From NCBI GenBank assembly GCA_933822405.4, contig CAKOGP040001947.1:186001-250000 (forward strand): DNA of 64,000 nt, given 5' to 3'. Shown here piece after piece: positions 1 through 64,000 of this stretch. A program made the position numbers and the translations under genes. The notes under the pieces were generated by a model. The model was not told the DNA's origin and made no database searches. It was given only the letters and a program-made list of their open reading frames with translations. Each line of letters starts with the position of its first letter. Position 1 is the first letter of the stretch. Source of the stretch: Cylindrotheca closterium (taxonomy: Eukaryota > Bacillariophyta > Bacillariophyceae > Bacillariales > Bacillariaceae).

Positions 1-1
1 C

Positions 2-700
2 AAGGTGGAACCCCCCAGCCGCAAGAATGGCGAGATAGATCAGTTGGATACCTCACATCAAGCAGTGGACGTCACTAATGATTCAGATGGTGCCGAAACG
101 CCTCCGCTCGGCACCAAGGGCCTGTCGGACACATCTTCAATGGAGGATCAATTCTCGTCTACTAATAAGCAGGATACACTTGCGACCAAAACAGCAACGA
201 ATACCGGTGAAGTACGAAGGGTGAAGAACGAAACAGGTGTTTTGGATATAGCTGAATCAGCCTCATTCTCAACTTCCATTGAAGCACTACAAGAAAGGAT
301 CCGATTGTTGGAACAGGCTGTAAAGGCAAAAGATGGAGAGCTCAAACAAGAGAAGCAAGCAAATATCAAGGCTCTTTGCCAGAAACAGCAGCAGTTTGAT
401 GATCAAGTTCAAGCACTTCAACTACGACTTTATATTAGCGAGACTCGACTCAAGACCTTCGAAGAAGCACTGGAACAACATGTTCAAGCGGTTGCTAGCA
501 ACGTGTCAACATCAATCGAATGTACTAGCGATACTAGCGGAAGAAGCATTCTTCATCAATATTCATCACGGAAGGAATGGCCCATAAGGGCTTCGAAGAG
601 CAATCAAACAAAGGACAAGGACTCACCATCACCACTCATATCGAGACTACTAAGCCGTCAGAGTAAAATGAGCGATGATGTGCCGTCAACCGGATCATGA
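2..700 (+). CDS. C-terminal part of a coiled-coil protein (5' end outside window)
   Basis: An open frame enters from the left edge and ends at a TGA at 698-700. There is no ATG near the edge (the first possible start is a GTG at 5), so this is the last part of a longer gene or its last exon. About 230 residues are visible. The first 85 are polar and low in complexity, rich in Ser, Thr, Asp and Glu. Residues about 88-160 form a Glu/Lys/Gln-rich heptad-like coiled coil. The tail is Ser-rich and basic. No catalytic motif or membrane segment is seen, and the family is not recognised. The coiled coil suggests a structural or scaffold role, but that is a guess. Confidence 0.5.
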   Translation, partial: KVEPPSRKNGEIDQLDTSHQAVDVTNDSDGAETPPLGTKGLSDTSSMEDQFSSTNKQDTLATKTATNTGEVRRVKNETGVLDIAESASFSTSIEALQERIRLLEQAVKAKDGELKQEKQANIKALCQKQQQFDDQVQALQLRLYISETRLKTFEEALEQHVQAVASNVSTSIECTSDTSGRSILHQYSSRKEWPIRASKSNQTKDKDSPSPLISRLLSRQSKMSDDVPSTGS

Positions 701-1136
701 ATGAATGCAGTCCTGCTGGCGAGAAAAGTCACTATAGCTATTGGCATGGTACACCATTGAGATTCCTACAAGAAATGCCTCAGCTTTGGCGTTAATGCTC
801 CAGGCTCAATCCATTGGACTGCTATTGAAAAAGTGGGGTAGATTCTTTCTCCAATGGGCAGATATCATCTGTTGAGTCCAGGAATGTATACGAAGTTGTA
901 AAACGGAGCTACTCCGACTTTCTGTTTCTGCTAGAAAGAGATGCGGCCATTGTTTGAATTGATTGATCGACAACGTCGAACCAGTATGAAGACGAATGGA
1001 GTTCAAGATGTGATAGAGATTTAAGATTGAGTAGAATAAGCATGCTGCTCTTCTATATTCTTTCTTTTCTACAATGTTAGTTTGCAAAGTCGGGGACAAC
1101 AAGATCTGTCCTCTCCGTGATTTATTTGTATTGCGT
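701..1136. other. Intergenic, nothing recognised
   Basis: This is the interval between the stop of the coiled-coil gene and the 3' end of the convergent flavodoxin-like gene. I see no conserved frame, RNA gene or repeat. It presumably holds the two 3' untranslated regions. Confidence 0.4.
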
Positions 1137-1836
1137 TTAGGCAGCAAGCTTGGCGGTGATTCCTCCAAAGTGCTTTCCGTGAGTCTCACCGACGGCAAGC
1201 TCCAATTCGGAAGGCATTCTGCTGCCATCAGAGGACGCAAGGGTACCAGATCCGTAAGCAGAAGCTCCATGGGCCTCGTCGTTGGTGAAGACCTTGGGGT
1301 CAACATATCCAAGAGGGACAAATACCATACCTTGATGGGCAAAGAAACTGATCATGGAGACTTGGCAGTTCTCTTGTCCACCAGCTTGAGTACCAGTAGA
1401 GACAAAGGTACCGGCAGCCTTTCCGACAAGGCCTCCCGATTGCCATAGTCCTCCGGTGGAGTCCATGAAAGCCTAGTGGCGTTGAAATGGTGATGATGAT
1501 GATGATTCGTGTGAGATCAAGTGATTGGTGTCATTCGTGTCAACAACAACGGTAATTGATAACATTGCTTACCTTCATTTGGGCTGGAACAGATCCGAAA
1601 CGACCAGAAATTCCGAACATGAATCCATCGTATTCAGACATCTTTTCAGGAGTCATGACAGGGTGGTCTTTCTTGGGTGGGGCACCCATCTTTCCAAGGA
1701 CCTCTTCGGGCAAAGTCTCGGCGACTTGATAGATGTCACATGTAGCTCCAGAAGCTTCAATTCCCTTCTTGACGGATTCAGCAAAGCCAGCAACGTGGCC
1801 GTACATACTGTAGTAGATGATAGCGATCTTGGTCAT
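1137..1836 (-). CDS. WrbA-type NAD(P)H:quinone oxidoreductase (flavodoxin fold), 2 exons
   Basis: Exon 1 is 1836-1573 and exon 2 is 1472-1137, separated by a 100-bp GT-AG intron (donor GTAAGC, acceptor CTAG). The spliced product is 199 residues, matching the usual ~198-residue WrbA length. It opens with the flavodoxin FMN-phosphate loop (IYYSMYGHV, residues 6-14). The intron splits the family's signature region: exon 1 ends with GRFGSVPAQMK and exon 2 continues AFMDSTGGLW. The exon-2 half has the QGMVFVPLGY and GASAYGSGTLA motifs typical of WrbA. The family reduces quinones by two electrons using FMN and NAD(P)H and protects against redox cycling. No signal peptide is seen, so it is probably cytosolic. 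The downstream ATG inside exon 2 is internal, not a start. Confidence 0.9.
1473..1572 (-). other. Intron of the WrbA-type gene
   Basis: A 100-bp GT-AG intron lies between two in-phase exons. Splicing joins PAQMK to AFMDSTGG, the uninterrupted motif of the family, which fixes both splice sites. Confidence 0.85.
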
Positions 1837-2541
1837 GTTTGGATATTTGTTGTTTGTACCTGTTGCAGCAAAATGAAATTATGAGGGCGTTCCATGGATC
1901 CGAATTCAGTTACCTTATTTTCGAGACGACGTTTCGAATCCAAAAGATTGATTTTTGATGGGTTTACGTAAGAAAAAGATCGTACACGTCAGGATGATTA
2001 GAGTTTTGCGACTTAATGGCTTATTTCAGAGCCTGGTTCTCGATGTTCCAACAAAAATAACGGGGATGATGTTGAAACCACGAACACCTTTTCCTCCAGA
2101 AATATTTTTCATTTTGAGATCCAGTAGATAGTGTGAATGAATCCATATACCTTTCGGATACATATCGCTGCAGTGGCTATCTACAGCATGGTAGTTTAGG
2201 ACACTTTTGTGATTGGATTATGCTTTAATGGCATTGGTTTCCCCTGTTCGACATCCCCCGATATCGAAATTACGATCGAACGGGTCGTCTACAAACGAGC
2301 GAGGCGAGCCAAGAGTAAAGGCGAGCGAGCGATGCCAGATGAGCGAACGGGCGATGGACGGACATGATACGTTTGTCTGTCTACCGTCTACTGCGCACAC
2401 CTCCACGTACTTTTTCTTGAGACATCATCGCAGACGTTCTTTGCAACCTGTCGAATAGTACAGGTATACCGATCATTCATCATCCACCCTAACCTGTCTT
2501 TATATCTTCAACGATCTTATATAGATACAAACATCATCGAA
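1837..2541. promoter_or_regulatory. Shared upstream region of two divergent genes
   Basis: About 700 bp separate the start of the WrbA-type gene (minus) from the start of the RRM gene (plus), so both promoters must lie here. A stretch near 2,296-2,365 is rich in GCGAGC/GAGCGA words. No TATA box or known operator can be assigned with confidence. Confidence 0.35.
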
Positions 2542-3371
2542 ATGGAATCCAAATCATCATTATTGCGCGCAGTTGTCTCCTGTCTGATTCTTGCGGTGGC
2601 AAATGGATTTATGACAACGACCAAGCCAATCTGCAGCACAGCAGCGTCCACAGAAAAATCGTTTGCTCTGAGGTCGGAACAACCAGAATATGGAAAATCA
2701 TTGGAACTTCCAGAGACATACGCCAATTGCGGAAGGTGTGACTCATCGTATGCCATGAAGCCGGAAGACTTGGGACAAGGCAAAGGACGGTACGATACAT
2801 GTCGCATTTTGATTGCATTTTGATTCGACGAAGAACGACAGGACTAATACCTCATTTCATTTCTTTTCCTTTCTCCTCTAATCTCTGTTTTCTAAATGAA
2901 TTCTATTTTGCTTTCTATGATATTGGCACTACCTGATAATTTCCTTCTCTTTTGGTGTTTTGAAAAAAAACCAGCCGATTGGAATGCGGTGTATGCGGAC
3001 ACTCTTGGTTTCAGTCTCGCGATCGTCTCATGACCATGAACGATGGTTTCGAAATGGTTCCTCTCCCCGAAATCCACCGAAAACGAATTGAGACTAATAT
3101 TGAAGAGGGAAAGAGTCCCAAGTTCGTTGGACATGGCAAGCTTTACGTTGGAAACATTTCGTTTTCGTGTACCGAGGACGACATTTTAAAGACCTTTGCC
3201 GAAATTGGAGAAGTTGGGGATGTCTCCTTGGTGCGGGACGAAATTGGCCGCAACCGCGGATTTGGGTTTGTCACAATGAGAAGCAAGGAGGATGGCGAGA
3301 AGGCCATGGCCACATTGGATGGATTCGATCTACAGGGAAGAAATATCGCAGTACGTGAATCAAATAGCTAA
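2542..3371 (+). CDS. Plastid-type zinc-ribbon plus RRM RNA-binding protein, 2 exons
   Basis: Exon 1 is 2542-2789 and exon 2 is 2975-3371 (185-bp GT-AG intron), giving 214 residues. Residues 1-22 are a hydrophobic signal peptide ending in VANG, followed by Phe. A Phe at the first position after signal cleavage is the hallmark of diatom plastid preproteins, so import into the complex plastid is likely. Residues 63-66 and 87-90 are two CxxC pairs (NCGRC and ECGVC); the intron falls between them and splicing creates the second half of the ribbon. An RRM follows, with RNP2 LYVGNISF near 139-146 and RNP1 RGFGFVTM at 177-184. The family binds single-stranded RNA, so a role in plastid RNA metabolism is inferred. 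The frame ends at TAA 3369-3371. A GTACGT just before the stop could be another donor, so the very C-terminus is less certain. Confidence 0.8.
2790..2974 (+). other. Intron of the zinc-ribbon/RRM gene
   Basis: A 185-bp GT-AG intron with donor GTACGA and a poly-A-preceded acceptor ending CCAG. Joining the exons restores an Arg-Arg-Leu-Glu-Cys junction and the second CxxC of the zinc ribbon. Confidence 0.75.
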
Positions 3372-3635
3372 ACTGCTGCAATAGGACAAAATCTACACAA
3401 GCGAATGAATATGCATGGAAGAGTGAGCGGGCCAGCGAAATGTGGGTGAATGAATTTAACTGCAGCATACTTTAGGACACACTACCTACAGTACTCTCCC
3501 ATCCTTTCCTCTGTTGTTACTGACATAAAAAACTAAATATGTCCCCTTCATCGCCATTGAAAATTATTTTGATGATTTGAAAATCATCTTCGTAGTGCTA
3601 TACAGTATATACCCGGTATTCATCCGAGCCACACA

Positions 3636-4928
3636 ATGTCCCCACAAATAAGCAACAAACGCAAGCGATCTCAAACAATACCCGTTATCACCAATGCGAC
3701 AAAGGGGGAATTCCAAAATGCCTTTGATACCTATAAGGCAGTCCATCTCCCACTCTTTCTACAACAGAATTTTCGCGCCAGAGACAATAATAATGACAAT
3801 GATGGGGCTTCCAATAATTTGTCTTGTTGTGACAGCAGCGAACCAAACACATCAAAAGTCCCCTTCACCTGGAAAGATTTGAAACAAGTCTTTGCTGACT
3901 TGCAGGAGGAAGATAAAAAGTCATGGTGCATTGAAAATGGGAAAGTACATAATGATGGAAACAAATGCGGCAGGATATCTCATGACAACAACGACGGCGA
4001 CGGCAATGATGATAGCTCGAAACTTGATGCATATGTCGGGGCTTTGAATTTCTTGGATCCAACTGACGTTTCAGAGGCCCAAACGAAAGACAAAGACTTT
4101 GCCTATTGTTCCTTTCTCATTCAGAACGACAACCGTGCCAAACAAAAAGCCTTGTCACGGTTTCCCCTTTCCACATTACCCTTTGCCGCCGATCAGTGGG
4201 GCTACGGACCCTCCATTTGGGTCTTTTTTGGGCGCAATCAATTTGGAAAGGAAGAAATGCAAGGCCGACCGGAACACACCGACTCGGTGAGTCACGACGG
4301 AACCTGGCACTATCAGCTGTCGGGGATAAAGAAGTGGCATTTGCGGCCAACCAACAAACTTGTGGAGCACATGAAAGAAAAGGGAGTCATCGACTTTATA
4401 GAATTGGATACAATCCAAGTGGATTGCAATGCAGGTGATGTATTGGTGGTAAACACTGCTCTATGGTGGCATCAAACTAAGATACCGCCACAACCTGAAC
4501 CCTCCGTTTCGTATGCTCGGGATTTTTATCTTGATGCCAGCAAGATGGATTTTGCCGATACTGAGGAAGATGGCGGGGGGATGACGAATGTAGACGGTAT
4601 GTATGCTTCCAATGACGTGGGTGCAGGCACCATTGTCTTTACGGAACACGGTACGTTTTCTTCTTGCGATGCTGGTGGAAATTGTTTATTGCATTCCAAT
4701 TACTAAATAAGGCCGTAACCAGATATGCCAGATGGTGAACTTCATCGCTCAGCCACTGCTCCGAATTGTGAAGTCGTGGAGCTAGAAGATGGCACTAATG
4801 CTGTGGTGACAACGAAAGATGTAGCCTGTGGTGACTTTTTTTGCATTCCAGAGTCCGACAGCGAAGCAGATGATGATGATGATAATGATGACGAAGGAGA
4901 GATAGAGGGGGAGGAAGAAGATGGTTGA
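3636..4928 (+). CDS. JmjC/cupin-like Fe(II)-dependent oxygenase with SET-like acidic tail, 2 exons
   Basis: Exon 1 is 3636-4650 and exon 2 is 4723-4928 (72-bp GT-AG intron), giving 406 residues. The centre is a double-stranded beta-helix. The iron-binding HxD is His214-Thr-Asp216 in RPEHTDSVSHDG, followed by WHYQLSGIKKWHL, typical of JmjC/cupin_8 proteins. A plausible distal ligand is His279 in LWWHQTKIP. This suggests a 2-oxoglutarate/Fe(II) hydroxylase or demethylase. After it comes GAGTIVFTEHDMPDGELHRSA and then APNCEV, which resembles the Asn-Cys part of SET domains but is too short to be a catalytic SET domain. The protein ends in an Asp/Glu tract. The N-terminus is low in complexity (Asn/Asp-rich). 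The substrate cannot be told. The reading across the intron depends on the 72-bp splice. Confidence 0.7.
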
Positions 4929-5108
4929 CTAGTTCATGTTGGAGGTATCATGTAGCCGATGCGTCATCATGCAGGAGATTAGGCCTCTATTAATCCGTTG
5001 TTGTCTCTTGTTAGAGATCTCTTGAGATGACTGCAATATTGAATACCATAGACTAGCAAGTATTTCGAGTCTATTTTAAAGTATACCAATTTCTCAAGCA
5101 TCACGCTT

Positions 5109-6008
5109 CTATACCATCTTCTCAGCTTCTACCGTGAGAGGTTCATTAAGGTGCCCTACGAGTGGATGCTCATGAGCCTTCTTCATGTGATGATACGTCT
5201 GCAATACTGAACATGTTGAACAGAACATCACAGCAAGGAAATCTTCAATGCAATTTCCCCTAATGCTGTAGTATTCACGAATTTTAGATCTCACAAACAT
5301 TCCAAAGACCAAAAAGACAAAAGAGAGCGGACTTGTAAATCCAACCAATACCATTCCATAGACTGGACTTGTGGTAACTCTAGAGTCCTCGTCTGTGTCG
5401 CTTGATGCAGTTGTCGCAGTCCCCGAGGCCTTCGACACGAGGGAAAGCACCACAAAGAGCAGAGAAACCAAACCGATTGATTTCGCCACAAATCTTGGAC
5501 GGTAGATGCTCAAACCGAAGTTCTCTTTCTTCAAATCCACGAGTTGCTCGAAAAGGCAAGCCCATGCAACTGGGGAACAGAACCATGACAACAAACAAAA
5601 CTCGGTGTCTGTAGTTACGGAATTGCAGCAAACATCGAAGTCGACTTTGCTTCGATCCCAATCACCACGAATTTGTTTCACGGTATCGAATGGTTGGGTT
5701 TCTGCTTCAAATACTTGGCCCTTTTCCACTCCATTGCAGTCCACAGGGACTTTGACTACTGCTTTCTTCCATATTTTCGTGGCAATTCCTCTTCTACCTT
5801 TCTCTTGATACAAGATCTGTATAATAAACCCAGGAGGGAGCGCTAATGGCGCGGTGACTTTGACGCGGACTTTTGCAGTTGGAGGAGAAGGTGAGACAGT
5901 CTGATTATCACCAATCGGTGATGCTTCCACCATTGGGATGCTCAGCTCAACATCACTTTCGCTTGGTGTATGCCATGTGGATTCTATGGAGTTGTTTATG
6001 GCGCTCAT
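5109..6008 (-). CDS. PLAC8-family cysteine-rich membrane protein, copy 1
   Basis: A single-exon frame of 299 residues. The N-terminal ~50 residues are polar. A beta-rich segment follows (VRVKVTAP, then ILYQEK and QVFEAETQPFDTV). Then comes the Cys-rich PLAC8 core: CCNS, FCLLSWFCSPVAWACL, a hydrophobic stretch VSLLFVVLSLVS, a second hydrophobic stretch and the diagnostic RSKIREYYSIRGNC plus CSTCSVLQTYHHMKK. PLAC8 proteins are membrane-associated; plant members act in cadmium resistance, calcium entry and cell-size control. The exact role here is unknown. The gene is the first of a minus-strand cluster of at least five related sequences, spaced 0.6-3 kb apart. It is more diverged than copy 4, having lost one Cys of the CCC cluster. 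Confidence 0.8.
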   Translation of the reverse strand: MSAINNSIESTWHTPSESDVELSIPMVEASPIGDNQTVSPSPPTAKVRVKVTAPLALPPGFIIQILYQEKGRRGIATKIWKKAVVKVPVDCNGVEKGQVFEAETQPFDTVKQIRGDWDRSKVDFDVCCNSVTTDTEFCLLSWFCSPVAWACLFEQLVDLKKENFGLSIYRPRFVAKSIGLVSLLFVVLSLVSKASGTATTASSDTDEDSRVTTSPVYGMVLVGFTSPLSFVFLVFGMFVRSKIREYYSIRGNCIEDFLAVMFCSTCSVLQTYHHMKKAHEHPLVGHLNEPLTVEAEKMV

Positions 6009-6279
6009 TATGGTGTTGAATATTCGATGCCACAGGATGCTCGTCGATAATATAACGCAGGTATGATTCGTTAGTCTGTCTTGCGTTTTCGGTCTTGATA
6101 CGAATAAGCCTGCACACCACTACCGGTACCGGTACATATTGACGCGACGAACCGGCGCTCAATAGGTACTTTTGGTGCACGAAATATTTCAGAAACGGTT
6201 TTCATGTGGCAAATAAATTTGGCAAGATTGCGAAGGACATTAATCCAAGACTAGCGAAGTCTCTTGTTTACTAGATCCT

Positions 6280-6480
6280 CATCAGCTCCAGCTGGAAGAA
6301 GAGGTTCATTCTTGGGAAGGCATCCAAGCTATGGTGGATCTCAAGAGTCTTCTAAGACTACTATAACACGTACTGCAGAACGTGTGTTCCACAGGCAAGA
6401 ACCGTAGCGGCAACCTGCGATATTGTGACAACCACGAATCTTAGATCTCAAAACGATCAAACTATAAATCCAGAATTACT
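6280..6480 (-). pseudogene. Relic of a PLAC8 gene 3' end
   Basis: This stretch still aligns with the last ~200 bp of the neighbouring PLAC8 genes: the GAAGAGGTTCATTC...GGGAAGGCATCC block (C-terminal Asn-Glu-Pro-Leu segment), a block with TACTGCAGAACGTGTGTTCCA (Cys-rich segment), and CACGAATCTTAGATCTCA (the Arg-Ser-Lys-Ile-Arg motif). Frames are lost throughout and much is deleted. It is the most decayed member of the cluster. Confidence 0.6.
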
Positions 6481-6662
6481 TCAGCTAATAATGACTCTAT
6501 CTTCTTCCCCCTCCTCCTCGATCTCTCCATCATATCGAGTTAGATTCTGATCATCCGTTGGTGTCTCTGGTCGGAGGCCTTGCGAAATGACAACACCACT
6601 TGTCAAGAAGAATCACAAAACCACTTCTCCCCGTTGTTTTATGCTACAGTAGCACCTTACTT

Positions 6663-7602
6663 CTATACCAGTTTCTCAGCTTCTGTTGGAAGAGGTTCAT
6701 TAGAAAAGAATCCGAGATGTGGATGTTCATTGGCTTTCTTCATTTGATGATACGCCTGCAATACGGAGCATGACGAAAGAAATGTGACCGCAAGGCAATC
6801 TTCGATGCAATTTTCCCTGATGCTGTAGTATTCACGAATCTTTGATCTCACAACCATTCCAAAAACCAAGAAGACAAAAGCAAGAGGAGTAGTAAGCCCA
6901 AATATTCCAAGCACCGAAAAAAACAACAGCAAAAGGACCTTTAAATCCAGAATCATCTGGTGTGACGCGGGATAGTACAGCCCCCGAAGTCTTTGGTACG
7001 ATGGAAAGTATCAAAAAGAGTAGCGAGACAAAACCGATTGATTTTGCTACGAATCGTGGACGGTAGCTATTCTGACCGGCATTCTGCTTATCCAAGATCA
7101 CGAGTTGCTCGTAAAGGCAAGCCCAAGCAACTGGAGGGCAGTACCATGACAACAAACAAAAGTCGGCGTCGGTAGTTTGGGAACAGCAGCACTCATCAAC
7201 ATTGAATTCATTTCCATGCCAGTAGCCATGTATTTGTTTCACTGTATCGAATGGTTGGGTTTCTGCTTCAAATACTTGGCCTTTGTTCACTCCGCCACCA
7301 TCCAAAGGGATTATGATAATTCCTTTCTTCCATGTATCCTTGAAATTTCCCGTTTCATCTTTTTCTTGATACAGGACCTGCATGACGTAGCCTGGAGGAA
7401 GCATCGCTGGCGCAGTAACTTGGACGCGAACCACTGTAGATGGAGGGGCTGGCATCCCTTGTCGGGGTGGAGTGACAGCCTCCCCATCAGCAATCGGTGC
7501 GGCTTCCACGAACGGGACACTCAGCTCAATATCAGCTTCGCTGTCAACATTCAATGAAGATTCTGTAACATATGGTTTATGACGCCCATTGTGCTGTTGC
7601 AT
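6663..7602 (-). pseudogene. PLAC8-family gene, copy 2, frameshifted
   Basis: The sequence encodes a full-length PLAC8 protein in two frames. The first frame runs from ATG 7602 through VRVQVTAPAM, the CCCSQTTDADFCLLSWYC core and the first hydrophobic stretch. It leaves the family frame near 6917-6923 and stops at 6832. The second frame carries LTTPLAFVFLVFGMVV, RSKIREYYSIRENC and the conserved tail to a stop at 6663. The shift sits in a run of seven identical bases (A on the plus strand), so one extra or missing base explains it. An ATG matching the start of copy 4 (near 7587-7589) is out of frame, which hints at a second N-terminal shift. This is either a young pseudogene or a sequencing error in a homopolymer. 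Confidence 0.7.
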
Positions 7603-7930
7603 ATTCGATATCAAAGTAAATAGTGAGAATAGGGGGCTCGTCTCTTTCTAACTATGATATAAACGATACGAACAGATGATTTTTTGCGGTTTGTGTAATT
7701 TTGAGTCATTGTCGCAATATATATATCACCATATATATATATTATGTGCATCGCAGAATAGGATGAAAACGGTCAATTTATTTTTTTATAGTAGGGGACC
7801 CCCTTTACTTTCGACGACCAAGAATAGGAAGCTTTTGAAATGACGGCGGTCGCGAAGAACAGTATATACCATACCAAAAGACAACAAGCCATATCCAAGC
7901 CTGTTTTATACTCATCTCACCTCTATAGAA
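7603..7930. other. Intergenic with AT microsatellite
   Basis: This is the upstream region of PLAC8 copy 2. It contains an alternating AT tract near 7,716-7,742 (ATATATATAT and TATATATATATTA) and a poly-T stretch near 7,781. No gene is seen. Confidence 0.4.
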
Positions 7931-8870
7931 GTTTCTAAGATCCTTTTGGAAGAGGTTCATTGGGGAGGTGTCCGAGGTGTGGATGCTCTAGCTAGGAGCG
8001 AGGAGCCTTCTTCTTCAGCTGGTGATACGCCTGCAACAATACGGAACATGTTGAAAAACATGCAACAGCAACGCATGCGCATTCCCCGAAGCAATCTACA
8101 TTAATGTTGCAGTATTTACAAATCTTAGATCTCGCAATTATTCCAAATACCAAGAAGACAAACCCAAACATCCAATATAACCATTTGTGTCGACGGATCA
8201 TTTTAGTCGTCTACAGCAGTTCTCGCAGTCACGAATCGTGGACGCGGTACGAATATTGAATAATATGTATGCGTCGTTGTTTTTGCCCCCAATTCTGCTC
8301 CTCCAAATCCATCGCAGTTATTGTTCGTAAGCAGAAGCCATCATACGCAGCTGGAGCATACAACCATATAAAACAACAGAACAGAAGTCCGCGTCGGTAG
8401 TACGGGAACAGCAGCAACTTTTAACATCAAATTCGCCTCGATGCCACTCACCACGGATTTTTTTCACTGTATCGAATAATTGAGGTTTTTGGTTCAAATA
8501 CTTGGCCTTTTTTCGCTATATCACCATCCAGTCCAAAGGGACTTTGACAACACCTTTCTTCCATTGATCCTTGGCATTTCGCACAGTTCCAACTTTTTGT
8601 TGATACAGGATCTGCATGACACGTATGCTGTGTCCAGAAGGGACGTCCAGAAGGGACGGCTGATGGCGCGGTAACTTTGACGCGAACTTTTTGAGGTGAA
8701 GAAGCTGTATTTTTTATTAGCATGAAGGAGAAGATGACGCCGTGACAGTATTCTGACTCTCAGCAATTGATGTGGCTTCCGCAAACGGGACGCTCAGCTC
8801 AACATCTGTGCGTTACGCTGTCAGTATTCAATTAAGATTCTGTAAGGTTGAGTAGGACGCCAATTCTATT
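7930..8870 (-). pseudogene. PLAC8-family gene, copy 3, decayed pseudogene
   Basis: Homology to PLAC8 copies 2 and 4 runs along the whole interval but in at least four frames. Visible pieces are the 5' part (LSVPFAEATS-like), KVRVKVTAPSAVPSG, KKGQVFEPKT, and at the 3' end FVFLVFGIIARSKICKY and CSVLLQAYHQLKKK. The start codon position, by alignment with copy 4, reads ATT rather than ATG near 8,861-8,864. A duplicated CCAGAAGGGACG word (8,634-8,656) marks a small internal insertion. The disrupted frames and lost start make it a pseudogene. Confidence 0.75.
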
Positions 8871-9141
8871 TTTGTTTATCCAATACCTAGGCGTTACACC
8901 GTAATCAGGTGCGGTTTTGAACAGATTTTTAGGATCGCGAGACTCAAAACGAAGTCCTATCCTCGTAGAGGGACCTTTGCAACGGATGTCCCCGTTTTAT
9001 AGTCCCCGTCCCTCACCATGAATGAACGGTATCGCAAAGTATTGACAAGCTTCTGAGATGCCGGAGATTGCGAAGACCAATTATTAATACCATTCCAAAG
9101 AAGAACACGTCTCCCATGACTATTTTAGAATAGCATAATAC

Positions 9142-10014
9142 TTATACCAGTTTCTCAGCCTCTGCTGGAAGGGGTTCATTGGGAAGATATCCGAGGTGCG
9201 GATGCTCGTGAGCCTTCTTCATTTGGTGATACGACTGCAATACGGAACATGTTCCAAAACATATGTTCCAAAGGCAATCATAGAAACAATTCCCACCCTT
9301 GATACTGTAATATTCCCGAATCTTTGATCGCACAAAAATCCCAAGCACCAAAAAGACAATTCCGAACATGCCTGTGGACCCAGAATCACCCTTGCCACTG
9401 GATTCAGTTGTTGCAGTCCTCGAAGCCAACGATACAAGAGAAAGTACCACGAAGAGTAGCGAGACAAAACCCATTGACTTTGCCACTAGTCGTGGACGGT
9501 AGTTCTTGTTACCAACGTTCTGCTTCTCCAAATCCATCAGTTGTTCGTAGAGGCAAGCCCACGCAACTGTAGGGCAGAACCACGACAACAAACAGAAGTC
9601 GGCGTCGGTAGTTGGAGAACAACAACACACTTTAGAATCAAACTCGCTTCCATGCCAATAGCCACGGATCTGTGTCACGGTATCGAACGGTTGGGTTTCT
9701 GCTTCAAACAATTCGCCCTTCTCCACTCCATTGCCGTCCACGGGGACTTTGACAACTCCCTTCTTCCATTTATCCTTGGCATTTCCACTTTCATCTTTTT
9801 CTTGATACAGGATCTGCATGACATAGCCAGGAGGGAGCGTCGACGGCGCGGTGACCTTGACGCGGACTTTTTCCGGCAGAGAAGGTGCCGTGGCAGGAGG
9901 ATGAGTCTGATTCCCAGCAATCGGCGTGGCTTCCACCAGCGGGACACTCAGCTCAACATCCGTTTCGCTCTCAGTATTCAACGGAGATTCTGTAATGCTG
10001 TCTAGGGCGCCCAT
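9142..10014 (-). CDS. PLAC8-family cysteine-rich membrane protein, copy 4
   Basis: A single intact exon of 290 residues and the best preserved member of the cluster. The order is: acidic N-terminus; VRVKVTAPSTLPPGY; ELFEAETQPFDTV; the Cys cluster VCCCSPTTDADFCLLSWFCP; first hydrophobic segment FVSLLFVVLSLVSLAS; second segment GIVFLVLGIF; then RSKIREYYSIKGGNC, a Cys-rich stretch and CSVLQSYHQMKK. This matches the PLAC8 core (R-x-K-I-R-x-x-Y-x-I-x-G then C-x-x-x-Q). A membrane location is expected from the family and the hydrophobic stretches. Function is unknown beyond family knowledge. The C-terminal PNEPLPAEAEKLV is shared with copies 1 and 2. Confidence 0.85.
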   Translation of the reverse strand: MGALDSITESPLNTESETDVELSVPLVEATPIAGNQTHPPATAPSLPEKVRVKVTAPSTLPPGYVMQILYQEKDESGNAKDKWKKGVVKVPVDGNGVEKGELFEAETQPFDTVTQIRGYWHGSEFDSKVCCCSPTTDADFCLLSWFCPTVAWACLYEQLMDLEKQNVGNKNYRPRLVAKSMGFVSLLFVVLSLVSLASRTATTESSGKGDSGSTGMFGIVFLVLGIFVRSKIREYYSIKGGNCFYDCLWNICFGTCSVLQSYHQMKKAHEHPHLGYLPNEPLPAEAEKLV

Positions 10015-10643
10015 TCTATTATTCTATCTTGAATAGGCAATGCGTCTTGTCAATGTAGATGACCGTTTTCAGTTTGAGAGACTTATACTGAATTATATTA
10101 CTGTCCCGCGCTTGTTTCGAGTCATTATCGTCAAGATACTGGCTTGTTGATGCGTGCGCCGTTCGTTGGAAGAAAAGATATGTCTGGCATTCGTACGTCT
10201 TTCAATCTGGAACTGAAATAGCGTTAATTCAGCCTCCTCCCGCCAACCCAACCCGCCAACCCATACTGTACTGTACATTACAGTACTACGGTAGAGTCGC
10301 CAAACAATTACTTCATCAATCAAATACTTGCCTCAGGCACCTGCTACTGACGCACCTCTCGCGGTCACCATAGTGAGACTATGATTCTGATCTGACAAGA
10401 CGAGGTACCACATCCTTGCTGTCAAGAGACGAGTGACCAAGAAGGCGTCTGTGCTTTACTGGTGACAGTCGTCTATACAACTGCAAGAGAGCTAGAAGTA
10501 AGGAAGGCGTATCCAGCTAGGTAGTAACTTTGCGAGGTTCTTCATTCATTCAAGAGCTTCTCATATCGTCACTACAATTAATATCATAGCACTGAAATAG
10601 CGTTTTGGCACGCGCGCATTGGCGATTTCCAAAAAAATCTAAG
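10015..10643. promoter_or_regulatory. Divergent upstream region of PLAC8 copy 4 and the repeat coiled-coil gene
   Basis: A 629-bp gap between divergent starts. It contains a GTAC-rich palindromic patch near 10,262-10,292 (ACTGTACTGTACATTACAGT). No clear core promoter element can be named. Confidence 0.3.
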
Positions 10644-13328
10644 ATGATGACGTTACAGTGGATGATTTCAAATCGCCAAAACGCGGGCGTCAAAATATCG
10701 ATGCACACCTCAAAAAGAGTTGTCACGATGATGAGATCAGACTCCGATCTAGACGAAGTGGAAAGTATCCAAGAGCTAGCCATGACCGAAAACGAGGAGA
10801 GTACCAACGATGAAATAGAAGAAGCTGAGCCAACAGGAGATGATTCGATAAGCAAGGCATCCAAGAAAGAATGGAGAAAGCTCTGGCGCTCTCAGAAAGC
10901 CTACTGGCGAGAACGTGAAAGCGAGGCCAACCACAAATATGATGAGCGGGATGAAGCGCCTTCTGGCGGCGGTGAGGAGGGAAATGAAGGACACTCCAGT
11001 TTGAACGACGACGGACAAAACGACGAGCATGAGGATATCACTCAAATGGCGGGGGAAGAATCTGCTGTCGGGGAAGATTCTGACGAAAATGATACGGCCA
11101 ACAACAATACTTCAGACATCCAAAGTCCTAAGAAAGGATGGAAACTATTGAAAATTCTCAAACAAAGACGGGCTCAAGAAAAGGAGAATGGGCAGGGTGA
11201 AGCTACCGAGGAGGAAGGCGTGAAAAATGAGAAAAACGAGGAGGAAGAATCAGCACTCTGGCGCGATATTTCATTCACAATTGGTAGTCTTACAGACGAT
11301 GATAATGGACAAAGTACTGATGAAGATGGAAACAAGAGTTTGGAAAACATCGAAGAAGAGATTCTTCGCCAAGCGAGTATTGAGAACAACAATGACGATG
11401 GTTCGGGCGTAATTCCTCCCAGTCCTTGGTCTTCGTTAAAACGACTGCGAGACAAAATAAAAGACAATTCAACTCCAGAAGCAGAAGAAGAAGTCAAGTT
11501 TTTTGGGGACGACTACGAGGCAGATACCAGAATTGATCAACTGGACGAAGGAGAAAAAGATCAAGTTGATGGTGATAGAGATGAGGCAGGGGACGCACCT
11601 CGCGCATGGGTTTCGCTGAAACGAATCCGAGACAAAATAAAAGACAACGCAAGCATAAACAGAGAAGAAAAGAATGCCAAAAATGGTGAATGGGTTCAGA
11701 AGTCTGATGACATTGATGATGGTGTTGTTGATGCATCGGATGACACCGCCAAAGGTGACGAATATCCCGACGCACCAAATCCGTGGTCATCTTTGAAACG
11801 ATTCCGCGACAGAATAAAAGATAGTTCACACCCTGATGACGGTGAACCAGATGAACCAGCTGAGAGTATGGACGAAAATGTAGAATCAAAGGCGGCATCG
11901 GAAGCGGCAAATGACAGTGACGATACAATTGAAAATAACGGAAGCAACGATGAAATGGGAGACGAAACCAATCCCAGAAGATGGGGAGTACTCAAAAGGA
12001 TACGCAAGAAGCTTGACGTTGACAGCAATGGCAGCAATGACAGCATCGAAGATCAAATCGAGTCACTCGCCAAGGAATTGGAGAAAGAACAACAACATTC
12101 GGGTATTTCTTTCGCCAATGACGAGAATATAGACGACGACATTCCGCCCGAAGAGGATGCTGAAAAACCTCAAGACGAAACCAACAACGGGCCAAGAAAA
12201 GGCTGGACTTTACTGAAGAGGGTTCAAGATAGATTAACCTCGGAGAAAGAAATTGACGACGAAACTGGCGGTTATGATAACATCGATAACGCTTTTGCGT
12301 TTCGCACCTTCCATGTTCTTCATACTCGAAACCAAGAGTTGGAAGACCTTGTCGAGAGACTCCAGCGAGCAAATGAAATTTTGAAGGCCGAGTGCAAACT
12401 GAACACGGTGAAGGTGGTTGAGCTGTCAAACATGATTGAGACAAAAGGCGGTAATTGTGTGGAAGATGTGCTGTTGCAGAAGTCAATCGAAAATGCCGAA
12501 TTGTTAATGCAAGTTGACGAACTTCAAGTCGAGCTGAATAAAGCAAACAACTCTGTTGATAGCCTCAAGGTTGAGAACAAGGAGCAGAAACGACTCATCC
12601 ATGGCATGGGTAGGGTACTTGATGCGCTGCACTCCACACGTGTCGATGATTCGTCCTCAAATGTACCAAGTATGGGTTTGGCTGGAGAACTATCCATTGA
12701 TGATCTGGAACCCAAAGTAGAACGGATAATGGAAGACAGAGAGCAGTTGGTCCTTCGATGCAACCAGTTGGAACGAGAAAACGAATTGAAGGACGAACAA
12801 ATTGAAAAGTTATCGGAAGCCTTGGATGCTCAGTCGTTCCACCAAGCTTCTCTGGAAAAGGTCAAGGGAGGAGATGACGATTCGTCGGTTCATTCAGAAA
12901 TGACAAGATCGACGTACACTGGAACATCCGTGTCCTCAAGTTCTGTGGAAGATGATAGTGACGACAAGTATAACTCAAGAATTCGGAATCTATACCATTC
13001 CGTTTCGTCCAAGATGATGTCGGGCAACATGATGGAAATCGCGGAAGAAGACAACAACCCGTACTTCGATACTGAAACTTTATGCACCAACAACGACGAC
13101 GACTCTTCAGTGAACGCCATCCAAGGACATGGCGACGATTTGGAATCGTCCATCAAGAAGCGACTGAAGACTTCAGACCCAAAGTATGTCGAATTCTTGT
13201 CATTGATGGCCAAGAAGGGCATGGTATTGAAGTCCGTGCCATCCGAAGAAGCAACAGAACACCCTGATGAACGCCAAGAGCAAGAAACCAACAACAGAGA
13301 TGAAATTATTTGCGAATTGGTGATATGA
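10644..13328 (+). CDS. Acidic protein with six W-LKRxRDKIKD repeats and C-terminal coiled coil
   Basis: An intron-less frame of 894 residues from the first ATG (the open frame extends slightly upstream, but without ATG). The N-terminal half is strongly acidic and carries about six copies of a short basic/aromatic motif, P-x-x-W-x-x-L-K-R-x-R-D-K-I-K-D. They lie near 11,120, 11,425, 11,603, 11,781, 11,976 and 12,195; a weaker version is near 10,869. Copies are separated by 60-100 residues of Asp/Glu/Ser/Asn-rich linker. From about 12,300 the protein becomes a coiled coil (HTRNQELEDLVERLQRANEI, and further heptads to ~12,870), then a Ser-rich region and a short basic tail. The family is not recognised. 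Alternating acidic linkers and basic amphipathic motifs suggest repeated docking sites on a scaffold; this is inference only. Confidence 0.75.
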   Translation: MMTLQWMISNRQNAGVKISMHTSKRVVTMMRSDSDLDEVESIQELAMTENEESTNDEIEEAEPTGDDSISKASKKEWRKLWRSQKAYWRERESEANHKYDERDEAPSGGGEEGNEGHSSLNDDGQNDEHEDITQMAGEESAVGEDSDENDTANNNTSDIQSPKKGWKLLKILKQRRAQEKENGQGEATEEEGVKNEKNEEEESALWRDISFTIGSLTDDDNGQSTDEDGNKSLENIEEEILRQASIENNNDDGSGVIPPSPWSSLKRLRDKIKDNSTPEAEEEVKFFGDDYEADTRIDQLDEGEKDQVDGDRDEAGDAPRAWVSLKRIRDKIKDNASINREEKNAKNGEWVQKSDDIDDGVVDASDDTAKGDEYPDAPNPWSSLKRFRDRIKDSSHPDDGEPDEPAESMDENVESKAASEAANDSDDTIENNGSNDEMGDETNPRRWGVLKRIRKKLDVDSNGSNDSIEDQIESLAKELEKEQQHSGISFANDENIDDDIPPEEDAEKPQDETNNGPRKGWTLLKRVQDRLTSEKEIDDETGGYDNIDNAFAFRTFHVLHTRNQELEDLVERLQRANEILKAECKLNTVKVVELSNMIETKGGNCVEDVLLQKSIENAELLMQVDELQVELNKANNSVDSLKVENKEQKRLIHGMGRVLDALHSTRVDDSSSNVPSMGLAGELSIDDLEPKVERIMEDREQLVLRCNQLERENELKDEQIEKLSEALDAQSFHQASLEKVKGGDDDSSVHSEMTRSTYTGTSVSSSSVEDDSDDKYNSRIRNLYHSVSSKMMSGNMMEIAEEDNNPYFDTETLCTNNDDDSSVNAIQGHGDDLESSIKKRLKTSDPKYVEFLSLMAKKGMVLKSVPSEEATEHPDERQEQETNNRDEIICELVI

Positions 13329-13573
13329 TGATTGATTTCATGTTCACCTTAGATAGAAAATCTGCATTTGCAGTTGCCGTGACTTGACCGACAACTTTTA
13401 TTATAGAACTCTTTTAAAATATATGACAACACTATTCCGTAAATAATTTGCGAATTGGTGACATTATGATTGATTTCATGTTCACCTTAGATAGAAAAGC
13501 TGCATATGCAGTCGTCGTGACTTGGCCGACAACTTTTAGAACTCTTCAAATGTATGACAAGTATTCCGTAACT
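13305..13573 (+). repeat. Tandem duplication of a gene's 3' end
   Basis: Two direct copies of ~135 bp lie at 13,305-13,442 and 13,443-13,573. They share TTTGCGAATTGGTGA, GATTGATTTCATGTTCACC, GTGACTTG.CCGACAACTTTT and TTCCGTAA. The first copy contains the last codons and the stop of the preceding gene; the second lies wholly downstream. The copies differ by several substitutions and small indels, so the event is not very recent. Confidence 0.8.
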
Positions 13574-13646
13574 CGGGCGCGTATATTGACGAAGCTACAG
13601 TATGCGTTTCCTTGATCAGCGAAATAGAACCAAATGCTTTCAGTAG

Positions 13647-14111
13647 CTAAGTTTCCCTACTTATCGTCATCCCCAATGATTCCATCTCCTTTCTACACGG
13701 TGTCACTGTATTCTTTAGATACAATTCCTTATTCTCTTTGCAAAAGTTCTCAAAGCTCCATTCTTGGTCCAGAAGAAGCATTTCCATCAGATCGGGATTC
13801 CAAATGTAGGCAAAGGCTTCCACGGATTTCTGATTCTTTGTTCTTACTTCCACAACCTTCCTAATGTACTCATCACTCTCAAACCAATCGAATAATTCCA
13901 ATTCTTTGGGAGTTAAATCTTCAATCAATAGGCCGTTCACTTGTTTCGTTGGATTGGAAATCATGGCAGGAAAGACAAATCCTTTGACGGGATGCCTGGA
14001 ATGCCCGTCCAAGATCGCTGGAGGAAATGATTCTACTGACAGAGGCCGACCTAACAAGGTCTCGACGACCTGGGGACTTGATAGGGTGCCATACACAAAA
14101 ACAGGTCTCAT
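13647..14111 (-). CDS. AIG2/gamma-glutamylcyclotransferase-like protein
   Basis: A single exon of 154 residues, the normal size for this family. It begins FVYGTLSSPQVVETLLGR: the YGTL at residues 7-10 is the substrate-binding loop of GGCT/AIG2 folds. VKGFVFPAMI and VNGLLIEDLT follow, then ELELFDWFESDEYIRKVVEV, which holds the glutamate expected to act as general acid/base, and an AYIWNP strand. Family members cleave gamma-glutamyl amines or gamma-glutamyl amino acids to release 5-oxoproline. Which substrate applies here cannot be told. No targeting signal is seen. Confidence 0.85.
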   Translation of the reverse strand: MRPVFVYGTLSSPQVVETLLGRPLSVESFPPAILDGHSRHPVKGFVFPAMISNPTKQVNGLLIEDLTPKELELFDWFESDEYIRKVVEVRTKNQKSVEAFAYIWNPDLMEMLLLDQEWSFENFCKENKELYLKNTVTPCRKEMESLGMTISRET

Positions 14112-14380
14112 GATTTGATTGGAGTACGCCTACAGTATATTATTGTTATTCGTCACTGCATCGATGATGATGACAATGATGATGTTGAGAATGAATGCAG
14201 AACACTGCAATAATAGTGAATGCACGAGTGGGTGGACAGAAATACTACAACAAAAACGTTTTCTGTCTACCTTTGCGACTCGTACGACTGTTTTAGAGGG
14301 CACCATTTTCACTGAAGTTGCAATAAGATACAGTACTGAAGACATTTACCAAACTAAAGAAGTAAGGTGAAGGTCACAAT

Positions 14381-17131
14381 TTATGCGCTTATCCTGTAGC
14401 ACTGCTGGCAAAAGAATGATGGCAAACTCCAAGGTACTGCTGGGTCCTCATCTGGAAAATCGCAGCTAGTGCCCCTAAATATGTCCCTAAGGTTGACATT
14501 GTTCCCCATCCGATCGCCCCAGCTACAAAGATGCCGATTGAAAGATGTCGCATCAGAGAACATTAATTCCATGTCAGTGACGGAAGAAATATCCCATCTT
14601 GATACGTCTCCATTGAAAGCTGACGCGCGGTCGAACATTCGCCGCATTGTAGAGACAGAAGAAACATCCAAGGATGGCAAATCTTGATTGAAGGCTTCTG
14701 CACCTTCGAACATGTAAGCCATGTTGGTCACAGCTGACACATCCCATGCATTAATGTCTTGATTGAAGGAAACTGCATAATAAAACATTTCATACATCGT
14801 TGTGACAGAAGAGACATCCCAACTCGAAATGGGTTGGTTGAAGGAAGACTGCCCAATTGATGGACCGCTCGAACTGCTGAACATGGCAGACATGTCAGTT
14901 ACAGAAGAGACATCCCATGCGTTTATGTCTTGATTGAACGATTTTGCTCCTCGAAACATCTCTCGCATATTTGTGACAGAAGAGACATTCCATGATGATA
15001 TGTCTTGATTGAATGATGGTGTATCTGCAAACATGGACTGCATGTTCGTTACAGATGACACGTCCCAACTCGAAATGTCATAGTTGAATGAGGATGATTG
15101 TATCGGGTCATCTAAGCGAAAAAGTCCTTCCATACTGGTGACGCCTGCACCAAAACACCAGTCTTCGATTGGTCCATATTGGGCCTCAACAGGTGCCTTA
15201 AGAGCAGAGGCTATAGAAGACCCAGAAGCTATCAACCAGCCATCAATTGCATCCGAAAGCTCACTGTTGGTTTCAAAGCATGGGAGTGTAGGAGAAGGAG
15301 TCGGGCCATTACTGGGAGACGGAGTTGGTCCAGAGGTCGGGGATCTTGTCGGTTGGGGAGTTGTGGGTACGGGCGTCGGCGAGGCTGTTGGTAGCAAAGT
15401 AGGTCCAGGTGTCGGTGGAGCAGTGGGCCCCGGGGTTGGCGAAGGCGTGGGTTGGGGAGTAGGCTCCAAGGTTGGACCAGGTGTACTGACAGTTGGTCCG
15501 AGTGAAGGAAAAGCCGACGGAAAATGGCTGGGTATCGAAGTTGGTTCATCCGTGGTCGGCAACGTAGCAGGAGCTCGCGTTGGACTGCTAGAAAGTTCCA
15601 CAGTTGGAGCACTTGATGGAATTGTACTTGGTGTGGCAGAGGGCAGTGTAGATGGAACGGGAGTAGTGGATCCCAAAGAAACAATGCGAATTTCTTTGAA
15701 TGGCAATTCCAAATTAAGCTTTGTCACAAGCTCTGATTCTGGTCCGAATACTTGAATGAGCATACTTGCCAAGGTAAATTCGTTCTCAGACTTTTCCAAG
15801 TACAGGTCAATGATCGTGGATACATGCAAGCACGGGGTTTCGTTGCTTTCTACACAAGGCGTCGCCGATTCTGGTTGTACTGTCACCAAACCATTTACAA
15901 TCTTCACAGTGTTCGAGGAAGGACTACTCTGACGGGATAGTCCAGCGTGTGTTCCCCGCATTCGCCTTCCAGTTTTGACTGGACATCCAACAAGCTCTGG
16001 CATGAGAAGCGCTTGAATTTTCTCTTCCAAGTCTTGCGCAGTTGAGTCTTCAGGGAATTCAGAATCCAAGACAACATCCATTTGCACATGGAAACTTTGC
16101 AATACAGTATCCTCTTGTCCAACTGCATCTTCTCCGTTGGCAACTGCGGAGCAGTCTTTGGGTGAAGGAAGATCCAACGGAACGAGACTGCTTGGAGTGC
16201 TCGATGGTGATCCAGACGGACTGTTGGAAACAGGTGTCATTGTCGGTGAAGCTGAAACATTGCTTCCTGCTACAGAATTTGAGTCAGCAATGGCGGCTGC
16301 GGTTGTGCCTTGTTGACTCGCAACAAAGGCACCGGCTGCTCCTCCCACCAAGATGAGGAGGACAACGATCCAGAACCAGGCTTTACAGTAAAATGGTTTC
16401 TCTTTCGAATCTTCTTGCTTATCTTCTTCGTCATGAAGAGTCCGCGGACTATCTGTCTCCAACATTGCAACTTGTTGTGTTTGTTCAGTTTGTTCAGCTT
16501 CTTCAGCAACAACGGCCGCATCAACGGCAACCTCTCTATTTTTGGTCTGCTCAATTGCACAGGCTTCCGGAACTGGATCCATCCCGCCAGATTCGATAGA
16601 ACCAGCCGGGGCCACAGCAGCTGCTGATTGGTCTTCGTTCGTTCTTCGACTCCGTTCACGATGGGCATCGTCATTTCTTCGCACAGTACGGGAAGCTCCG
16701 GACGACTTTTCCTTGCGCCTTCTGGATCGCTCATTTGCATCGAAATTGAGTTCTGTTAGTGCAACCGCACCGGGCTTCGAAGCATGGTCTCGGCCACGAC
16801 CACGACTCTTGAGCTTGGAATCTGCATCATTTCTTCTCCCTCTACTCTTTGCAGCTTTGTCCCCGTCGCGGGCACGACGACCCTTTATCCTGGCTTCAAC
16901 ATCCTTTCTTCTTTCTCTACTCTTTGCAATTTTGTCCATGCCAGTGTCAGCCGCTTCTTCGTCGATCTCTGGAGAACGACTTCGATGACGTCGATTTTTG
17001 CTGTTCTTGCCTGCATCTTTTTTTCTCGTTCTACGCTTTCCAACTTCCGATGGGCTCTGTTCTTGAAGGTGAGCACCTTTGCTCTCGCTCGCACCTGTTT
17101 CCTTTTCCTGTTCCGCTGCATCTTCCACCAT
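14381..17131 (-). CDS. Membrane-anchored DUF285 (BspA-like) repeat protein with Pro/Thr stalk
   Basis: A single exon of 916 residues. Residues 1-245 are charged and Arg/Ser/Lys-rich, with repeated SRxRRxD words. A single membrane helix is at about 251-272 ([14 protein letters not shown]). It is followed by a Ser/Pro spacer, a conserved region ([12 protein letters not shown] to [12 protein letters not shown], then [11 protein letters not shown]) and a Pro/Thr/Ser stalk of repeated PTPxPT words at ~490-640. The C-terminal ~270 residues are DUF285 repeats of ~24 residues: [16 protein letters not shown] and variants. DUF285 domains form short leucine-rich-repeat-like solenoids and are greatly expanded in diatoms. 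The expected topology is cytosolic charged tail, membrane helix, extracellular stalk and repeat head. A paralogous stalk occurs in the pseudogene at 19.9-22.8 kb. Ligand and role are unknown. Confidence 0.85.
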
Positions 17132-17687
17132 TGTCTCTAATGTGATTCACCCCCCAAATTCACTTCTCTTACTCTTACATATTATACAGCCAAACCGCAA
17201 ACATATCATTTTTGGTACCAACTGAAGTGGCGGAAGATGACGTTGCGACAAGTAGAAGTTGCCGGGCTTTTGGAGCACGCACGTGATTAAGACATTATTA
17301 ATATTACTACTACTAGACGGTCCGACAGTAGAAAACTGAACATGCCACATGTTCATTTGTTCGTCAGACGTATAATAATTGATCTTGGCGGTATTCAACT
17401 TCTGTTTTATGTGGGCCCGAGATCAATTATGTGAGATGTCCATTTGGAATTATTGGCATCAATCACGAATGCAGGTTGATTGATTCAAGCGACTGCTTTT
17501 CAAAGATATTTGAGTCAAGTCAGTCAATCAATAAGTCATACCATCATTGATTGTTCGTTGACATGAAAATGATGTCCTTGATTGAATGACTCGGTGATTG
17601 GTTGTTCACTGTACAGACTGTACACTTTGTCCACATATTACGCTGGACCACTTGTAATACTCCAGAATATCTTATATTAAACGTATA
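17132..17687. promoter_or_regulatory. Divergent upstream region of the DUF285 and TPR genes
   Basis: A 556-bp gap between two divergently transcribed genes. It contains several TGATTGATT/TTGATTG words (17,468-17,590) and a GTACAGACTGTACA near-palindrome at 17,614-17,627. No RNA gene is recognised. Confidence 0.3.
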
Positions 17688-19781
17688 ATGGCAGCCTTGG
17701 GAATTGACGAAGCAAAGATTCTCCAAATCTTGGAGAATAATATCGAAGATGTGGCAACCAATAACATTCGCGAATCAAACGAAGAATTCCTCAATACTCT
17801 ACACGGCTATCTCGATTGTCGTGCTCAGATGGATGCTGAATATAACAGGGTTGATACAAAGCAGGAATTGGCCAGCTTTGAAATGGAGAGTGACTCGGGA
17901 GGAATCGAAGATGACACGCTGGATGACAAGAATATGTACAAGTATGAATATCAGCAGCAATCGACGGAATGGGAGCCTGTCAAGGATATCTGTGAATTAT
18001 ACGCAGCTGCTGAAATGATACGTCCGGTCTATATGGAAAAGGTGGAGTCACTAGTCGCCCAGGTAAAGGAGATTCATGGGGAAGGCTCAAAGATCAAGAT
18101 CAAGATTCCACCCCTCAAGGGCAAAGAACGGGCCATGGCCAAAGCAGAAGATGATTACGGCAATCGTGACCCGGGACCAGCAGTCTCTTGGTTGTACGAC
18201 ATTGTGCGAGGTAGTGTTCTATTTTCATCAGCCGATTGTCTCTTGACATGCGTCCGCTTGATCAAGGAGGATGAATCGATTCACATTGTCAAATCCAAGA
18301 ACCGATTTGCCAATCCGACACTGACAGGATACCGAGATTGGAATCTGCAGATCAAGATTGAAGAGCCCGAGGAGGAGTTTGAACACGTTTGTGAACTGCA
18401 GTTGCATCACGAATCCATCAAGGAATTGTCAATTTCTTCGCATTCGCACCATTACTACGAATTTTTCAGGAAATACTTTGCCGGAGCCACGGATACTTTG
18501 ACCGATCGTTTGGAGGATCTCAAAATTGTTGCGGGTGGCGATAAACTCGATGGAGCGTTCTTGAACCAACTTCTTGAAGAAACAGGAGATCTGGAGAGAC
18601 TGAAACGGTTGGCGGATCTTTTTGGTGATTTTCTGTGCGAATTTCAATGGACCAACAAAGTGTACGCCAAAATACTAAAACAGCAGTTGGCGGATGCCTC
18701 CCAAGAAGATAGTTTCAACATTGCAATGACAATCAATAACTTGGCAAACAACTTTCAGCAGCAGGGCAAACTGAAGGAGGCCTATTCGATGTACGAACAA
18801 GTCCTTCAACTTAACAAGACTGCTTTCGGTGAGGACCACGCATCGATTGCAGTTACGCTCACAAACATGGCCAACGCAAAGTCAAGGCAAGGGAAATCAG
18901 GTGAAGCGATGGCTCTGTACCAAGAGTCACTGGAAATGAAACAGAGGAATCTTGGTCACGATGATTCTTCGGTCGCCGAAACGTTGAACAATGTTGGCAA
19001 CGCCCTGCACAAGCAAGGGAAGTGGGACGACGCCATGGCCAAATACAAAGAAGCGCTGGAAATCTACAGTGGTACCCTTGGCGAAGACTCATCTTCTGTT
19101 GCAGTGACAACCAGCAATATGGCAAACGTCTTGAAGAGCAAGGGTGAATTGGATGGAGCCATGGAAAAATACCAAGAGGCATTGGAAATCTACAAGAGGA
19201 CACTGGGTATGGACCATGCATCAGTCGCGGTGACACTCAATAACATGGGAAACATTATGGAAGAAAAGAACAGTATGGATGAGGCCATGCATTTTTACGA
19301 ACAGGCTCTGAGTATCAAAAAGCAGACAATGGGCGAGGAGCACTCGTCTGTTGCAGCCACCCTGAACAATATCGCGGCAATTCTTCAAAAACAAAAAAAG
19401 TTTAACGAGGCCATGGCGATCTACAAAAGCGTTGTCAAGATTTATAGCAAAACGGTCGGAGAAGATCACCCCAATGCAGCCATAACGGTGAGCAACATGG
19501 CGAATATTCTCAAGCTTCAAGGGAAGGTGGACGAGGCCATTTCCCGGTATCAGCAAGCCCTTGTCATCAAACGAAAGGCGTATGGCGAGGAACATGCTTC
19601 CGTTGCAATCACGATAAACAACATTTCCACCCTACAAGAAGCCCAAGGGAGACTGGAGGAGGCGTTGTCTTCTTCCAGAGAAGCACTTGTGATCTTCCAG
19701 AAAACAGTTGGGGACGAACATGCGCATACTGCACTGGTGAAGAAGCGAATTACTAGATTGGAGAGCAAGATTGGAAAGTGA
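17688..19781 (+). CDS. RelA/SpoT-like domain plus kinesin-light-chain-type TPR protein
   Basis: A single exon of 697 residues. Residues ~165-260 resemble the nucleotidyltransferase fold of RelA/SpoT proteins in a degenerate form: DIVRGSVLFSSADCL, KSKNRFANPTLTGYRDWNL and VCELQLHHESIKEL correspond to the D-x-x-R/G start, the GYR(D)xxL motif and the E(L)Q strand. The usual basic ATP loop is not obvious, so activity is doubtful. Residues ~345-690 are eight TPR units of 42 residues of the kinesin-light-chain type, with the repeated pattern VAxTLNNMxNxxxxxGxxxEAMxxYxxALEI and GEDHxS. These units bind peptide ligands. Similar fusions are known from stramenopiles. A cytosolic adaptor is likely; nucleotide binding is uncertain. 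Confidence 0.8.
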   Translation: MAALGIDEAKILQILENNIEDVATNNIRESNEEFLNTLHGYLDCRAQMDAEYNRVDTKQELASFEMESDSGGIEDDTLDDKNMYKYEYQQQSTEWEPVKDICELYAAAEMIRPVYMEKVESLVAQVKEIHGEGSKIKIKIPPLKGKERAMAKAEDDYGNRDPGPAVSWLYDIVRGSVLFSSADCLLTCVRLIKEDESIHIVKSKNRFANPTLTGYRDWNLQIKIEEPEEEFEHVCELQLHHESIKELSISSHSHHYYEFFRKYFAGATDTLTDRLEDLKIVAGGDKLDGAFLNQLLEETGDLERLKRLADLFGDFLCEFQWTNKVYAKILKQQLADASQEDSFNIAMTINNLANNFQQQGKLKEAYSMYEQVLQLNKTAFGEDHASIAVTLTNMANAKSRQGKSGEAMALYQESLEMKQRNLGHDDSSVAETLNNVGNALHKQGKWDDAMAKYKEALEIYSGTLGEDSSSVAVTTSNMANVLKSKGELDGAMEKYQEALEIYKRTLGMDHASVAVTLNNMGNIMEEKNSMDEAMHFYEQALSIKKQTMGEEHSSVAATLNNIAAILQKQKKFNEAMAIYKSVVKIYSKTVGEDHPNAAITVSNMANILKLQGKVDEAISRYQQALVIKRKAYGEEHASVAITINNISTLQEAQGRLEEALSSSREALVIFQKTVGDEHAHTALVKKRITRLESKIGK

Positions 19782-19839
19782 AAGCAAATTCGGTTTTAAT
19801 TCCTTTTGCGACTGGTCCTTATACCATTTTCTCTTGAAA

Positions 19840-22805
19840 GTCTAATTCATGTCAGCTCTTGCGTCGATACTGCATGGACCGAAATGCCTAATTCGAATAG
19901 TATCTGTACCCTTACCTTCATGCCCGTCCAAGTCAAACCGCAGTCCCCACTCAAGCATTCTACGTCTGAACCGCACAAAGAATCACGGTATTGCAATTGT
20001 AGGTGGGCCACCCTGTGCAGTACTCACCGGAGCCACATTGGCGTTGAGATTGGCATTCTTGGCAGAACCCAGCGACACAATGGTTCTGACATGCATCGCT
20101 GCTCGAACAAAAACTGCCGTCGGCTCTTTGATCTAGCACTCGTGGTTCGGCCCTGCCCAAAAAAAAACTTAAAATTGTACTTTAACGAAAATATGCAAGT
20201 CAACTCAACAGATATTGGGCGCGAATAACATACCCCCTCGAATCAATCGTGCGGCACTCTCGGCAAAACCCTGCGACGCACCGCCATTTGCCATTGGTGC
20301 ATGCACCGTTATTCAATCAAGAACCAATACAACTCTCAGAAAACGGAACAATTTCATCTCCACTTTGGAAGACTCCGCTTTCTTCTGGTTCCCGTCGACC
20401 ATAAGGTTCCCGTCGACCACAAGGAGTGTCGCCACTTGATATTTCAAAGTGAGTTGCACCCGTAGCCACAAGTCCCAACCAAATTTCAACACCGTTCCTA
20501 CATTGCCGTGCTTGAAAGTAGACAAGGTCATTGTTAGCCGGATCTGCCGTGTCCCCAACGGAGTAGCTTCCCCAAGTTTCGACCTTGAATGATTGTTCCC
20601 GATCGTTATTATCAAAGTGAAAGTATGTATTTGCAGGTGCCACTCCGACAGGGCCGAGTGCCGTCATCGAAACGGGATAGGTGGTTTTAGGGAGCGGCAG
20701 TGGGCATGCGACACCGGGAGGAAGGATGTAGTCCCAAGCCTCGAAACCGGGGTAGGAAAGACGACCTACCCCATCGACAAACGGTACAACCGTACCAGAA
20801 TAACCTTGTTGTCCGTTCCTGCATATTTGGGCTGTTACATCCGTGCCTGGGTTGGTACCAAACACTATGGTCCAAACTGCTTCTTCAAACAGAAAATAAC
20901 GACGGTCCATGGACACAGTGGAATACGTAAATCCATGTCTCCACTCAATGTTTGCTTCCACATATCGGGGAATAATGTATCACCAGTTTGCTGTCCAAAA
21001 CAAAATACATCAGAAAAAATAGTGGAATCGAATTACCATGCCCATAGATAGGTGGTACCATTGGAGTGGCGTCTCCCATGTTCAAACCCATCAGGAAGAC
21101 CAATATCGGGCTCTGTCGAATCCCAAATCCACATTCTCAATGTTCCTTGCCACACGACTTGATCGTCTTGTCGTTGTTCCACACTATACGTCATATATGA
21201 TAAAGCGGGAGGCAAGGACCCAAAGACAGCCTCCCAATGCTCTGGACGGAAAAGAAAATATCTTCCAGTATTGTCTCCAACGACCCTTTGGTTATCCCAA
21301 TCACCAGTGAGAGGAACTCCGTGTCCGTCAAATTCCATTGTTGGACTGGAAGTAGGCGCAGTTGATGGACTGTTGCTAGCTACAAGAGAAGGTGCACTAG
21401 ACGGCGCTTCAGTAGGACGCAATGTTGGCGGATCTGTCGGGAGTGCTGTGAGCAGTGGTGTCGGGAGTGCTGTGGGCAGTTTTGTTGGACCTTGTGAAGG
21501 TTGCGATGTCGGCAATGGTGTTGCATCCGGTACCGGAACAAGTGTTGGAACCAATGTTGGACCAGTAGATGGTGCTGGCGTAGGTAGAGCCGATAGAAGC
21601 GGACTAGGCATCAACATTAGCTCGTCAGTGGTCAGAAATGAAGCAGGAGCTTGGCTGGGATTGCTGAAAGCAGATGCACTAGGAGCACTTGATGGACTTG
21701 CACTGGGAGTAGCCGAAGAATCTGACGGGGGAACAGGAGGTGCAGGACCTGTGACAATAGATCCCAAGGACACAATCAATACTTTCTTGAATGGTTGAGG
21801 CAAGCCAAGCTTTGTAACCAACTCTGGTTCTGGTCCAAACACCTGAATAGTCATATTCGTATAGGTCAATGTTGTAGCAAACTCCTTCAAGTACAAATCA
21901 AGGATTGTGGATACATGCAAGCACGGCGTGTCGTCGCTCTGTACACAACCTGAAGTCAATTCTGGCCGTACTGTCGCAAGACCATTTACAATCTTCACAT
22001 TGTCCAAGGAAGAACTGCTTTGACAAGATAGATTTTCTTACCCGGACAGAGTCCTCAGCATGCGTCGTTCAGTGTCAATTGGACACCCAACCAGTTCTGG
22101 CATGAAAAGAGCTTGGATTTTATCTTCCAACTCCTGGGCCGTCGTGTCATCGGGATATTCAGAGTCTGGCACAACGTCCATTTGTACCTGGAAGCTTTGC
22201 AATACGGTATTGTCTTGCCCAGGCACCACTTCTCCGTTGGCAATTGCGGCACAGCCTTCGGATGAAGGAGGAAGATCCAACAGGACTAGACTGCTTGGCG
22301 TGCTGGATGGTGATCCAGAGGGACTGCTGGAGACAGGCGCCATTGTTGGCACAGGTACTGTTGGATCAGGATCAGTTCCCAAAACAGTCTCTGGCTCAGG
22401 AACGGCGGCAGTGGTGTCATTGGTTTGCGTCCCAAAAAAGATGGCGACGGCTCCTCCAACCAAGATAAGCAGGACAACAACCCCAAACCAGCCTTTGCAG
22501 TAAAATGGCTTTTCTCTTGATTCGGCTTGTTTGTTTTCTTCCTTGGGAGGAGTGCCGTCCGGTGGGCCTCTGGTACTATTGGGTACTGGTACTGGTGCAG
22601 GTTCTAGGGCAAGCATGCTTTTTCTTGTATTGGAACCCTTCTCCGTTGCATCCTCTGGAGCTTTTCCTGCGTTTTCATCCACAGCTACGGCTTCAAGCAA
22701 TACCTCACCACCTTCGTTGATGTTTATTGCTGCTCCTTTGCCAGAAGTATCCTCAATGGGGTTTGATTCCAGATCCTTCTTTTTTGCCTTCTCTTCATCC
22801 AGCAT
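19840..22805 (-). pseudogene. Chimeric pseudogene: membrane-stalk protein fused to RYFLF-domain and Cys-rich modules
   Basis: The likely start is ATG 22,805. The 5' part parallels the DUF285 protein at 14.4-17.1 kb: charged tail, membrane helix [45 protein letters not shown], then NVKIVNGLATV and a Pro/Thr/Ser stalk. Instead of DUF285 repeats it continues with the domain found in the secreted gene at 36.9 kb (GRYFLFRPEHWEAVFGSLP, WIWDSTEPDIGLPDGFE), a second diverged copy of that domain (20,317-20,960), and Cys-rich modules (CVAGFCRECRTIDS; DACQNHCVAGFCQECQ; FCTGWPTYNC-type). The frame is broken by an in-frame TAA at 22,038-22,040, a TGA at 20,317-20,319, a TAG near 20,135 and frameshifts near 20,130 and 20,010. 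Intron remnants persist (donor near 21,045, acceptor TTTTGGACAG). It was assembled from two families and then decayed. Confidence 0.75.
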
Positions 22806-22866
22806 GTCAGCAGCCTTCAACTTTTGCTGAGCTGTATCGGGCCTGCTGGAATCGCCCTGATTTCTT

Positions 22867-23222
22867 CTGCTGTGAGATGTGCTGTTTCTCAATCTTTGAA
22901 AAACAACACTCCAGGTGAAGTCGTATTTGCTTGTGACATGTTGCTCAACATTCCTGTGATTGTCGATCTTTTGAGTGTACAGGAAACACGACAATTGATG
23001 GTCAACAAAAATCTACATCGACAAAATGCTAAAAGAAAGGAGTTTGACTACAACGTTGGTGGAGAAGTTTTGATCAAGAATTTCAATCCAAGTAAATTGG
23101 ATCCAAAGATGGAAGGTCCGTATCAAATTACTCGTGTGTTTACTAACGGAACTGTCGAAGTTTGCAGGAGTCCTCAAGTCTTTGAGAGACTGAATACACG
23201 GCGTCTTGTGCCGTTTTGTTGA
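22867..23222 (+). mobile_element. Retrotransposon integrase C-terminal fragment
   Basis: A plus-strand frame ending at TGA 23,220-23,222 encodes the end of an LTR-retrotransposon polyprotein. It has NNTPGEVVFACDMLLNIP and RQLMVNKNLHRQNAKR, followed by FDYNVGGEVLIKN, GPYQITRVFTNGTVEV and RLNTRRLVPF. The last three are typical of the C-terminal domain of Ty3/gypsy-like integrases. No reverse transcriptase or protease part is in the window and no LTR could be recognised, so this is a 3' remnant. It abuts the 5' end of the chimeric pseudogene on the opposite strand and overlaps an antisense extension of that frame, which is why the start at 22,805 is preferred for the pseudogene. Confidence 0.7.
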
Positions 23223-24429
23223 GTCTAGCAAGCGATGAGTTTGAATTGCCTGTTGCGTCAAGAACCACCTCTCGTATGTAAGGGCGCCTTTGTGACTACA
23301 CTTTGATATGGAATGATATGATAATGATATGATCATACGACAAGCTTGGATCATAGAGGGGAAGAGTGAAACGGCCCATTGAACAGGCAGGCCCAAGGTA
23401 TTGGGACTGTAGAAGCTCCTTCTGTCGGGTACAGAACTAGACCTTAGTCAAAATGTCCACACTTTCAAGTGCCTCTCTATACATCCACAATTTTCTCTGT
23501 GACTCTTCTGTGAAGGTTGGTTTATCTTGAAAATCACTTTTTTGTCTACTTATTGGTTACACTCGTTACCACTTTCAACTTCCGTCGATCCTCCTAGAAA
23601 ATCGGGACCCCCGATCGGAAGGCGTTTTTGTCATGCGGTTGAAGTGTAAATTTGGGCACAGGTACACAGTAGATTTGGCATGCGGTGATAATGTGTAAAC
23701 GTTTTAAAGTGGTGCGCTATGTGATGGCATGCGCGGGGAATGATTTTTTAAATATTGTACCGTATACCGGTACATACGAATCGCACTTTTAACCCCTCAT
23801 GTTTGGAGATCTGGAGACCATTCTCCCAAAAATAATACACTGCATTCAATATTATAACCAACTAGGATCCAAATTGAAGTTGTTATAAAAATAAGCTACG
23901 ATCCTTTGAATAATACAGTTGAATGTTGCTTTAGCGTAATGTAATTCCTTGGATTTGCCCAAGATTCATTTACTACATATTCCAAGCAGCACATATTGCA
24001 CCACTGTTTGACCCCCCAGTTTGTTATTTGCAGCCAAATTCCAAATGGACACTTAAACATCTCTACTGCCAGCAATAGATACCATAAACTCTTGGGTTCC
24101 GGCACGACCACCAGCAGGACGTCTGGTTTTTGTGTTATTGTCACCGCACCACCCCAAACCCAATTGATTTTCGCTACATTTCCCCCCAAAATCGTTGTCG
24201 TAACAAATATGGATGAGCACCCGACAGATCCACACTGTCATCCTTATAGCGCTGAACCAAGAGTGTCAGCGCGTTCCCTGAGCACACACCCAAACGCTGG
24301 ATGTGTACTGCATATGTCATTATTTCATCGACATCTCTACTGCTGGTCCACGATTGCCAACATTCAAAAGCCCACAGGCCAACATTGTCCGGTTTGTTTA
24401 TTTCCAACAGGCTCACTTCTGGGCGGCGA
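23223..24429. other. Intergenic between retrotransposon remnant and Kir channel 3' end
   Basis: About 1.2 kb with no supported gene. It is AT-rich near 23,740-23,900, with a CCGTATACCGGTAC patch near 23,760. Small frames on both strands lack domain signatures. Part may be 3' retrotransposon sequence, but no terminal repeat could be paired. Confidence 0.35.
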
Positions 24430-25994
24430 TTACCATCGTTCTGACGCCGCCATGGTCGATTGTCTCTTCCATACAGGCATGTCGTCGCGTTCTGACGTTG
24501 GCTCCTGCTTTTGCTTCGATTGACTGTTCCAGCTAGGAGCTGTCAAGTGGATACCATCATACTCGTTTATTTTTGCAGGATTGGGATACCAGACAAAGGA
24601 AGGCTTTGTCGTGCTCAATTTAGCATAGTCATGGTACCCCGTTCTTGTTTTGGGATCCCATATGGAATGCTCTTCAAAGCAATGCCCAACCATGATATCC
24701 TGTACTTGGTATCTGGTTTGAGCAAAAATTTCGCCCTTGGTGATCACTTGGATTGCCTTGAAGTTAAGATTTATTGAGTAGATGGTAGTCGCGGGGAACT
24801 CATCCAAGCGCAGCCCGTACAGAGGACTGTTTTCGTCAATAAAGTGGCGAATGGTCCACACACCGTTCACCTTTGGTACCTGACTCACTGCCAGATGCAA
24901 GTTTTCCGTTTGTACCACCTTGCGCTTGGAAAACTCGCCAGGAGCTCGATATTCTTGTACGGAGGTAATCCACAAGTTTGCTTCTCCATTGATCAAGGAA
25001 TTTGCCCTCCCGTCAGCATTTCCAATTCTAACCTCAAGGCAGGGCTCCCCCAAGACATTGGACATGGCAACCACTTCGCTGAATTCAATATTAGCCTGAG
25101 GAGTAATGAATTTAAAGAAACTTGAAATGGAGATCCAATGGGTGAGCTGCGCATCGATATGATGCATCGTCGTACAAAAATTGCCCAGCATTGGTATTGA
25201 CTTACAGGAGGCCAGCGTACACTGTGGACAGAACGATAGAAAATATAGTGATAACAACAACCAAGGCATTATTGAGAAAACCCTTCGGCCAATATCCTCC
25301 GTATCCAATTGTAGACGAGGTTTGCACTGCAAAATCAAAGACTTGGGCATACGTCATTGTGCCATCGCCGCAACATCGGCCTTCCCGATCAAGGAGGCTT
25401 GACATTCGAAGCAAATTAGATGAGGATATTAGAACAGTGATAAAGAAACAAAGCGAATTCAATATGAGATCAAGAATCGACTTACTACCAAGCGGCCGCA
25501 ACTGGTAGCACAAACATACATCGGCATGAATCATCGGTTAGATCAATCTGTCTGTGTATCATACAACATCTGCACGCAATCAGCAATCAAGAAGCGAACT
25601 TACAGATAGCATTCATGGATAAGTATACGACAAGATAGAGGCCTGTTAGGTAAATCGGATCCTTCGAAGTCAACCAACGCTGGCAACGATGGCCAATTCG
25701 TCCAAGGTATCTGCTCTTGTGAACGTTGATATTTAGCCATTCGGATGCCATGCGCTCTTTCCGACTGGTAGTTGGGCGCTTTGTCACGCTCTTCATCAAT
25801 TCAAAGGTTATTTTGCGGCCGTCATTGTCGACCACGCGAGTAGTTTCGTTTGGCTCTTCAATGTCATTATCAACTTTGGCCAACGCCGTTGCTCCATTGA
25901 GCATGGAGTGAAGCTTGCGGCGCTGATTGCTTCTCAGGCTCCAATCCGTATTGCTGCCGTGGCCACCATGACCATGATGTGATCTTACAGGCAT
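24430..25994 (-). CDS. Inward-rectifier (Kir-type) potassium channel, 4 exons including a 16-nt microexon
   Basis: Exons are 25,994-25,604, 25,501-25,486, 25,397-25,206 and 25,120-24,430, all with GT-AG introns; the product is 429 residues. Membrane helix 1 (LTGLYLVVYLSMNAIFAAAWYL) is completed by the microexon, which supplies FAAAW. The pore loop VQTSSTIGYGGYWP has the K+ filter T-I-G-Y-G at 165-169. Helix 2 is NNALVVVITIFSIVLSTVYAGLL. The cytoplasmic Kir domain follows: KFITPQANIEFSEVVAMS, VRIGNADGRANSLI (the Kir R-x-G-N-x-R-x-N motif, with A-D-G-R here) and HFIDENSPLYGL (Kir I-D-E-x-S-P-L). All exon phases agree only if the microexon is included. The N-terminus is His/Gly-rich. The exact start could be upstream, because GTAAGA follows the ATG. 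Expected role: plasma-membrane or endomembrane K+ conductance gated by cytosolic ligands. Confidence 0.85.
25486..25501 (-). other. 16-nt microexon of the Kir gene
   Basis: Read on the minus strand, the 16 bases are flanked by an upstream AG (CTACCAG) and a downstream GTAAGT. Exon 1 ends with one base of overhang and exon 3 begins with one base to complete a codon. Sixteen bases give exactly the 2+4x3+2 needed and encode Phe-Ala-Ala-Ala-Trp plus two bases of Tyr, restoring a continuous membrane helix. Confidence 0.75.
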
Positions 25995-26668
25995 ATTATT
26001 ATGGTCCGAGTGTCTTCAAAGAATTGCTGCTTCAAGAGGTCAATTCGGTTGATCGTGTTGGCAGTGAGATTGCTGATGCGACGATAGATGATATTCCTTT
26101 CTTTTTTCACTCTTTTCTTCTTCCGCATTTCCGTTTGTCCTACCGCCGTACGTCACTTCCAATCGGACCAGTCAATCTACTAGTAGTTTTCAACAATTTC
26201 GAAATTTACTATCGGTACAAACCGGTACGGTATATTATGAAATGAAAATGTGGTATCCCCCTTTTTAATTTATACTGCTAAACCCCCACTACTATCGTAT
26301 GGTCATGTGGCAGTCTTTTATATTGATATTCAATTTTCAAATATATAGAGGCCTATCATATTGCCAATCTTTCCTTGAAAAGCCTCTCTCTGCGCCATAT
26401 TTTCAATTTAGGCTCTCAAAAAATATCTTATCATGCGAATGCACAAAACGAATGAATTAATGAATTAATCAATCCATCTTGATTGTAATTTCCGTTCGTC
26501 AAGCATTATTTGGCAGAGCAATCTTTCGTTACAGATTGTCAGTCTTTACTAGCTAGCTGTCCCTTCTATAGATATATAGATATATCAACCGACGCAATAA
26601 GAAGCGACAAATCCAAATACTCGTTGGTGTTGCAACAAATTAAAAAAAAACCAGAGAGATAAAACGAA
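25995..26668. promoter_or_regulatory. Divergent upstream region of Kir and CobW-type genes
   Basis: A 674-bp AT-rich gap. It contains the part of the Kir 5' sequence that recurs at 31.1 and 34.4 kb (25,960-26,050), TACCGGTA words near 26,212-26,230, and an ATAGATATATAGATATAT tract at 26,567-26,585. No gene is seen. Confidence 0.35.
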
Positions 26669-29517
26669 ATGTCTCGCAAGGCACAAGAGAATCGCTCAGA
26701 ATGGAAGACACCTTCCATCTATGCTTTCTCCGGCGATTATGGGCCCTTTAAAATTCGCCGTAATGAACCCATCGATAATGCCTTGGTTTACTTCATGAAG
26801 GATGGCATCACTGCTGTGTCCTCTGCCAAAGCAGGATCCACAGCTGCAAGAACACAACGACAGCACCCCATGTTGGAAATGGCAGCCGTCGCTCAACAAT
26901 TGCTGCTCAAGCCAGGGGACTGTTCTACACAAGAGTATTTATTCTCGGCCATTTTGGTGATTCATGTATCAGGAATGATGGTCGATACAGACGAGTTTGC
27001 AAAGGCCATGGCGCGGGAGGTGACTGAGCGTGAGCTTTGCAAATCCTTTGGCAAACCATTGCTACGGCTGCTAAAGCGTTTAATGTTACGCAATGTGACA
27101 CTGGCAGCATCCCACGATCTTTGTCCATTGGCATACAAACTCTTTCAAGCTCTATTGGCGCAATCGAGTAGTGCTACAGCAGAGTTGGCACCTCAGCTTT
27201 GGCTCTTGTATCCATACTTGCCCGCCAAATTCATCAATGCACAGATGGTGGAGGGAGCGCAAACCAATACCGGTAGAACCATGCCAAAAAACAGAAAATC
27301 GCACAAATCAGAGCTTCATTTGATATTCCAAAGTGAAGTAGCCCGTGACAAACGCCTTGACATGTTGCGACATGTATGTTCGGTGGGAACTTGTCGTGTC
27401 ATGGACTCTGTTCCTCCGTTGCAACTCTTGTTGGCCGCCTTTGACAAAAATCACATTGCAAATAATGACAAGAATGCGCTAGCACCCTACAACGTCGATT
27501 ATTGCAATGGCATAGGCAAATCGTTATTCTTGTCGACAGTAAAAGTCGAAATGAACAGGTTTACAAAACAGTACGAACGTGATTGTGAAGAGGTCACTGC
27601 GGACCTGACAGTCGCCGTTGAAATGAAACCCGAGCCGAGTGACTCTGTTCTGCCTGCAACCGCAGAGGACTGGTCCAGATGTGAACGACAGGTTGGTGCC
27701 TTGGTCTTGCGTGGCAATCGCTGTGTCTTGGTCCGTTCCATGACTGCCAAGTGGCACGGCATGAGACTTCCCAGCGTAGCACCCCGGCCTGGCGAGGGTG
27801 ATAAGGAGGCTGTGGTCAGGGCTGTTGTGGAATTGCTAGAAGTGGATGCCGATAAAATACGCAGTTTGCCGATGATTCCTCCGGTTTCCATCTATGGACC
27901 CAATGGTCAACCCACGATACTATCCCTGTATCCTCTTTATGCCGTTCAACCACCACCTGACGGACCTCTCGAGGAAGCAGACATGGAAGATGATGAATCA
28001 CCCTACGACTGGTATACCTTCGAACGCGCAGCGACACGAATAGATGCTGCGTCGATTGCTGGACTACAAACAATGGCCAGTGCCCTGGTAGCCGCTGCCA
28101 ATGTCGGCATTCTACCCTGTCAGTGGGGTGGTGTCTTTGGTCAAGAAATGGGTATGATGTGTTCTACCAGCAGCGTGGCGGGCCAGCAATTAACCGTTGC
28201 GCCCGAAAAGTGGACTCCTTCACGTCAGGGTGATGTCTTGCAGGAGGTTCGCCGGGCCAACTCGGCTTTGATGGAGCGGCGGTTGTCGAACCAGCATAAA
28301 AACGGAACTGCTGTTCAACAGACATCAGACTTCCGTTTGCCCGTTACCATTTTGTCTGGCTTTCTTGGTTCCGGCAAGACAACTCTATTGACTCACATTT
28401 TGTCCAATTATGAAGGCTTGAAGGTTGCCATTCTAGTAAATGATATGGGAGAAATCAACATTGACGCGTCTTTGGTCAAGAAGCAAACTTCTGTTTCTAT
28501 TCATCAAGCTGAAGAACACATGGTGGAGTTATCAAATGGTTGCATTTGCTGCACTCTACGAGAGGATTTGCTTGCCGAAGTTTCAAAAATTGCACAAGCT
28601 GGAACCTATGACTACTTGCTGATAGAATCGACAGGTGTATCGGAGCCAATGCCAGTTGCAGAAACCTTCACCTTTGAAGATACTACAGGATTGAGGTTAG
28701 GATCATAGACACTCTGGTTACTGTGGTGGATTGTTCTCGATTCTTGTCTGAACTCGAGTGTTTGGAATCCTTGCGCGACCGCAACTGGCATGCAGATCCC
28801 ACAGATCAGCGAACAATCTCCCATCTCTTGTGCGATCAAGTTGAATTTGCGAATGTGATTGTCCTCAATAAAAGCGATCTGATCCCACTCGAGGATGAAA
28901 AACTCAAAATTAAATCGTTTATTCGGAGTATGAACCCAACAGCCAAATTGATCGAATCCACCTATAGTGCGGTTCCTCTAGATGAAGTCCTTGGGACGGG
29001 TCTCTTCTCCATGTCTCAAGCTGAAAAATCTGAAGGATGGTTGAAAGAAGCGAGGATTGGTGAACACACACCAGAGACAGAAGAGTACGGAATAGGGAGT
29101 TTTACCTATCGGGAGCTCAAACCGTTTCAACCATACAAGCTACATGCGACACTCCAAGCCATGATAGACAAGACGGAACCTCCTTTTGATACAAGCACTG
29201 TACTTCGTGCGAAAGGCTTCGTTTGGCTCGCTAGTTTCCATCAGATTCAAGGAGACCTCTCTCTGGCGGGAAACCATTTCTCATTGCTACCCGGTAATCC
29301 GTGGTGGGCCGAGATCGACCGGCAGGACTGGCCAGAAAACCTAGCTCGCGATATACAACAATTATGGCATGAGCCCTATGGAGACCGACAACAAGAAATT
29401 GTCATTATTGGGCAGTCTCTGGACATGGAGCGTATCACGAAAGCGTTAAACGAATGTTTGCTATCAGATGATGAGATGGAAAAAGGTCAAGAAGCTTGGA
29501 ATACCCTCTTCCATTGA
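26669..29517 (+). CDS. CobW/COG0523-type metal-chaperone GTPase with Nudix-like N-terminal region; one frameshift
   Basis: Frame 1 (26,669-28,708) and frame 2 (from about 28,693 to 29,517) together make ~945 residues. Residues 1-340 are unrecognised. Residues ~371-470 look like a Nudix fold with a degenerate box ([18 protein letters not shown]; the first catalytic Glu is replaced by Ala). The CobW GTPase follows: P-loop [11 protein letters not shown] near 564, [10 protein letters not shown], the metal-binding GCICC motif near 627, [11 protein letters not shown], then in frame 2 VVDCSRF and NKSDLIP (NKxD guanine motif), and a CobW_C domain ([10 protein letters not shown]). COG0523 proteins deliver zinc or cobalt to metalloenzymes. 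The frames meet in GGATTGAGGTTAGG just after the GTPase switch region, between near-continuous homology. This is a real small deletion or an assembly error. Confidence 0.7.
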
Positions 29518-30124
29518 CTGGGGATCCTTTTCGGGAGGAATGGGATGCCGCCCTTTCTGTAGCCATGAGCGCTTATACACTAAACGCTCGTCGAATAAAA
29601 ATCAGGAAATTTGGAAGCGTGCATCTGATGGAGCAATAGACGTAGACTCATTCGATTTTGATATCATGAAATGGTTGACTGCATCTAGTACTTGTCGCTG
29701 CGCACTATGGGTTCTTGCTATCATCTGATAGAGCGCTACAGTTGGGATCTGGAAGACGTGAGAGCCCATAGCAGGTCAATATTCACAGTGTCGCATACGA
29801 CTAGAACAAGCTTTACCATTTTGAAAATTCAATCGGTGCAGTGTAGACAAACAATTCTCGGCCTTCTCGATAGGCAAAATTGCGCTCATCCGTTTGGAGT
29901 CTTGTTTCCACGAAACACTCATCACGTAGATTGATTGCTCATTGAATAGTACAGAGTGTAGTCTTTCTTTCTGAATCTGATAATCGAAAAGAAGCCTTTT
30001 GTCGTTGCGAGAAAAAGAGAAGCTCCGAAGTATGATACCTTGATGCACTGTTTCGTTCCCTCCGCAATCTATCTGAATTTTTGTTATTAATAGCAACAAC
30101 ATTTTTTGATTTTTTTTCTATGCG
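29518..30124. repeat. Intergenic with a flank duplicated at 41.4-41.7 kb
   Basis: The stretch 29,840-30,080 aligns with 41,445-41,695: AGTGTAGACAAACAATTCTC, GTCTTTG-type, ATTGATTGCTCATTGAATAG, CTTTCT.TCTGATAAT, GTTGC.AG...GAGAAGCTC and GCTTCGTTCCCTC are shared in order. Both copies lie downstream (3') of an MscS-type sequence, so this flank was duplicated with its channel gene. No gene is supported here. Confidence 0.6.
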
Positions 30125-30935
30125 CGCATATGCGGCTTAACGGAACTTTTCCCGAACCGCTTGATCATTGCTGCCTCCTCCATTGGCCTCCGAGACTGCG
30201 ACACTTGGAAGGCGCTCCTGTGCCACAGCATCCAAAGATTCCAACGTATTTGGAGCGCGGATGTCAATAGGTAGCAGTGGTCTCGTGAAATGCATTCCAA
30301 CAAGTGTCTCTGAACGTCATTGCAAAAACCGCTGACGAAGTTCCCACGAAAAGCATTGATGGATCCAGGATTTTGCCAAGCTTCTGGGTGTTAGACAAAC
30401 AATTCCACTCGAAGGTACCCCCTGTCCGTAAAGACATCCAAGACACAAGGCGTTAAAGGCAAGCCACTCCCGAGGCCGGGCCTTCATATACTCTCCAATG
30501 GCTCCGCAAAATAGTGTCAATGTTTCATACTTGGTCTCGATGGGAAAGTAGAAGAAGATGACAAATCGGGCATTCGGACTTCTAGCCCAATCAACAATGC
30601 GGCTGGAAGCCAAACTCTACTTACCATGGATGCAGTTTCCAAGGTTGGTAGACAGCAGGCCATGGTCGATGTGGGAAGCCTTGATCAAATCTCCAATATT
30701 GTACGGACGTCGCAAAAGAATAAACAAGATCCCTTTTAAAAGAAAGCAGATTTCTTTGTACATAGCGTCGACACTCTTGACAATAAAGCCAGTCAAGCAA
30801 AGAGAGTTTCCCATCACGATTTGGATGGAAGACTCGAAGAATGAGACTTTTCACTTGCTCTGGACTAGGAAGGTGGCTTCTTCTCGCTGCCATTGTTTCG
30901 AAATCGACATCAGTTTCATCCTTTTTTTCCTGAAT
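30125..30935 (-). pseudogene. MscS-type channel relic 1 (exon 2 only, pore deleted)
   Basis: The interval aligns to exon 2 of the intact MscS-type genes at 43-62 kb: C-terminal FGKSS...-type segment, Ile-Arg-Ala-Pro-Asn, WQNPGSI, MKARPREWLAFNALCL, NARFVIFFYFPIETKYETL, then PYNIGDLIKASHI and, next to it, KGILFILLRR, with several frame changes and an in-frame stop. Between the PYNIGDLI part and the DAMYKE part about 200 bp are missing, including the pore-lining helix and the preceding membrane segment. The EF-hand-like region (PNRDGKLSLLD) and FETMAA remain. A functional channel is impossible. Confidence 0.8.
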
Positions 30936-31017
30936 CAATGGATCGTAAATCTGTCAAGCGGACACGGTAGTCGTATGGCATGGAAATTTACTGCGTAGGA
31001 ATAATACACTAGACGAC

Positions 31018-31125
31018 AATGACAATATTCTGATTGCTGCCATGCATGGCCACCACCATGGATATGACGTGATCTTACAAGCATATTATCATGGTCCAAT
31101 GGTTCGTTCATGAGGATAACCAGTT
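31018..31125 (-). pseudogene. Relic of Kir 5' exon, copy a
   Basis: The minus strand reads Val-Arg-Ser-Arg-His-Ile-His-Gly-Gly-Gly-His, matching the start of the Kir gene (VRSHHGHGGHGSN). The plus-strand words GTGATCTTACA, GCATATTAT.ATGGTCC continue the match into the Kir 5' flank. A second relic with the same joined neighbours lies at 34.4 kb. The source could instead be another gene sharing this 5' exon. Confidence 0.5.
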
Positions 31126-31489
31126 CATTGTTCATTGTGTTCATGGTGAGAATGCTGCTGCTATGATACATGCTGCATTCTGATGATGATGATCTTGCTT
31201 ATTGAAAACCTTTTGAGTCGAATCAGTCTAAGCAGTATTGGACGTGTAACGTAACGTGTACTGTAATGCTAAGTCACTCTTTGGAAGTCATCTTGCGGTC
31301 AACCCACCCCGTCTGTCGGTGGCACGGACGAATTATAAACGCCGTAATGCATTTTATTGAGAAGATGGCAAAAACGATTGTACGTGTGAATGTCTGTAGT
31401 GAGCGGTAGTATGAAAAATGGCTCATTTAACACATTTCACTTTTTGCGACTTCTTTCACTTACCGGGTACGAATTTGATACTATTGATA

Positions 31490-31984
31490 GTTGTAAAAGA
31501 GACTAAAACTCATTTTTTCACTCTGCAAGTTCAATCACGGAGCATAATTGGCAAATGCCGATTCATCGGTGAAACGGAGAAGAACCTATTCTCTGTCATC
31601 TACATAATATATAAGGTTACGGTACCCTTCTTCAAATGTTGGATCTTTCAAGCATGTCAAATTCCCATACCGGTACCAGGTACCATGGTACCGGTAGAGT
31701 CAGTGGCATTTTGGATCGTTGATGATGCATGATGCATGGGTCATTTTATGGTCAGAATATTCCGATCTGACAACCTACCGGTACGTTGATGCCAGTAGCA
31801 ATGTACTGTGACGCATGAATGATTTGCCTTCGTGCAATTTCAGAACTGGGTCATTTCTGTTGATCTTCTACACAAAAACCTGTAGTCTCGGTAGCAATTT
31901 TGGATCTTTGGATCTTTCGATATTGCTGGAGCGTCTCTCGCTCATGATCTCACAAAAACTAGAACCGTCTCTGTTGAAACAGAA
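31490..31984 (+). promoter_or_regulatory. Promoter of Cys-rich gene A, duplicated upstream of gene B
   Basis: This region aligns along ~480 bp with 36,370-36,861. Shared blocks include GCATAATTGGCAAATGCCG, TTCTTCAAATGTTGGATC, GGTCAGAATATTCCGATCTG, CAATGATTTG and AACCTGTAGTCTCGGTAGCA. A perfect inverted repeat TACCGGTACCA/TGGTACCGGTA (31,668-31,678 and 31,686-31,696) is present only here. A GTCAGA...TCTGAC palindrome is at 31,751-31,771, about 214 bp before the ATG. The last ~110 bp before the ATG are very similar between the two genes, so the transcription start is probably within them. Confidence 0.55.
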
Positions 31985-33463
31985 ATGAAGCTCTTTCTTG
32001 TTGCTCCGTTCTTGGCTGCCTTGATTGGCATTGCCAATGCCGAAAGTGTTGGTACGATTCGAGGAAGCGCTAGGAATGGTGGCGACAACAGGGCCAGGAG
32101 CCACGATCACCGTGCCCGTTCAAGAACAGAAGAACCTCGTTCTCATGATCATGGGCGGAACAGTGGCGAACCAAGAGGCCAGCAAGATGAAATGATTCGT
32201 ACCTCTCCTCATGCAAAGGAAAGGAATGATGACATGCCCAGAAGCTATGATCATGGCCAGGAAGAAAGGGGAGGCGATGGCAGTCTTTGCTTTAGCGACA
32301 GTGCATGCGACCCTGGTACTTGGTGCGTCCGCGGGTTTTGTCAGGAGTGCCGTAAGATTGATTCGACCGAGGATTGCCCCTCTGGCGAGGTATGTATGTT
32401 CATATTTCTCGCACAACATCTCTTGTCTTGACTTGATTGCATTCATTAAACTGATCTACGATTTTCAATTTCAGTTTTGTTCTGGGCCCTTTTACAACTG
32501 CAAACCTTTATTGAACGAGGGTCAGTTGTGTCTGAGTGATAATGCATGCGAGAGTGGGGACTGCGACAGGGGAATGGTAAGGAAACATATTGTTCGAAGC
32601 GGCTGTTTTGATTTGCATGCATGTCTATGTTGCTAACAATGCACTCCTTTAATGCTTCTATAGTGCGCTTCTGGCGACATTACTTCTCCTACACCAGTTG
32701 AATCTGTGTCAGGCGATGGAGAAGACGGCAGTCTTTGCCTGAGCGACAATGCATGCGGCCCTGGTACTTGGTGCGTCCGCGGGTTTTGCCAGGAGTGCCG
32801 CAAGATTGATTCCACCGAGGATTGCCCCTCTGGCGAGGTATGTTCATAGTTCCCGCACAATATCTCTTGCATTTATTGAACTGATCTACGATTTTCAATT
32901 TCAGTTTTGTTCTGGGCCGTTTTACAACTGCAAAACTAAATTGGACAAGGGTGGTCTTTGTTTGAGTGATAATGCATGCAAGAGTGGGGACTGCGACAGT
33001 GGAATGGTAAGGATACATATTGTTCGAAGCAGCTGTTTTGATTTGCATGCATGCCTCATGTGACTGATGTGTTCCTTGGATGCTTCCATAGTGCGCTGCT
33101 GGCGACATTCAGCCCGTCGCTTCTCCTACACCGGTTAAACCTGTGTCCGGCGATGGAGACGATGGCAGTACGTGCCTCAGCGACAGTGAATGCGAAAACT
33201 ACTGCGTTGCTGGCTTCTGCCAAGAGTGCGAGGCCCACAGTCACTGCGGCTCTGGTGACGAGTTCTGCACAGGTTGGCCTACCTACAATTGTAAGGACAA
33301 GAAGAACAATGGATCTTGGTGTGGAACAGACATGGAATGCTTGAGTGGGGACTGCGGTATAACTTGGGCGGGCGTTAAAGTAAGGATACACTCTGTTCGA
33401 AACCGGTGTTTGATTCATATCTTGTGGAACTAACGAAGTGCTTGGTCGCTATAGTGCAAATGA
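31985..33463 (+). CDS. Secreted cysteine-rich modular protein A, 6 exons
   Basis: Exons: 31,985-32,389; 32,475-32,576; 32,664-32,837; 32,905-33,006; 33,092-33,379; 33,455-33,463; the product is 359 residues. Residues 1-19 are a signal peptide (MKLFLVAPFLAALIGIANA). A His/Arg/Glu-rich linker follows, then Cys modules. Module 1 is WCVRGFCQECRKID with DCPSGE at its end; module 2 is FCSGPFYNCK with LCLSDNACESGDC. Exons 3 and 4 repeat the pair (a tandem duplication). Exon 5 has CENYCVAGFCQECEAH, FCTGWPTYNC and WCGTDMECLSGDCG. The last exon is only TGC AAA TGA. Every intron is phase 0, so exons can be duplicated or lost without breaking the frame. Many Cys in regular spacing imply a disulfide-rich secreted or wall protein. 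The family is not recognised and no enzyme motif is seen. Confidence 0.8.
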
Positions 33464-33904
33464 GCATTGAACTACTCTCGAGACATCGTCGACACCTAGC
33501 ATTGCACGGCGCGCCGTCAACGTATTTATATGAAAGAAACGATAAGAAAAGAAGAAAAAAGAGTGAGCGGTTGACCTTGGTGTAACATCACAGTGAAAGG
33601 GAGAAGCACATTTCATGAACTATATAAAAAAGGAAAAACATTGTTCGTCGGATCATCACAATCAGAGAAGCAAACATAAAAAAAATATAAAAAATGGATG
33701 TTCCATGGATAGAGTACGATGATATATAGTCCTAGTTACAGTGCTTCTCATACCTTTCTCTCATTCATTGCTCGTGTGCCTTCCAAAGGTAACAAGTGAG
33801 GTCAATGCAACTATTGAATAGTATACCACTCGCTCCAAGAATCAGATACACCAGTGATCTTGTTCGAGACGGGTCATATCTTAGTCATCAATAAGCCCCC
33901 CCTG
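33464..33904. other. 3' flank of gene A
   Basis: A-rich 3' flank whose first ~240 bp align with the 3' flank of gene B after 40,212 (ATATGAAAGAAA, GGGAGAAGC.CATTTCA, GTTCGTCGGATCATC, AAATGGATGTT). It is probably 3' untranslated sequence. The rest holds no gene. Confidence 0.5.
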
Positions 33905-34130
33905 CTGTCAGTCAAGACATCCAGGACACTCAAGGCGTTAAAGGCAAGCTGTTTTTGAGACCGGGCCTTCATGTACTCTGAGCCGAGGTTTCGATGGAAG
34001 CTCGACACTCTTGCTCAAGTCAAGCGATGAGAGTTTCCCATCACGGTTTGGACGGAAGACTGACTCGAATGAGGCTTTTCACCCGCTTGTTTGAGCTCGA
34101 CATCAGTGTCATCCTCTTCCTTCCTGAATT
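33905..34130 (-). pseudogene. MscS-type channel relic 2
   Basis: Two short blocks of exon 2 of the MscS genes are joined by a deletion: 33,905-33,975 (GACATCCAGGACACTC, AAGGCGTTAAAGGCAAGC, GGGCCTTCATGTACTC) and 33,985-34,125 (GAGTTTCCCATCACGGTTTG, GACGGAAGACT, CGAATGAGGCTTTTCACCCG, CTCGACATCAGTGTCATCCTC). All membrane segments are missing. The order and flank match relic 1, so this is its counterpart in the second copy of the duplicated segment. Confidence 0.75.
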
Positions 34131-34389
34131 AATGAATCGCAAATTTATCAAAAGGACACAGTCGACTTTGGTGAGCACCGGGAATGGACAAATACAAATG
34201 CACAACAAGATGTAGTATTCGCCGCATTTCCAAGCATTTACTTACCTATTCTGATCCAGAGTGCTGTGAAAGACGATGCTGCTGTGTGCATGTGCGAATG
34301 CGTTGCTGTTATTTGGCTCGAAGCTCGTTGAAACTCTGGCAGTACGTCCGACTTTGACGTCATAATGTACTGTGTGGCACGGAAAGTTT

Positions 34390-34515
34390 CTGTAGGAATA
34401 GACGAGAATGACAATATTCGTATTGCTGCCATGGCCACTATGGATATGACGTGATCTTACAGGGGTTCGAGTATCTTCAGATAATGATTATCGTTCAAGA
34501 GGATAACCAGTTCAT
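34390..34515 (-). pseudogene. Relic of Kir 5' exon, copy b
   Basis: The minus strand reads Pro-Val-Arg-Ser-Arg-His-Ile-His-Ser-Gly-His-Gly-Ser-Asn-Thr, matching the Kir N-terminus (PVRSHHGHGGHGSNT). It also matches copy a at 31.1 kb beyond the Kir part (ATGACAATATTC, GATATGACGTGATCTTACA, GAGGATAACCAGTTCATTG). No continuing frame exists. Confidence 0.55.
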
Positions 34516-35024
34516 TGCGTGTTGACGATGATGATAATAATGATGCCCGTGTTCACCTTTGTATCTCAAATACCGGTAGCAGTATACAGTACAGAGACTG
34601 TACTGTAGGTACTCGTACCAGGCTTTACAAATTGCCAACAGAATCCAACGTTTCGAAAATTGAAGCGTTGGAGATTCCGTCAATAAGATTCCTTTGGGAT
34701 CATATCATGCCGGTATGAATATCAGATATTACGGTCTTGGATCTGGTAACGGGCTCATCTCGAGAGATGGCGAAGAGAGTTTGTAGGTACGTGTGCAATA
34801 ATGTCGAAAAATGGCATGCAGTATTCCATAATAACGCTTCTGCTTGTTGTGGCGAACTTGACTTTTTGCGACTTCTGAGTTAATTGTTCGACGGGACCAG
34901 GACCCTCAGCAACTCGTCTGTCTGTCGTCTAATTTAAACGGGGGGAAGCACTTTTCTCTAGTCTTCCCCCATTATGTTTTGCATTCAAATTTAGGGGCCC
35001 AAAGTTCTACTTTGGGGTCGAATC

Positions 35025-35225
35025 GAAACACGACAAACCAGTTCGAAACACGACAACAGATTCCGAAACGCGACAACAGAATTTGAAAGACGACAAACCA
35101 ATTCGAAAGACGACAAACTCGAATGAAACACGACAAACTCGAATGAAACACGACAAATCAATTCGAAAGACGACAAATCAATTTCGAAAGACGACAAATC
35201 AATTCAAAAGACGACGACAACAAAA
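35025..35225 (+). repeat. ~20-bp tandem repeat cluster, left
   Basis: About ten imperfect units of the form AATTCGAAAGACGACAAAC with variants CGAAACACGACAA and CGAATGAAACACGACAAA. The same variants occur in the right cluster in the same orientation. Confidence 0.85.
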
Positions 35226-35251
35226 TTCATCACGCCCGCCTAAACCTGTTC

Positions 35252-35701
35252 ATGGTCCAAAGTAGAAGCGACGGACGGCAGAAAAAACAGGAAAATACGC
35301 TCATGTGCGAGAACTATCGCTACGTCAAGGTCATGAAGGAAGGCGACAACATGCCTTTTTTGGAGGACCCGGTGAAACATTGGCTCCAGGCGGGAAGGAG
35401 CCTAATATCAAGTGGCATCATTGAAAGGCACAAAGGATTCCATTTGGAGATGTGACGACAATTGTTACTAAACTCGAATCCAACAATAAACAGGATTTGG
35501 ATTATTATCAAGCTCCATGATCCGACTTCTCGCAATATTCTTATTGCCAAGCTTCCCGTTCTCAAGTTTGAGTTCTACTACAACCCAGATACGGTTGTCT
35601 CCAACTATGATCGGGCTACTGGCGCCTCAACTGGTTCGACGAGTGTCACAATCAGTTTAGATGACATGTCAAAGGAAATGCATGATCGAGCAGAATTTTG
35701 A
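35252..35701 (+). other. Two adjacent short frames inside the insertion, uncertain
   Basis: Frames of 67 and 79 residues (35,252-35,455 and 35,462-35,701) are separated by a stop. The first contains EDPVKHWLQAGRSLISS; the second contains ILIAKLPVLKFEFYYNPDTV. They read like protein and may be one broken gene or two exons. No family is recognised. The low certainty reflects their size and location inside a mobile insert. Confidence 0.3.
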
Positions 35702-35994
35702 AAGAAATGCTTTTCAACGAACATTTTATATCTATCTGTTGATATTTGTATCACATGTTGTAGTGAAGTAGCAGGGATGGTAGGATATATGTATAATACG
35801 TTGCTGGTCTAGAACTCTTGTTTATTCTCTTTACATCTATCTACAGCATCTTCAGTCAGAATATTATAGAGTGGTGAAGACTCCTGGAGTGAGGATGTGG
35901 TTCATGGGCGGATCTTCTTCCGATGATAAGATCATGAGAGATAGGCGAGAATGCTGCATATGTATTTCCATCCGACAACTTCAAGCTGAAACAA

Positions 35995-36190
35995 AGAAGA
36001 CAAGATTTTTCGAAAGACGACAAGATTTTTTGAAAGACGACAAGAAATTTCGAAAGACGACAAGATTTTTTGAAAGACGACAAGATTTTTCGAAAGACGA
36101 CAAGATTTTTCGAAAGACGACAAGAAATTTCGAAAGACGACAAACCAATTCGAAAGACGACAAACTCGAATGAAACACGACAAAATATTT
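35995..36190 (+). repeat. ~20-bp tandem repeat cluster, right
   Basis: About nine units of TTTTTCGAAAGACGACAAGA with AAATTTCGAAAGACGACAAG variants. It ends with the ACCAATTCGAAAGACGACAA, ACTCGAATGAAACACGACAA pair that also occurs in the left cluster. Translations of this tract on either strand are artefacts of the repeat. Confidence 0.85.
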
Positions 36191-36369
36191 TTCGGAAAAC
36201 CGTAATGCCCCCTTTTAAACAACTCCCCCTAAAGAATCATGTATCCGCTCCCCGTAAATTCAATACGCAAAATCCCCCTTAAAACGACGAAGGACGGACG
36301 GGTTGCGGAGGGTCCAGTTTGGGATTTCGCGTGATTAAAAAATTCAATAAGACGTACGACTTTGATATT

Positions 36370-36861
36370 TGTAGAAGAGACTAAAGCCTCCTTTTCTCAC
36401 TCGCAACCTTTTTATGAACGATCTGTTTCATAAATCCCTTTCTAACTCCAATCACGGTGCATAATTGGCAAATGCCGGTTCATCGTTGAAATCGAGAAGT
36501 GGGCAAGGAGAACCTACAGTACATAAAATCGTAGTTCCACTCTAGCATTCTTCATTCTTCAAATGTTGGATCTTTCAAGCATGGCACCAGGGTCAGTGGC
36601 ATTATGGTAGTTGACGTACTGTAGGGTCATTTCATGGTCAGAATATTCCGATCTGACAACCTACGTTGATGTCAGTAGTAATGTACTGTGACGCATCAAT
36701 GATTTGTCTTCGTGCAGTGTCAGAACTGGGTCATTTCTGCTGATTCTACGCAAAAACCTGTAGTCTCGGTAGCAAATTTGGATCTTTGGATCTTTTGATA
36801 TTGCTGCAACGTCTCTCAATCATCACCTCACAAAACGAGAACCGTCTTTGTTGAAACAGAA
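36370..36861 (+). promoter_or_regulatory. Promoter of Cys-rich gene B
   Basis: Aligns with the promoter of gene A (31,490-31,984). It retains GTCAGA...TCTGAC at 36,637-36,657, about 205 bp before the ATG, but lacks the CCGGTACC inverted repeat and reads CTACGTTGATG where gene A has CTACCGGTACGTTGATG. Confidence 0.55.
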
Positions 36862-39800
36862 ATGAAGCTCTCTCTTGTTGTTCCGTTCTTGGCTGCCTTG
36901 ATTGGCATTGCCAATGCCGAAAGTGTTGGTACGATTCGAGGAAACGAGGTAAGGGATCCTGCTGATGGTGAAAGGACCAGGAGCCACGAGCACCATTCCA
37001 AACCTCGAGGAGACGTGCGTTCTTCTCACGATCGCCATGGCAGTGAAAGAGTCGGGACCAACGACAAACCAAGAGACCAGCAAGACGAAATGATTCGTAC
37101 CTCTACGCATGTAGAGGATAGGAATGGTGACAAGCCCAGGAGCTATGATCGTTTTGCGACCCCAAGAGGAGAAGCGCGTCTTGCATTCGACGGACACGCT
37201 GTTCCCATTGAGGGTAGTGATTGGGATAACCAAGCAACTGCAGCAGTTGATAAAGGTCGATACTTTCTCTTCCGTCCAGAACATTGGAAAGCGGTCTTCG
37301 GCTCCTTGCCTGCCACAGGAGAAGCGACCATATATGAAGTCGAACAACAACGAAACGGTGAAGTCGTGTGGCAAGGATCAGTGATGATTTGGATTTGGGA
37401 CTCAACACGTCCTGATATTGGTCTTCCTGATGGGTTTGAGGCTGGTAGACGCGATCCTGTTTCTGCCAGTGGACAGTGGGTAAGTTGGAGTCGATTATCG
37501 ATCTATGTACATTGTGATTCGATTCCAATCTTGTTTCTAATACAGCTCTTTTATTTTGACAGCAAACTGGTGATTTCATTCTTCCAGTTGAACCTGCGCC
37601 CATCGACTTAGGCACCAATTGCGATGTCTTTTTTGATGATTTTGATGCCTTGACGAGCAGGCCCATTCCATCCGAGGACAGCAGTGGCAATGCCTTGCTC
37701 GAGATTACAAATCCAACGGACGCAAGTAAAAAGATCAACCTAGTTGATCTTCTGAACGACTACATTGAAGGCCAGAACACTATCCCTGTTCCTAAAGTGT
37801 TGATGGGTGATGAGATTAAAAGTCTTGGTGCCAGTTGTGAGAAAATTTCATTCGTTGGCCACGACGAAAGGGTCCTTGCGCTTGGACTTGAATATAGTGC
37901 CCCAACTGGTACTACGTACTCAGTTTGTATGGCCGTGAACCCCTGTGACCACATTTATGCCCTCAGTCAGTCAGGTAAGTCGAAGATATTAATCAATCAC
38001 GCATGCATATAATGACAGTGATGATTCAACGATATCGATTCTAACTCATGGATTTATAACTCCCTCTCACCGTGCTTGGCGCAGGTGTATTGAAACTCGT
38101 GAAGCCAGTCCCCCCCGCCAAACTAACTCTAGAGGCCGATTCGATTGGTATGTAATATCTTGTTCGGTTGCTGCTGCGTTATGTTACTGTCATATTCGTC
38201 GTTGTGCTGCTGTTCTAATATTTCGTGTTTCTCCTAATGTTTGATGTGAAATAGGTTTTGCACTCAACAAGGGATTGTCGCGAAAGACTTTGAATAAGAT
38301 GTGGAGCGGTGACAGTGGAACGACTGCCATTGATTACAGAACAGTTGATGGACACTTGGCTATGACAGCAACTGGCACAGTGGAAATTGAAGCTGGTCCC
38401 AAAGTACGTATAGTCGAACAGTTGGGAATCAAATCCTTCGTCCTTTGCTCATGATAGCTGCTGCAAATTTCAGGCCACTGTAGGACTCGTGTGCACAGCA
38501 TCATTACTTGTGGATCTCGATCCTGCAAATAATGGCGTATTACCGTTTGATGAAGGTGTAAGTATTACAGCAGCAGATGATTATTGCTTCAATGCATTCA
38601 TTGCGAGATCTCATCTACATGGGTGCCTTTCAAAAAACAGGTTGATTTCGAGTTTCTCCTATCAGCAGAAGCTACTCCCGTCATTGAGTTGCGCACGAAT
38701 GACGATACTGTTGCACTTGATTTGAATGGTCTCTTGACCAGCATGATAGACTTGTATGTCAAGGTGTTACCAGCTGGCGCACATGTCGAACTCGCCGCGT
38801 CCGTCGACATGTCTCTTAATGGTCTTTGCCTTGCATCACCTCTCTTGTTGTTGTATTGTGAGATATTCAATGCCGATGGCAGGCTCAAAGGGGAGGCGAG
38901 ATTCTTCGCAGACAACGATGGATTTGGGATTAGGTTCGACGTGGAAGGTCACCTGACTCTTATAGATATGGACGACACCATCCTTGACTTCATTGAATGG
39001 CCCGACCTTCATGCTCGTGTCGATCTAATGCTCAGTGTTGAAATGACTAAATACGGAAAGCTGGAGATATGCATGCAGGAAAGTGACAAACGCGTCACTT
39101 GTTTGGACTACTGCAAGTCGGATAGTCAGTGTGGCCCCAATGAATACTGCCACTGGTCGGGAACTTGCATTGAGAAGCATGGAGATGGATATGTCATATG
39201 TACCGACAACAACCAGTGTGACAACTACTGTGTAGCAGGGATGTGCAACGAGTGCCCCGTGACGGATTCGTCCGAGGGCTGTAACTCTGACCAGGTATGT
39301 GTCTAGTTAGTCTCGCCGCAACAACTCTCTTGTTGACTTGAATGTATTCCCTTGTGACTAATCTGCAATTTTCAAATTTAGTTTTGCGAAGGACTGACCC
39401 ACACATGTCAACCAAAAAGAGGCGACGGTGGTGCGTGTCTGAGCCAGAATGTATGCAAGGATGGGCATTGGTGCATCGGCGGATTTTGTCAGGAGTGTCG
39501 TGAGATTGATTCGACCAGGGATTGCCCCTCTGGCCAGGTATGTTACTCTCGAACAACAACTGCCTTCTTAACTTTCTTTTGTGGATTCGATAAACTGATC
39601 TGCAATTTTCAATTATAGTTTTGTTCTGGACCGTTGTACAACTGCGTAGACCAACGAGGCGACGGTGGTGCTTGTTTGAGTCAGAGTGTATGCAAGGATG
39701 GACATTGGTGCGTCCGCGGATTTTGCCAGGAGTGCCGTGAGATTGATTCGACCACGGATTGCCCCTCTGGCCAGGTAAGTTACGCTCGAACAACAACTAT

Positions 39801-40212
39801 CTTCTTGACTTCAATGGATTGATTCGTTCAACTGATCCGCTGCGATTTTTTTCAATGTCAGTTCTGCAGAGGACCAGATTATAACTGCGAAAATCAAAGA
39901 AGTGACGGTGGTGCTTGTTTGAGTAGCAGTGCCTGTAAGAATTATTGCGTCGCAGGCTTCTGCCAAGAGTGCAGTGGCCAAAGCCACTGTGGCTCTGGTA
40001 AGTTTTGCACAGGATGGCCTTCCTATAATTGCAACAACAAGAAGAGCAAGGGATCGTGGTGTGGTTCTGACAAAGAATGCCATAGTAACAACTGTGGTCT
40101 CACTTGGACCGGCGTTAAAGTAAGTGTGCAGATACTGTTCGAAAGAGGTTTTCTTATTTGGATTCATATCTTGTGGAACTCACGAATTGCTTGATCACTT
40201 TAGTGCAAATAA
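36862..40212 (+). CDS. Secreted multidomain protein B with RYFLF domain and Cys-rich modules, 10 exons
   Basis: Exons: 36,862-37,479; 37,563-37,974; 38,085-38,147; 38,255-38,403; 38,474-38,557; 38,641-39,294; 39,382-39,537; 39,619-39,774; 39,862-40,119; 40,204-40,212; the product is 852 residues. The signal peptide (residues 1-19) and linker match gene A. Exon 1 then adds a domain with DGHAVPIEGSDWDNQ, GRYFLFRPEHWKAVFGSLP and WIWDSTRPDIGLPDGFE. Exons 2-6 encode a long beta-rich region (LGTNCDVFFDDFD, GLSRKTLNKMW, VALDLNGLLTSMI) of unknown family. Exons 6-9 carry Cys modules (CDNYCVAGMCNEC; GHWCIGGFCQECREID; GHWCVRGFCQECREID; FCTGWPSYNC). Exons 7 and 8 are tandem duplicates of equal length (156 nt). 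The last exon is TGC AAA TAA. Phases are 0 except for exons 2/3 and 3/4 (phase 1). Extracellular role assumed; function unknown. Confidence 0.8.
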
Positions 40213-40729
40213 GCATTCATCGACAGAAAGCCGTATTATATGAAAGAAAAGAAAGAAAAAAAGTCATGAGAGAGATTGAATCATCGTTCCTTGGATCATC
40301 GAAGTCAAAGGACGGGAGAAGCTCATTTCACAAACTAGAAAAAGGAAAAAAACGTTCGTCGGATCATCGCAAGTCAGAAGAACGAATAGAAAACAAAACA
40401 AAAATAAATGGATGTTGCATATGAATGGTAGTAGTGTACAGTATGATCTAGTCCTAGTTGCTGTGCCCGTGTACTTATTGCCGTGTTAGCTTCTGCATAA
40501 ATTCACCAGCACCAGCAAAAGCTTCCGGCGTGTCATCATGGCTGTTCATTCCAATCATCATAATGTTCTCACTCTCACTCTCTCATCGCAGGGTACTGTA
40601 GCTAGTGTGTCAATATATATAGTTGTTAGATTTCATTTGTCTCAAACCGGCTGCCGATATATCCTTAATAAAACACCGTTCCAATGGCGAGGTTGACTTG
40701 CTTGGAATCAGTCAGCAATCGCCCTGCAT
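40213..40729. other. 3' flank of gene B
   Basis: The first ~220 bp parallel the 3' flank of gene A. The rest has an ATATATATAG tract near 40,612 and no supported gene. Confidence 0.4.
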
Positions 40730-41230
40730 TCACTCCAACAGGACGACCCGACAAAGCGGACAGCAGTCATAAGTGTGATGTTGGATCCATTCAAACAAGC
40801 ATTCCTTGTGAAAGATGTGGTTGCAATCTTCTTGTTTGGGCGTGCAAATGACGTCTCCAGTGGCATATCCTTCCAAGCAAATGCAATAGCAGTCGTTTTC
40901 TTGGTAATCTTCTCCTTCTACTTATTCTCCCGTTGCCGCTGCCTCACATAGTATTCTGGAACGACTGGTATTTGTATCGATTGGATGCAAAGTAGGTCGG
41001 AATGCGTTGAAGGATTGTCATGAGTGGGCTGCAGAACAGTGGCTTATCGAAGTAGCAGGTGCCATAATGCCCAGTTCCATGTCCTCGCTTGTCTCATCCT
41101 CCAGCTTGATTGCATCTGGTTCGACTGCTGCTCCTGATGCTGATGCAGTAGTATTTTCCTTTGTGCTGGAGTTATTGTGATCTTCATCACATATTTCTGT
41201 CTCTTCAGCCTTAATTGTTGTGTCAAACAA
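40730..41230 (-). pseudogene. RING-H2 protein remnant with two in-frame stops
   Basis: One minus frame runs from about 41,230 to a final TGA at 40,730-40,732 and is interrupted by TGA (41,018-41,020) and TAA (near 40,919). Its 3' part is a clear RING-H2 finger: CICLEGYATGDVIC, then DCNHIFHKECLFEWIQHH and CCPLCRVVLLE. The zinc-ligand order C-x2-C ... H-x2-H-x2-C ... C-x2-C fits. The middle has FRPTLHPIDTNTSRSRILCE and the 5' part is Glu/Ser/Thr-rich. RING-H2 proteins are usually E3 ubiquitin ligases. As no splice pair neatly removes both stops, a pseudogene is the simpler reading; a short intron around one stop cannot be excluded. Confidence 0.55.
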
Positions 41231-41444
41231 AAAGAAATTTCATAACTTCTTATTGGGGCAGCTTCTGAGGCCGATCATAACCGTCGCGCGAAATTGTACA
41301 TAACCGACGTCGATCATCGGAATGATGATCCTGTTCAACGACGGATCCTCTCAATCTTCTCAATAATATCAATTGTTCTTGAAGCAGGTTTCCTCAGGGT
41401 CGAAGTCATGTCGAAGGAGGTGTAGCAACGCTTGTGAATGGGCA

Positions 41445-41695
41445 TTTACAGTGTAGACAAACGATTCTCTGCTTTCCAGCTAGGCAGCATTTCACTCGTC
41501 CGTCTGGAGAGAGTCTTTGTTGCCAGCCGCACTCTCATCATCGATTGAGATACTCATTGAATGATATCGTATAGTCTCTCTTTCTCATTCTGATAATATA
41601 GAAGAGAAGCATTTTATCGTTGCAAGGGAAGGAGAAGCTCTAACGTATGATCCCTTGCTAGCATTATTGCTTCGTTCCCTCAAATCTGAAGGCAG
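41445..41695 (+). repeat. Duplicated 3' flank of an MscS-type gene
   Basis: This is the partner of 29,840-30,080, aligned in the same orientation. Here it lies 1.4 kb left of the first intact MscS gene; the other lies immediately left of MscS relic 1. A later insertion of about 1.3 kb between this flank and the intact gene is implied. Confidence 0.6.
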
Positions 41696-43147
41696 GGTCA
41701 GGCATTATGTTGTGTTATTGTGTGATGACATCATGCGGATTTATTCATAGTTTTTTTATCGTGGCAGGCGCAGCAGACGGTAGACGGACTGGCAAGAGAC
41801 GACATCCCGTACGCTGATGTCTTCAATCTGTCCGTCTCATCGTCCGTCATCATGTACACGCACTGTACATATTCAATATTGAATATATTAATACCATTTT
41901 ATGGTACCGTATTTTTATAATAATCAAAAATACACCGGTATACGCCAAAAGTGGATTTATTTGTGAAGGCATCAAGAGTACAGTAGGCGATGAAGCATGA
42001 TCATCTGAAGCGGTTCAGACTGATTTCTCTTCTTATTCTTTTGCTAAATAAGGCTGAGTTCTCGAATTTCATTTGAGCCTTCCATTTCCACTTTCGTACC
42101 TATTATTCTGTCGCAATGTGGACGTAAAATTGCTCCATCGGGAGACCCATTAAAACGCACCGTTGCATCAACGCCCAATTCGCTGATTCATTGCCTACCG
42201 GTGGCACTTCTCAAATTGCGTACCAATGGCGCCCAAAGCTGATTCCATGCACTTCCATCTCGGCCGAGACCGCGCTCCGAGATTGGCACCACAATCCGCG
42301 GATTGGCTGTCATATCATACCTATATCGCCTTCCGCTGCACCTACCAACCGCAGAGACTTCCCATGTTTCACGGCCCCAAGGGAGTCGCCGCAACCGGCA
42401 GCTTCTCAAGAATTTCATTTCGGATCACAAAAATTTCTTTCCAGATCACGATCAATAAACATGATAGCTCAACCATGTGCAACACTGCCCCTCTCCGACA
42501 AGCGCCCCATGATAGTGCGATTCCCACGGGCCTATATATGGCTCGCCCGATTTGGCAGCGGATTCCGGAACAACAGCACCACCCAACTTCCGTTCCGCAC
42601 CACCCGTAACGTGACTGACTGTTGCGTTCAGGACCAAAGTTTGACTCACCACTCCAACAGACCTAATTGGTACTCCGCCTAATACTATCCAACATTCCGT
42701 TACAGTCACCCCACCCCGACTTAACCAAACGGCCGTTTACCCAACAACAATTACACCAAAATTCTATTCCTGTAGTAATCACTTTTTTCTTTTTAACTTG
42801 CCCACAAGTTTCTAGAGCTCTTGCTTCCCCCCCATCCCTTGTTGAACTTCCCGCCACGCACCCTTGATGGCGTCCTCCAGGGCGGTCAATCCGGTCTCAC
42901 TAGCGTCAAGGACCTGCCCCACGATGATACCAAGGAATGTGGCTGATGATGCGAAAATGAATGCTGTATCTATCGATTGATATCCTATATTGAATATCAA
43001 TTTCACAATAGATAGATAGATAGATATAGATGATCGGGATTCCACCAATCTTTTAATATACCTACATAGCTACGGGGCCGTTCAAAGTGATGCGATTCTA
43101 TGAATTAAAATTGCTATTGAATGCTTGCCGTTCTATCGACAAGCTAG
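41696..43147. other. Intergenic with a compositionally distinct segment
   Basis: Positions ~42,150-42,860 are C-rich on the plus strand and poor in the AT/GTAC words common elsewhere. A 163-residue plus frame (42,191-42,682) there has no domain signature. A GATA microsatellite (ATAGATAGATAGATAGATATAGAT) spans about 43,009-43,032. A minus frame at 42,812-43,048 (GIIVGQVLDASETGLTALED) reads somewhat like protein but is too short to call. Confidence 0.35.
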
Positions 43148-46100
43148 TTAGAAGAACATCTTATGATTGTTCTCTGCGGCTTGACGGAACTTTTCCCGAA
43201 CCGCTTGATCATTATTGCTGCCTCCTCCCTTGGCCTCTGAGACTGCGACACTTGGACGGCGCTCCCCCCGTTCCACAACAGCATCCAAGGATTCCAACGC
43301 ATTTGGAGCGCGAATGTCAATAGGTAGCGGTGGTCTCTTGAATTGCATTCCAAGAAGTTTCTGAACTTCATTGCAGAAACTGACCAAGTTCCCACGGCTA
43401 TCATAAATGGCTCCGGGATTTTGCCAGGCTTCTCGGTGTTGGACAACCAACTCCACTCGAATGTACCCCCTGTCCGTAAAGACATCCAAGACACGCAAGG
43501 CGTTAAAAGCAAGCCATTCTCGAGGCCGGGCCTTCATATACTCTTCAATGGCTCCGCGGAACAGAGTCAGTGTTTCATATTTGGTCTCGATGGGAAAGTA
43601 CAAGAAGATGACAAATCGGGCATTCGGACTTCGAGCCCAATTGACGATTCGACTTGAGGCCAACGCTCCGTTTGCCACGGATGCAGTTTCCAAGGTGGGC
43701 AACCAGGTCATGGTGGTTTCAAAAAGGGTAACGTTTTGGACGATCCAACCAATACTTCCCATTAGCCCGGTCTCCGACTCGATGTGGGAAGCATTGATTA
43801 AATCTCCAATATTGTACGGACGTCGCAAAAGAATGAACAAGATGCCTTCAAAGTACTTGGAAGCGGCAGAGCCAATCACAAAGGCAAACGCCAGAAGCAC
43901 ACTGGATAGAGAGAGAAACAGTGCCATTGGATCAAGTCCAAGCTGCGACATGATGATTACGACCACAATTACGTAGAAGATGGCATTGAAGATCGCCTCA
44001 AAAGCACGGTCGATCTGAGCCGAGTTTTCGATGGAAGCTTGGAGAAGACGGAACTCCTTGTACACGGCGTCGACACTCTTGACAAAGTCAAGCAATGAGA
44101 GTTTCCCGTCACGGTTTGGACGGAAGACTCGAATGAGACTTTTCACCCGTTCTGGACTGAGAAGGTGGCCTTCTCTCACCGCTAGGGAAGCTGCGATGGT
44201 TTCGAACTCGACATCAGTTTCATCCTCTGAAAGTAGATGATTGAAGACGTTTTGGGCGGATTCCACACACGTATTGCGTTTGTCTGCAAGACCAAATGCA
44301 AGTGAAAATGGGTAGTCGTTGTGAATGAGGGCAAGAGCATTCCTAAAGCGCAAAACGGCTGCAATTGAAGCTTTCTTGTGTGCAGTTGATCGCCTCTCTG
44401 GTTCCTCCCAGCGATCCAGCATCTGTGCCAGTTTGAACTTTTCAGATTCCGCTAGACCAAGAGCATTGTTCTTTGTGCTGCTTCCATCGTCTTGGTCCAG
44501 CATATCCTGATAGGCAGCCATGCCGCTTTTTGCGAATTGTCCAGATGCCCCCTGTGCGGTATTTCTTCGTTGCAGCAATATCTTTTGCTTTTCCATTCTC
44601 GATGCGAGCTTGGCTACTTGGCTGACAAGTAACATTTTATCCATGACCTTTGCAAGTGATTCACCGAAATGTACTATTGGGTCATGAAGGAATAATCAAG
44701 TGAGGTCGGTTCGGACTACAACAACCAAAAGGCACCGCACACTCTCCATGAACTTACAGAATGATTGGCGTCCCAAAAAGAGGCCTACTGCCAAACGTTT
44801 GATAGAAACAGCAACCGTGACTGTTGCGCCTATGGTCAGAATGATCCTGTACAGGTCACTGTTAACGACATTTCCAGCAGGATTGGCCTCGCTGAAGAGC
44901 GGAATAGTATCTTGCCAGAATAACCAATGGGCAGCAAAAGCTGTATTGCCATACAACATGCCGAAATTGAGAATGGACCACATGAAAATAACAAATGGCC
45001 ATCCTTGGGATTGAATAAGCCAAAGAGTCAAAAGTGGTCCCAATAGTCGTGGGATGATACGGGTTTGGACACACAGTAGATCAATCACCAATGCTTGAAC
45101 CGCCAACGCGAGTGTCAAAGTCACCCATAGTCGAACCACAAATATCAGGATCCACGAGACGCTTGGCCCTTCGCTGGTGGCGGTGGTGGGATTGTCCAAA
45201 AGGTAATATAGCAAGGCAGCAACTCCAACAAATGGCAAAACAATGTACAACAAAAGTTTGAAGTATTTCTTGAGGGTGGCCTGTTGGGGACGAAAGAATG
45301 ACCCCCAGGCTTCCACGTCGCTCTTGACTTTCTCTGCCATATCAGAAAGATGATGGTTTTTTCCGCCATTTGATCCGGATGATTCATTGCGCCGGTATGA
45401 ATCTCTGGAAGATTTTTTGGTCCTCCCTTGAGAAGGATTTTGTGCTACATTTTGAGCTTCAAGATCGACGATTCCTTCATCGACAATTCCTTCGTTTGTC
45501 TGTTTGTCGGTCTTCAGGCTGTCAGAAGCGCCGCCTTCCGCGACCGGTTCCAATGTGGGCTTGTCCCCAGAAAACAAGCGATCGCGTACTCTGCCATTGC
45601 CTTTTTCAGCTGCCGGGATTCCAATACCAGGTGTCCCGAACGCCAACTGTGCACTCCGATCAAACTCAGAACGTTGTGAAACGGCTGGTGTTTGATTTGG
45701 ACCGACATGAAAGCCGTTGCCGATGAGCTGGTCTGTCAGGTTGGCCAGCTGATCGTCGACACTCATCACGCGTTGATGACGTCGTTTTGGGCTCAAGAGT
45801 GGTTTCCGCTCTAGGTCGTCAGCTCTGCGGCCACTAGATGGACTGCTTGATGGCTTTGGCCCAGAGCTGCTCTCTTCCAACGCCTTGCTGGCTTCGTCTG
45901 AGATTCCCTCTAGAACAGACGATTCAAATGCCTGGGATGAACCGAACTGTTCTTCGAGAGTCTTCAGGATGTGAGTTGTAGCTTCATGCTCGTACTGATT
46001 GCTCTGCAAGAGACTGTCCAAGGTGATCTTCTGTTTCTCGCTGTCGTCCAGGCTGTTGTGTTCCATGCGCAAACGTGCAGCTTCGGCAAGTGATTGCTTG

Positions 46101-46297
46101 GCATCACTTTCCATCGAGGTACCTCTGTTCAATGAAAGTTGGGCAAGTGACTGTCGTGGTGGATCGACGAGGTCCGAGATGTTGCTGTTTCCACGACGAT
46201 GACCGTCAGCATATTTGTTGTTGGATCGAGCCGTGTCTTCGCTGGCATTCGCAGAGGCCTCATCCATGACGGCGATAGTTGATGGAACCTCTTCCAT
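43148..46297 (-). CDS. MscS/Msy-type mechanosensitive channel, tandem copy 1
   Basis: Exon 1 is 46,297-44,758 and exon 2 is 44,673-43,148 (84-bp GT-AG intron), giving 1021 residues. Residues 1-345 are a cytosolic, Ser/Glu-rich N-terminus with conserved QYEHEATTHILKTLEEQ. Membrane helices lie near 348-366, 381-409, 421-450 and 484-508. An EF-hand-like loop (RPNRDGKLSLLD, 698-709) sits before the last helices. The MscS pore follows at ~737-803: MALFLSLSSVLLAFAFVIGS, then KYFEGILFILLRRPYNIGDLI, the canonical R-P-Y/F-x-x-G-D motif. The beta domain and C-terminus follow. This order (helices, EF-hand, MscS) is that of fungal Msy1/Msy2 ER-membrane channels, which release ions on osmotic swelling. 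The first loop position is Arg instead of Asp, so calcium binding is uncertain. The splice restores RQSF-LHFGESLAKVMDKM. Confidence 0.88.
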
Positions 46298-47030
46298 ATT
46301 TATTCAACTGCGTCGTAACGATATTGCTTTCGTTCTGTTGCAATGATGATGAATTAGGAGAGTGAATGATGTAAAACTATGTGTTTCTCAATAAATTTCG
46401 GATCACATGCGTGTTTTTGTTTCCAATGATACCTGTAGTACTGTACCTGAAAAGTCTTTCTAAAATTACGAAACTATGGGTTTTAGCGCGTGAGATTCGG
46501 CGGGCAATGGGCGGGGATCTTTGTACGGGCATTTGGTTGGGGGGAGGGGGTGAAAACCAGGAAGGAAGGTGGTGGTGCATGATCTACACACGCTTCTCAA
46601 CGGGGAATGCAAAGTGACATTGCGGTTCCTGAATTGTTTCTAGTACTGTAGTAAGCTATGGGTTCTTGGTTTCCTTCAAAAGTGATCATGATCCACACAT
46701 GCGTAGTCCTCTCAGTGGTATCGTGGGTCAAAAGAGGGTCATAATTTTGGAGATGCAAATCGACCTTTTTATTTTCAGGTTCTCCCGCCCGTTTGAAAAG
46801 CGTCAGCGTTAACTTGTGAAACAGCGCGCATGATAGAAATTCCACGTCAGTTCATATTTCCAGTTCCCAAATTTTGGGTGAGAATTTCTGAGCCAATCAA
46901 ACGAATCTAAACCAGCTGACGCGATGCTACGCGGCTGTTTGGCAGAACATGTAATTTCAAATTGGCCTATCGAAGTACTATTTTTTAAGATTTCGTACGA
47001 TTATTTCATACCAGTACGTACAGTATAGTT
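46298..47030. promoter_or_regulatory. Upstream region of MscS copy 1
   Basis: This is the 5' flank of MscS copy 1. A GGTTGGGGGGAGGGGG G-run lies near 46,537-46,552, a possible quadruplex-forming sequence. No gene is seen. Confidence 0.3.
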
Positions 47031-47280
47031 CTGTAGGACAAGAAATCATTTTCAATCATCAACCCATTCCGACCCTTGTTGTTGTAATCAGCCAAGCACT
47101 GTGAATCGCCACTCTTTTGCAGAATGCTTTTCTAAAACCATCACACTACCACAGTACCATGGTACTGTAGGACAAGAAATCATTTTCAATCATCAACCCA
47201 TTCCGACCCTTGTTGTTGTAATCAGCCAAGCACTGTGAATCGCCACTCATTTGCAGAATGCTTTTCTAAAACCATCACAC
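47031..47280 (+). repeat. 116-bp direct duplication
   Basis: 47,031-47,146 and 47,165-47,280 are nearly identical 116-bp units (one difference seen, ACTCTTTTGC versus ACTCATTTGC). They are separated by an 18-bp palindromic spacer TACCACAGTACCATGGTA. Both start CTGTAGGACAAG and end CATCACAC. No coding capacity. The near identity shows a recent event. Confidence 0.9.
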
Positions 47281-47476
47281 AAGCGTAACATCGAACAAAG
47301 AGGCTGTTTGGAATGGGAACTTTCCATGTAGACGCGATTCAACGGCACGCTCTTGACCTGGGTGATCAATTCTGGTGTAGACTCAATAATGATACGACAA
47401 GACTCAACAGCAATCGCCCTGTACTGTACGAACCCAGACACGGCGAGACCCCAACCAAAGTTTCCAACTATAGGTA

Positions 47477-47558
47477 TGTTGGAACGTGTATTAGATACTT
47501 AGATTAAGGTAGCCTGGTAGGCGCAGCGGTTCGATTCCGTAATACCTTATATTTGACA
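47477..47558 (+). repeat. 5' LTR of the TRIM
   Basis: TG...CA-ended 82-bp terminal repeat. A-box 47,510-47,521, B-box 47,528-47,538; possible acceptor-like stem AAGGTA (47,506-47,511) with TACCTT (47,543-47,548), D-like stem GCC/GGC and T-like stem CGG/CCG. Confidence 0.85.
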
Positions 47559-47728
47559 TGGTAAGGTTATGGGATCGAGTCCTCGGTTCACATTGCCCTT
47601 GTCGATCTTGGAAATGAATGCCGACTGTCTGCATCGACAGGATAAAGATGGACGTGCGAGGGTTTCGACACCAGAAATGGGTGTGCGAGGCTGAAGGGCT
47701 ATATCTATAAGTATCGAATAAGGGAGGA

Positions 47729-47824
47729 TGTTGGAACGTGTATTAGATACTTAGATTGGACTAGTCAGATTAAGGTAGCCTGGTAGGCGCAGCGGTTCGA
47801 TTCCGTAATACCTTATATTTGACA
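47729..47824 (+). repeat. 3' LTR of the TRIM
   Basis: 96-bp terminal repeat with the same ends, A-box 47,776-47,787 and B-box 47,794-47,804. It carries 14 bp lost from the 5' LTR by an AGATT-mediated deletion. Confidence 0.85.
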
Positions 47825-47830
47825 TAGGTA

Positions 47831-48256
47831 CATATAAGGCGATCGATTCTGGGGCGTTGTTTTGGAATGTATATCGCTTTCTTCCAAGATCATCCAAGGT
47901 GACTTCATGGAATTTCATCGAATCTGATCAATTCTAGACAAAAACTGGCAATGCGAAGTAGACAGACCTCAACAAGCAATAAAATAACACATCGAGCATG
48001 TCCAAAAAATTTAAGATTAGTAATCAGAACAAGGTCGTATCATACAAGATATCATGGCTCTTTCCTCAGCTTGATATGAAGTTTTGGACCAATAACGTCC
48101 GTCTGTCACCAGTCGCAAAATTTCTACCCAACACAATTATTTTTTCGTTGATGTCATTGTTGCACCATGGTGAGTTGGAGCCCATACATTCCTGTACACT
48201 GCATGAAAGTGGGATTGACACACTCAAAACATGTCTCTTTATCCTCTAGGAATGGC
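47831..48256. other. Intergenic, nothing recognised
   Basis: AT-rich sequence between the TRIM and a doubtful minus frame. An 83-residue plus frame (47,998-48,249) lacks any recognisable feature. Confidence 0.3.
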
Positions 48257-48739
48257 TCAGTACATAAAGGAATCGGAATGTTTTCTTTCTATGGGCTTCA
48301 ACAAGGCCACTATGCCCATCGCAGCATTCTCCTCCATTATATTATCTATAGAGCCATCTTTTGGAACTAGAATTCTTAAACGAAGGGCGCAGGATCTTGT
48401 TTGAGTGGTACCAAAGCGCCTCTGATCCAAAAGAATGACGTCTAATGTTATCTTCATGATGCGCCCATTTCTTTGGATCCCTAAGCCCAGAAACCAAATC
48501 TGTTGCCAATCGGAAAGTCGGCATGGATGGTGGACCCCACAAGAAGAGACAATAACGACGACTTGACAATATAAACCTGTCTCCTTTTTGGATACAAAGT
48601 GAGTACATTTCCCCTCTTGGAAGGATGATTCGACTATAAGTATAAAATCGTCGACCAAGAAGGTGTCGTGGGTGGTCGGTTCGCTGTCGTTTATTGGCAG
48701 GTCCACATAATGGCCGCCACTATGGCGACAGGAAATCAT
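48257..48739 (-). CDS. Doubtful hypothetical protein
   Basis: A 160-residue frame with a fair residue mix and no repeat character, containing DVILLDQRRFGTTQTRS and LRILVPKDGSIDNIMEE. No domain, signal peptide or membrane helix is recognised. It lies between MscS copies 1 and 2 in a region otherwise filled by repeats and may be a fragment of a decayed gene or chance. Confidence 0.25.
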   Translation of the reverse strand: MISCRHSGGHYVDLPINDSEPTTHDTFLVDDFILIVESSFQEGKCTHFVSKKETGLYCQVVVIVSSCGVHHPCRLSDWQQIWFLGLGIQRNGRIMKITLDVILLDQRRFGTTQTRSCALRLRILVPKDGSIDNIMEENAAMGIVALLKPIERKHSDSFMY

Positions 48740-48990
48740 TCAACAATACACCAGCTGTTTCTTTTTAAACTCTTACGGTCAGACCATTCTGAGAATCAGT
48801 CATATATATTCGCCCTAGATCAAGCAGTCAGCTATTCTGAAGTGAATACACATACAAATCGAATAATGCTCGCGATTCAGACAAGTGTAGCGTATTAGAC
48901 TTATATAGCTTGCCAATAACCCTGGTGAAATAAATCGTTTCTATAGATTTTAAAATTGTTAGTGGATGCCTGGTTCTGTCGACAAGCGAA

Positions 48991-51900
48991 TTAGAAATAC
49001 ATCTTGTGTTTGTTCTGAGCGGCTTCCCGAAACTTTTCGTGCATTTCCTCCTGCTGCGTGCTTTCTCCCTTGCTCTCGGCGACTCCATCACTTGGATGGC
49101 GCTCCCCCCGTTTTACAGCAGCATCCAAGGATTCCAACGAATGCTCAGCACGAACATCAATCGGTATAGGTGGCATCTTGTATTGCATTCCAAGGAGCTT
49201 CTGAACTTCATTACAGAAACTGACCAAGTTGCCACGGCTGTCATAAATGGCGGGCGGATTTTGCCAGGCTTCTCGGTGTTGAACTCTCAGCTCCACTCTC
49301 ATGTAGCCCTTGTCAGTAACGATATCCAAGACACGGAAAGAATTAAAAGCAAGCCATTTCCGAGGTCGGGCCTTCATATACTCCTCGATCGCTCCACGGA
49401 ATAGTGTCAGAGTTTCATACTTGGTCTCGATGGGAAAAAACAAGAAGATGGTAAATCGAGCATTCGGACTTCGGGCCCAATTGACAATGCGACTTGAAGC
49501 CAGTGCTCCGTTGGCCACGGTTGCGGTCTCCAAAGTGGGTAGCCAGCACATGGTGGTTTCAAAAAGGGTAACGTTTTGGACGATCCATCCAGAACTTCCC
49601 ATTAAACTTGTGGTCGACTCGATGTGGGAAGCATTGATCAAATCTCCAATGTTGTACGGACGTCGAATAAGGATGAACAAAATCCCTTCAAAGTACTTAG
49701 ACGCAGCCGGCCCAATCACAAAGGCAAATGCAAGAAGCACACTGGAAAGAGACAGAAACAATGCCATCGGATCAAATCCAAGCTGTGACGTGATGATGAC
49801 TGTCATAATTACGTAGAACACGGCATTGAAGATGGCCTCAAAGGCACGATCGATCTGAGCCGAGTTGTCGATCGAAGCTTGAAGAAGGCGGAACTCCTTG
49901 TAAACAGCGTCGACACTCTTGACAAAGTCAAGCAATGACAGGGATCCATCACGGTTTGGTCGGAAGACTCGAATGAGGCTTTTCACCCGCTCTGGACTCA
50001 GAAGGTGGCCTTCTCTGACCGCTAGGGAAGCTGCAATTGTTTCGAACTCGACATTAGTCTCGCCTTCTGAAAGGAGCTGCAGGAAGATATTGTGAGCGGA
50101 TTCGATACATGCGTTGCGCTTATTGGCAAGGCCAAATGCAAATGAAAAAGGATAGTCGTCGTGAATGAGTGCAAGAGCATTCCGGAAGCGCAAAACGGCT
50201 GCAATCGAAGCTTTTTTGTGTACAGTAGATCTTCGTTCTGGTTCCTCCCAACGATCTAAAATCTGTGCCAATTTGTTCTTTTCCGATTCCACGAGATTAA
50301 GGACGGTGCCATTTTTCGTACTGCTTCCGTCGTCGTCATGGTCAAGTAGGTCCCGATAAACGGCCATCTCATTTGCCTTTTGTTCACCAGGTGCTCCGGG
50401 TGCGGTGCTTCTTCGTTGCAACTTTTGCTTTTCCATTCTCGTTGCAAGCTTGGCTACTTGACTCACGAGCAACATTTTGTCCATCACCTTTGCAAGTGCT
50501 TCACCGAAATGTACTATCGGGTCATCAAGGCGAACGTAAGAATACAATCATGTGAGGTCATTTCAAACTTCAATAAACAATAAGGCACCAAGCAATGACC
50601 ATGAACTTACAAAACGATTGGCGTCCCAAGAAGAGACCTACTGCCAAACGTTTGACAGAAACAGCAACGGGGACTATTGCGCACATCGTCAAAATAACCC
50701 TGTACAAATCACCATTGACAACATTGCCGGCAGGATTGGTCTCATTGAAGATCGAAATGGTATCTTGCCAGAACAACCAATGGGCAGCAAAGGCGCCCTT
50801 TCCATACAACATTAAAAAATTGAGAATGGACCAAGTGGACAAGACGAATGGCCACCCTCGGGATTGGATAATCCATAGAGTAAAGAGAGGGCCCACTAGG
50901 CGTGGAATGATTCGTGTTTGGACACATAGTAGATCAATCACCAATGCTTGAATCGCCAACGCAAGTGTCAAAGTGACCCACAGCCGAACCACAAACAAAA
51001 GAACCCACGACACACTTGGCCCTTCGCTGCCGCTGGTCATGGGGTTGTCCACAAAGTAATATAGTAAGCCAGCAACTCCAACCAATGGTAAGGCAATATA
51101 CAGCATGAGTCTGGCGTATTTCTTGATAGTGGCCTTTTCGGGACGAAATAATGATTTCCAAGCGCCCATATCGTTCTTGACTTTCTCTGCCATGTCCCCA
51201 AAAAGGTGATGACTTTTCTCGCCATTTGGATCGGATGCAGAGAGCCTGGAAGAATCTCTGGAAGATTTTTTGGGAGTTCTTTTTGAAGTATCCTTTGTTG
51301 CCTTCGGATCTTCAAGATCAACAACTCCATCATAGCTGGATCGTCTATCTTCATTCATGCTCTCGGAAGGACCATCTTCTTCGACTGGTTCCAATGTCTT
51401 ATCCCCAGAAAACAAGCGTCTACGTGGTCTGCCATTGCCTTTTTCAGGTGCTCCGAAAGCCAACTGTGCATTACGATCAAAGTCGGAATGTGGTGCAACA
51501 GATGGATCTTCTTGATCTGGAGCGATATGAAATCCATAGTCGAACATCTGGTCGGCCAAATCGGCTAGCTGATCGTCGACACTCAGTTCACGCTGGTGCC
51601 TTGACCTCAAGAGTGGCTTCCGATCTTGGTCATCGGTACGGCGGGAAGGAGAGCGACTAGCTGATGACTTCTGGTCTGAGCGGCTACTAGATTCTTCCAA
51701 CGCCTTGCTGGCTTCGTCGGAAATGCCCTCTAGTACAGATGTTTCAAAAGCATGGGATGAACCGAGCTGACCTTCGAGTGCCGTCAGAATGTGAGTCGTG
51801 GCTTCATGCTCGTATTGATTATTCTGCAAGAGGCCGTCTAGGGTGACCTTCTGTTTCTCACTCTCTTCCATACGATTATGTTCCATACGCAAACGTGCGC

Positions 51901-52126
51901 TTTCTGCAAGCGATTGCCGGGCATCCTCTTCCATCGAAACATCTCTACTCAACGACGGTTTTCCAATGGATGCTTGCTGCGGTGGATCCATAAGATCCGA
52001 TACGTTGCTATTTCCACGACGAGCATGACCACCATCCGCAAATCTGTTGTTGGATCGGGTAGTGTCCTCGCTGCTATTCGCAGATGCATCATCCACCACG
52101 GCGATAGTTGATGGTACCTCTTCCAT
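48991..52126 (-). CDS. MscS/Msy-type mechanosensitive channel, tandem copy 2
   Basis: Exon 1 is 52,126-50,611 and exon 2 is 50,513-48,991 (97-bp intron), giving 1012 residues. It has the same domain order as copy 1. The N-terminal region is the most diverged of the five (SLSRDVSMEEDARQSLAES; MFDYGFHIAPDQ). The loop before the pore is RPNRDGSLSLLD. The pore reads MTVIITSQLGFDPMALFLSL, with the MscS motif KYFEGILFILIRRPYNIGDLI. The C-terminus ends RAEHSLESLDAAVKRGERHP, then a basic tail and HKMYF. The upstream region contains GGTCAGA-N10-TCTGACC at 52,280-52,303, like the promoters of genes A and B. The acceptor motif CCCGATAG|TACATTTC is the same as in copy 1. Confidence 0.88.
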
Positions 52127-53104
52127 TTTTATTCCAATGCCGTAGCAATACGTTTTCGTTCAGAGAAGGTTACTTGTACAGCAGATTGGGTTTGAAGAAT
52201 TGTAGAATAAGGAGAAGATTTGTAGAAGATTGGATTTGATGGGACGCTTCTTGTTTCTGATGGCTCTGAGGTATCCAACGGTCAGAATTTCTCCGATCTG
52301 ACCCGAAAAGCTGACACCAGGTTGCATCAAGCTGCACTTCAAATAAGTCTACATTACCTAAATATCCCGAAATGACGAGGTCGCAAGTATGCCCGCCCGC
52401 ATTGGCAGAGGAGAAGGACTTGCTTGAGGGGAGGATAGAGAGAGGGAAAACGTCAGGGGAACTGCGAGTTTTGCGTCACGGCATTCGTTTTGTATACTTT
52501 TATTTTGGATGATTTTCAGATACCGGTATCACCTCAATGGCTGAATAAACCGCAACAAAAAGTGATCGAAGTGACAATCGAATTAGTCAGTTCGTTCCCT
52601 CACATGCTTCATCGCTGCTGTACTCGATGGCGACGCGATGGCGACATGAAAGACTTTTTGACGAGTGTAATTGGCGATAGCACGCACATTCCGAGCGAAC
52701 TTATTAGCCCATTTCGTGAGAACAGAAAGAATATCTTCCACGAAAAGTCGTTCCAAATCAATACGCTGTATAATGCTGTACATCCTGGCTATTAAGATTG
52801 GCTCGGGAAGACAGCCCGGGAATCATTTGGATAGGGCCATTTTCATTTGATGTGTTTCAACAAGCCTACCCGACAATTGAACATTCTAGTTTCAACCATC
52901 ATATCCTAGCCAATTTGATGAGAACATTGGGCGAGCTATACTATGCGGACAGCCGACACTGAAGAAGACTGACAAGAATCGTTCCAGCAAATTCGTATTT
53001 GTTGGGAGGATTAAAAAATGTTGAACTACAGAGTTCGGGAAGCGGCTGACCGAAACCGGTCTAATCGAATATGTTTCATCGAGAGAAGCAGCAGGAAAGA
53101 GAAA
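52127..53104. promoter_or_regulatory. Upstream region of MscS copy 2 and 3' flank of copy 3
   Basis: This holds a GGTCAGA-N10-TCTGACC palindrome (52,280-52,303), about 155 bp upstream of the copy 2 start. The remaining ~750 bp contain short frames without signatures; the 52,490-52,795 frame lacks an ATG start and is not called. Confidence 0.4.
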
Positions 53105-56100
53105 TTAGAAGAACATCTTGTGCTTCGTCTCTGCGGTTTGACGGAACTTTTCCCGAGCGGCCTGCTCTGTGCCTCCTCCACTGGTATTAGGTAATCCAAC
53201 AGTTGGGCCGCGTTCCTGTCCCATAGCATCCAAGGCTTCCAACGCACTTCCGTTGCGAATGTCAACAGGTAGCGGTGGATTCTTGAATTGCATTCCAAGG
53301 AGTTTCTGAACTTCATGACAGAAACTGACCAAGTTCCCACGACTATCATAGATGGCTCCGGGATTTTGCCACGCTTCTCGGTGTTGGACTACGAGTTCAA
53401 TTAGAATATACCCCTTCTCAGTATAGACACCCAAGACACGCAAGGCGTTAAAGGCAAGCCATTCCCGAGGCCGGGCCTTCATGTACTCTTCAAGGGCTCC
53501 GCGGAACAATGTCAGTGTTTCATACTTGGTCTCGATGGGGAAATACAAATTGATGACAAATCGGGCATTCGGACTTCGTGCCCAATTGACAATGCGGCTG
53601 GAAGCCAATTCTCCATTTGCTACGGATGCAGTTTCCATGGTGGGTAACCATGTAATTGTAGTTTCAAAAAGGGTAACGTTTTGCACAAACCATCCAATAT
53701 TTCCCATCAAGCCTGGTTCAGCTTGGATATTGGTAGCACAGATCAAGTCTCCAATGTTGTATGGACGGCGGAGAAGAATGAACAAGATACCTTCAAAGTA
53801 CTTGGAAGCAGCAGGCCCAATCACAAAGGCGAACGCTAGAAGCACACTCGATAGAGAAAGGAACATTGCCATCGGATCGAGTCCAAGCTGCGACATGATG
53901 ATCACGACCACAAGTACGTAGAAGATCGTATTGAAAATGGCATCAAAAGCTCGATCGATCTGAGCTGAGTTTTCGATGGACGCTTGGAGAAGACGAAACT
54001 CCTTATACACGGCATCGACACTCTTGGCAAAATCAAGCACTGAGAGGCTTCCGTCCCGATTTGGACGGAAGACTCGAATGAGACTTTTCACCCGCTCTGG
54101 ATTTAGCATGTGGCCTTCTCGAACTGCTAGCGACGCTGCGATGGTTTCGAACTCGACATCAGTTTCGCCTTGTGCTAGTAGCTGCTTGAAGACATTTTGG
54201 GCGGATTCCACACATTCGTTGCGATTACTGGCAGGGCCAAATGCAAACGAAAAAGGGTAGTCATTGTGAATGAGAGCCAGTGCATTCCGAAAGCGCAAAA
54301 CGGCTGCAATCGAAGCTTTCTTGTGTCCAGTAGACCGCCTTTCTGGTTCCTCCCAACGATCTAACATCTGAGCCAGTTTGTGCTTTTCCGATTCCAAAAG
54401 ATCAAGAGCCTTTCCGTTTCTTGCACTGCTCCCGTCGTCGTCTTGGTTCAGCATATCCTGATAAGCGGTCATGTCGGTACTTCCTCGTTGCAATGTTCTT
54501 TGCTTTGCAAGCTTGGCTACTTGACTGACGAGCAACATTTTGTCCATCACCTTTGCAAGTGATTCACCGAAATGCACTATCGGTCATAAAGGAGCAATAA
54601 AGTGAATGAGCGTGTTTCAGTGGTGAACAACGTAGAGCACAATGACCATCAACTTACAAAATGATTTGCGACCTAAAAAGAGACCTACAACCACACGCTT
54701 CACAGAAACAGCGACTGGGACCGTCGCGCCTATTGTCAAAACGGCCCTGTATATATCACTATAGATGATGCCTCCAGCAGGATTGGTTTCGCTGAAGAGC
54801 GGAACAGTATCTTGCCAGAATAACCAATGGGCAGCAAATGCGCTCTGACCATACAACATGCCGAAATTGAGAATGGACCACATAAAAATGACAAATGGCC
54901 ATCCTTGGGATTGGACAATCCAAAGGGTAAACAGTGGTCCCACTAGGCGTGGAATGATACGCGTTTGGACACACAGTAGGTCAATCACCAATGCTTGAAT
55001 CGCCAACGCAATTGTCAAAGTGACCGATAGTCGAACCACAAACAATATTACCCATGACACACTTTGTCCTTCGCTGCTGCTGGTGGTGGGATTGTCCAAA
55101 AAGTAATATAGTAAACCAGCAACTCCAACCAACGGCAAGACAATGTACAGCATGATTTTGATGTACTTCTTGATGGTGGCTTGTTGCGGACGAAAAAAAT
55201 ATTTCCATGATGCCACATCGCTCTTGACTTTTTCTGTCATATTAGAAAGAGGCGAATTGTACGGGTTGCTTCCCTTCATACCACTTGAATCGGATTCAGT
55301 GCGCTGGGGTGCATCTTTGAAAGATTTTCTGCCTGCCTCCTGAGGCATATTGTGTGATGCTTTTCCAGCTTCAAGATCAACCGCGACATCATTCGTCACA
55401 GGATCCAATGTTGGCTTATCCCGAGAAAACAAGCGGCCGCGCCCTTTTCCAGTTGTCTGTGCAAAATCAGCTGACCCGAAAGCTAACTGTGTGTTTCGAT
55501 CAAACTCCGAATGCGATGCAATGGCTGGCGTTTGATCTGGACCCGCATGGAATCCATGGTCGACCATCTGGTCAGCCAAATCGGCTAGCTGGTCGTCGAC
55601 AGTCATTGCACGTCGATGGTTTGGCCTCGAGCTCAAGAGTGGCTTCCGATCTTGCGTACGAGTAGTAGCGTGACCGGTGGCTGATGGCTTCAGCAATGCG
55701 CTAGAGTCCTCCATCGCCCTACTAGCTTCGTCGGAAACGCCTTCCAATATAGATGTTTCAAACGCCTGAGATGAGTCAAACTGTTCTTCGAGTGTCTTCA
55801 GAATGTGAGTTGTGGCTTCATGCTCGTACTGATTGTTCTGTAAGAGGTTGTCCAAGGTGATCTTCTGGTTCTCACTCGAGCTCATACGATTGTGCTCCAT
55901 ACATAGACGGGCACTGTCTGCAAGTGATTGCTTTGCATCACTTCCAATCGAGATACCTCTCTTCAATGGATGTTTTGCAGTCGATGCCGATGCTTGCGGC
56001 GGATCAAAGACGATAGGATCCGAGGACAAGTTGCTGATTCCACGATGATGGCCATCCGCATTTTGGTTTTTGGCTCGGAGAGTGTCGTCGGCATTCTCTG

Positions 56101-56143
56101 ATACATCATCCATGACGGCAATCGTTTTTGGTATTTCTTCCAT
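53105..56143 (-). CDS. MscS/Msy-type mechanosensitive channel, tandem copy 3
   Basis: Exon 1 is 56,143-54,658 and exon 2 is 54,576-53,105 (81-bp intron), giving 985 residues, the shortest copy. The start was set by alignment with MEEVPKTIAVMD in the other copies; upstream codons lack ATG. The linker after the first exon-2 helix is ~14 residues shorter (KLAKQRTLQRGST), a deletion shared with copy 4. The pore and beta domain match copy 4 almost exactly (IQAEPGLMGNIGW versus LQAEPGLMGNIGW). The C-terminal GPTVGLPNTSGGGTEQAA differs from copies 4 and 5. The loop reads RPNRDGSLSVLD. A channel role is expected as in copy 1. Confidence 0.87.
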
Positions 56144-56849
56144 GTTCAAATGTTGTCGGTGTAGTTTGTGAGTAAAATGAAATTGTGGTCGTTTTTTGGG
56201 CACGAATCAATATGAGGGTGACGGCGGATATTCGCTTCTGGTCGGAAGGATGATCCGAAGGGTCGGAGATTTTAAGCCAATCAAATAGGTTAGATGGTCG
56301 ACGTCATTTGAGTGAGAGTCATGTGTAAAACTCTTAGGGAGTGTTACTCCGAATTGAGGCGCAAGTAGCAGTACGACAGTACACCTGATAAATGATCATC
56401 GGGCAGGTAAATATATATAGGGCAACCAGATACTTATGACAGTTGAGAGCAGATAGCGCAATGAGATCTCACAAAGGAAAGCATCATCATCATTTGCTAT
56501 TGTACCGCATATGACAGTACTGTACCATCTTTTTTAAAATAATGGTAGGGGATGCTGCAACTAACACATGCTCGCAACAGGGGTTGCTGCAGCTTTAGAA
56601 AAGAGCGTTCTGGGCTCTGTTTGGCTATCCCGGTATGATTTGACACTAAAAATACTTTTGTAACCAGCAAATGTATGGACATGACTAGGGATTTCCTCCA
56701 CTGTAGATTGCAATGGATGGTAGACGAAGGTCGAATGTTCTACATACTACTCGACGTAGCAAGCGAATTCAGTTGAATTGATATTGAATTTGTTTCTACC
56801 AATGGTTTTCTTGAAAGCGGTACAGTATTGAATGGCAAAGTTTCACGAA
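56144..56849. promoter_or_regulatory. Upstream region of MscS copy 3 and 3' flank of copy 4
   Basis: Positions 56,215-56,310 align with 60,055-60,150 upstream of copy 4: TGACGG.GG.TATTCGCTTC, TGGTCGGAAGGATGATC.GAA, GGTCGGAGATTTT and AGCCAAT.AAATAGG. The remainder includes ACAGTACTGTACC near 56,514 and no gene. Confidence 0.4.
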
Positions 56850-59800
56850 TTAGAAGAACATCTTGTGCTTCGTCTCTGCGGTTTGACGGAACCTTGCCCG
56901 AGCGGCCTGCTCTGTGCCTCCATCATTGTTGTCGGGGGCTCCAATAGTTGGACCGCGCTCCTGTCCCATAGCATCCAAGGCTTCCAACGCACTTCCGTTG
57001 CGAATGTCAACAGGTAGCGGTGGTTTCTTGAATTGCATTCCAAGAAGTTTCTGCACTTCATTACAGAAACTGACCAAGTTCCCACGACTATCATAGACAG
57101 CTCCCGCGTTTTGCCAGGCTTCTCGATGCTGGACGACGAGTTCCATTAGAATATACCCCTTCTCAGTATAGACACCCAAGACACGCAAGGCGTTAAAGGC
57201 AAGCCATTCCCGAGGTCGGGCCTTCATATACTCTTCAAGGGCTCCGCGGAACAATGTCAGTGTCTCATACTTGGTCTCGATGGGGAAATACAAATTGATG
57301 ACAAATCGGGCATTCGGACTTCGTGCCCAATTGACAATGCGACTGGAAGCTAACGCTCCATTTGCCACGGATGCAGTTTCCATTGTTGGTAACCATGTAA
57401 TGGTGGTTTCAAAAAGGGTAACGTTTTGGACATACCATCCAATATTTCCCATCAAGCCTGGTTCAGCCTGGAGGTTGGTTGCACAGATCAAGTCTCCAAT
57501 GTTGTATGGACGGCGGAGAAGAATGAACAAGATACCTTCAAAGTACTTGGAAGCAGCAGGCCCAATCACAAAGGCGAACGCTAGAAGCACACTCGATAGA
57601 GAAAGGAACATTGCCATCGGATCGAGTCCAAGCTGCGACATGATGATTACGACCACAAGTACGTAGAAGATGGTATCAAAGATTGCATCAAAGGCTCGAT
57701 CGATCTGAGCTGAGTTTTCGATGGACGCTTGGAGAAGACGGAACTCCTTATACACGGCATCGACACTCTTGACAAAATCAAGCACCGACAGGGTTCCATC
57801 CCGATTTGGACGGAAGACTCGAATGAGACTTTTCACCCGCTCTGGACTCAGAAGGTGGCCTTCTCTAACTGCTAACGACGCTGCGATGGTTTCGAACTCG
57901 ACATTAGTCTCGCCTTGCGCTAGTAGCTGCTTGAAGACATTTTGGGCGGATTCCACACATTCGTTGCGATTACTGGCAGGGCCAAATGCAAACGAAAAAG
58001 GGTAGTCGTTGTGAATGAGAGCCAGTGCATTCCGAAAGCGCAAAACGGCTGCAATCGAAGCTTTCTTGTGTCCAGTAGACCGCCTTTCTGGTTCCTCCCA
58101 ACGATCTAACATCTGAGCCAGTTTGTGTTTTTCTGATTCCACGAGTTCAAGAGCCTTTCCGTTTCTTGTACTGCTTCCGTCGTCGTCTTGGTTCAGCATA
58201 TCCTGATATGCAGTCATGTCGGTACTTCCTCTTTGCAATGTCCTTTGCCTTGCAAGCTTGGCGACTTGACTGACGAGCAACATTTTGTCCATCACCTTTG
58301 CAAGTGATTCACCGAAATGCACTATCGGGTCATCAATGCGATCGTAAAGGAGCAATAAAGTGAGCGTGTTTCAGTGGCGAACAACGTAGAGCACAATGAC
58401 CATCAACTTACAAAATGATTTGCGACCTAAAAAGAGGCCCACAGCCAAACGTTTCACAGAAACAGCGACTGGGACCGTCGCACCTATTGTCAGAATAATC
58501 CTGTACATATCACTGTAAACAACGTCACCAGCAGGATTGGCCTCACTAAAGAGCGGAACAGTATCTTGCCAGAATAACCAATGGGCAGCAAATGCGCTCT
58601 GACCATACAACATGCCGAAATTGAGAATGGACCACATAAAAATGACAAATGGCCATCCTTGGGATTGGACAATCCAAAGGGTAAACAGTGGTCCCACTAG
58701 GCGTGGAATGATACGCGTTTGGACACACAGTAGGTCAATCACCAATGCTTGAATCGCCAACGCAATTGTCAAAGTGACCGATAGTCGAACCACAAACAAT
58801 ATTACCCATGACACACTTTGTCCTTCGCTGCTGCTGGTGGTGGGATTGTCCAAAAAGTAATATAGTAAACCAGCAACTCCAACCAACGGCAAGACAATGT
58901 ACAGCATGATTTTGATGTACTTCTTGATGGTAGCTTGTTGCGGACGGCACAAATATTTCCAGGATGCCACATCGCTCTTGACTTTTTCTGTCATATTAGA
59001 AAGAGGCGAATTGTACGGGTTGCTTCCCTTCATACCACTTGAATCGGATTCAGTGCGCTGCGTTAAATCTTTGAAAGAGTTTTTGCTTGTTGCTTGAGGA
59101 GGATTCTGGGATCCAGCTTCAAGATCAACAATTTCATCATCGCTGGATTGTTTTTCTTGATTCATGATTTCAGAAGTACTGCCTTCCACAACAGGTTCCA
59201 ATACGGGCTTGTCTCCAGAAAACAGGCGGTCGCGTCCCTTTTCAATTGTCGGTGTAACACCAGCCGCCCCGAAAGCCAATTGTGTGTTCAGATCAAACTC
59301 CGAATGCGATGCAATGGCTGGAGTTTGATCTGGACCCACATGGAATCCATGGTCGACCATCTGGTCAGCCAAATCGGCTAGCTGGTCGTCGACAGTCATT
59401 GCACGTCGATGGTTTGGTCTCGAGCTCAAGAGTGGCTTCCGATCTTGGGTGCGAGTAGTAGCGTGACCGGTGGTCGATAGCTTCTGCGCTGAGCTAGATT
59501 CTTCCAACGCCTTGCTGGCGTCGTCGGAAATGCCCTCTAATACAGATGTTTCAAACGCCTGGGACGAGTCAAGCTGTTCTTCGAGGGTCTTCAGAATGTG
59601 AGTTGTGGCCTCGTGCTCGTATTGATTATTCTGTAAGAGGTTGTCCAGTGTGATCTTCTGGTTCTCACTTGTGTTGACACGATTGTGTTCTATACGCAAA
59701 CGTGCAGCTTCGGCAAGTGATTGCTTTGCATCACTTTCAATCGAGATACCTCTCTTCAATGGATGTTTTGCAGTCGCTGCCGATGCTTGCAGTGGATCAA

Positions 59801-59936
59801 AGACGATAGGATCCGAGGACAAGTTGCTGATTCCACGACGATGACCATCCGCATTTTGTTTTTTGGCTCGGAGAGTGTCGTCGGCATTCTCTGATACATC
59901 ATCCATGACGGCAATGGTTTTTGGTACCTCTTCCAT
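56850..59936 (-). CDS. MscS/Msy-type mechanosensitive channel, tandem copy 4
   Basis: Exon 1 is 59,936-58,412 and exon 2 is 58,321-56,850 (90-bp intron), giving 998 residues. From the middle of exon 1 (SGMKGSNPYNSPLSNMTEKV) through the membrane helices it is nearly identical to copy 3, while a preceding segment (RLFSGDKPVLEPVVEGSTSE) resembles copies 1 and 5 more than copy 3. The last ~40 residues (GPTIGAPDNNDGGTEQAARA) match copy 5. This mosaic pattern suggests gene conversion. The start at ATG 59,936 is aligned with the other copies. The pore motif KYFEGILFILLRRPYNIGDLI is intact, so a functional channel is expected. Confidence 0.88.
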
Positions 59937-60470
59937 GTTCAAATTTGTTTGATGTATTTTCGTTCAATTGTGAATTGTGAGCTTCCAATGACTTGTGAGA
60001 AAATGGATTTTATCAAGTTTGGTGCACCTTTTTTATGCACGAACGAAAACTATGAGCGTGACGGTGGCTATTCGCTTCTGGTCGGAAGGATGATCGGAAT
60101 GGTCGGAGATTTTTAGCCAATAAAATAGGCCAGCTTGATGACGTAGTGCGACTAATGGGTAATGATGTTACCTGTTACTCCGAATTGAGGAGCAAGTACG
60201 AGGTACTACACCACTTGTGAGCAGCTATTACGGAATGGTCCCACGAAGAAAGTATCATTTGCTGCTATCTAGATGATTTATGAACTTTAAAAATGGATAT
60301 CAGCACTTGACTATGGATTTCCTCTAGAATGCGATGGTAGCCGATACAATAATTCTGGGAGACTTTCCTACAAGTGTTCTGCTACTTGTAGCAGGCGTTG
60401 CATTGATACGTTTTCTATTGGTTTTCTTGAAATCGCTACAGTGTTGTATTGAATGACATAGTTTCGCCAA
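59937..60470. promoter_or_regulatory. Upstream region of MscS copy 4 and 3' flank of copy 5
   Basis: It contains the block shared with the copy 3 promoter (60,055-60,150) including CTTCTGGTCGGAAGGATGATC and TTAGCCAATAAAATAGG (an inverted CCAAT-like word). No gene. Confidence 0.4.
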
Positions 60471-63400
60471 TTAGAAGAACATCTTGTGCTTGGTCTCAGC
60501 GGTTTGACGGAACTTTGCCCGAGCGGCCTGCTCTGTGCCTCCTCCATTGTTGTCGGGGGCTCCAATAGTTGGACCGCGCTCTTGTCCCATAGCATCCAAG
60601 GCTTCCAACGCAGCTCCATTGCGGATATCGACAGGCAGCGGTGGTTTCTTGAATTGCATTCCAAGAAGTTTCTGAATTTCATTACAGAAACTGACCAAGT
60701 TCCCACGACTATCATACACGGCTCCCGCATTTTGCCAGAATTCTCGATGCTGGACGACGAGTTCCATTTGTATGTAACCCTTGTCTGTAAAGACATTCAA
60801 GACACGCAAGGCGTTAAAGGCAAGCCATTCTCGAGGTCGGGCCTTCATATACTCTTCAATGGCACCACGGAACAGTGTCAGAGTTTCGTACTTGGTTTCA
60901 ATGGGGAAATACAAGAAGATGACGAATCGGGCATTCGGACTTCGTGCCCAATTGACGATTCGACTGGAAGCCAATGCTCCATTCGCCACGGATGCAGTTT
61001 CCATGGTCGGTAACCAGGTAATGGTCGTTTCAAAAAGGGTAACGTTTTGGACATACCATCCAATATTTCCCATCAAGCCTGGTTCAACCTGGATATTGGT
61101 AGCACAGATCAAGTCTCCAATGTTGTATGGACGTCGAAGAAGAATGAACAAAATTCCTTCAAAGTACTTGGAAGCGGCAGAACCAATCACAAAGGCGAAC
61201 GCCAGAAAAACGCTGGATAGCGACAGAAATAATGCCATTGGATCAAGTCCGAGCTGCGACATGATGACTACGACCACGATTGCGTAGAAGATGGTATTAA
61301 AGATTGCATCAAAAGCAAGATCGATCTGAGCTGAGTTTTCGATGGACGCTTGGAGAAGACGAAACTCCTTGTACACGGCATCGACACTCTTGACAAAATC
61401 AAGCACTGACAGGGTTCCATCCCGATTTGGACGGAACACTCGAATGAGATTTTTCACCCGCTCTGGATTCAGATAACCGCCGTCTCTCACGGCTAGAGAC
61501 GACGCGATGGTTTCGAACTCGACATCAGTTTCGCCTTCTGACAGTAGATGTTTGAAGACAATTTGAGCGGATTCTACACATTCGTAGCGCTTATTGGCAA
61601 GGCCAAATGCAAACGAAAAAGGATAGTCGTTATGAATGAGGGCAAGAGCATTCCGAAATCGCAACACGGCTGCAATTGATGCTTTCTTGTGTGCAGTAGA
61701 CCTCCTTTCTGGTTCCTCCCATTGATCCAACATTTGAGCCAACTTATTCTTTTCCGATTCTACCAGACCAAGCACAGTGCCGGTTCTTGTACTGCTTCCA
61801 TCGTCTTGATCAAATATGTCCTGATAGGCAGCCATGCCTTTTTTTTTGGGCTGACCGGGTGTTCCGAGTGCGACATTTCTTCGGTGCAACAACATTCTTT
61901 GCTTTTCCATTCGACTTGCAAGCTTGGCTACTTGACTGATGAGCAACATTTTGTCCATCACCTTTGCAAGTCTTTCACCGAAATGCACTATATCAAAATG
62001 TCAAGAGTAAGCGTACGTAGAGTATTATTAATCAAGTGAGTTCGATTCCGATTACAATCAAAAAGTACCGCACACATATTCCATAGACTTACAAAATGAT
62101 TGGCGTCCCAAGAAGAGACCTACTGCCAAACGCTTTACAGAAACAGCAACGGGAACGGTTGCGCAGATCGTCAATATGACCCTGTATAAATCACTACTAA
62201 CCACATTGCCAGCAGGATTGGCCTCACTAAAGAGCGGAATAGTATCTTGCCAGAACAACCAATGTTCGGCAAATGCGCTCTGACCATACAACATGCCGAA
62301 ATTGAGAATGGACCACATAAAAATGACAAATGGCCATCCTTGGGATTGGACAATCCAAAGGGTAAACAGTGGTCCCACTAGGCGTGGAATGATACGTGTT
62401 TGGACACACAGTAGGTCGATGACCAATGCTTGGACCGCCAACGCAAGTGTCAAAGTGACCCATAGACGAACGACAAATATCAGGATCCATGATACACTTT
62501 GTCCTTCGCTGGTGGTGGTGGTGGGATTGTCCAAAAAGTAAAACAATAAGCCAGCAACTCCAACAAGTGGCAGGGCAATGTACAACATGAGTTTGATGTA
62601 CTTCTTGAGGGTGGCCTGTTGCGGACGAAAGAATGACCCCCAGGATGCCACGTCGTTCTTGACTTTGTCGGTCATATCTGAAAGAGACGAGCGGTTACGA
62701 TTGCGATTGGATGGAGAGTTTTTGGCTGCCTCTTGAGGAGGCAGATTCTGTGATGTCTTTGGAGTTTCAAGATCGACAACTCCGTCAAAGCTTGCTTGGT
62801 TATCTTGATGATGAGGATTCATGAGTTCAGAAGGACTGCCTTCGTCAACAGGAGGCAGAAATGTGGGATGGTTGTCTCCTGAAAACAAGCGGTCGCGTAG
62901 TACTGCACCGGTACCATTGCCTCCTCCTTTTTTTTCAGGTGACTGTAATACAAAATCAGGTGCCCCAAATGCCAACTGTGCATTCCTATCAAATTCCGAA
63001 TGTGGTGCAACGGGTGGAGTTGAATTTGGACCGACATGGAAACCATGATCGATTAGCTGGTCTGCCAGGTTGGCGAGCTGATCGTCGATACTCATCACAC
63101 GATGATGTCTTCGCTTGGGGCTCATGACTTGCTTTCGCTCTGTTTGTTGGTCCTCTGACCGCCGAGAAGTAGAGTGACTGCTCGGTCGCTTTGTCCCAGA
63201 GTTGCTTTCTTCCAAAGCCTTGCTGGCATCGTCCGAAACGCTCTCCAGTATGGTATTTTCAAAGGCCTGGGTTGAGCCGAGCTGATCTTCGAGAGCCGTT
63301 AGAATGTGAGTTGTGGCTTCGTGCTCGTAGTGACTGTTCTGCAAGAGACTGTCCAAGGTAATCTTCTGCGTTTCGCTTTCTTCCGTACGATTGTGTTCCA

Positions 63401-63641
63401 TACGCAGCCGTGCCGCTTCGGCAAGCGTTTGCTTGGCATCACTTTCCATGGAAATCCCCCGCTTCAAAGGATGATGATGCTGCCCAGCAGTCGATGTCGA
63501 GTTTTGCTGTGGCGGATCAAAGAGATCCGATAAGTTACTGTTTCCCCTACGGTGTCCACCATGTATGTTGCTGGATTGCAGTGTGTCGTCGTTGGCATGT
63601 GCACCTTCCATGACGGCGATGGTTTTTGGTACCTCTTCCAT
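60471..63641 (-). CDS. MscS/Msy-type mechanosensitive channel, tandem copy 5
   Basis: Exon 1 is 63,641-62,093 and exon 2 is 61,987-60,471 (105-bp intron), giving 1021 residues. The N-terminal region has extra His- and Gly-rich inserts (STAGQHHHPLKRG; PEKKGGGNGTGAV). Exon 1 ends GRQSF and exon 2 continues LHFGERLAKVMDKM. The loop before the pore is RPNRDGTLSVLD, and its flanking helix reads GGYLNPERVKNLIRVF. The pore is MALFLSLSSVFLAFAFVIGS plus KYFEGILFILLRRPYNIGDLI. The beta domain shares VEPGLMGNIGWYVQNVTLFE with copies 3 and 4. The C-terminus is very close to copy 4. It is the rightmost visible copy; the array could continue beyond the window. Confidence 0.88.
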
Positions 63642-64000
63642 CGTTCTAATATTACTGTACCGGAACCAATCCAGATAAAATGATTTTTAAAAATATCTTT
63701 TGATGGGTTATTGCATTGATGTGTGATTTGTGATTTTGGAATTGATGGTCACTGGAGAAAGAGGCGACGTGGCTTTCATTATTCGGCATGGATAAAAGAA
63801 CTTTTATCTTCGCTTTCTGATCGGAATTGTGTCAGTTTCTGATCGGGTTTGTGAAAAAGAGTCAGTGAGCGGGTCAGTCACTAGCAAACGACCATGAATG
63901 ATGATGCCATCATTGGCATCGTTGGTGCCTTCTTTGTGTACTCCGAAAAATTCCAGGAGAAAACATTGTGGGAAGTCTCACAAAGGATCACAAGAACCAA
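63642..64000. promoter_or_regulatory. Upstream region of MscS copy 5
   Basis: It includes TCTGATCGGAATTGTGTCAG near 63,815, similar to the GTCAGATCGGAATATTCTGA element (complement strand) near genes A and B. A repeated CTGATCGG word occurs within 40 bp. No gene is seen to the window end. Confidence 0.35.

Follow-up and report, generated by a model that had tools for sequence, protein, structure and literature searches.

A 348-bp TRIM of the diatom Cylindrotheca closterium (positions 47477–47824 of the window, the whole 64-kb stretch analysed here) carries tRNA-type promoter boxes within a tRNA-like segment of both its LTRs, and its primer-binding site (PBS) can pair with that segment's 3' end once CCA is appended. 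This sequence arrangement suggests, at roughly even odds, that the LTR of a non-autonomous TRIM encodes its own CCA-tailed primer by way of a shrunken tRNA-like segment and a Pol III promoter of tRNA type, likewise shrunken.

Structure of the element

The 348-bp TRIM and its promoter-like LTR are confirmed, with the following parts (window coordinates):

47471–47476, no strand: 5' target-site duplication TAGGTA, same as 47825–47830
47477–47558, plus strand: 5' LTR, 82 bp, shorter than the 3' LTR by a 14-bp deletion (LTR comparison)
47505–47549, plus strand: tRNA-like segment of the 5' LTR, 45 nt, with acceptor-, D- and T-like stems and no anticodon arm (predicted fold; same 45 nt as 47771–47815)
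47510–47521, plus strand: A-box TAGCCTGGTAGG of the 5' LTR (box pattern)
47528–47538, plus strand: B-box GGTTCGATTCC of the 5' LTR (box pattern)
47559–47582, plus strand: PBS and extension, able to pair with the CCA-extended 3' end of the tRNA-like segment of the LTR (pairing computation)
47559–47728, plus strand: interior, 170 bp, without a sizeable ORF (ORF list)
47717–47728, plus strand: polypurine tract AATAAGGGAGGA (sequence; present again in other copies)
47729–47824, plus strand: 3' LTR, 96 bp (LTR alignment)
47771–47815, plus strand: tRNA-like segment of the 3' LTR; processing is predicted to leave its 3' end at 47815 (TACCTTA) (fold and tRNA register)
47776–47787, plus strand: A-box of the 3' LTR (box pattern)
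47794–47804, plus strand: B-box of the 3' LTR (box pattern)
47825–47830, no strand: 3' target-site duplication TAGGTA, same as 47471–47476

The two LTRs share the termini TGTTGG...TTTGACA and have no substitution between them over their shared bases, their sole difference being the deletion in the 5' LTR, which is situated between two AGATT repeats. The PBS (TGGTAAGGTTATGGG) has its first base at 47559, with a gap of 0 nt from the 5' LTR, and the interior begins with TGGTAAGGTTATGGGATCGAGTCC; at its other end the purine tract adjoins the 3' LTR. Of the ATG ORFs that overlap the element, the longest has 64 aa and its start lies outside, and ARAGORN found no tRNA gene in the 64-kb window. An element of less than 1000 bp with two LTRs, a PBS, a polypurine tract and no coding capacity is a TRIM, and these observations agree with the first-pass annotation, which had described a complete, non-coding one with a 6-bp duplication, TG...CA LTR ends, an adjoining PBS and an abutting purine tract.

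Just upstream of the TRIM (47025–47280) lie two copies of a 122-bp direct repeat, which are 98% alike and start 134 bp apart. The minus strand of 43148–63641 holds five consecutive near-alike ORF pairs, each made up of a 480–498-aa MscS-like ORF and one of 508–533 aa, and homologues of the MscS-like ORFs carry the name mechanosensitive channels. One protein of the window has named homologues in, among others, Grammatophora oceanica and Mayamaea pseudoterrestris, both of which are diatoms.

The family in the genome

The organism's own 47.6-Mb assembly contains 24 matches to the whole element, at 22 loci, and 35 matches to the LTR, so that the family, with two-LTR copies, solo LTRs and one tandem array, occupies at least 22 loci; 22 stretches were fetched and 35 LTRs aligned. 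Target duplications were compared at 14 of the 22 fetched loci, the outer ends of the other eight being absent, damaged or at a contig end. The 6-bp duplications are identical at 10 of the 14 (about 0.0004 by chance), differ by one base at two and show no match at two. LTR pairs within copies differ by 0 to 9 substitutions, and the terminus of the 3' LTR is GACA at all 14 loci with readable ends. A two-LTR copy (L016) and a solo LTR (L028) have flanks 95–99% alike over some 600 bases on each side, indicating that one site exists in both the full and the solo state, as alleles or as duplicates, and the end of contig C564 holds a tandem LTR-interior-LTR-interior-LTR array (L010) that reaches the contig end. 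A diverged copy (L025, C9:17200–18700, 82% alike over 198 positions) is without a recognisable 5' LTR, and its 3' LTR continues into the A-box region repeated in inverted orientation, as though a snap-back had occurred during reverse transcription; used as a query for diverged relatives, this copy gave 21 matches and no locus beyond the 22 known. The dispersed copies, their duplications, the divergence between LTRs, the site in full and solo state and the tandem array together identify a real, recently active LTR family. The genome search proposed in the first-pass annotation has accordingly refuted the possibility that no other copies exist.

Promoter boxes and the tRNA-like segment

The A-box of the LTR has one mismatch to the consensus TRGCNNAGYNGG and is followed, after 6 bp, by a perfect B-box, as had been claimed at the outset. 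The pattern TAGCNNNGTNGG-N{2,16}-GGTTCRANYC has 26 matches in 47.6 Mb, 25 of them in LTRs across the TRIM family, and its reversed control has none, so that the box pair is more than chance; the single close pair outside the family lies on contig C551, and the exact pattern gave 0 matches in viral contigs and 0 in prokaryote contigs.

The fold suggested earlier fared less evenly. Its acceptor-, D- and T-like parts do make up the predicted minimum-energy fold of the 45 nt (a 7-bp acceptor-like stem with small D- and T-like hairpins), but the stability of this fold is unexceptional, being equalled by 27 of 200 shuffles of the 45 nt and by 29 of 200 of the LTR, and the proposed check against a tRNA covariance model went against it, the Rfam tRNA model giving no match up to E 10 in window positions 47400–47900. 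Rfam matches in this region are two 13-nt T-arm matches to the tmRNA model (E 3.1) and one to an unrelated miRNA model (E 3). Changes among copies amount to 2.5% in the tRNA-like part and 2.0% in U3, so that the former is no more conserved than the latter, although within-family conservation says little here because copies decay after insertion. Among isotypes tRNA-Asn is the most similar, with a score of 26.6 that hardly exceeds the 99th percentile of 300 shuffles (26.5), and descent from a given isotype was rejected on this ground. As tRNA-derived sequence, then, the LTRs present the boxes and no Rfam tRNA match, and their global similarity to host tRNAs is weak. Six of the 11 listed copies (two of these with extra DNA) contain TTTT, at which Pol III usually stops, and the five without it include the window copy. 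TFIIIC may fail to bind jointly two boxes 6 bp apart, and in algal tRNA genes upstream TATA-like signals may predominate, according to the accessible text of a review (PMC3978253).

The weak fold statistics, the lack of extra conservation within the family, the odd box spacing and the marginal tRNA-Asn similarity would all suit an ordinary Pol II TRIM, in which boxes and fold are products of chance or inert, and the complementarity of the PBS alone, or nothing, matters. Such an element would, however, leave little reason for a box pair almost unique to this family, for a PBS match that falls in the tRNA register, or for a copy (L022) in which the pairing described below extends to all positions, and we regard this account as very improbable.

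Complementarity between the PBS and the LTR

When tRNA positions are counted from the T-loop and B-box, the discriminator base is the last A of TACCTTA, LTR position 87. This 3' end, extended by a CCA that is not encoded in the DNA there, has an uninterrupted match of 9 bases with the PBS; at the other LTR positions from 15 to 96 the match never exceeds 7. Runs of 9 bases occur at 11 of 127942 window positions (both strands, outside the TRIM and its complement), so that the run alone is not rare and the weight rests on its agreement with the tRNA register and on further pairing. Beyond a 2-nt bulge about 14 bp more are paired, for a total of −30.1 kcal/mol, a value reached by none of 5000 shuffles and to be compared with −22.8 for the best of 60 host tRNAs. 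The last base of the LTR, moreover, directly precedes TGG, as for a CCA-ended primer.

Across the 17 PBS sites that are preceded by an LTR (an 18th, L021, was left out for its truncated LTR) the run measures 9 bases in 13, 8 in one, 5 in one, and 12 and 13 in two, L018 and L022, where the PBS is without the bulge. All 25 of 25 positions pair in L022 (21 Watson-Crick and 4 G-U), compared with at most 18 Watson-Crick pairs in 20000 shuffles. The bulge-free form looks derived, since the diverged copy L025 carries the bulged one; copying of the tRNA-like RNA into the PBS would produce such a form, though two copies give a hint of this only. That the match stops at 9 in 13 of 17 sites indicates that the PBS is not regularly rewritten from a tRNA-like primer.

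The same complementarity could operate in cis, the end of the LTR folding onto the PBS of the same RNA in the manner of the U5-IR stem of retroviruses and Tf1, either as a structural element or as a Tf1-like primer. Energy minimisation of the R-U5-PBS segment yields this hairpin (−32.4 kcal/mol, and −37.5 in L022; the value is −31.0 when the tRNA-like fold is imposed), which appears also in the fold of the whole element, and stems tolerate both G-U pairs and a bulge; the accessible text on Tf1, whose first 11 bases pair with its PBS, provides a precedent (PMC7175516). A cis stem nevertheless leaves the primer unnamed and gives no reason for the alignment of TGG with a CCA that the DNA does not encode, at the 3' end predicted from tRNA geometry. 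Were the primer to end in CCTTA, TGG would fall within the LTR, yet the 3' LTR ends in GACA in 14 of 14 cases, unless integrase trims three bases. A purely cis explanation is possible but, in our view, unlikely; the CCA register and the ending of the LTR just before TGG favour a CCA-tailed primer, alongside which cis roles may operate too.

Host tRNAs as a possible primer

The first-pass annotation had offered a different origin for the resemblance, namely that a host tRNA primes and that the LTR holds a shrunken capture of it, serving as promoter only. The PBS of an LTR element ordinarily matches a host tRNA, and capture of the primer tRNA would account for the similarity between LTR and PBS. 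A PBS-complementary tRNA-end pattern, however, had 20 matches, 16 in the TRIM family and four outside, none of the latter a tRNA by ARAGORN; a second had 4, judged by eye, none of them a tRNA outside the family; and further patterns had 24 and 26, with 23 of each in the family and the remaining one and three being no tRNAs. A host tRNA ending in CCTTA was found neither by the patterns, applied genome-wide, nor among 60 fetched tRNAs, the best of which (L087) matches the PBS over 7 bases. Covariance-model scoring covered 63 of 1908 candidates, and 60 were fetched; this partial census, and the escape of the initiator tRNA from T-loop patterns, leave host priming some room, although it appears decidedly improbable. 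Within this scope the primer tRNA implied by the earlier reading did not emerge from the comparison with host tRNA ends. The suggestion that the LTR descends from the primer tRNA comes near the reading preferred here, but these searches turned up no host tRNA of that kind. Since the best partner found for the PBS is the tRNA-like segment of the LTR itself, this segment may be the primer rather than the primer's relic.

Candidate helper elements

The PBS sequence CATGGTAAGGTTA occurs 16 times in the genome (control 2+2), in every case within the TRIM family, and an autonomous partner sharing this PBS was rejected on that basis. The junction of polypurine tract and LTR, allowing up to 2 mismatches, has 30 matches, 17 in the family and 13 outside (control 4+3). 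RVT_2 has 150 matches in the genome; the ends of six such loci comprised TG-start LTRs in two, direct repeats without TG ends in two and no LTR pair found in two. Both TG-start Copia elements (L143 and L144) have an interior start unlike that of the TRIM, and one of their LTRs begins with TGTTGGAA, like the TRIM. Both interiors begin near (T)CGCTCCCTCTGCG, not TGG; the complement of this (T)CGCTCCCTCTGCG start presumably resembles the D-arm of the initiator tRNA, so that these elements may prime with an internal part of a tRNA. Their target duplications are ambiguous, 5 or 6 bp in L144 and without a clean match in L143; diatom Copia elements have heterogeneous target duplications according to the accessible text of PMC2806351.

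A proposed priming route and its relation to known systems

If the LTR encodes its own primer, Pol III transcription would start inside an LTR, of a full-length or a solo copy, tRNA-processing enzymes would cut after the discriminator base (TACCTTA), and CCA would then be added. The product, an anticodon-less tRNA-like RNA of about 45 nt ending in TACCTTACCA, would anneal to the PBS of the element itself (TGGTAAGGT...) and prime minus-strand DNA synthesis there, by an enzyme acting in trans and perhaps supplied by a Copia element. The sequences themselves show the anatomy, the family, the target duplications, the boxes and the complementarity in tRNA register; Pol III use, processing, CCA addition, priming and helper we infer. 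Counted in favour of this route are the mobile family, the family-confined boxes, the match in tRNA register, the extended pairing, L018 and L022, the failure of the host tRNA searches to find one ending in CCTTA, and the LTR end before TGG; counted against it are the unexceptional fold, the missing Rfam tRNA match, a tRNA-like part no more conserved than U3, the box spacing, the frequency of 9-base runs as such, the 13 of 17 sites stopping at 9, the cis hairpin and the presence of TTTT in six of 11 copies. More tentatively, and at somewhat less than even odds, the LTR would be a gene for its own CCA-tailed, anticodon-less primer that occasionally rewrites the PBS (L018, L022), thereby freeing the element from host primer tRNAs.

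The primers known for LTR elements are host tRNAs, either intact or as fragments, or, in Tf1, a piece cut from the element's own mRNA. To our knowledge the sequence of the primer tRNA is not inherited in Ty1, and engineered tRNA-like primers exist in murine retroviral vectors. No self-encoded tRNA-like primer was found among the open-access papers listed by the searches, as judged by titles and the opening parts of abstracts, and relative to this literature the self-primer reading is new.

TRIMs with tRNA-like LTRs are already published as Helenus (TRIMp3; Kojima 2024, PMC10886601), which qualifies the novelty first suggested. In the accessible text of that report, Helenus elements (311–1263 bp) inhabit fungi, animals and Selaginella, make target duplications of 4 or 5 bp, and share with the TRIM described here a PBS and polypurine tract, A- and B-boxes in both LTRs, solo LTRs and tandem arrays. 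The present family differs in its diatom host, its 6-bp duplications, its boxes 6 bp apart and its lack of an anticodon arm. It differs also in a PBS complementary to the LTR tRNA-like segment plus CCA, no complementarity between tRNA-like sequence and PBS having been found for Helenus in that text. As far as these sources extend, the class is known, and the link between the tRNA-like segment and the PBS is new.

The comparison with Cassandra, drawn at the outset, was apt, both being TRIMs with Pol III-type promoter sequence in their LTRs; as described in the accessible text of PMC10853983, Cassandra is distinguished by its 5S rRNA promoter, its plant hosts and a PBS for the host methionine tRNA, and no 5S rRNA-derived sequence was matched in window positions 47400–47900 up to E 10. 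Tf1 resembles the TRIM in having a PBS complementary to the element's own RNA and, on the self-primer reading, in needing no host tRNA, but it is, from the same partial source (PMC7175516), an autonomous Ty3/gypsy element whose primer is the initial 11 bases of its mRNA, released by an RNase H cut, without a tRNA-like part or CCA. The available part of a 2026 meeting report (PMC12859917) adds nothing on priming.

The family would widen the host range of tRNA-promoter TRIMs, known in 2024 from fungi, animals and a plant. If the LTR does encode its own primer, a self-transcribed tRNA-like RNA would constitute a further priming route for LTR elements and would account for the retention of a tRNA-like sequence in an LTR.
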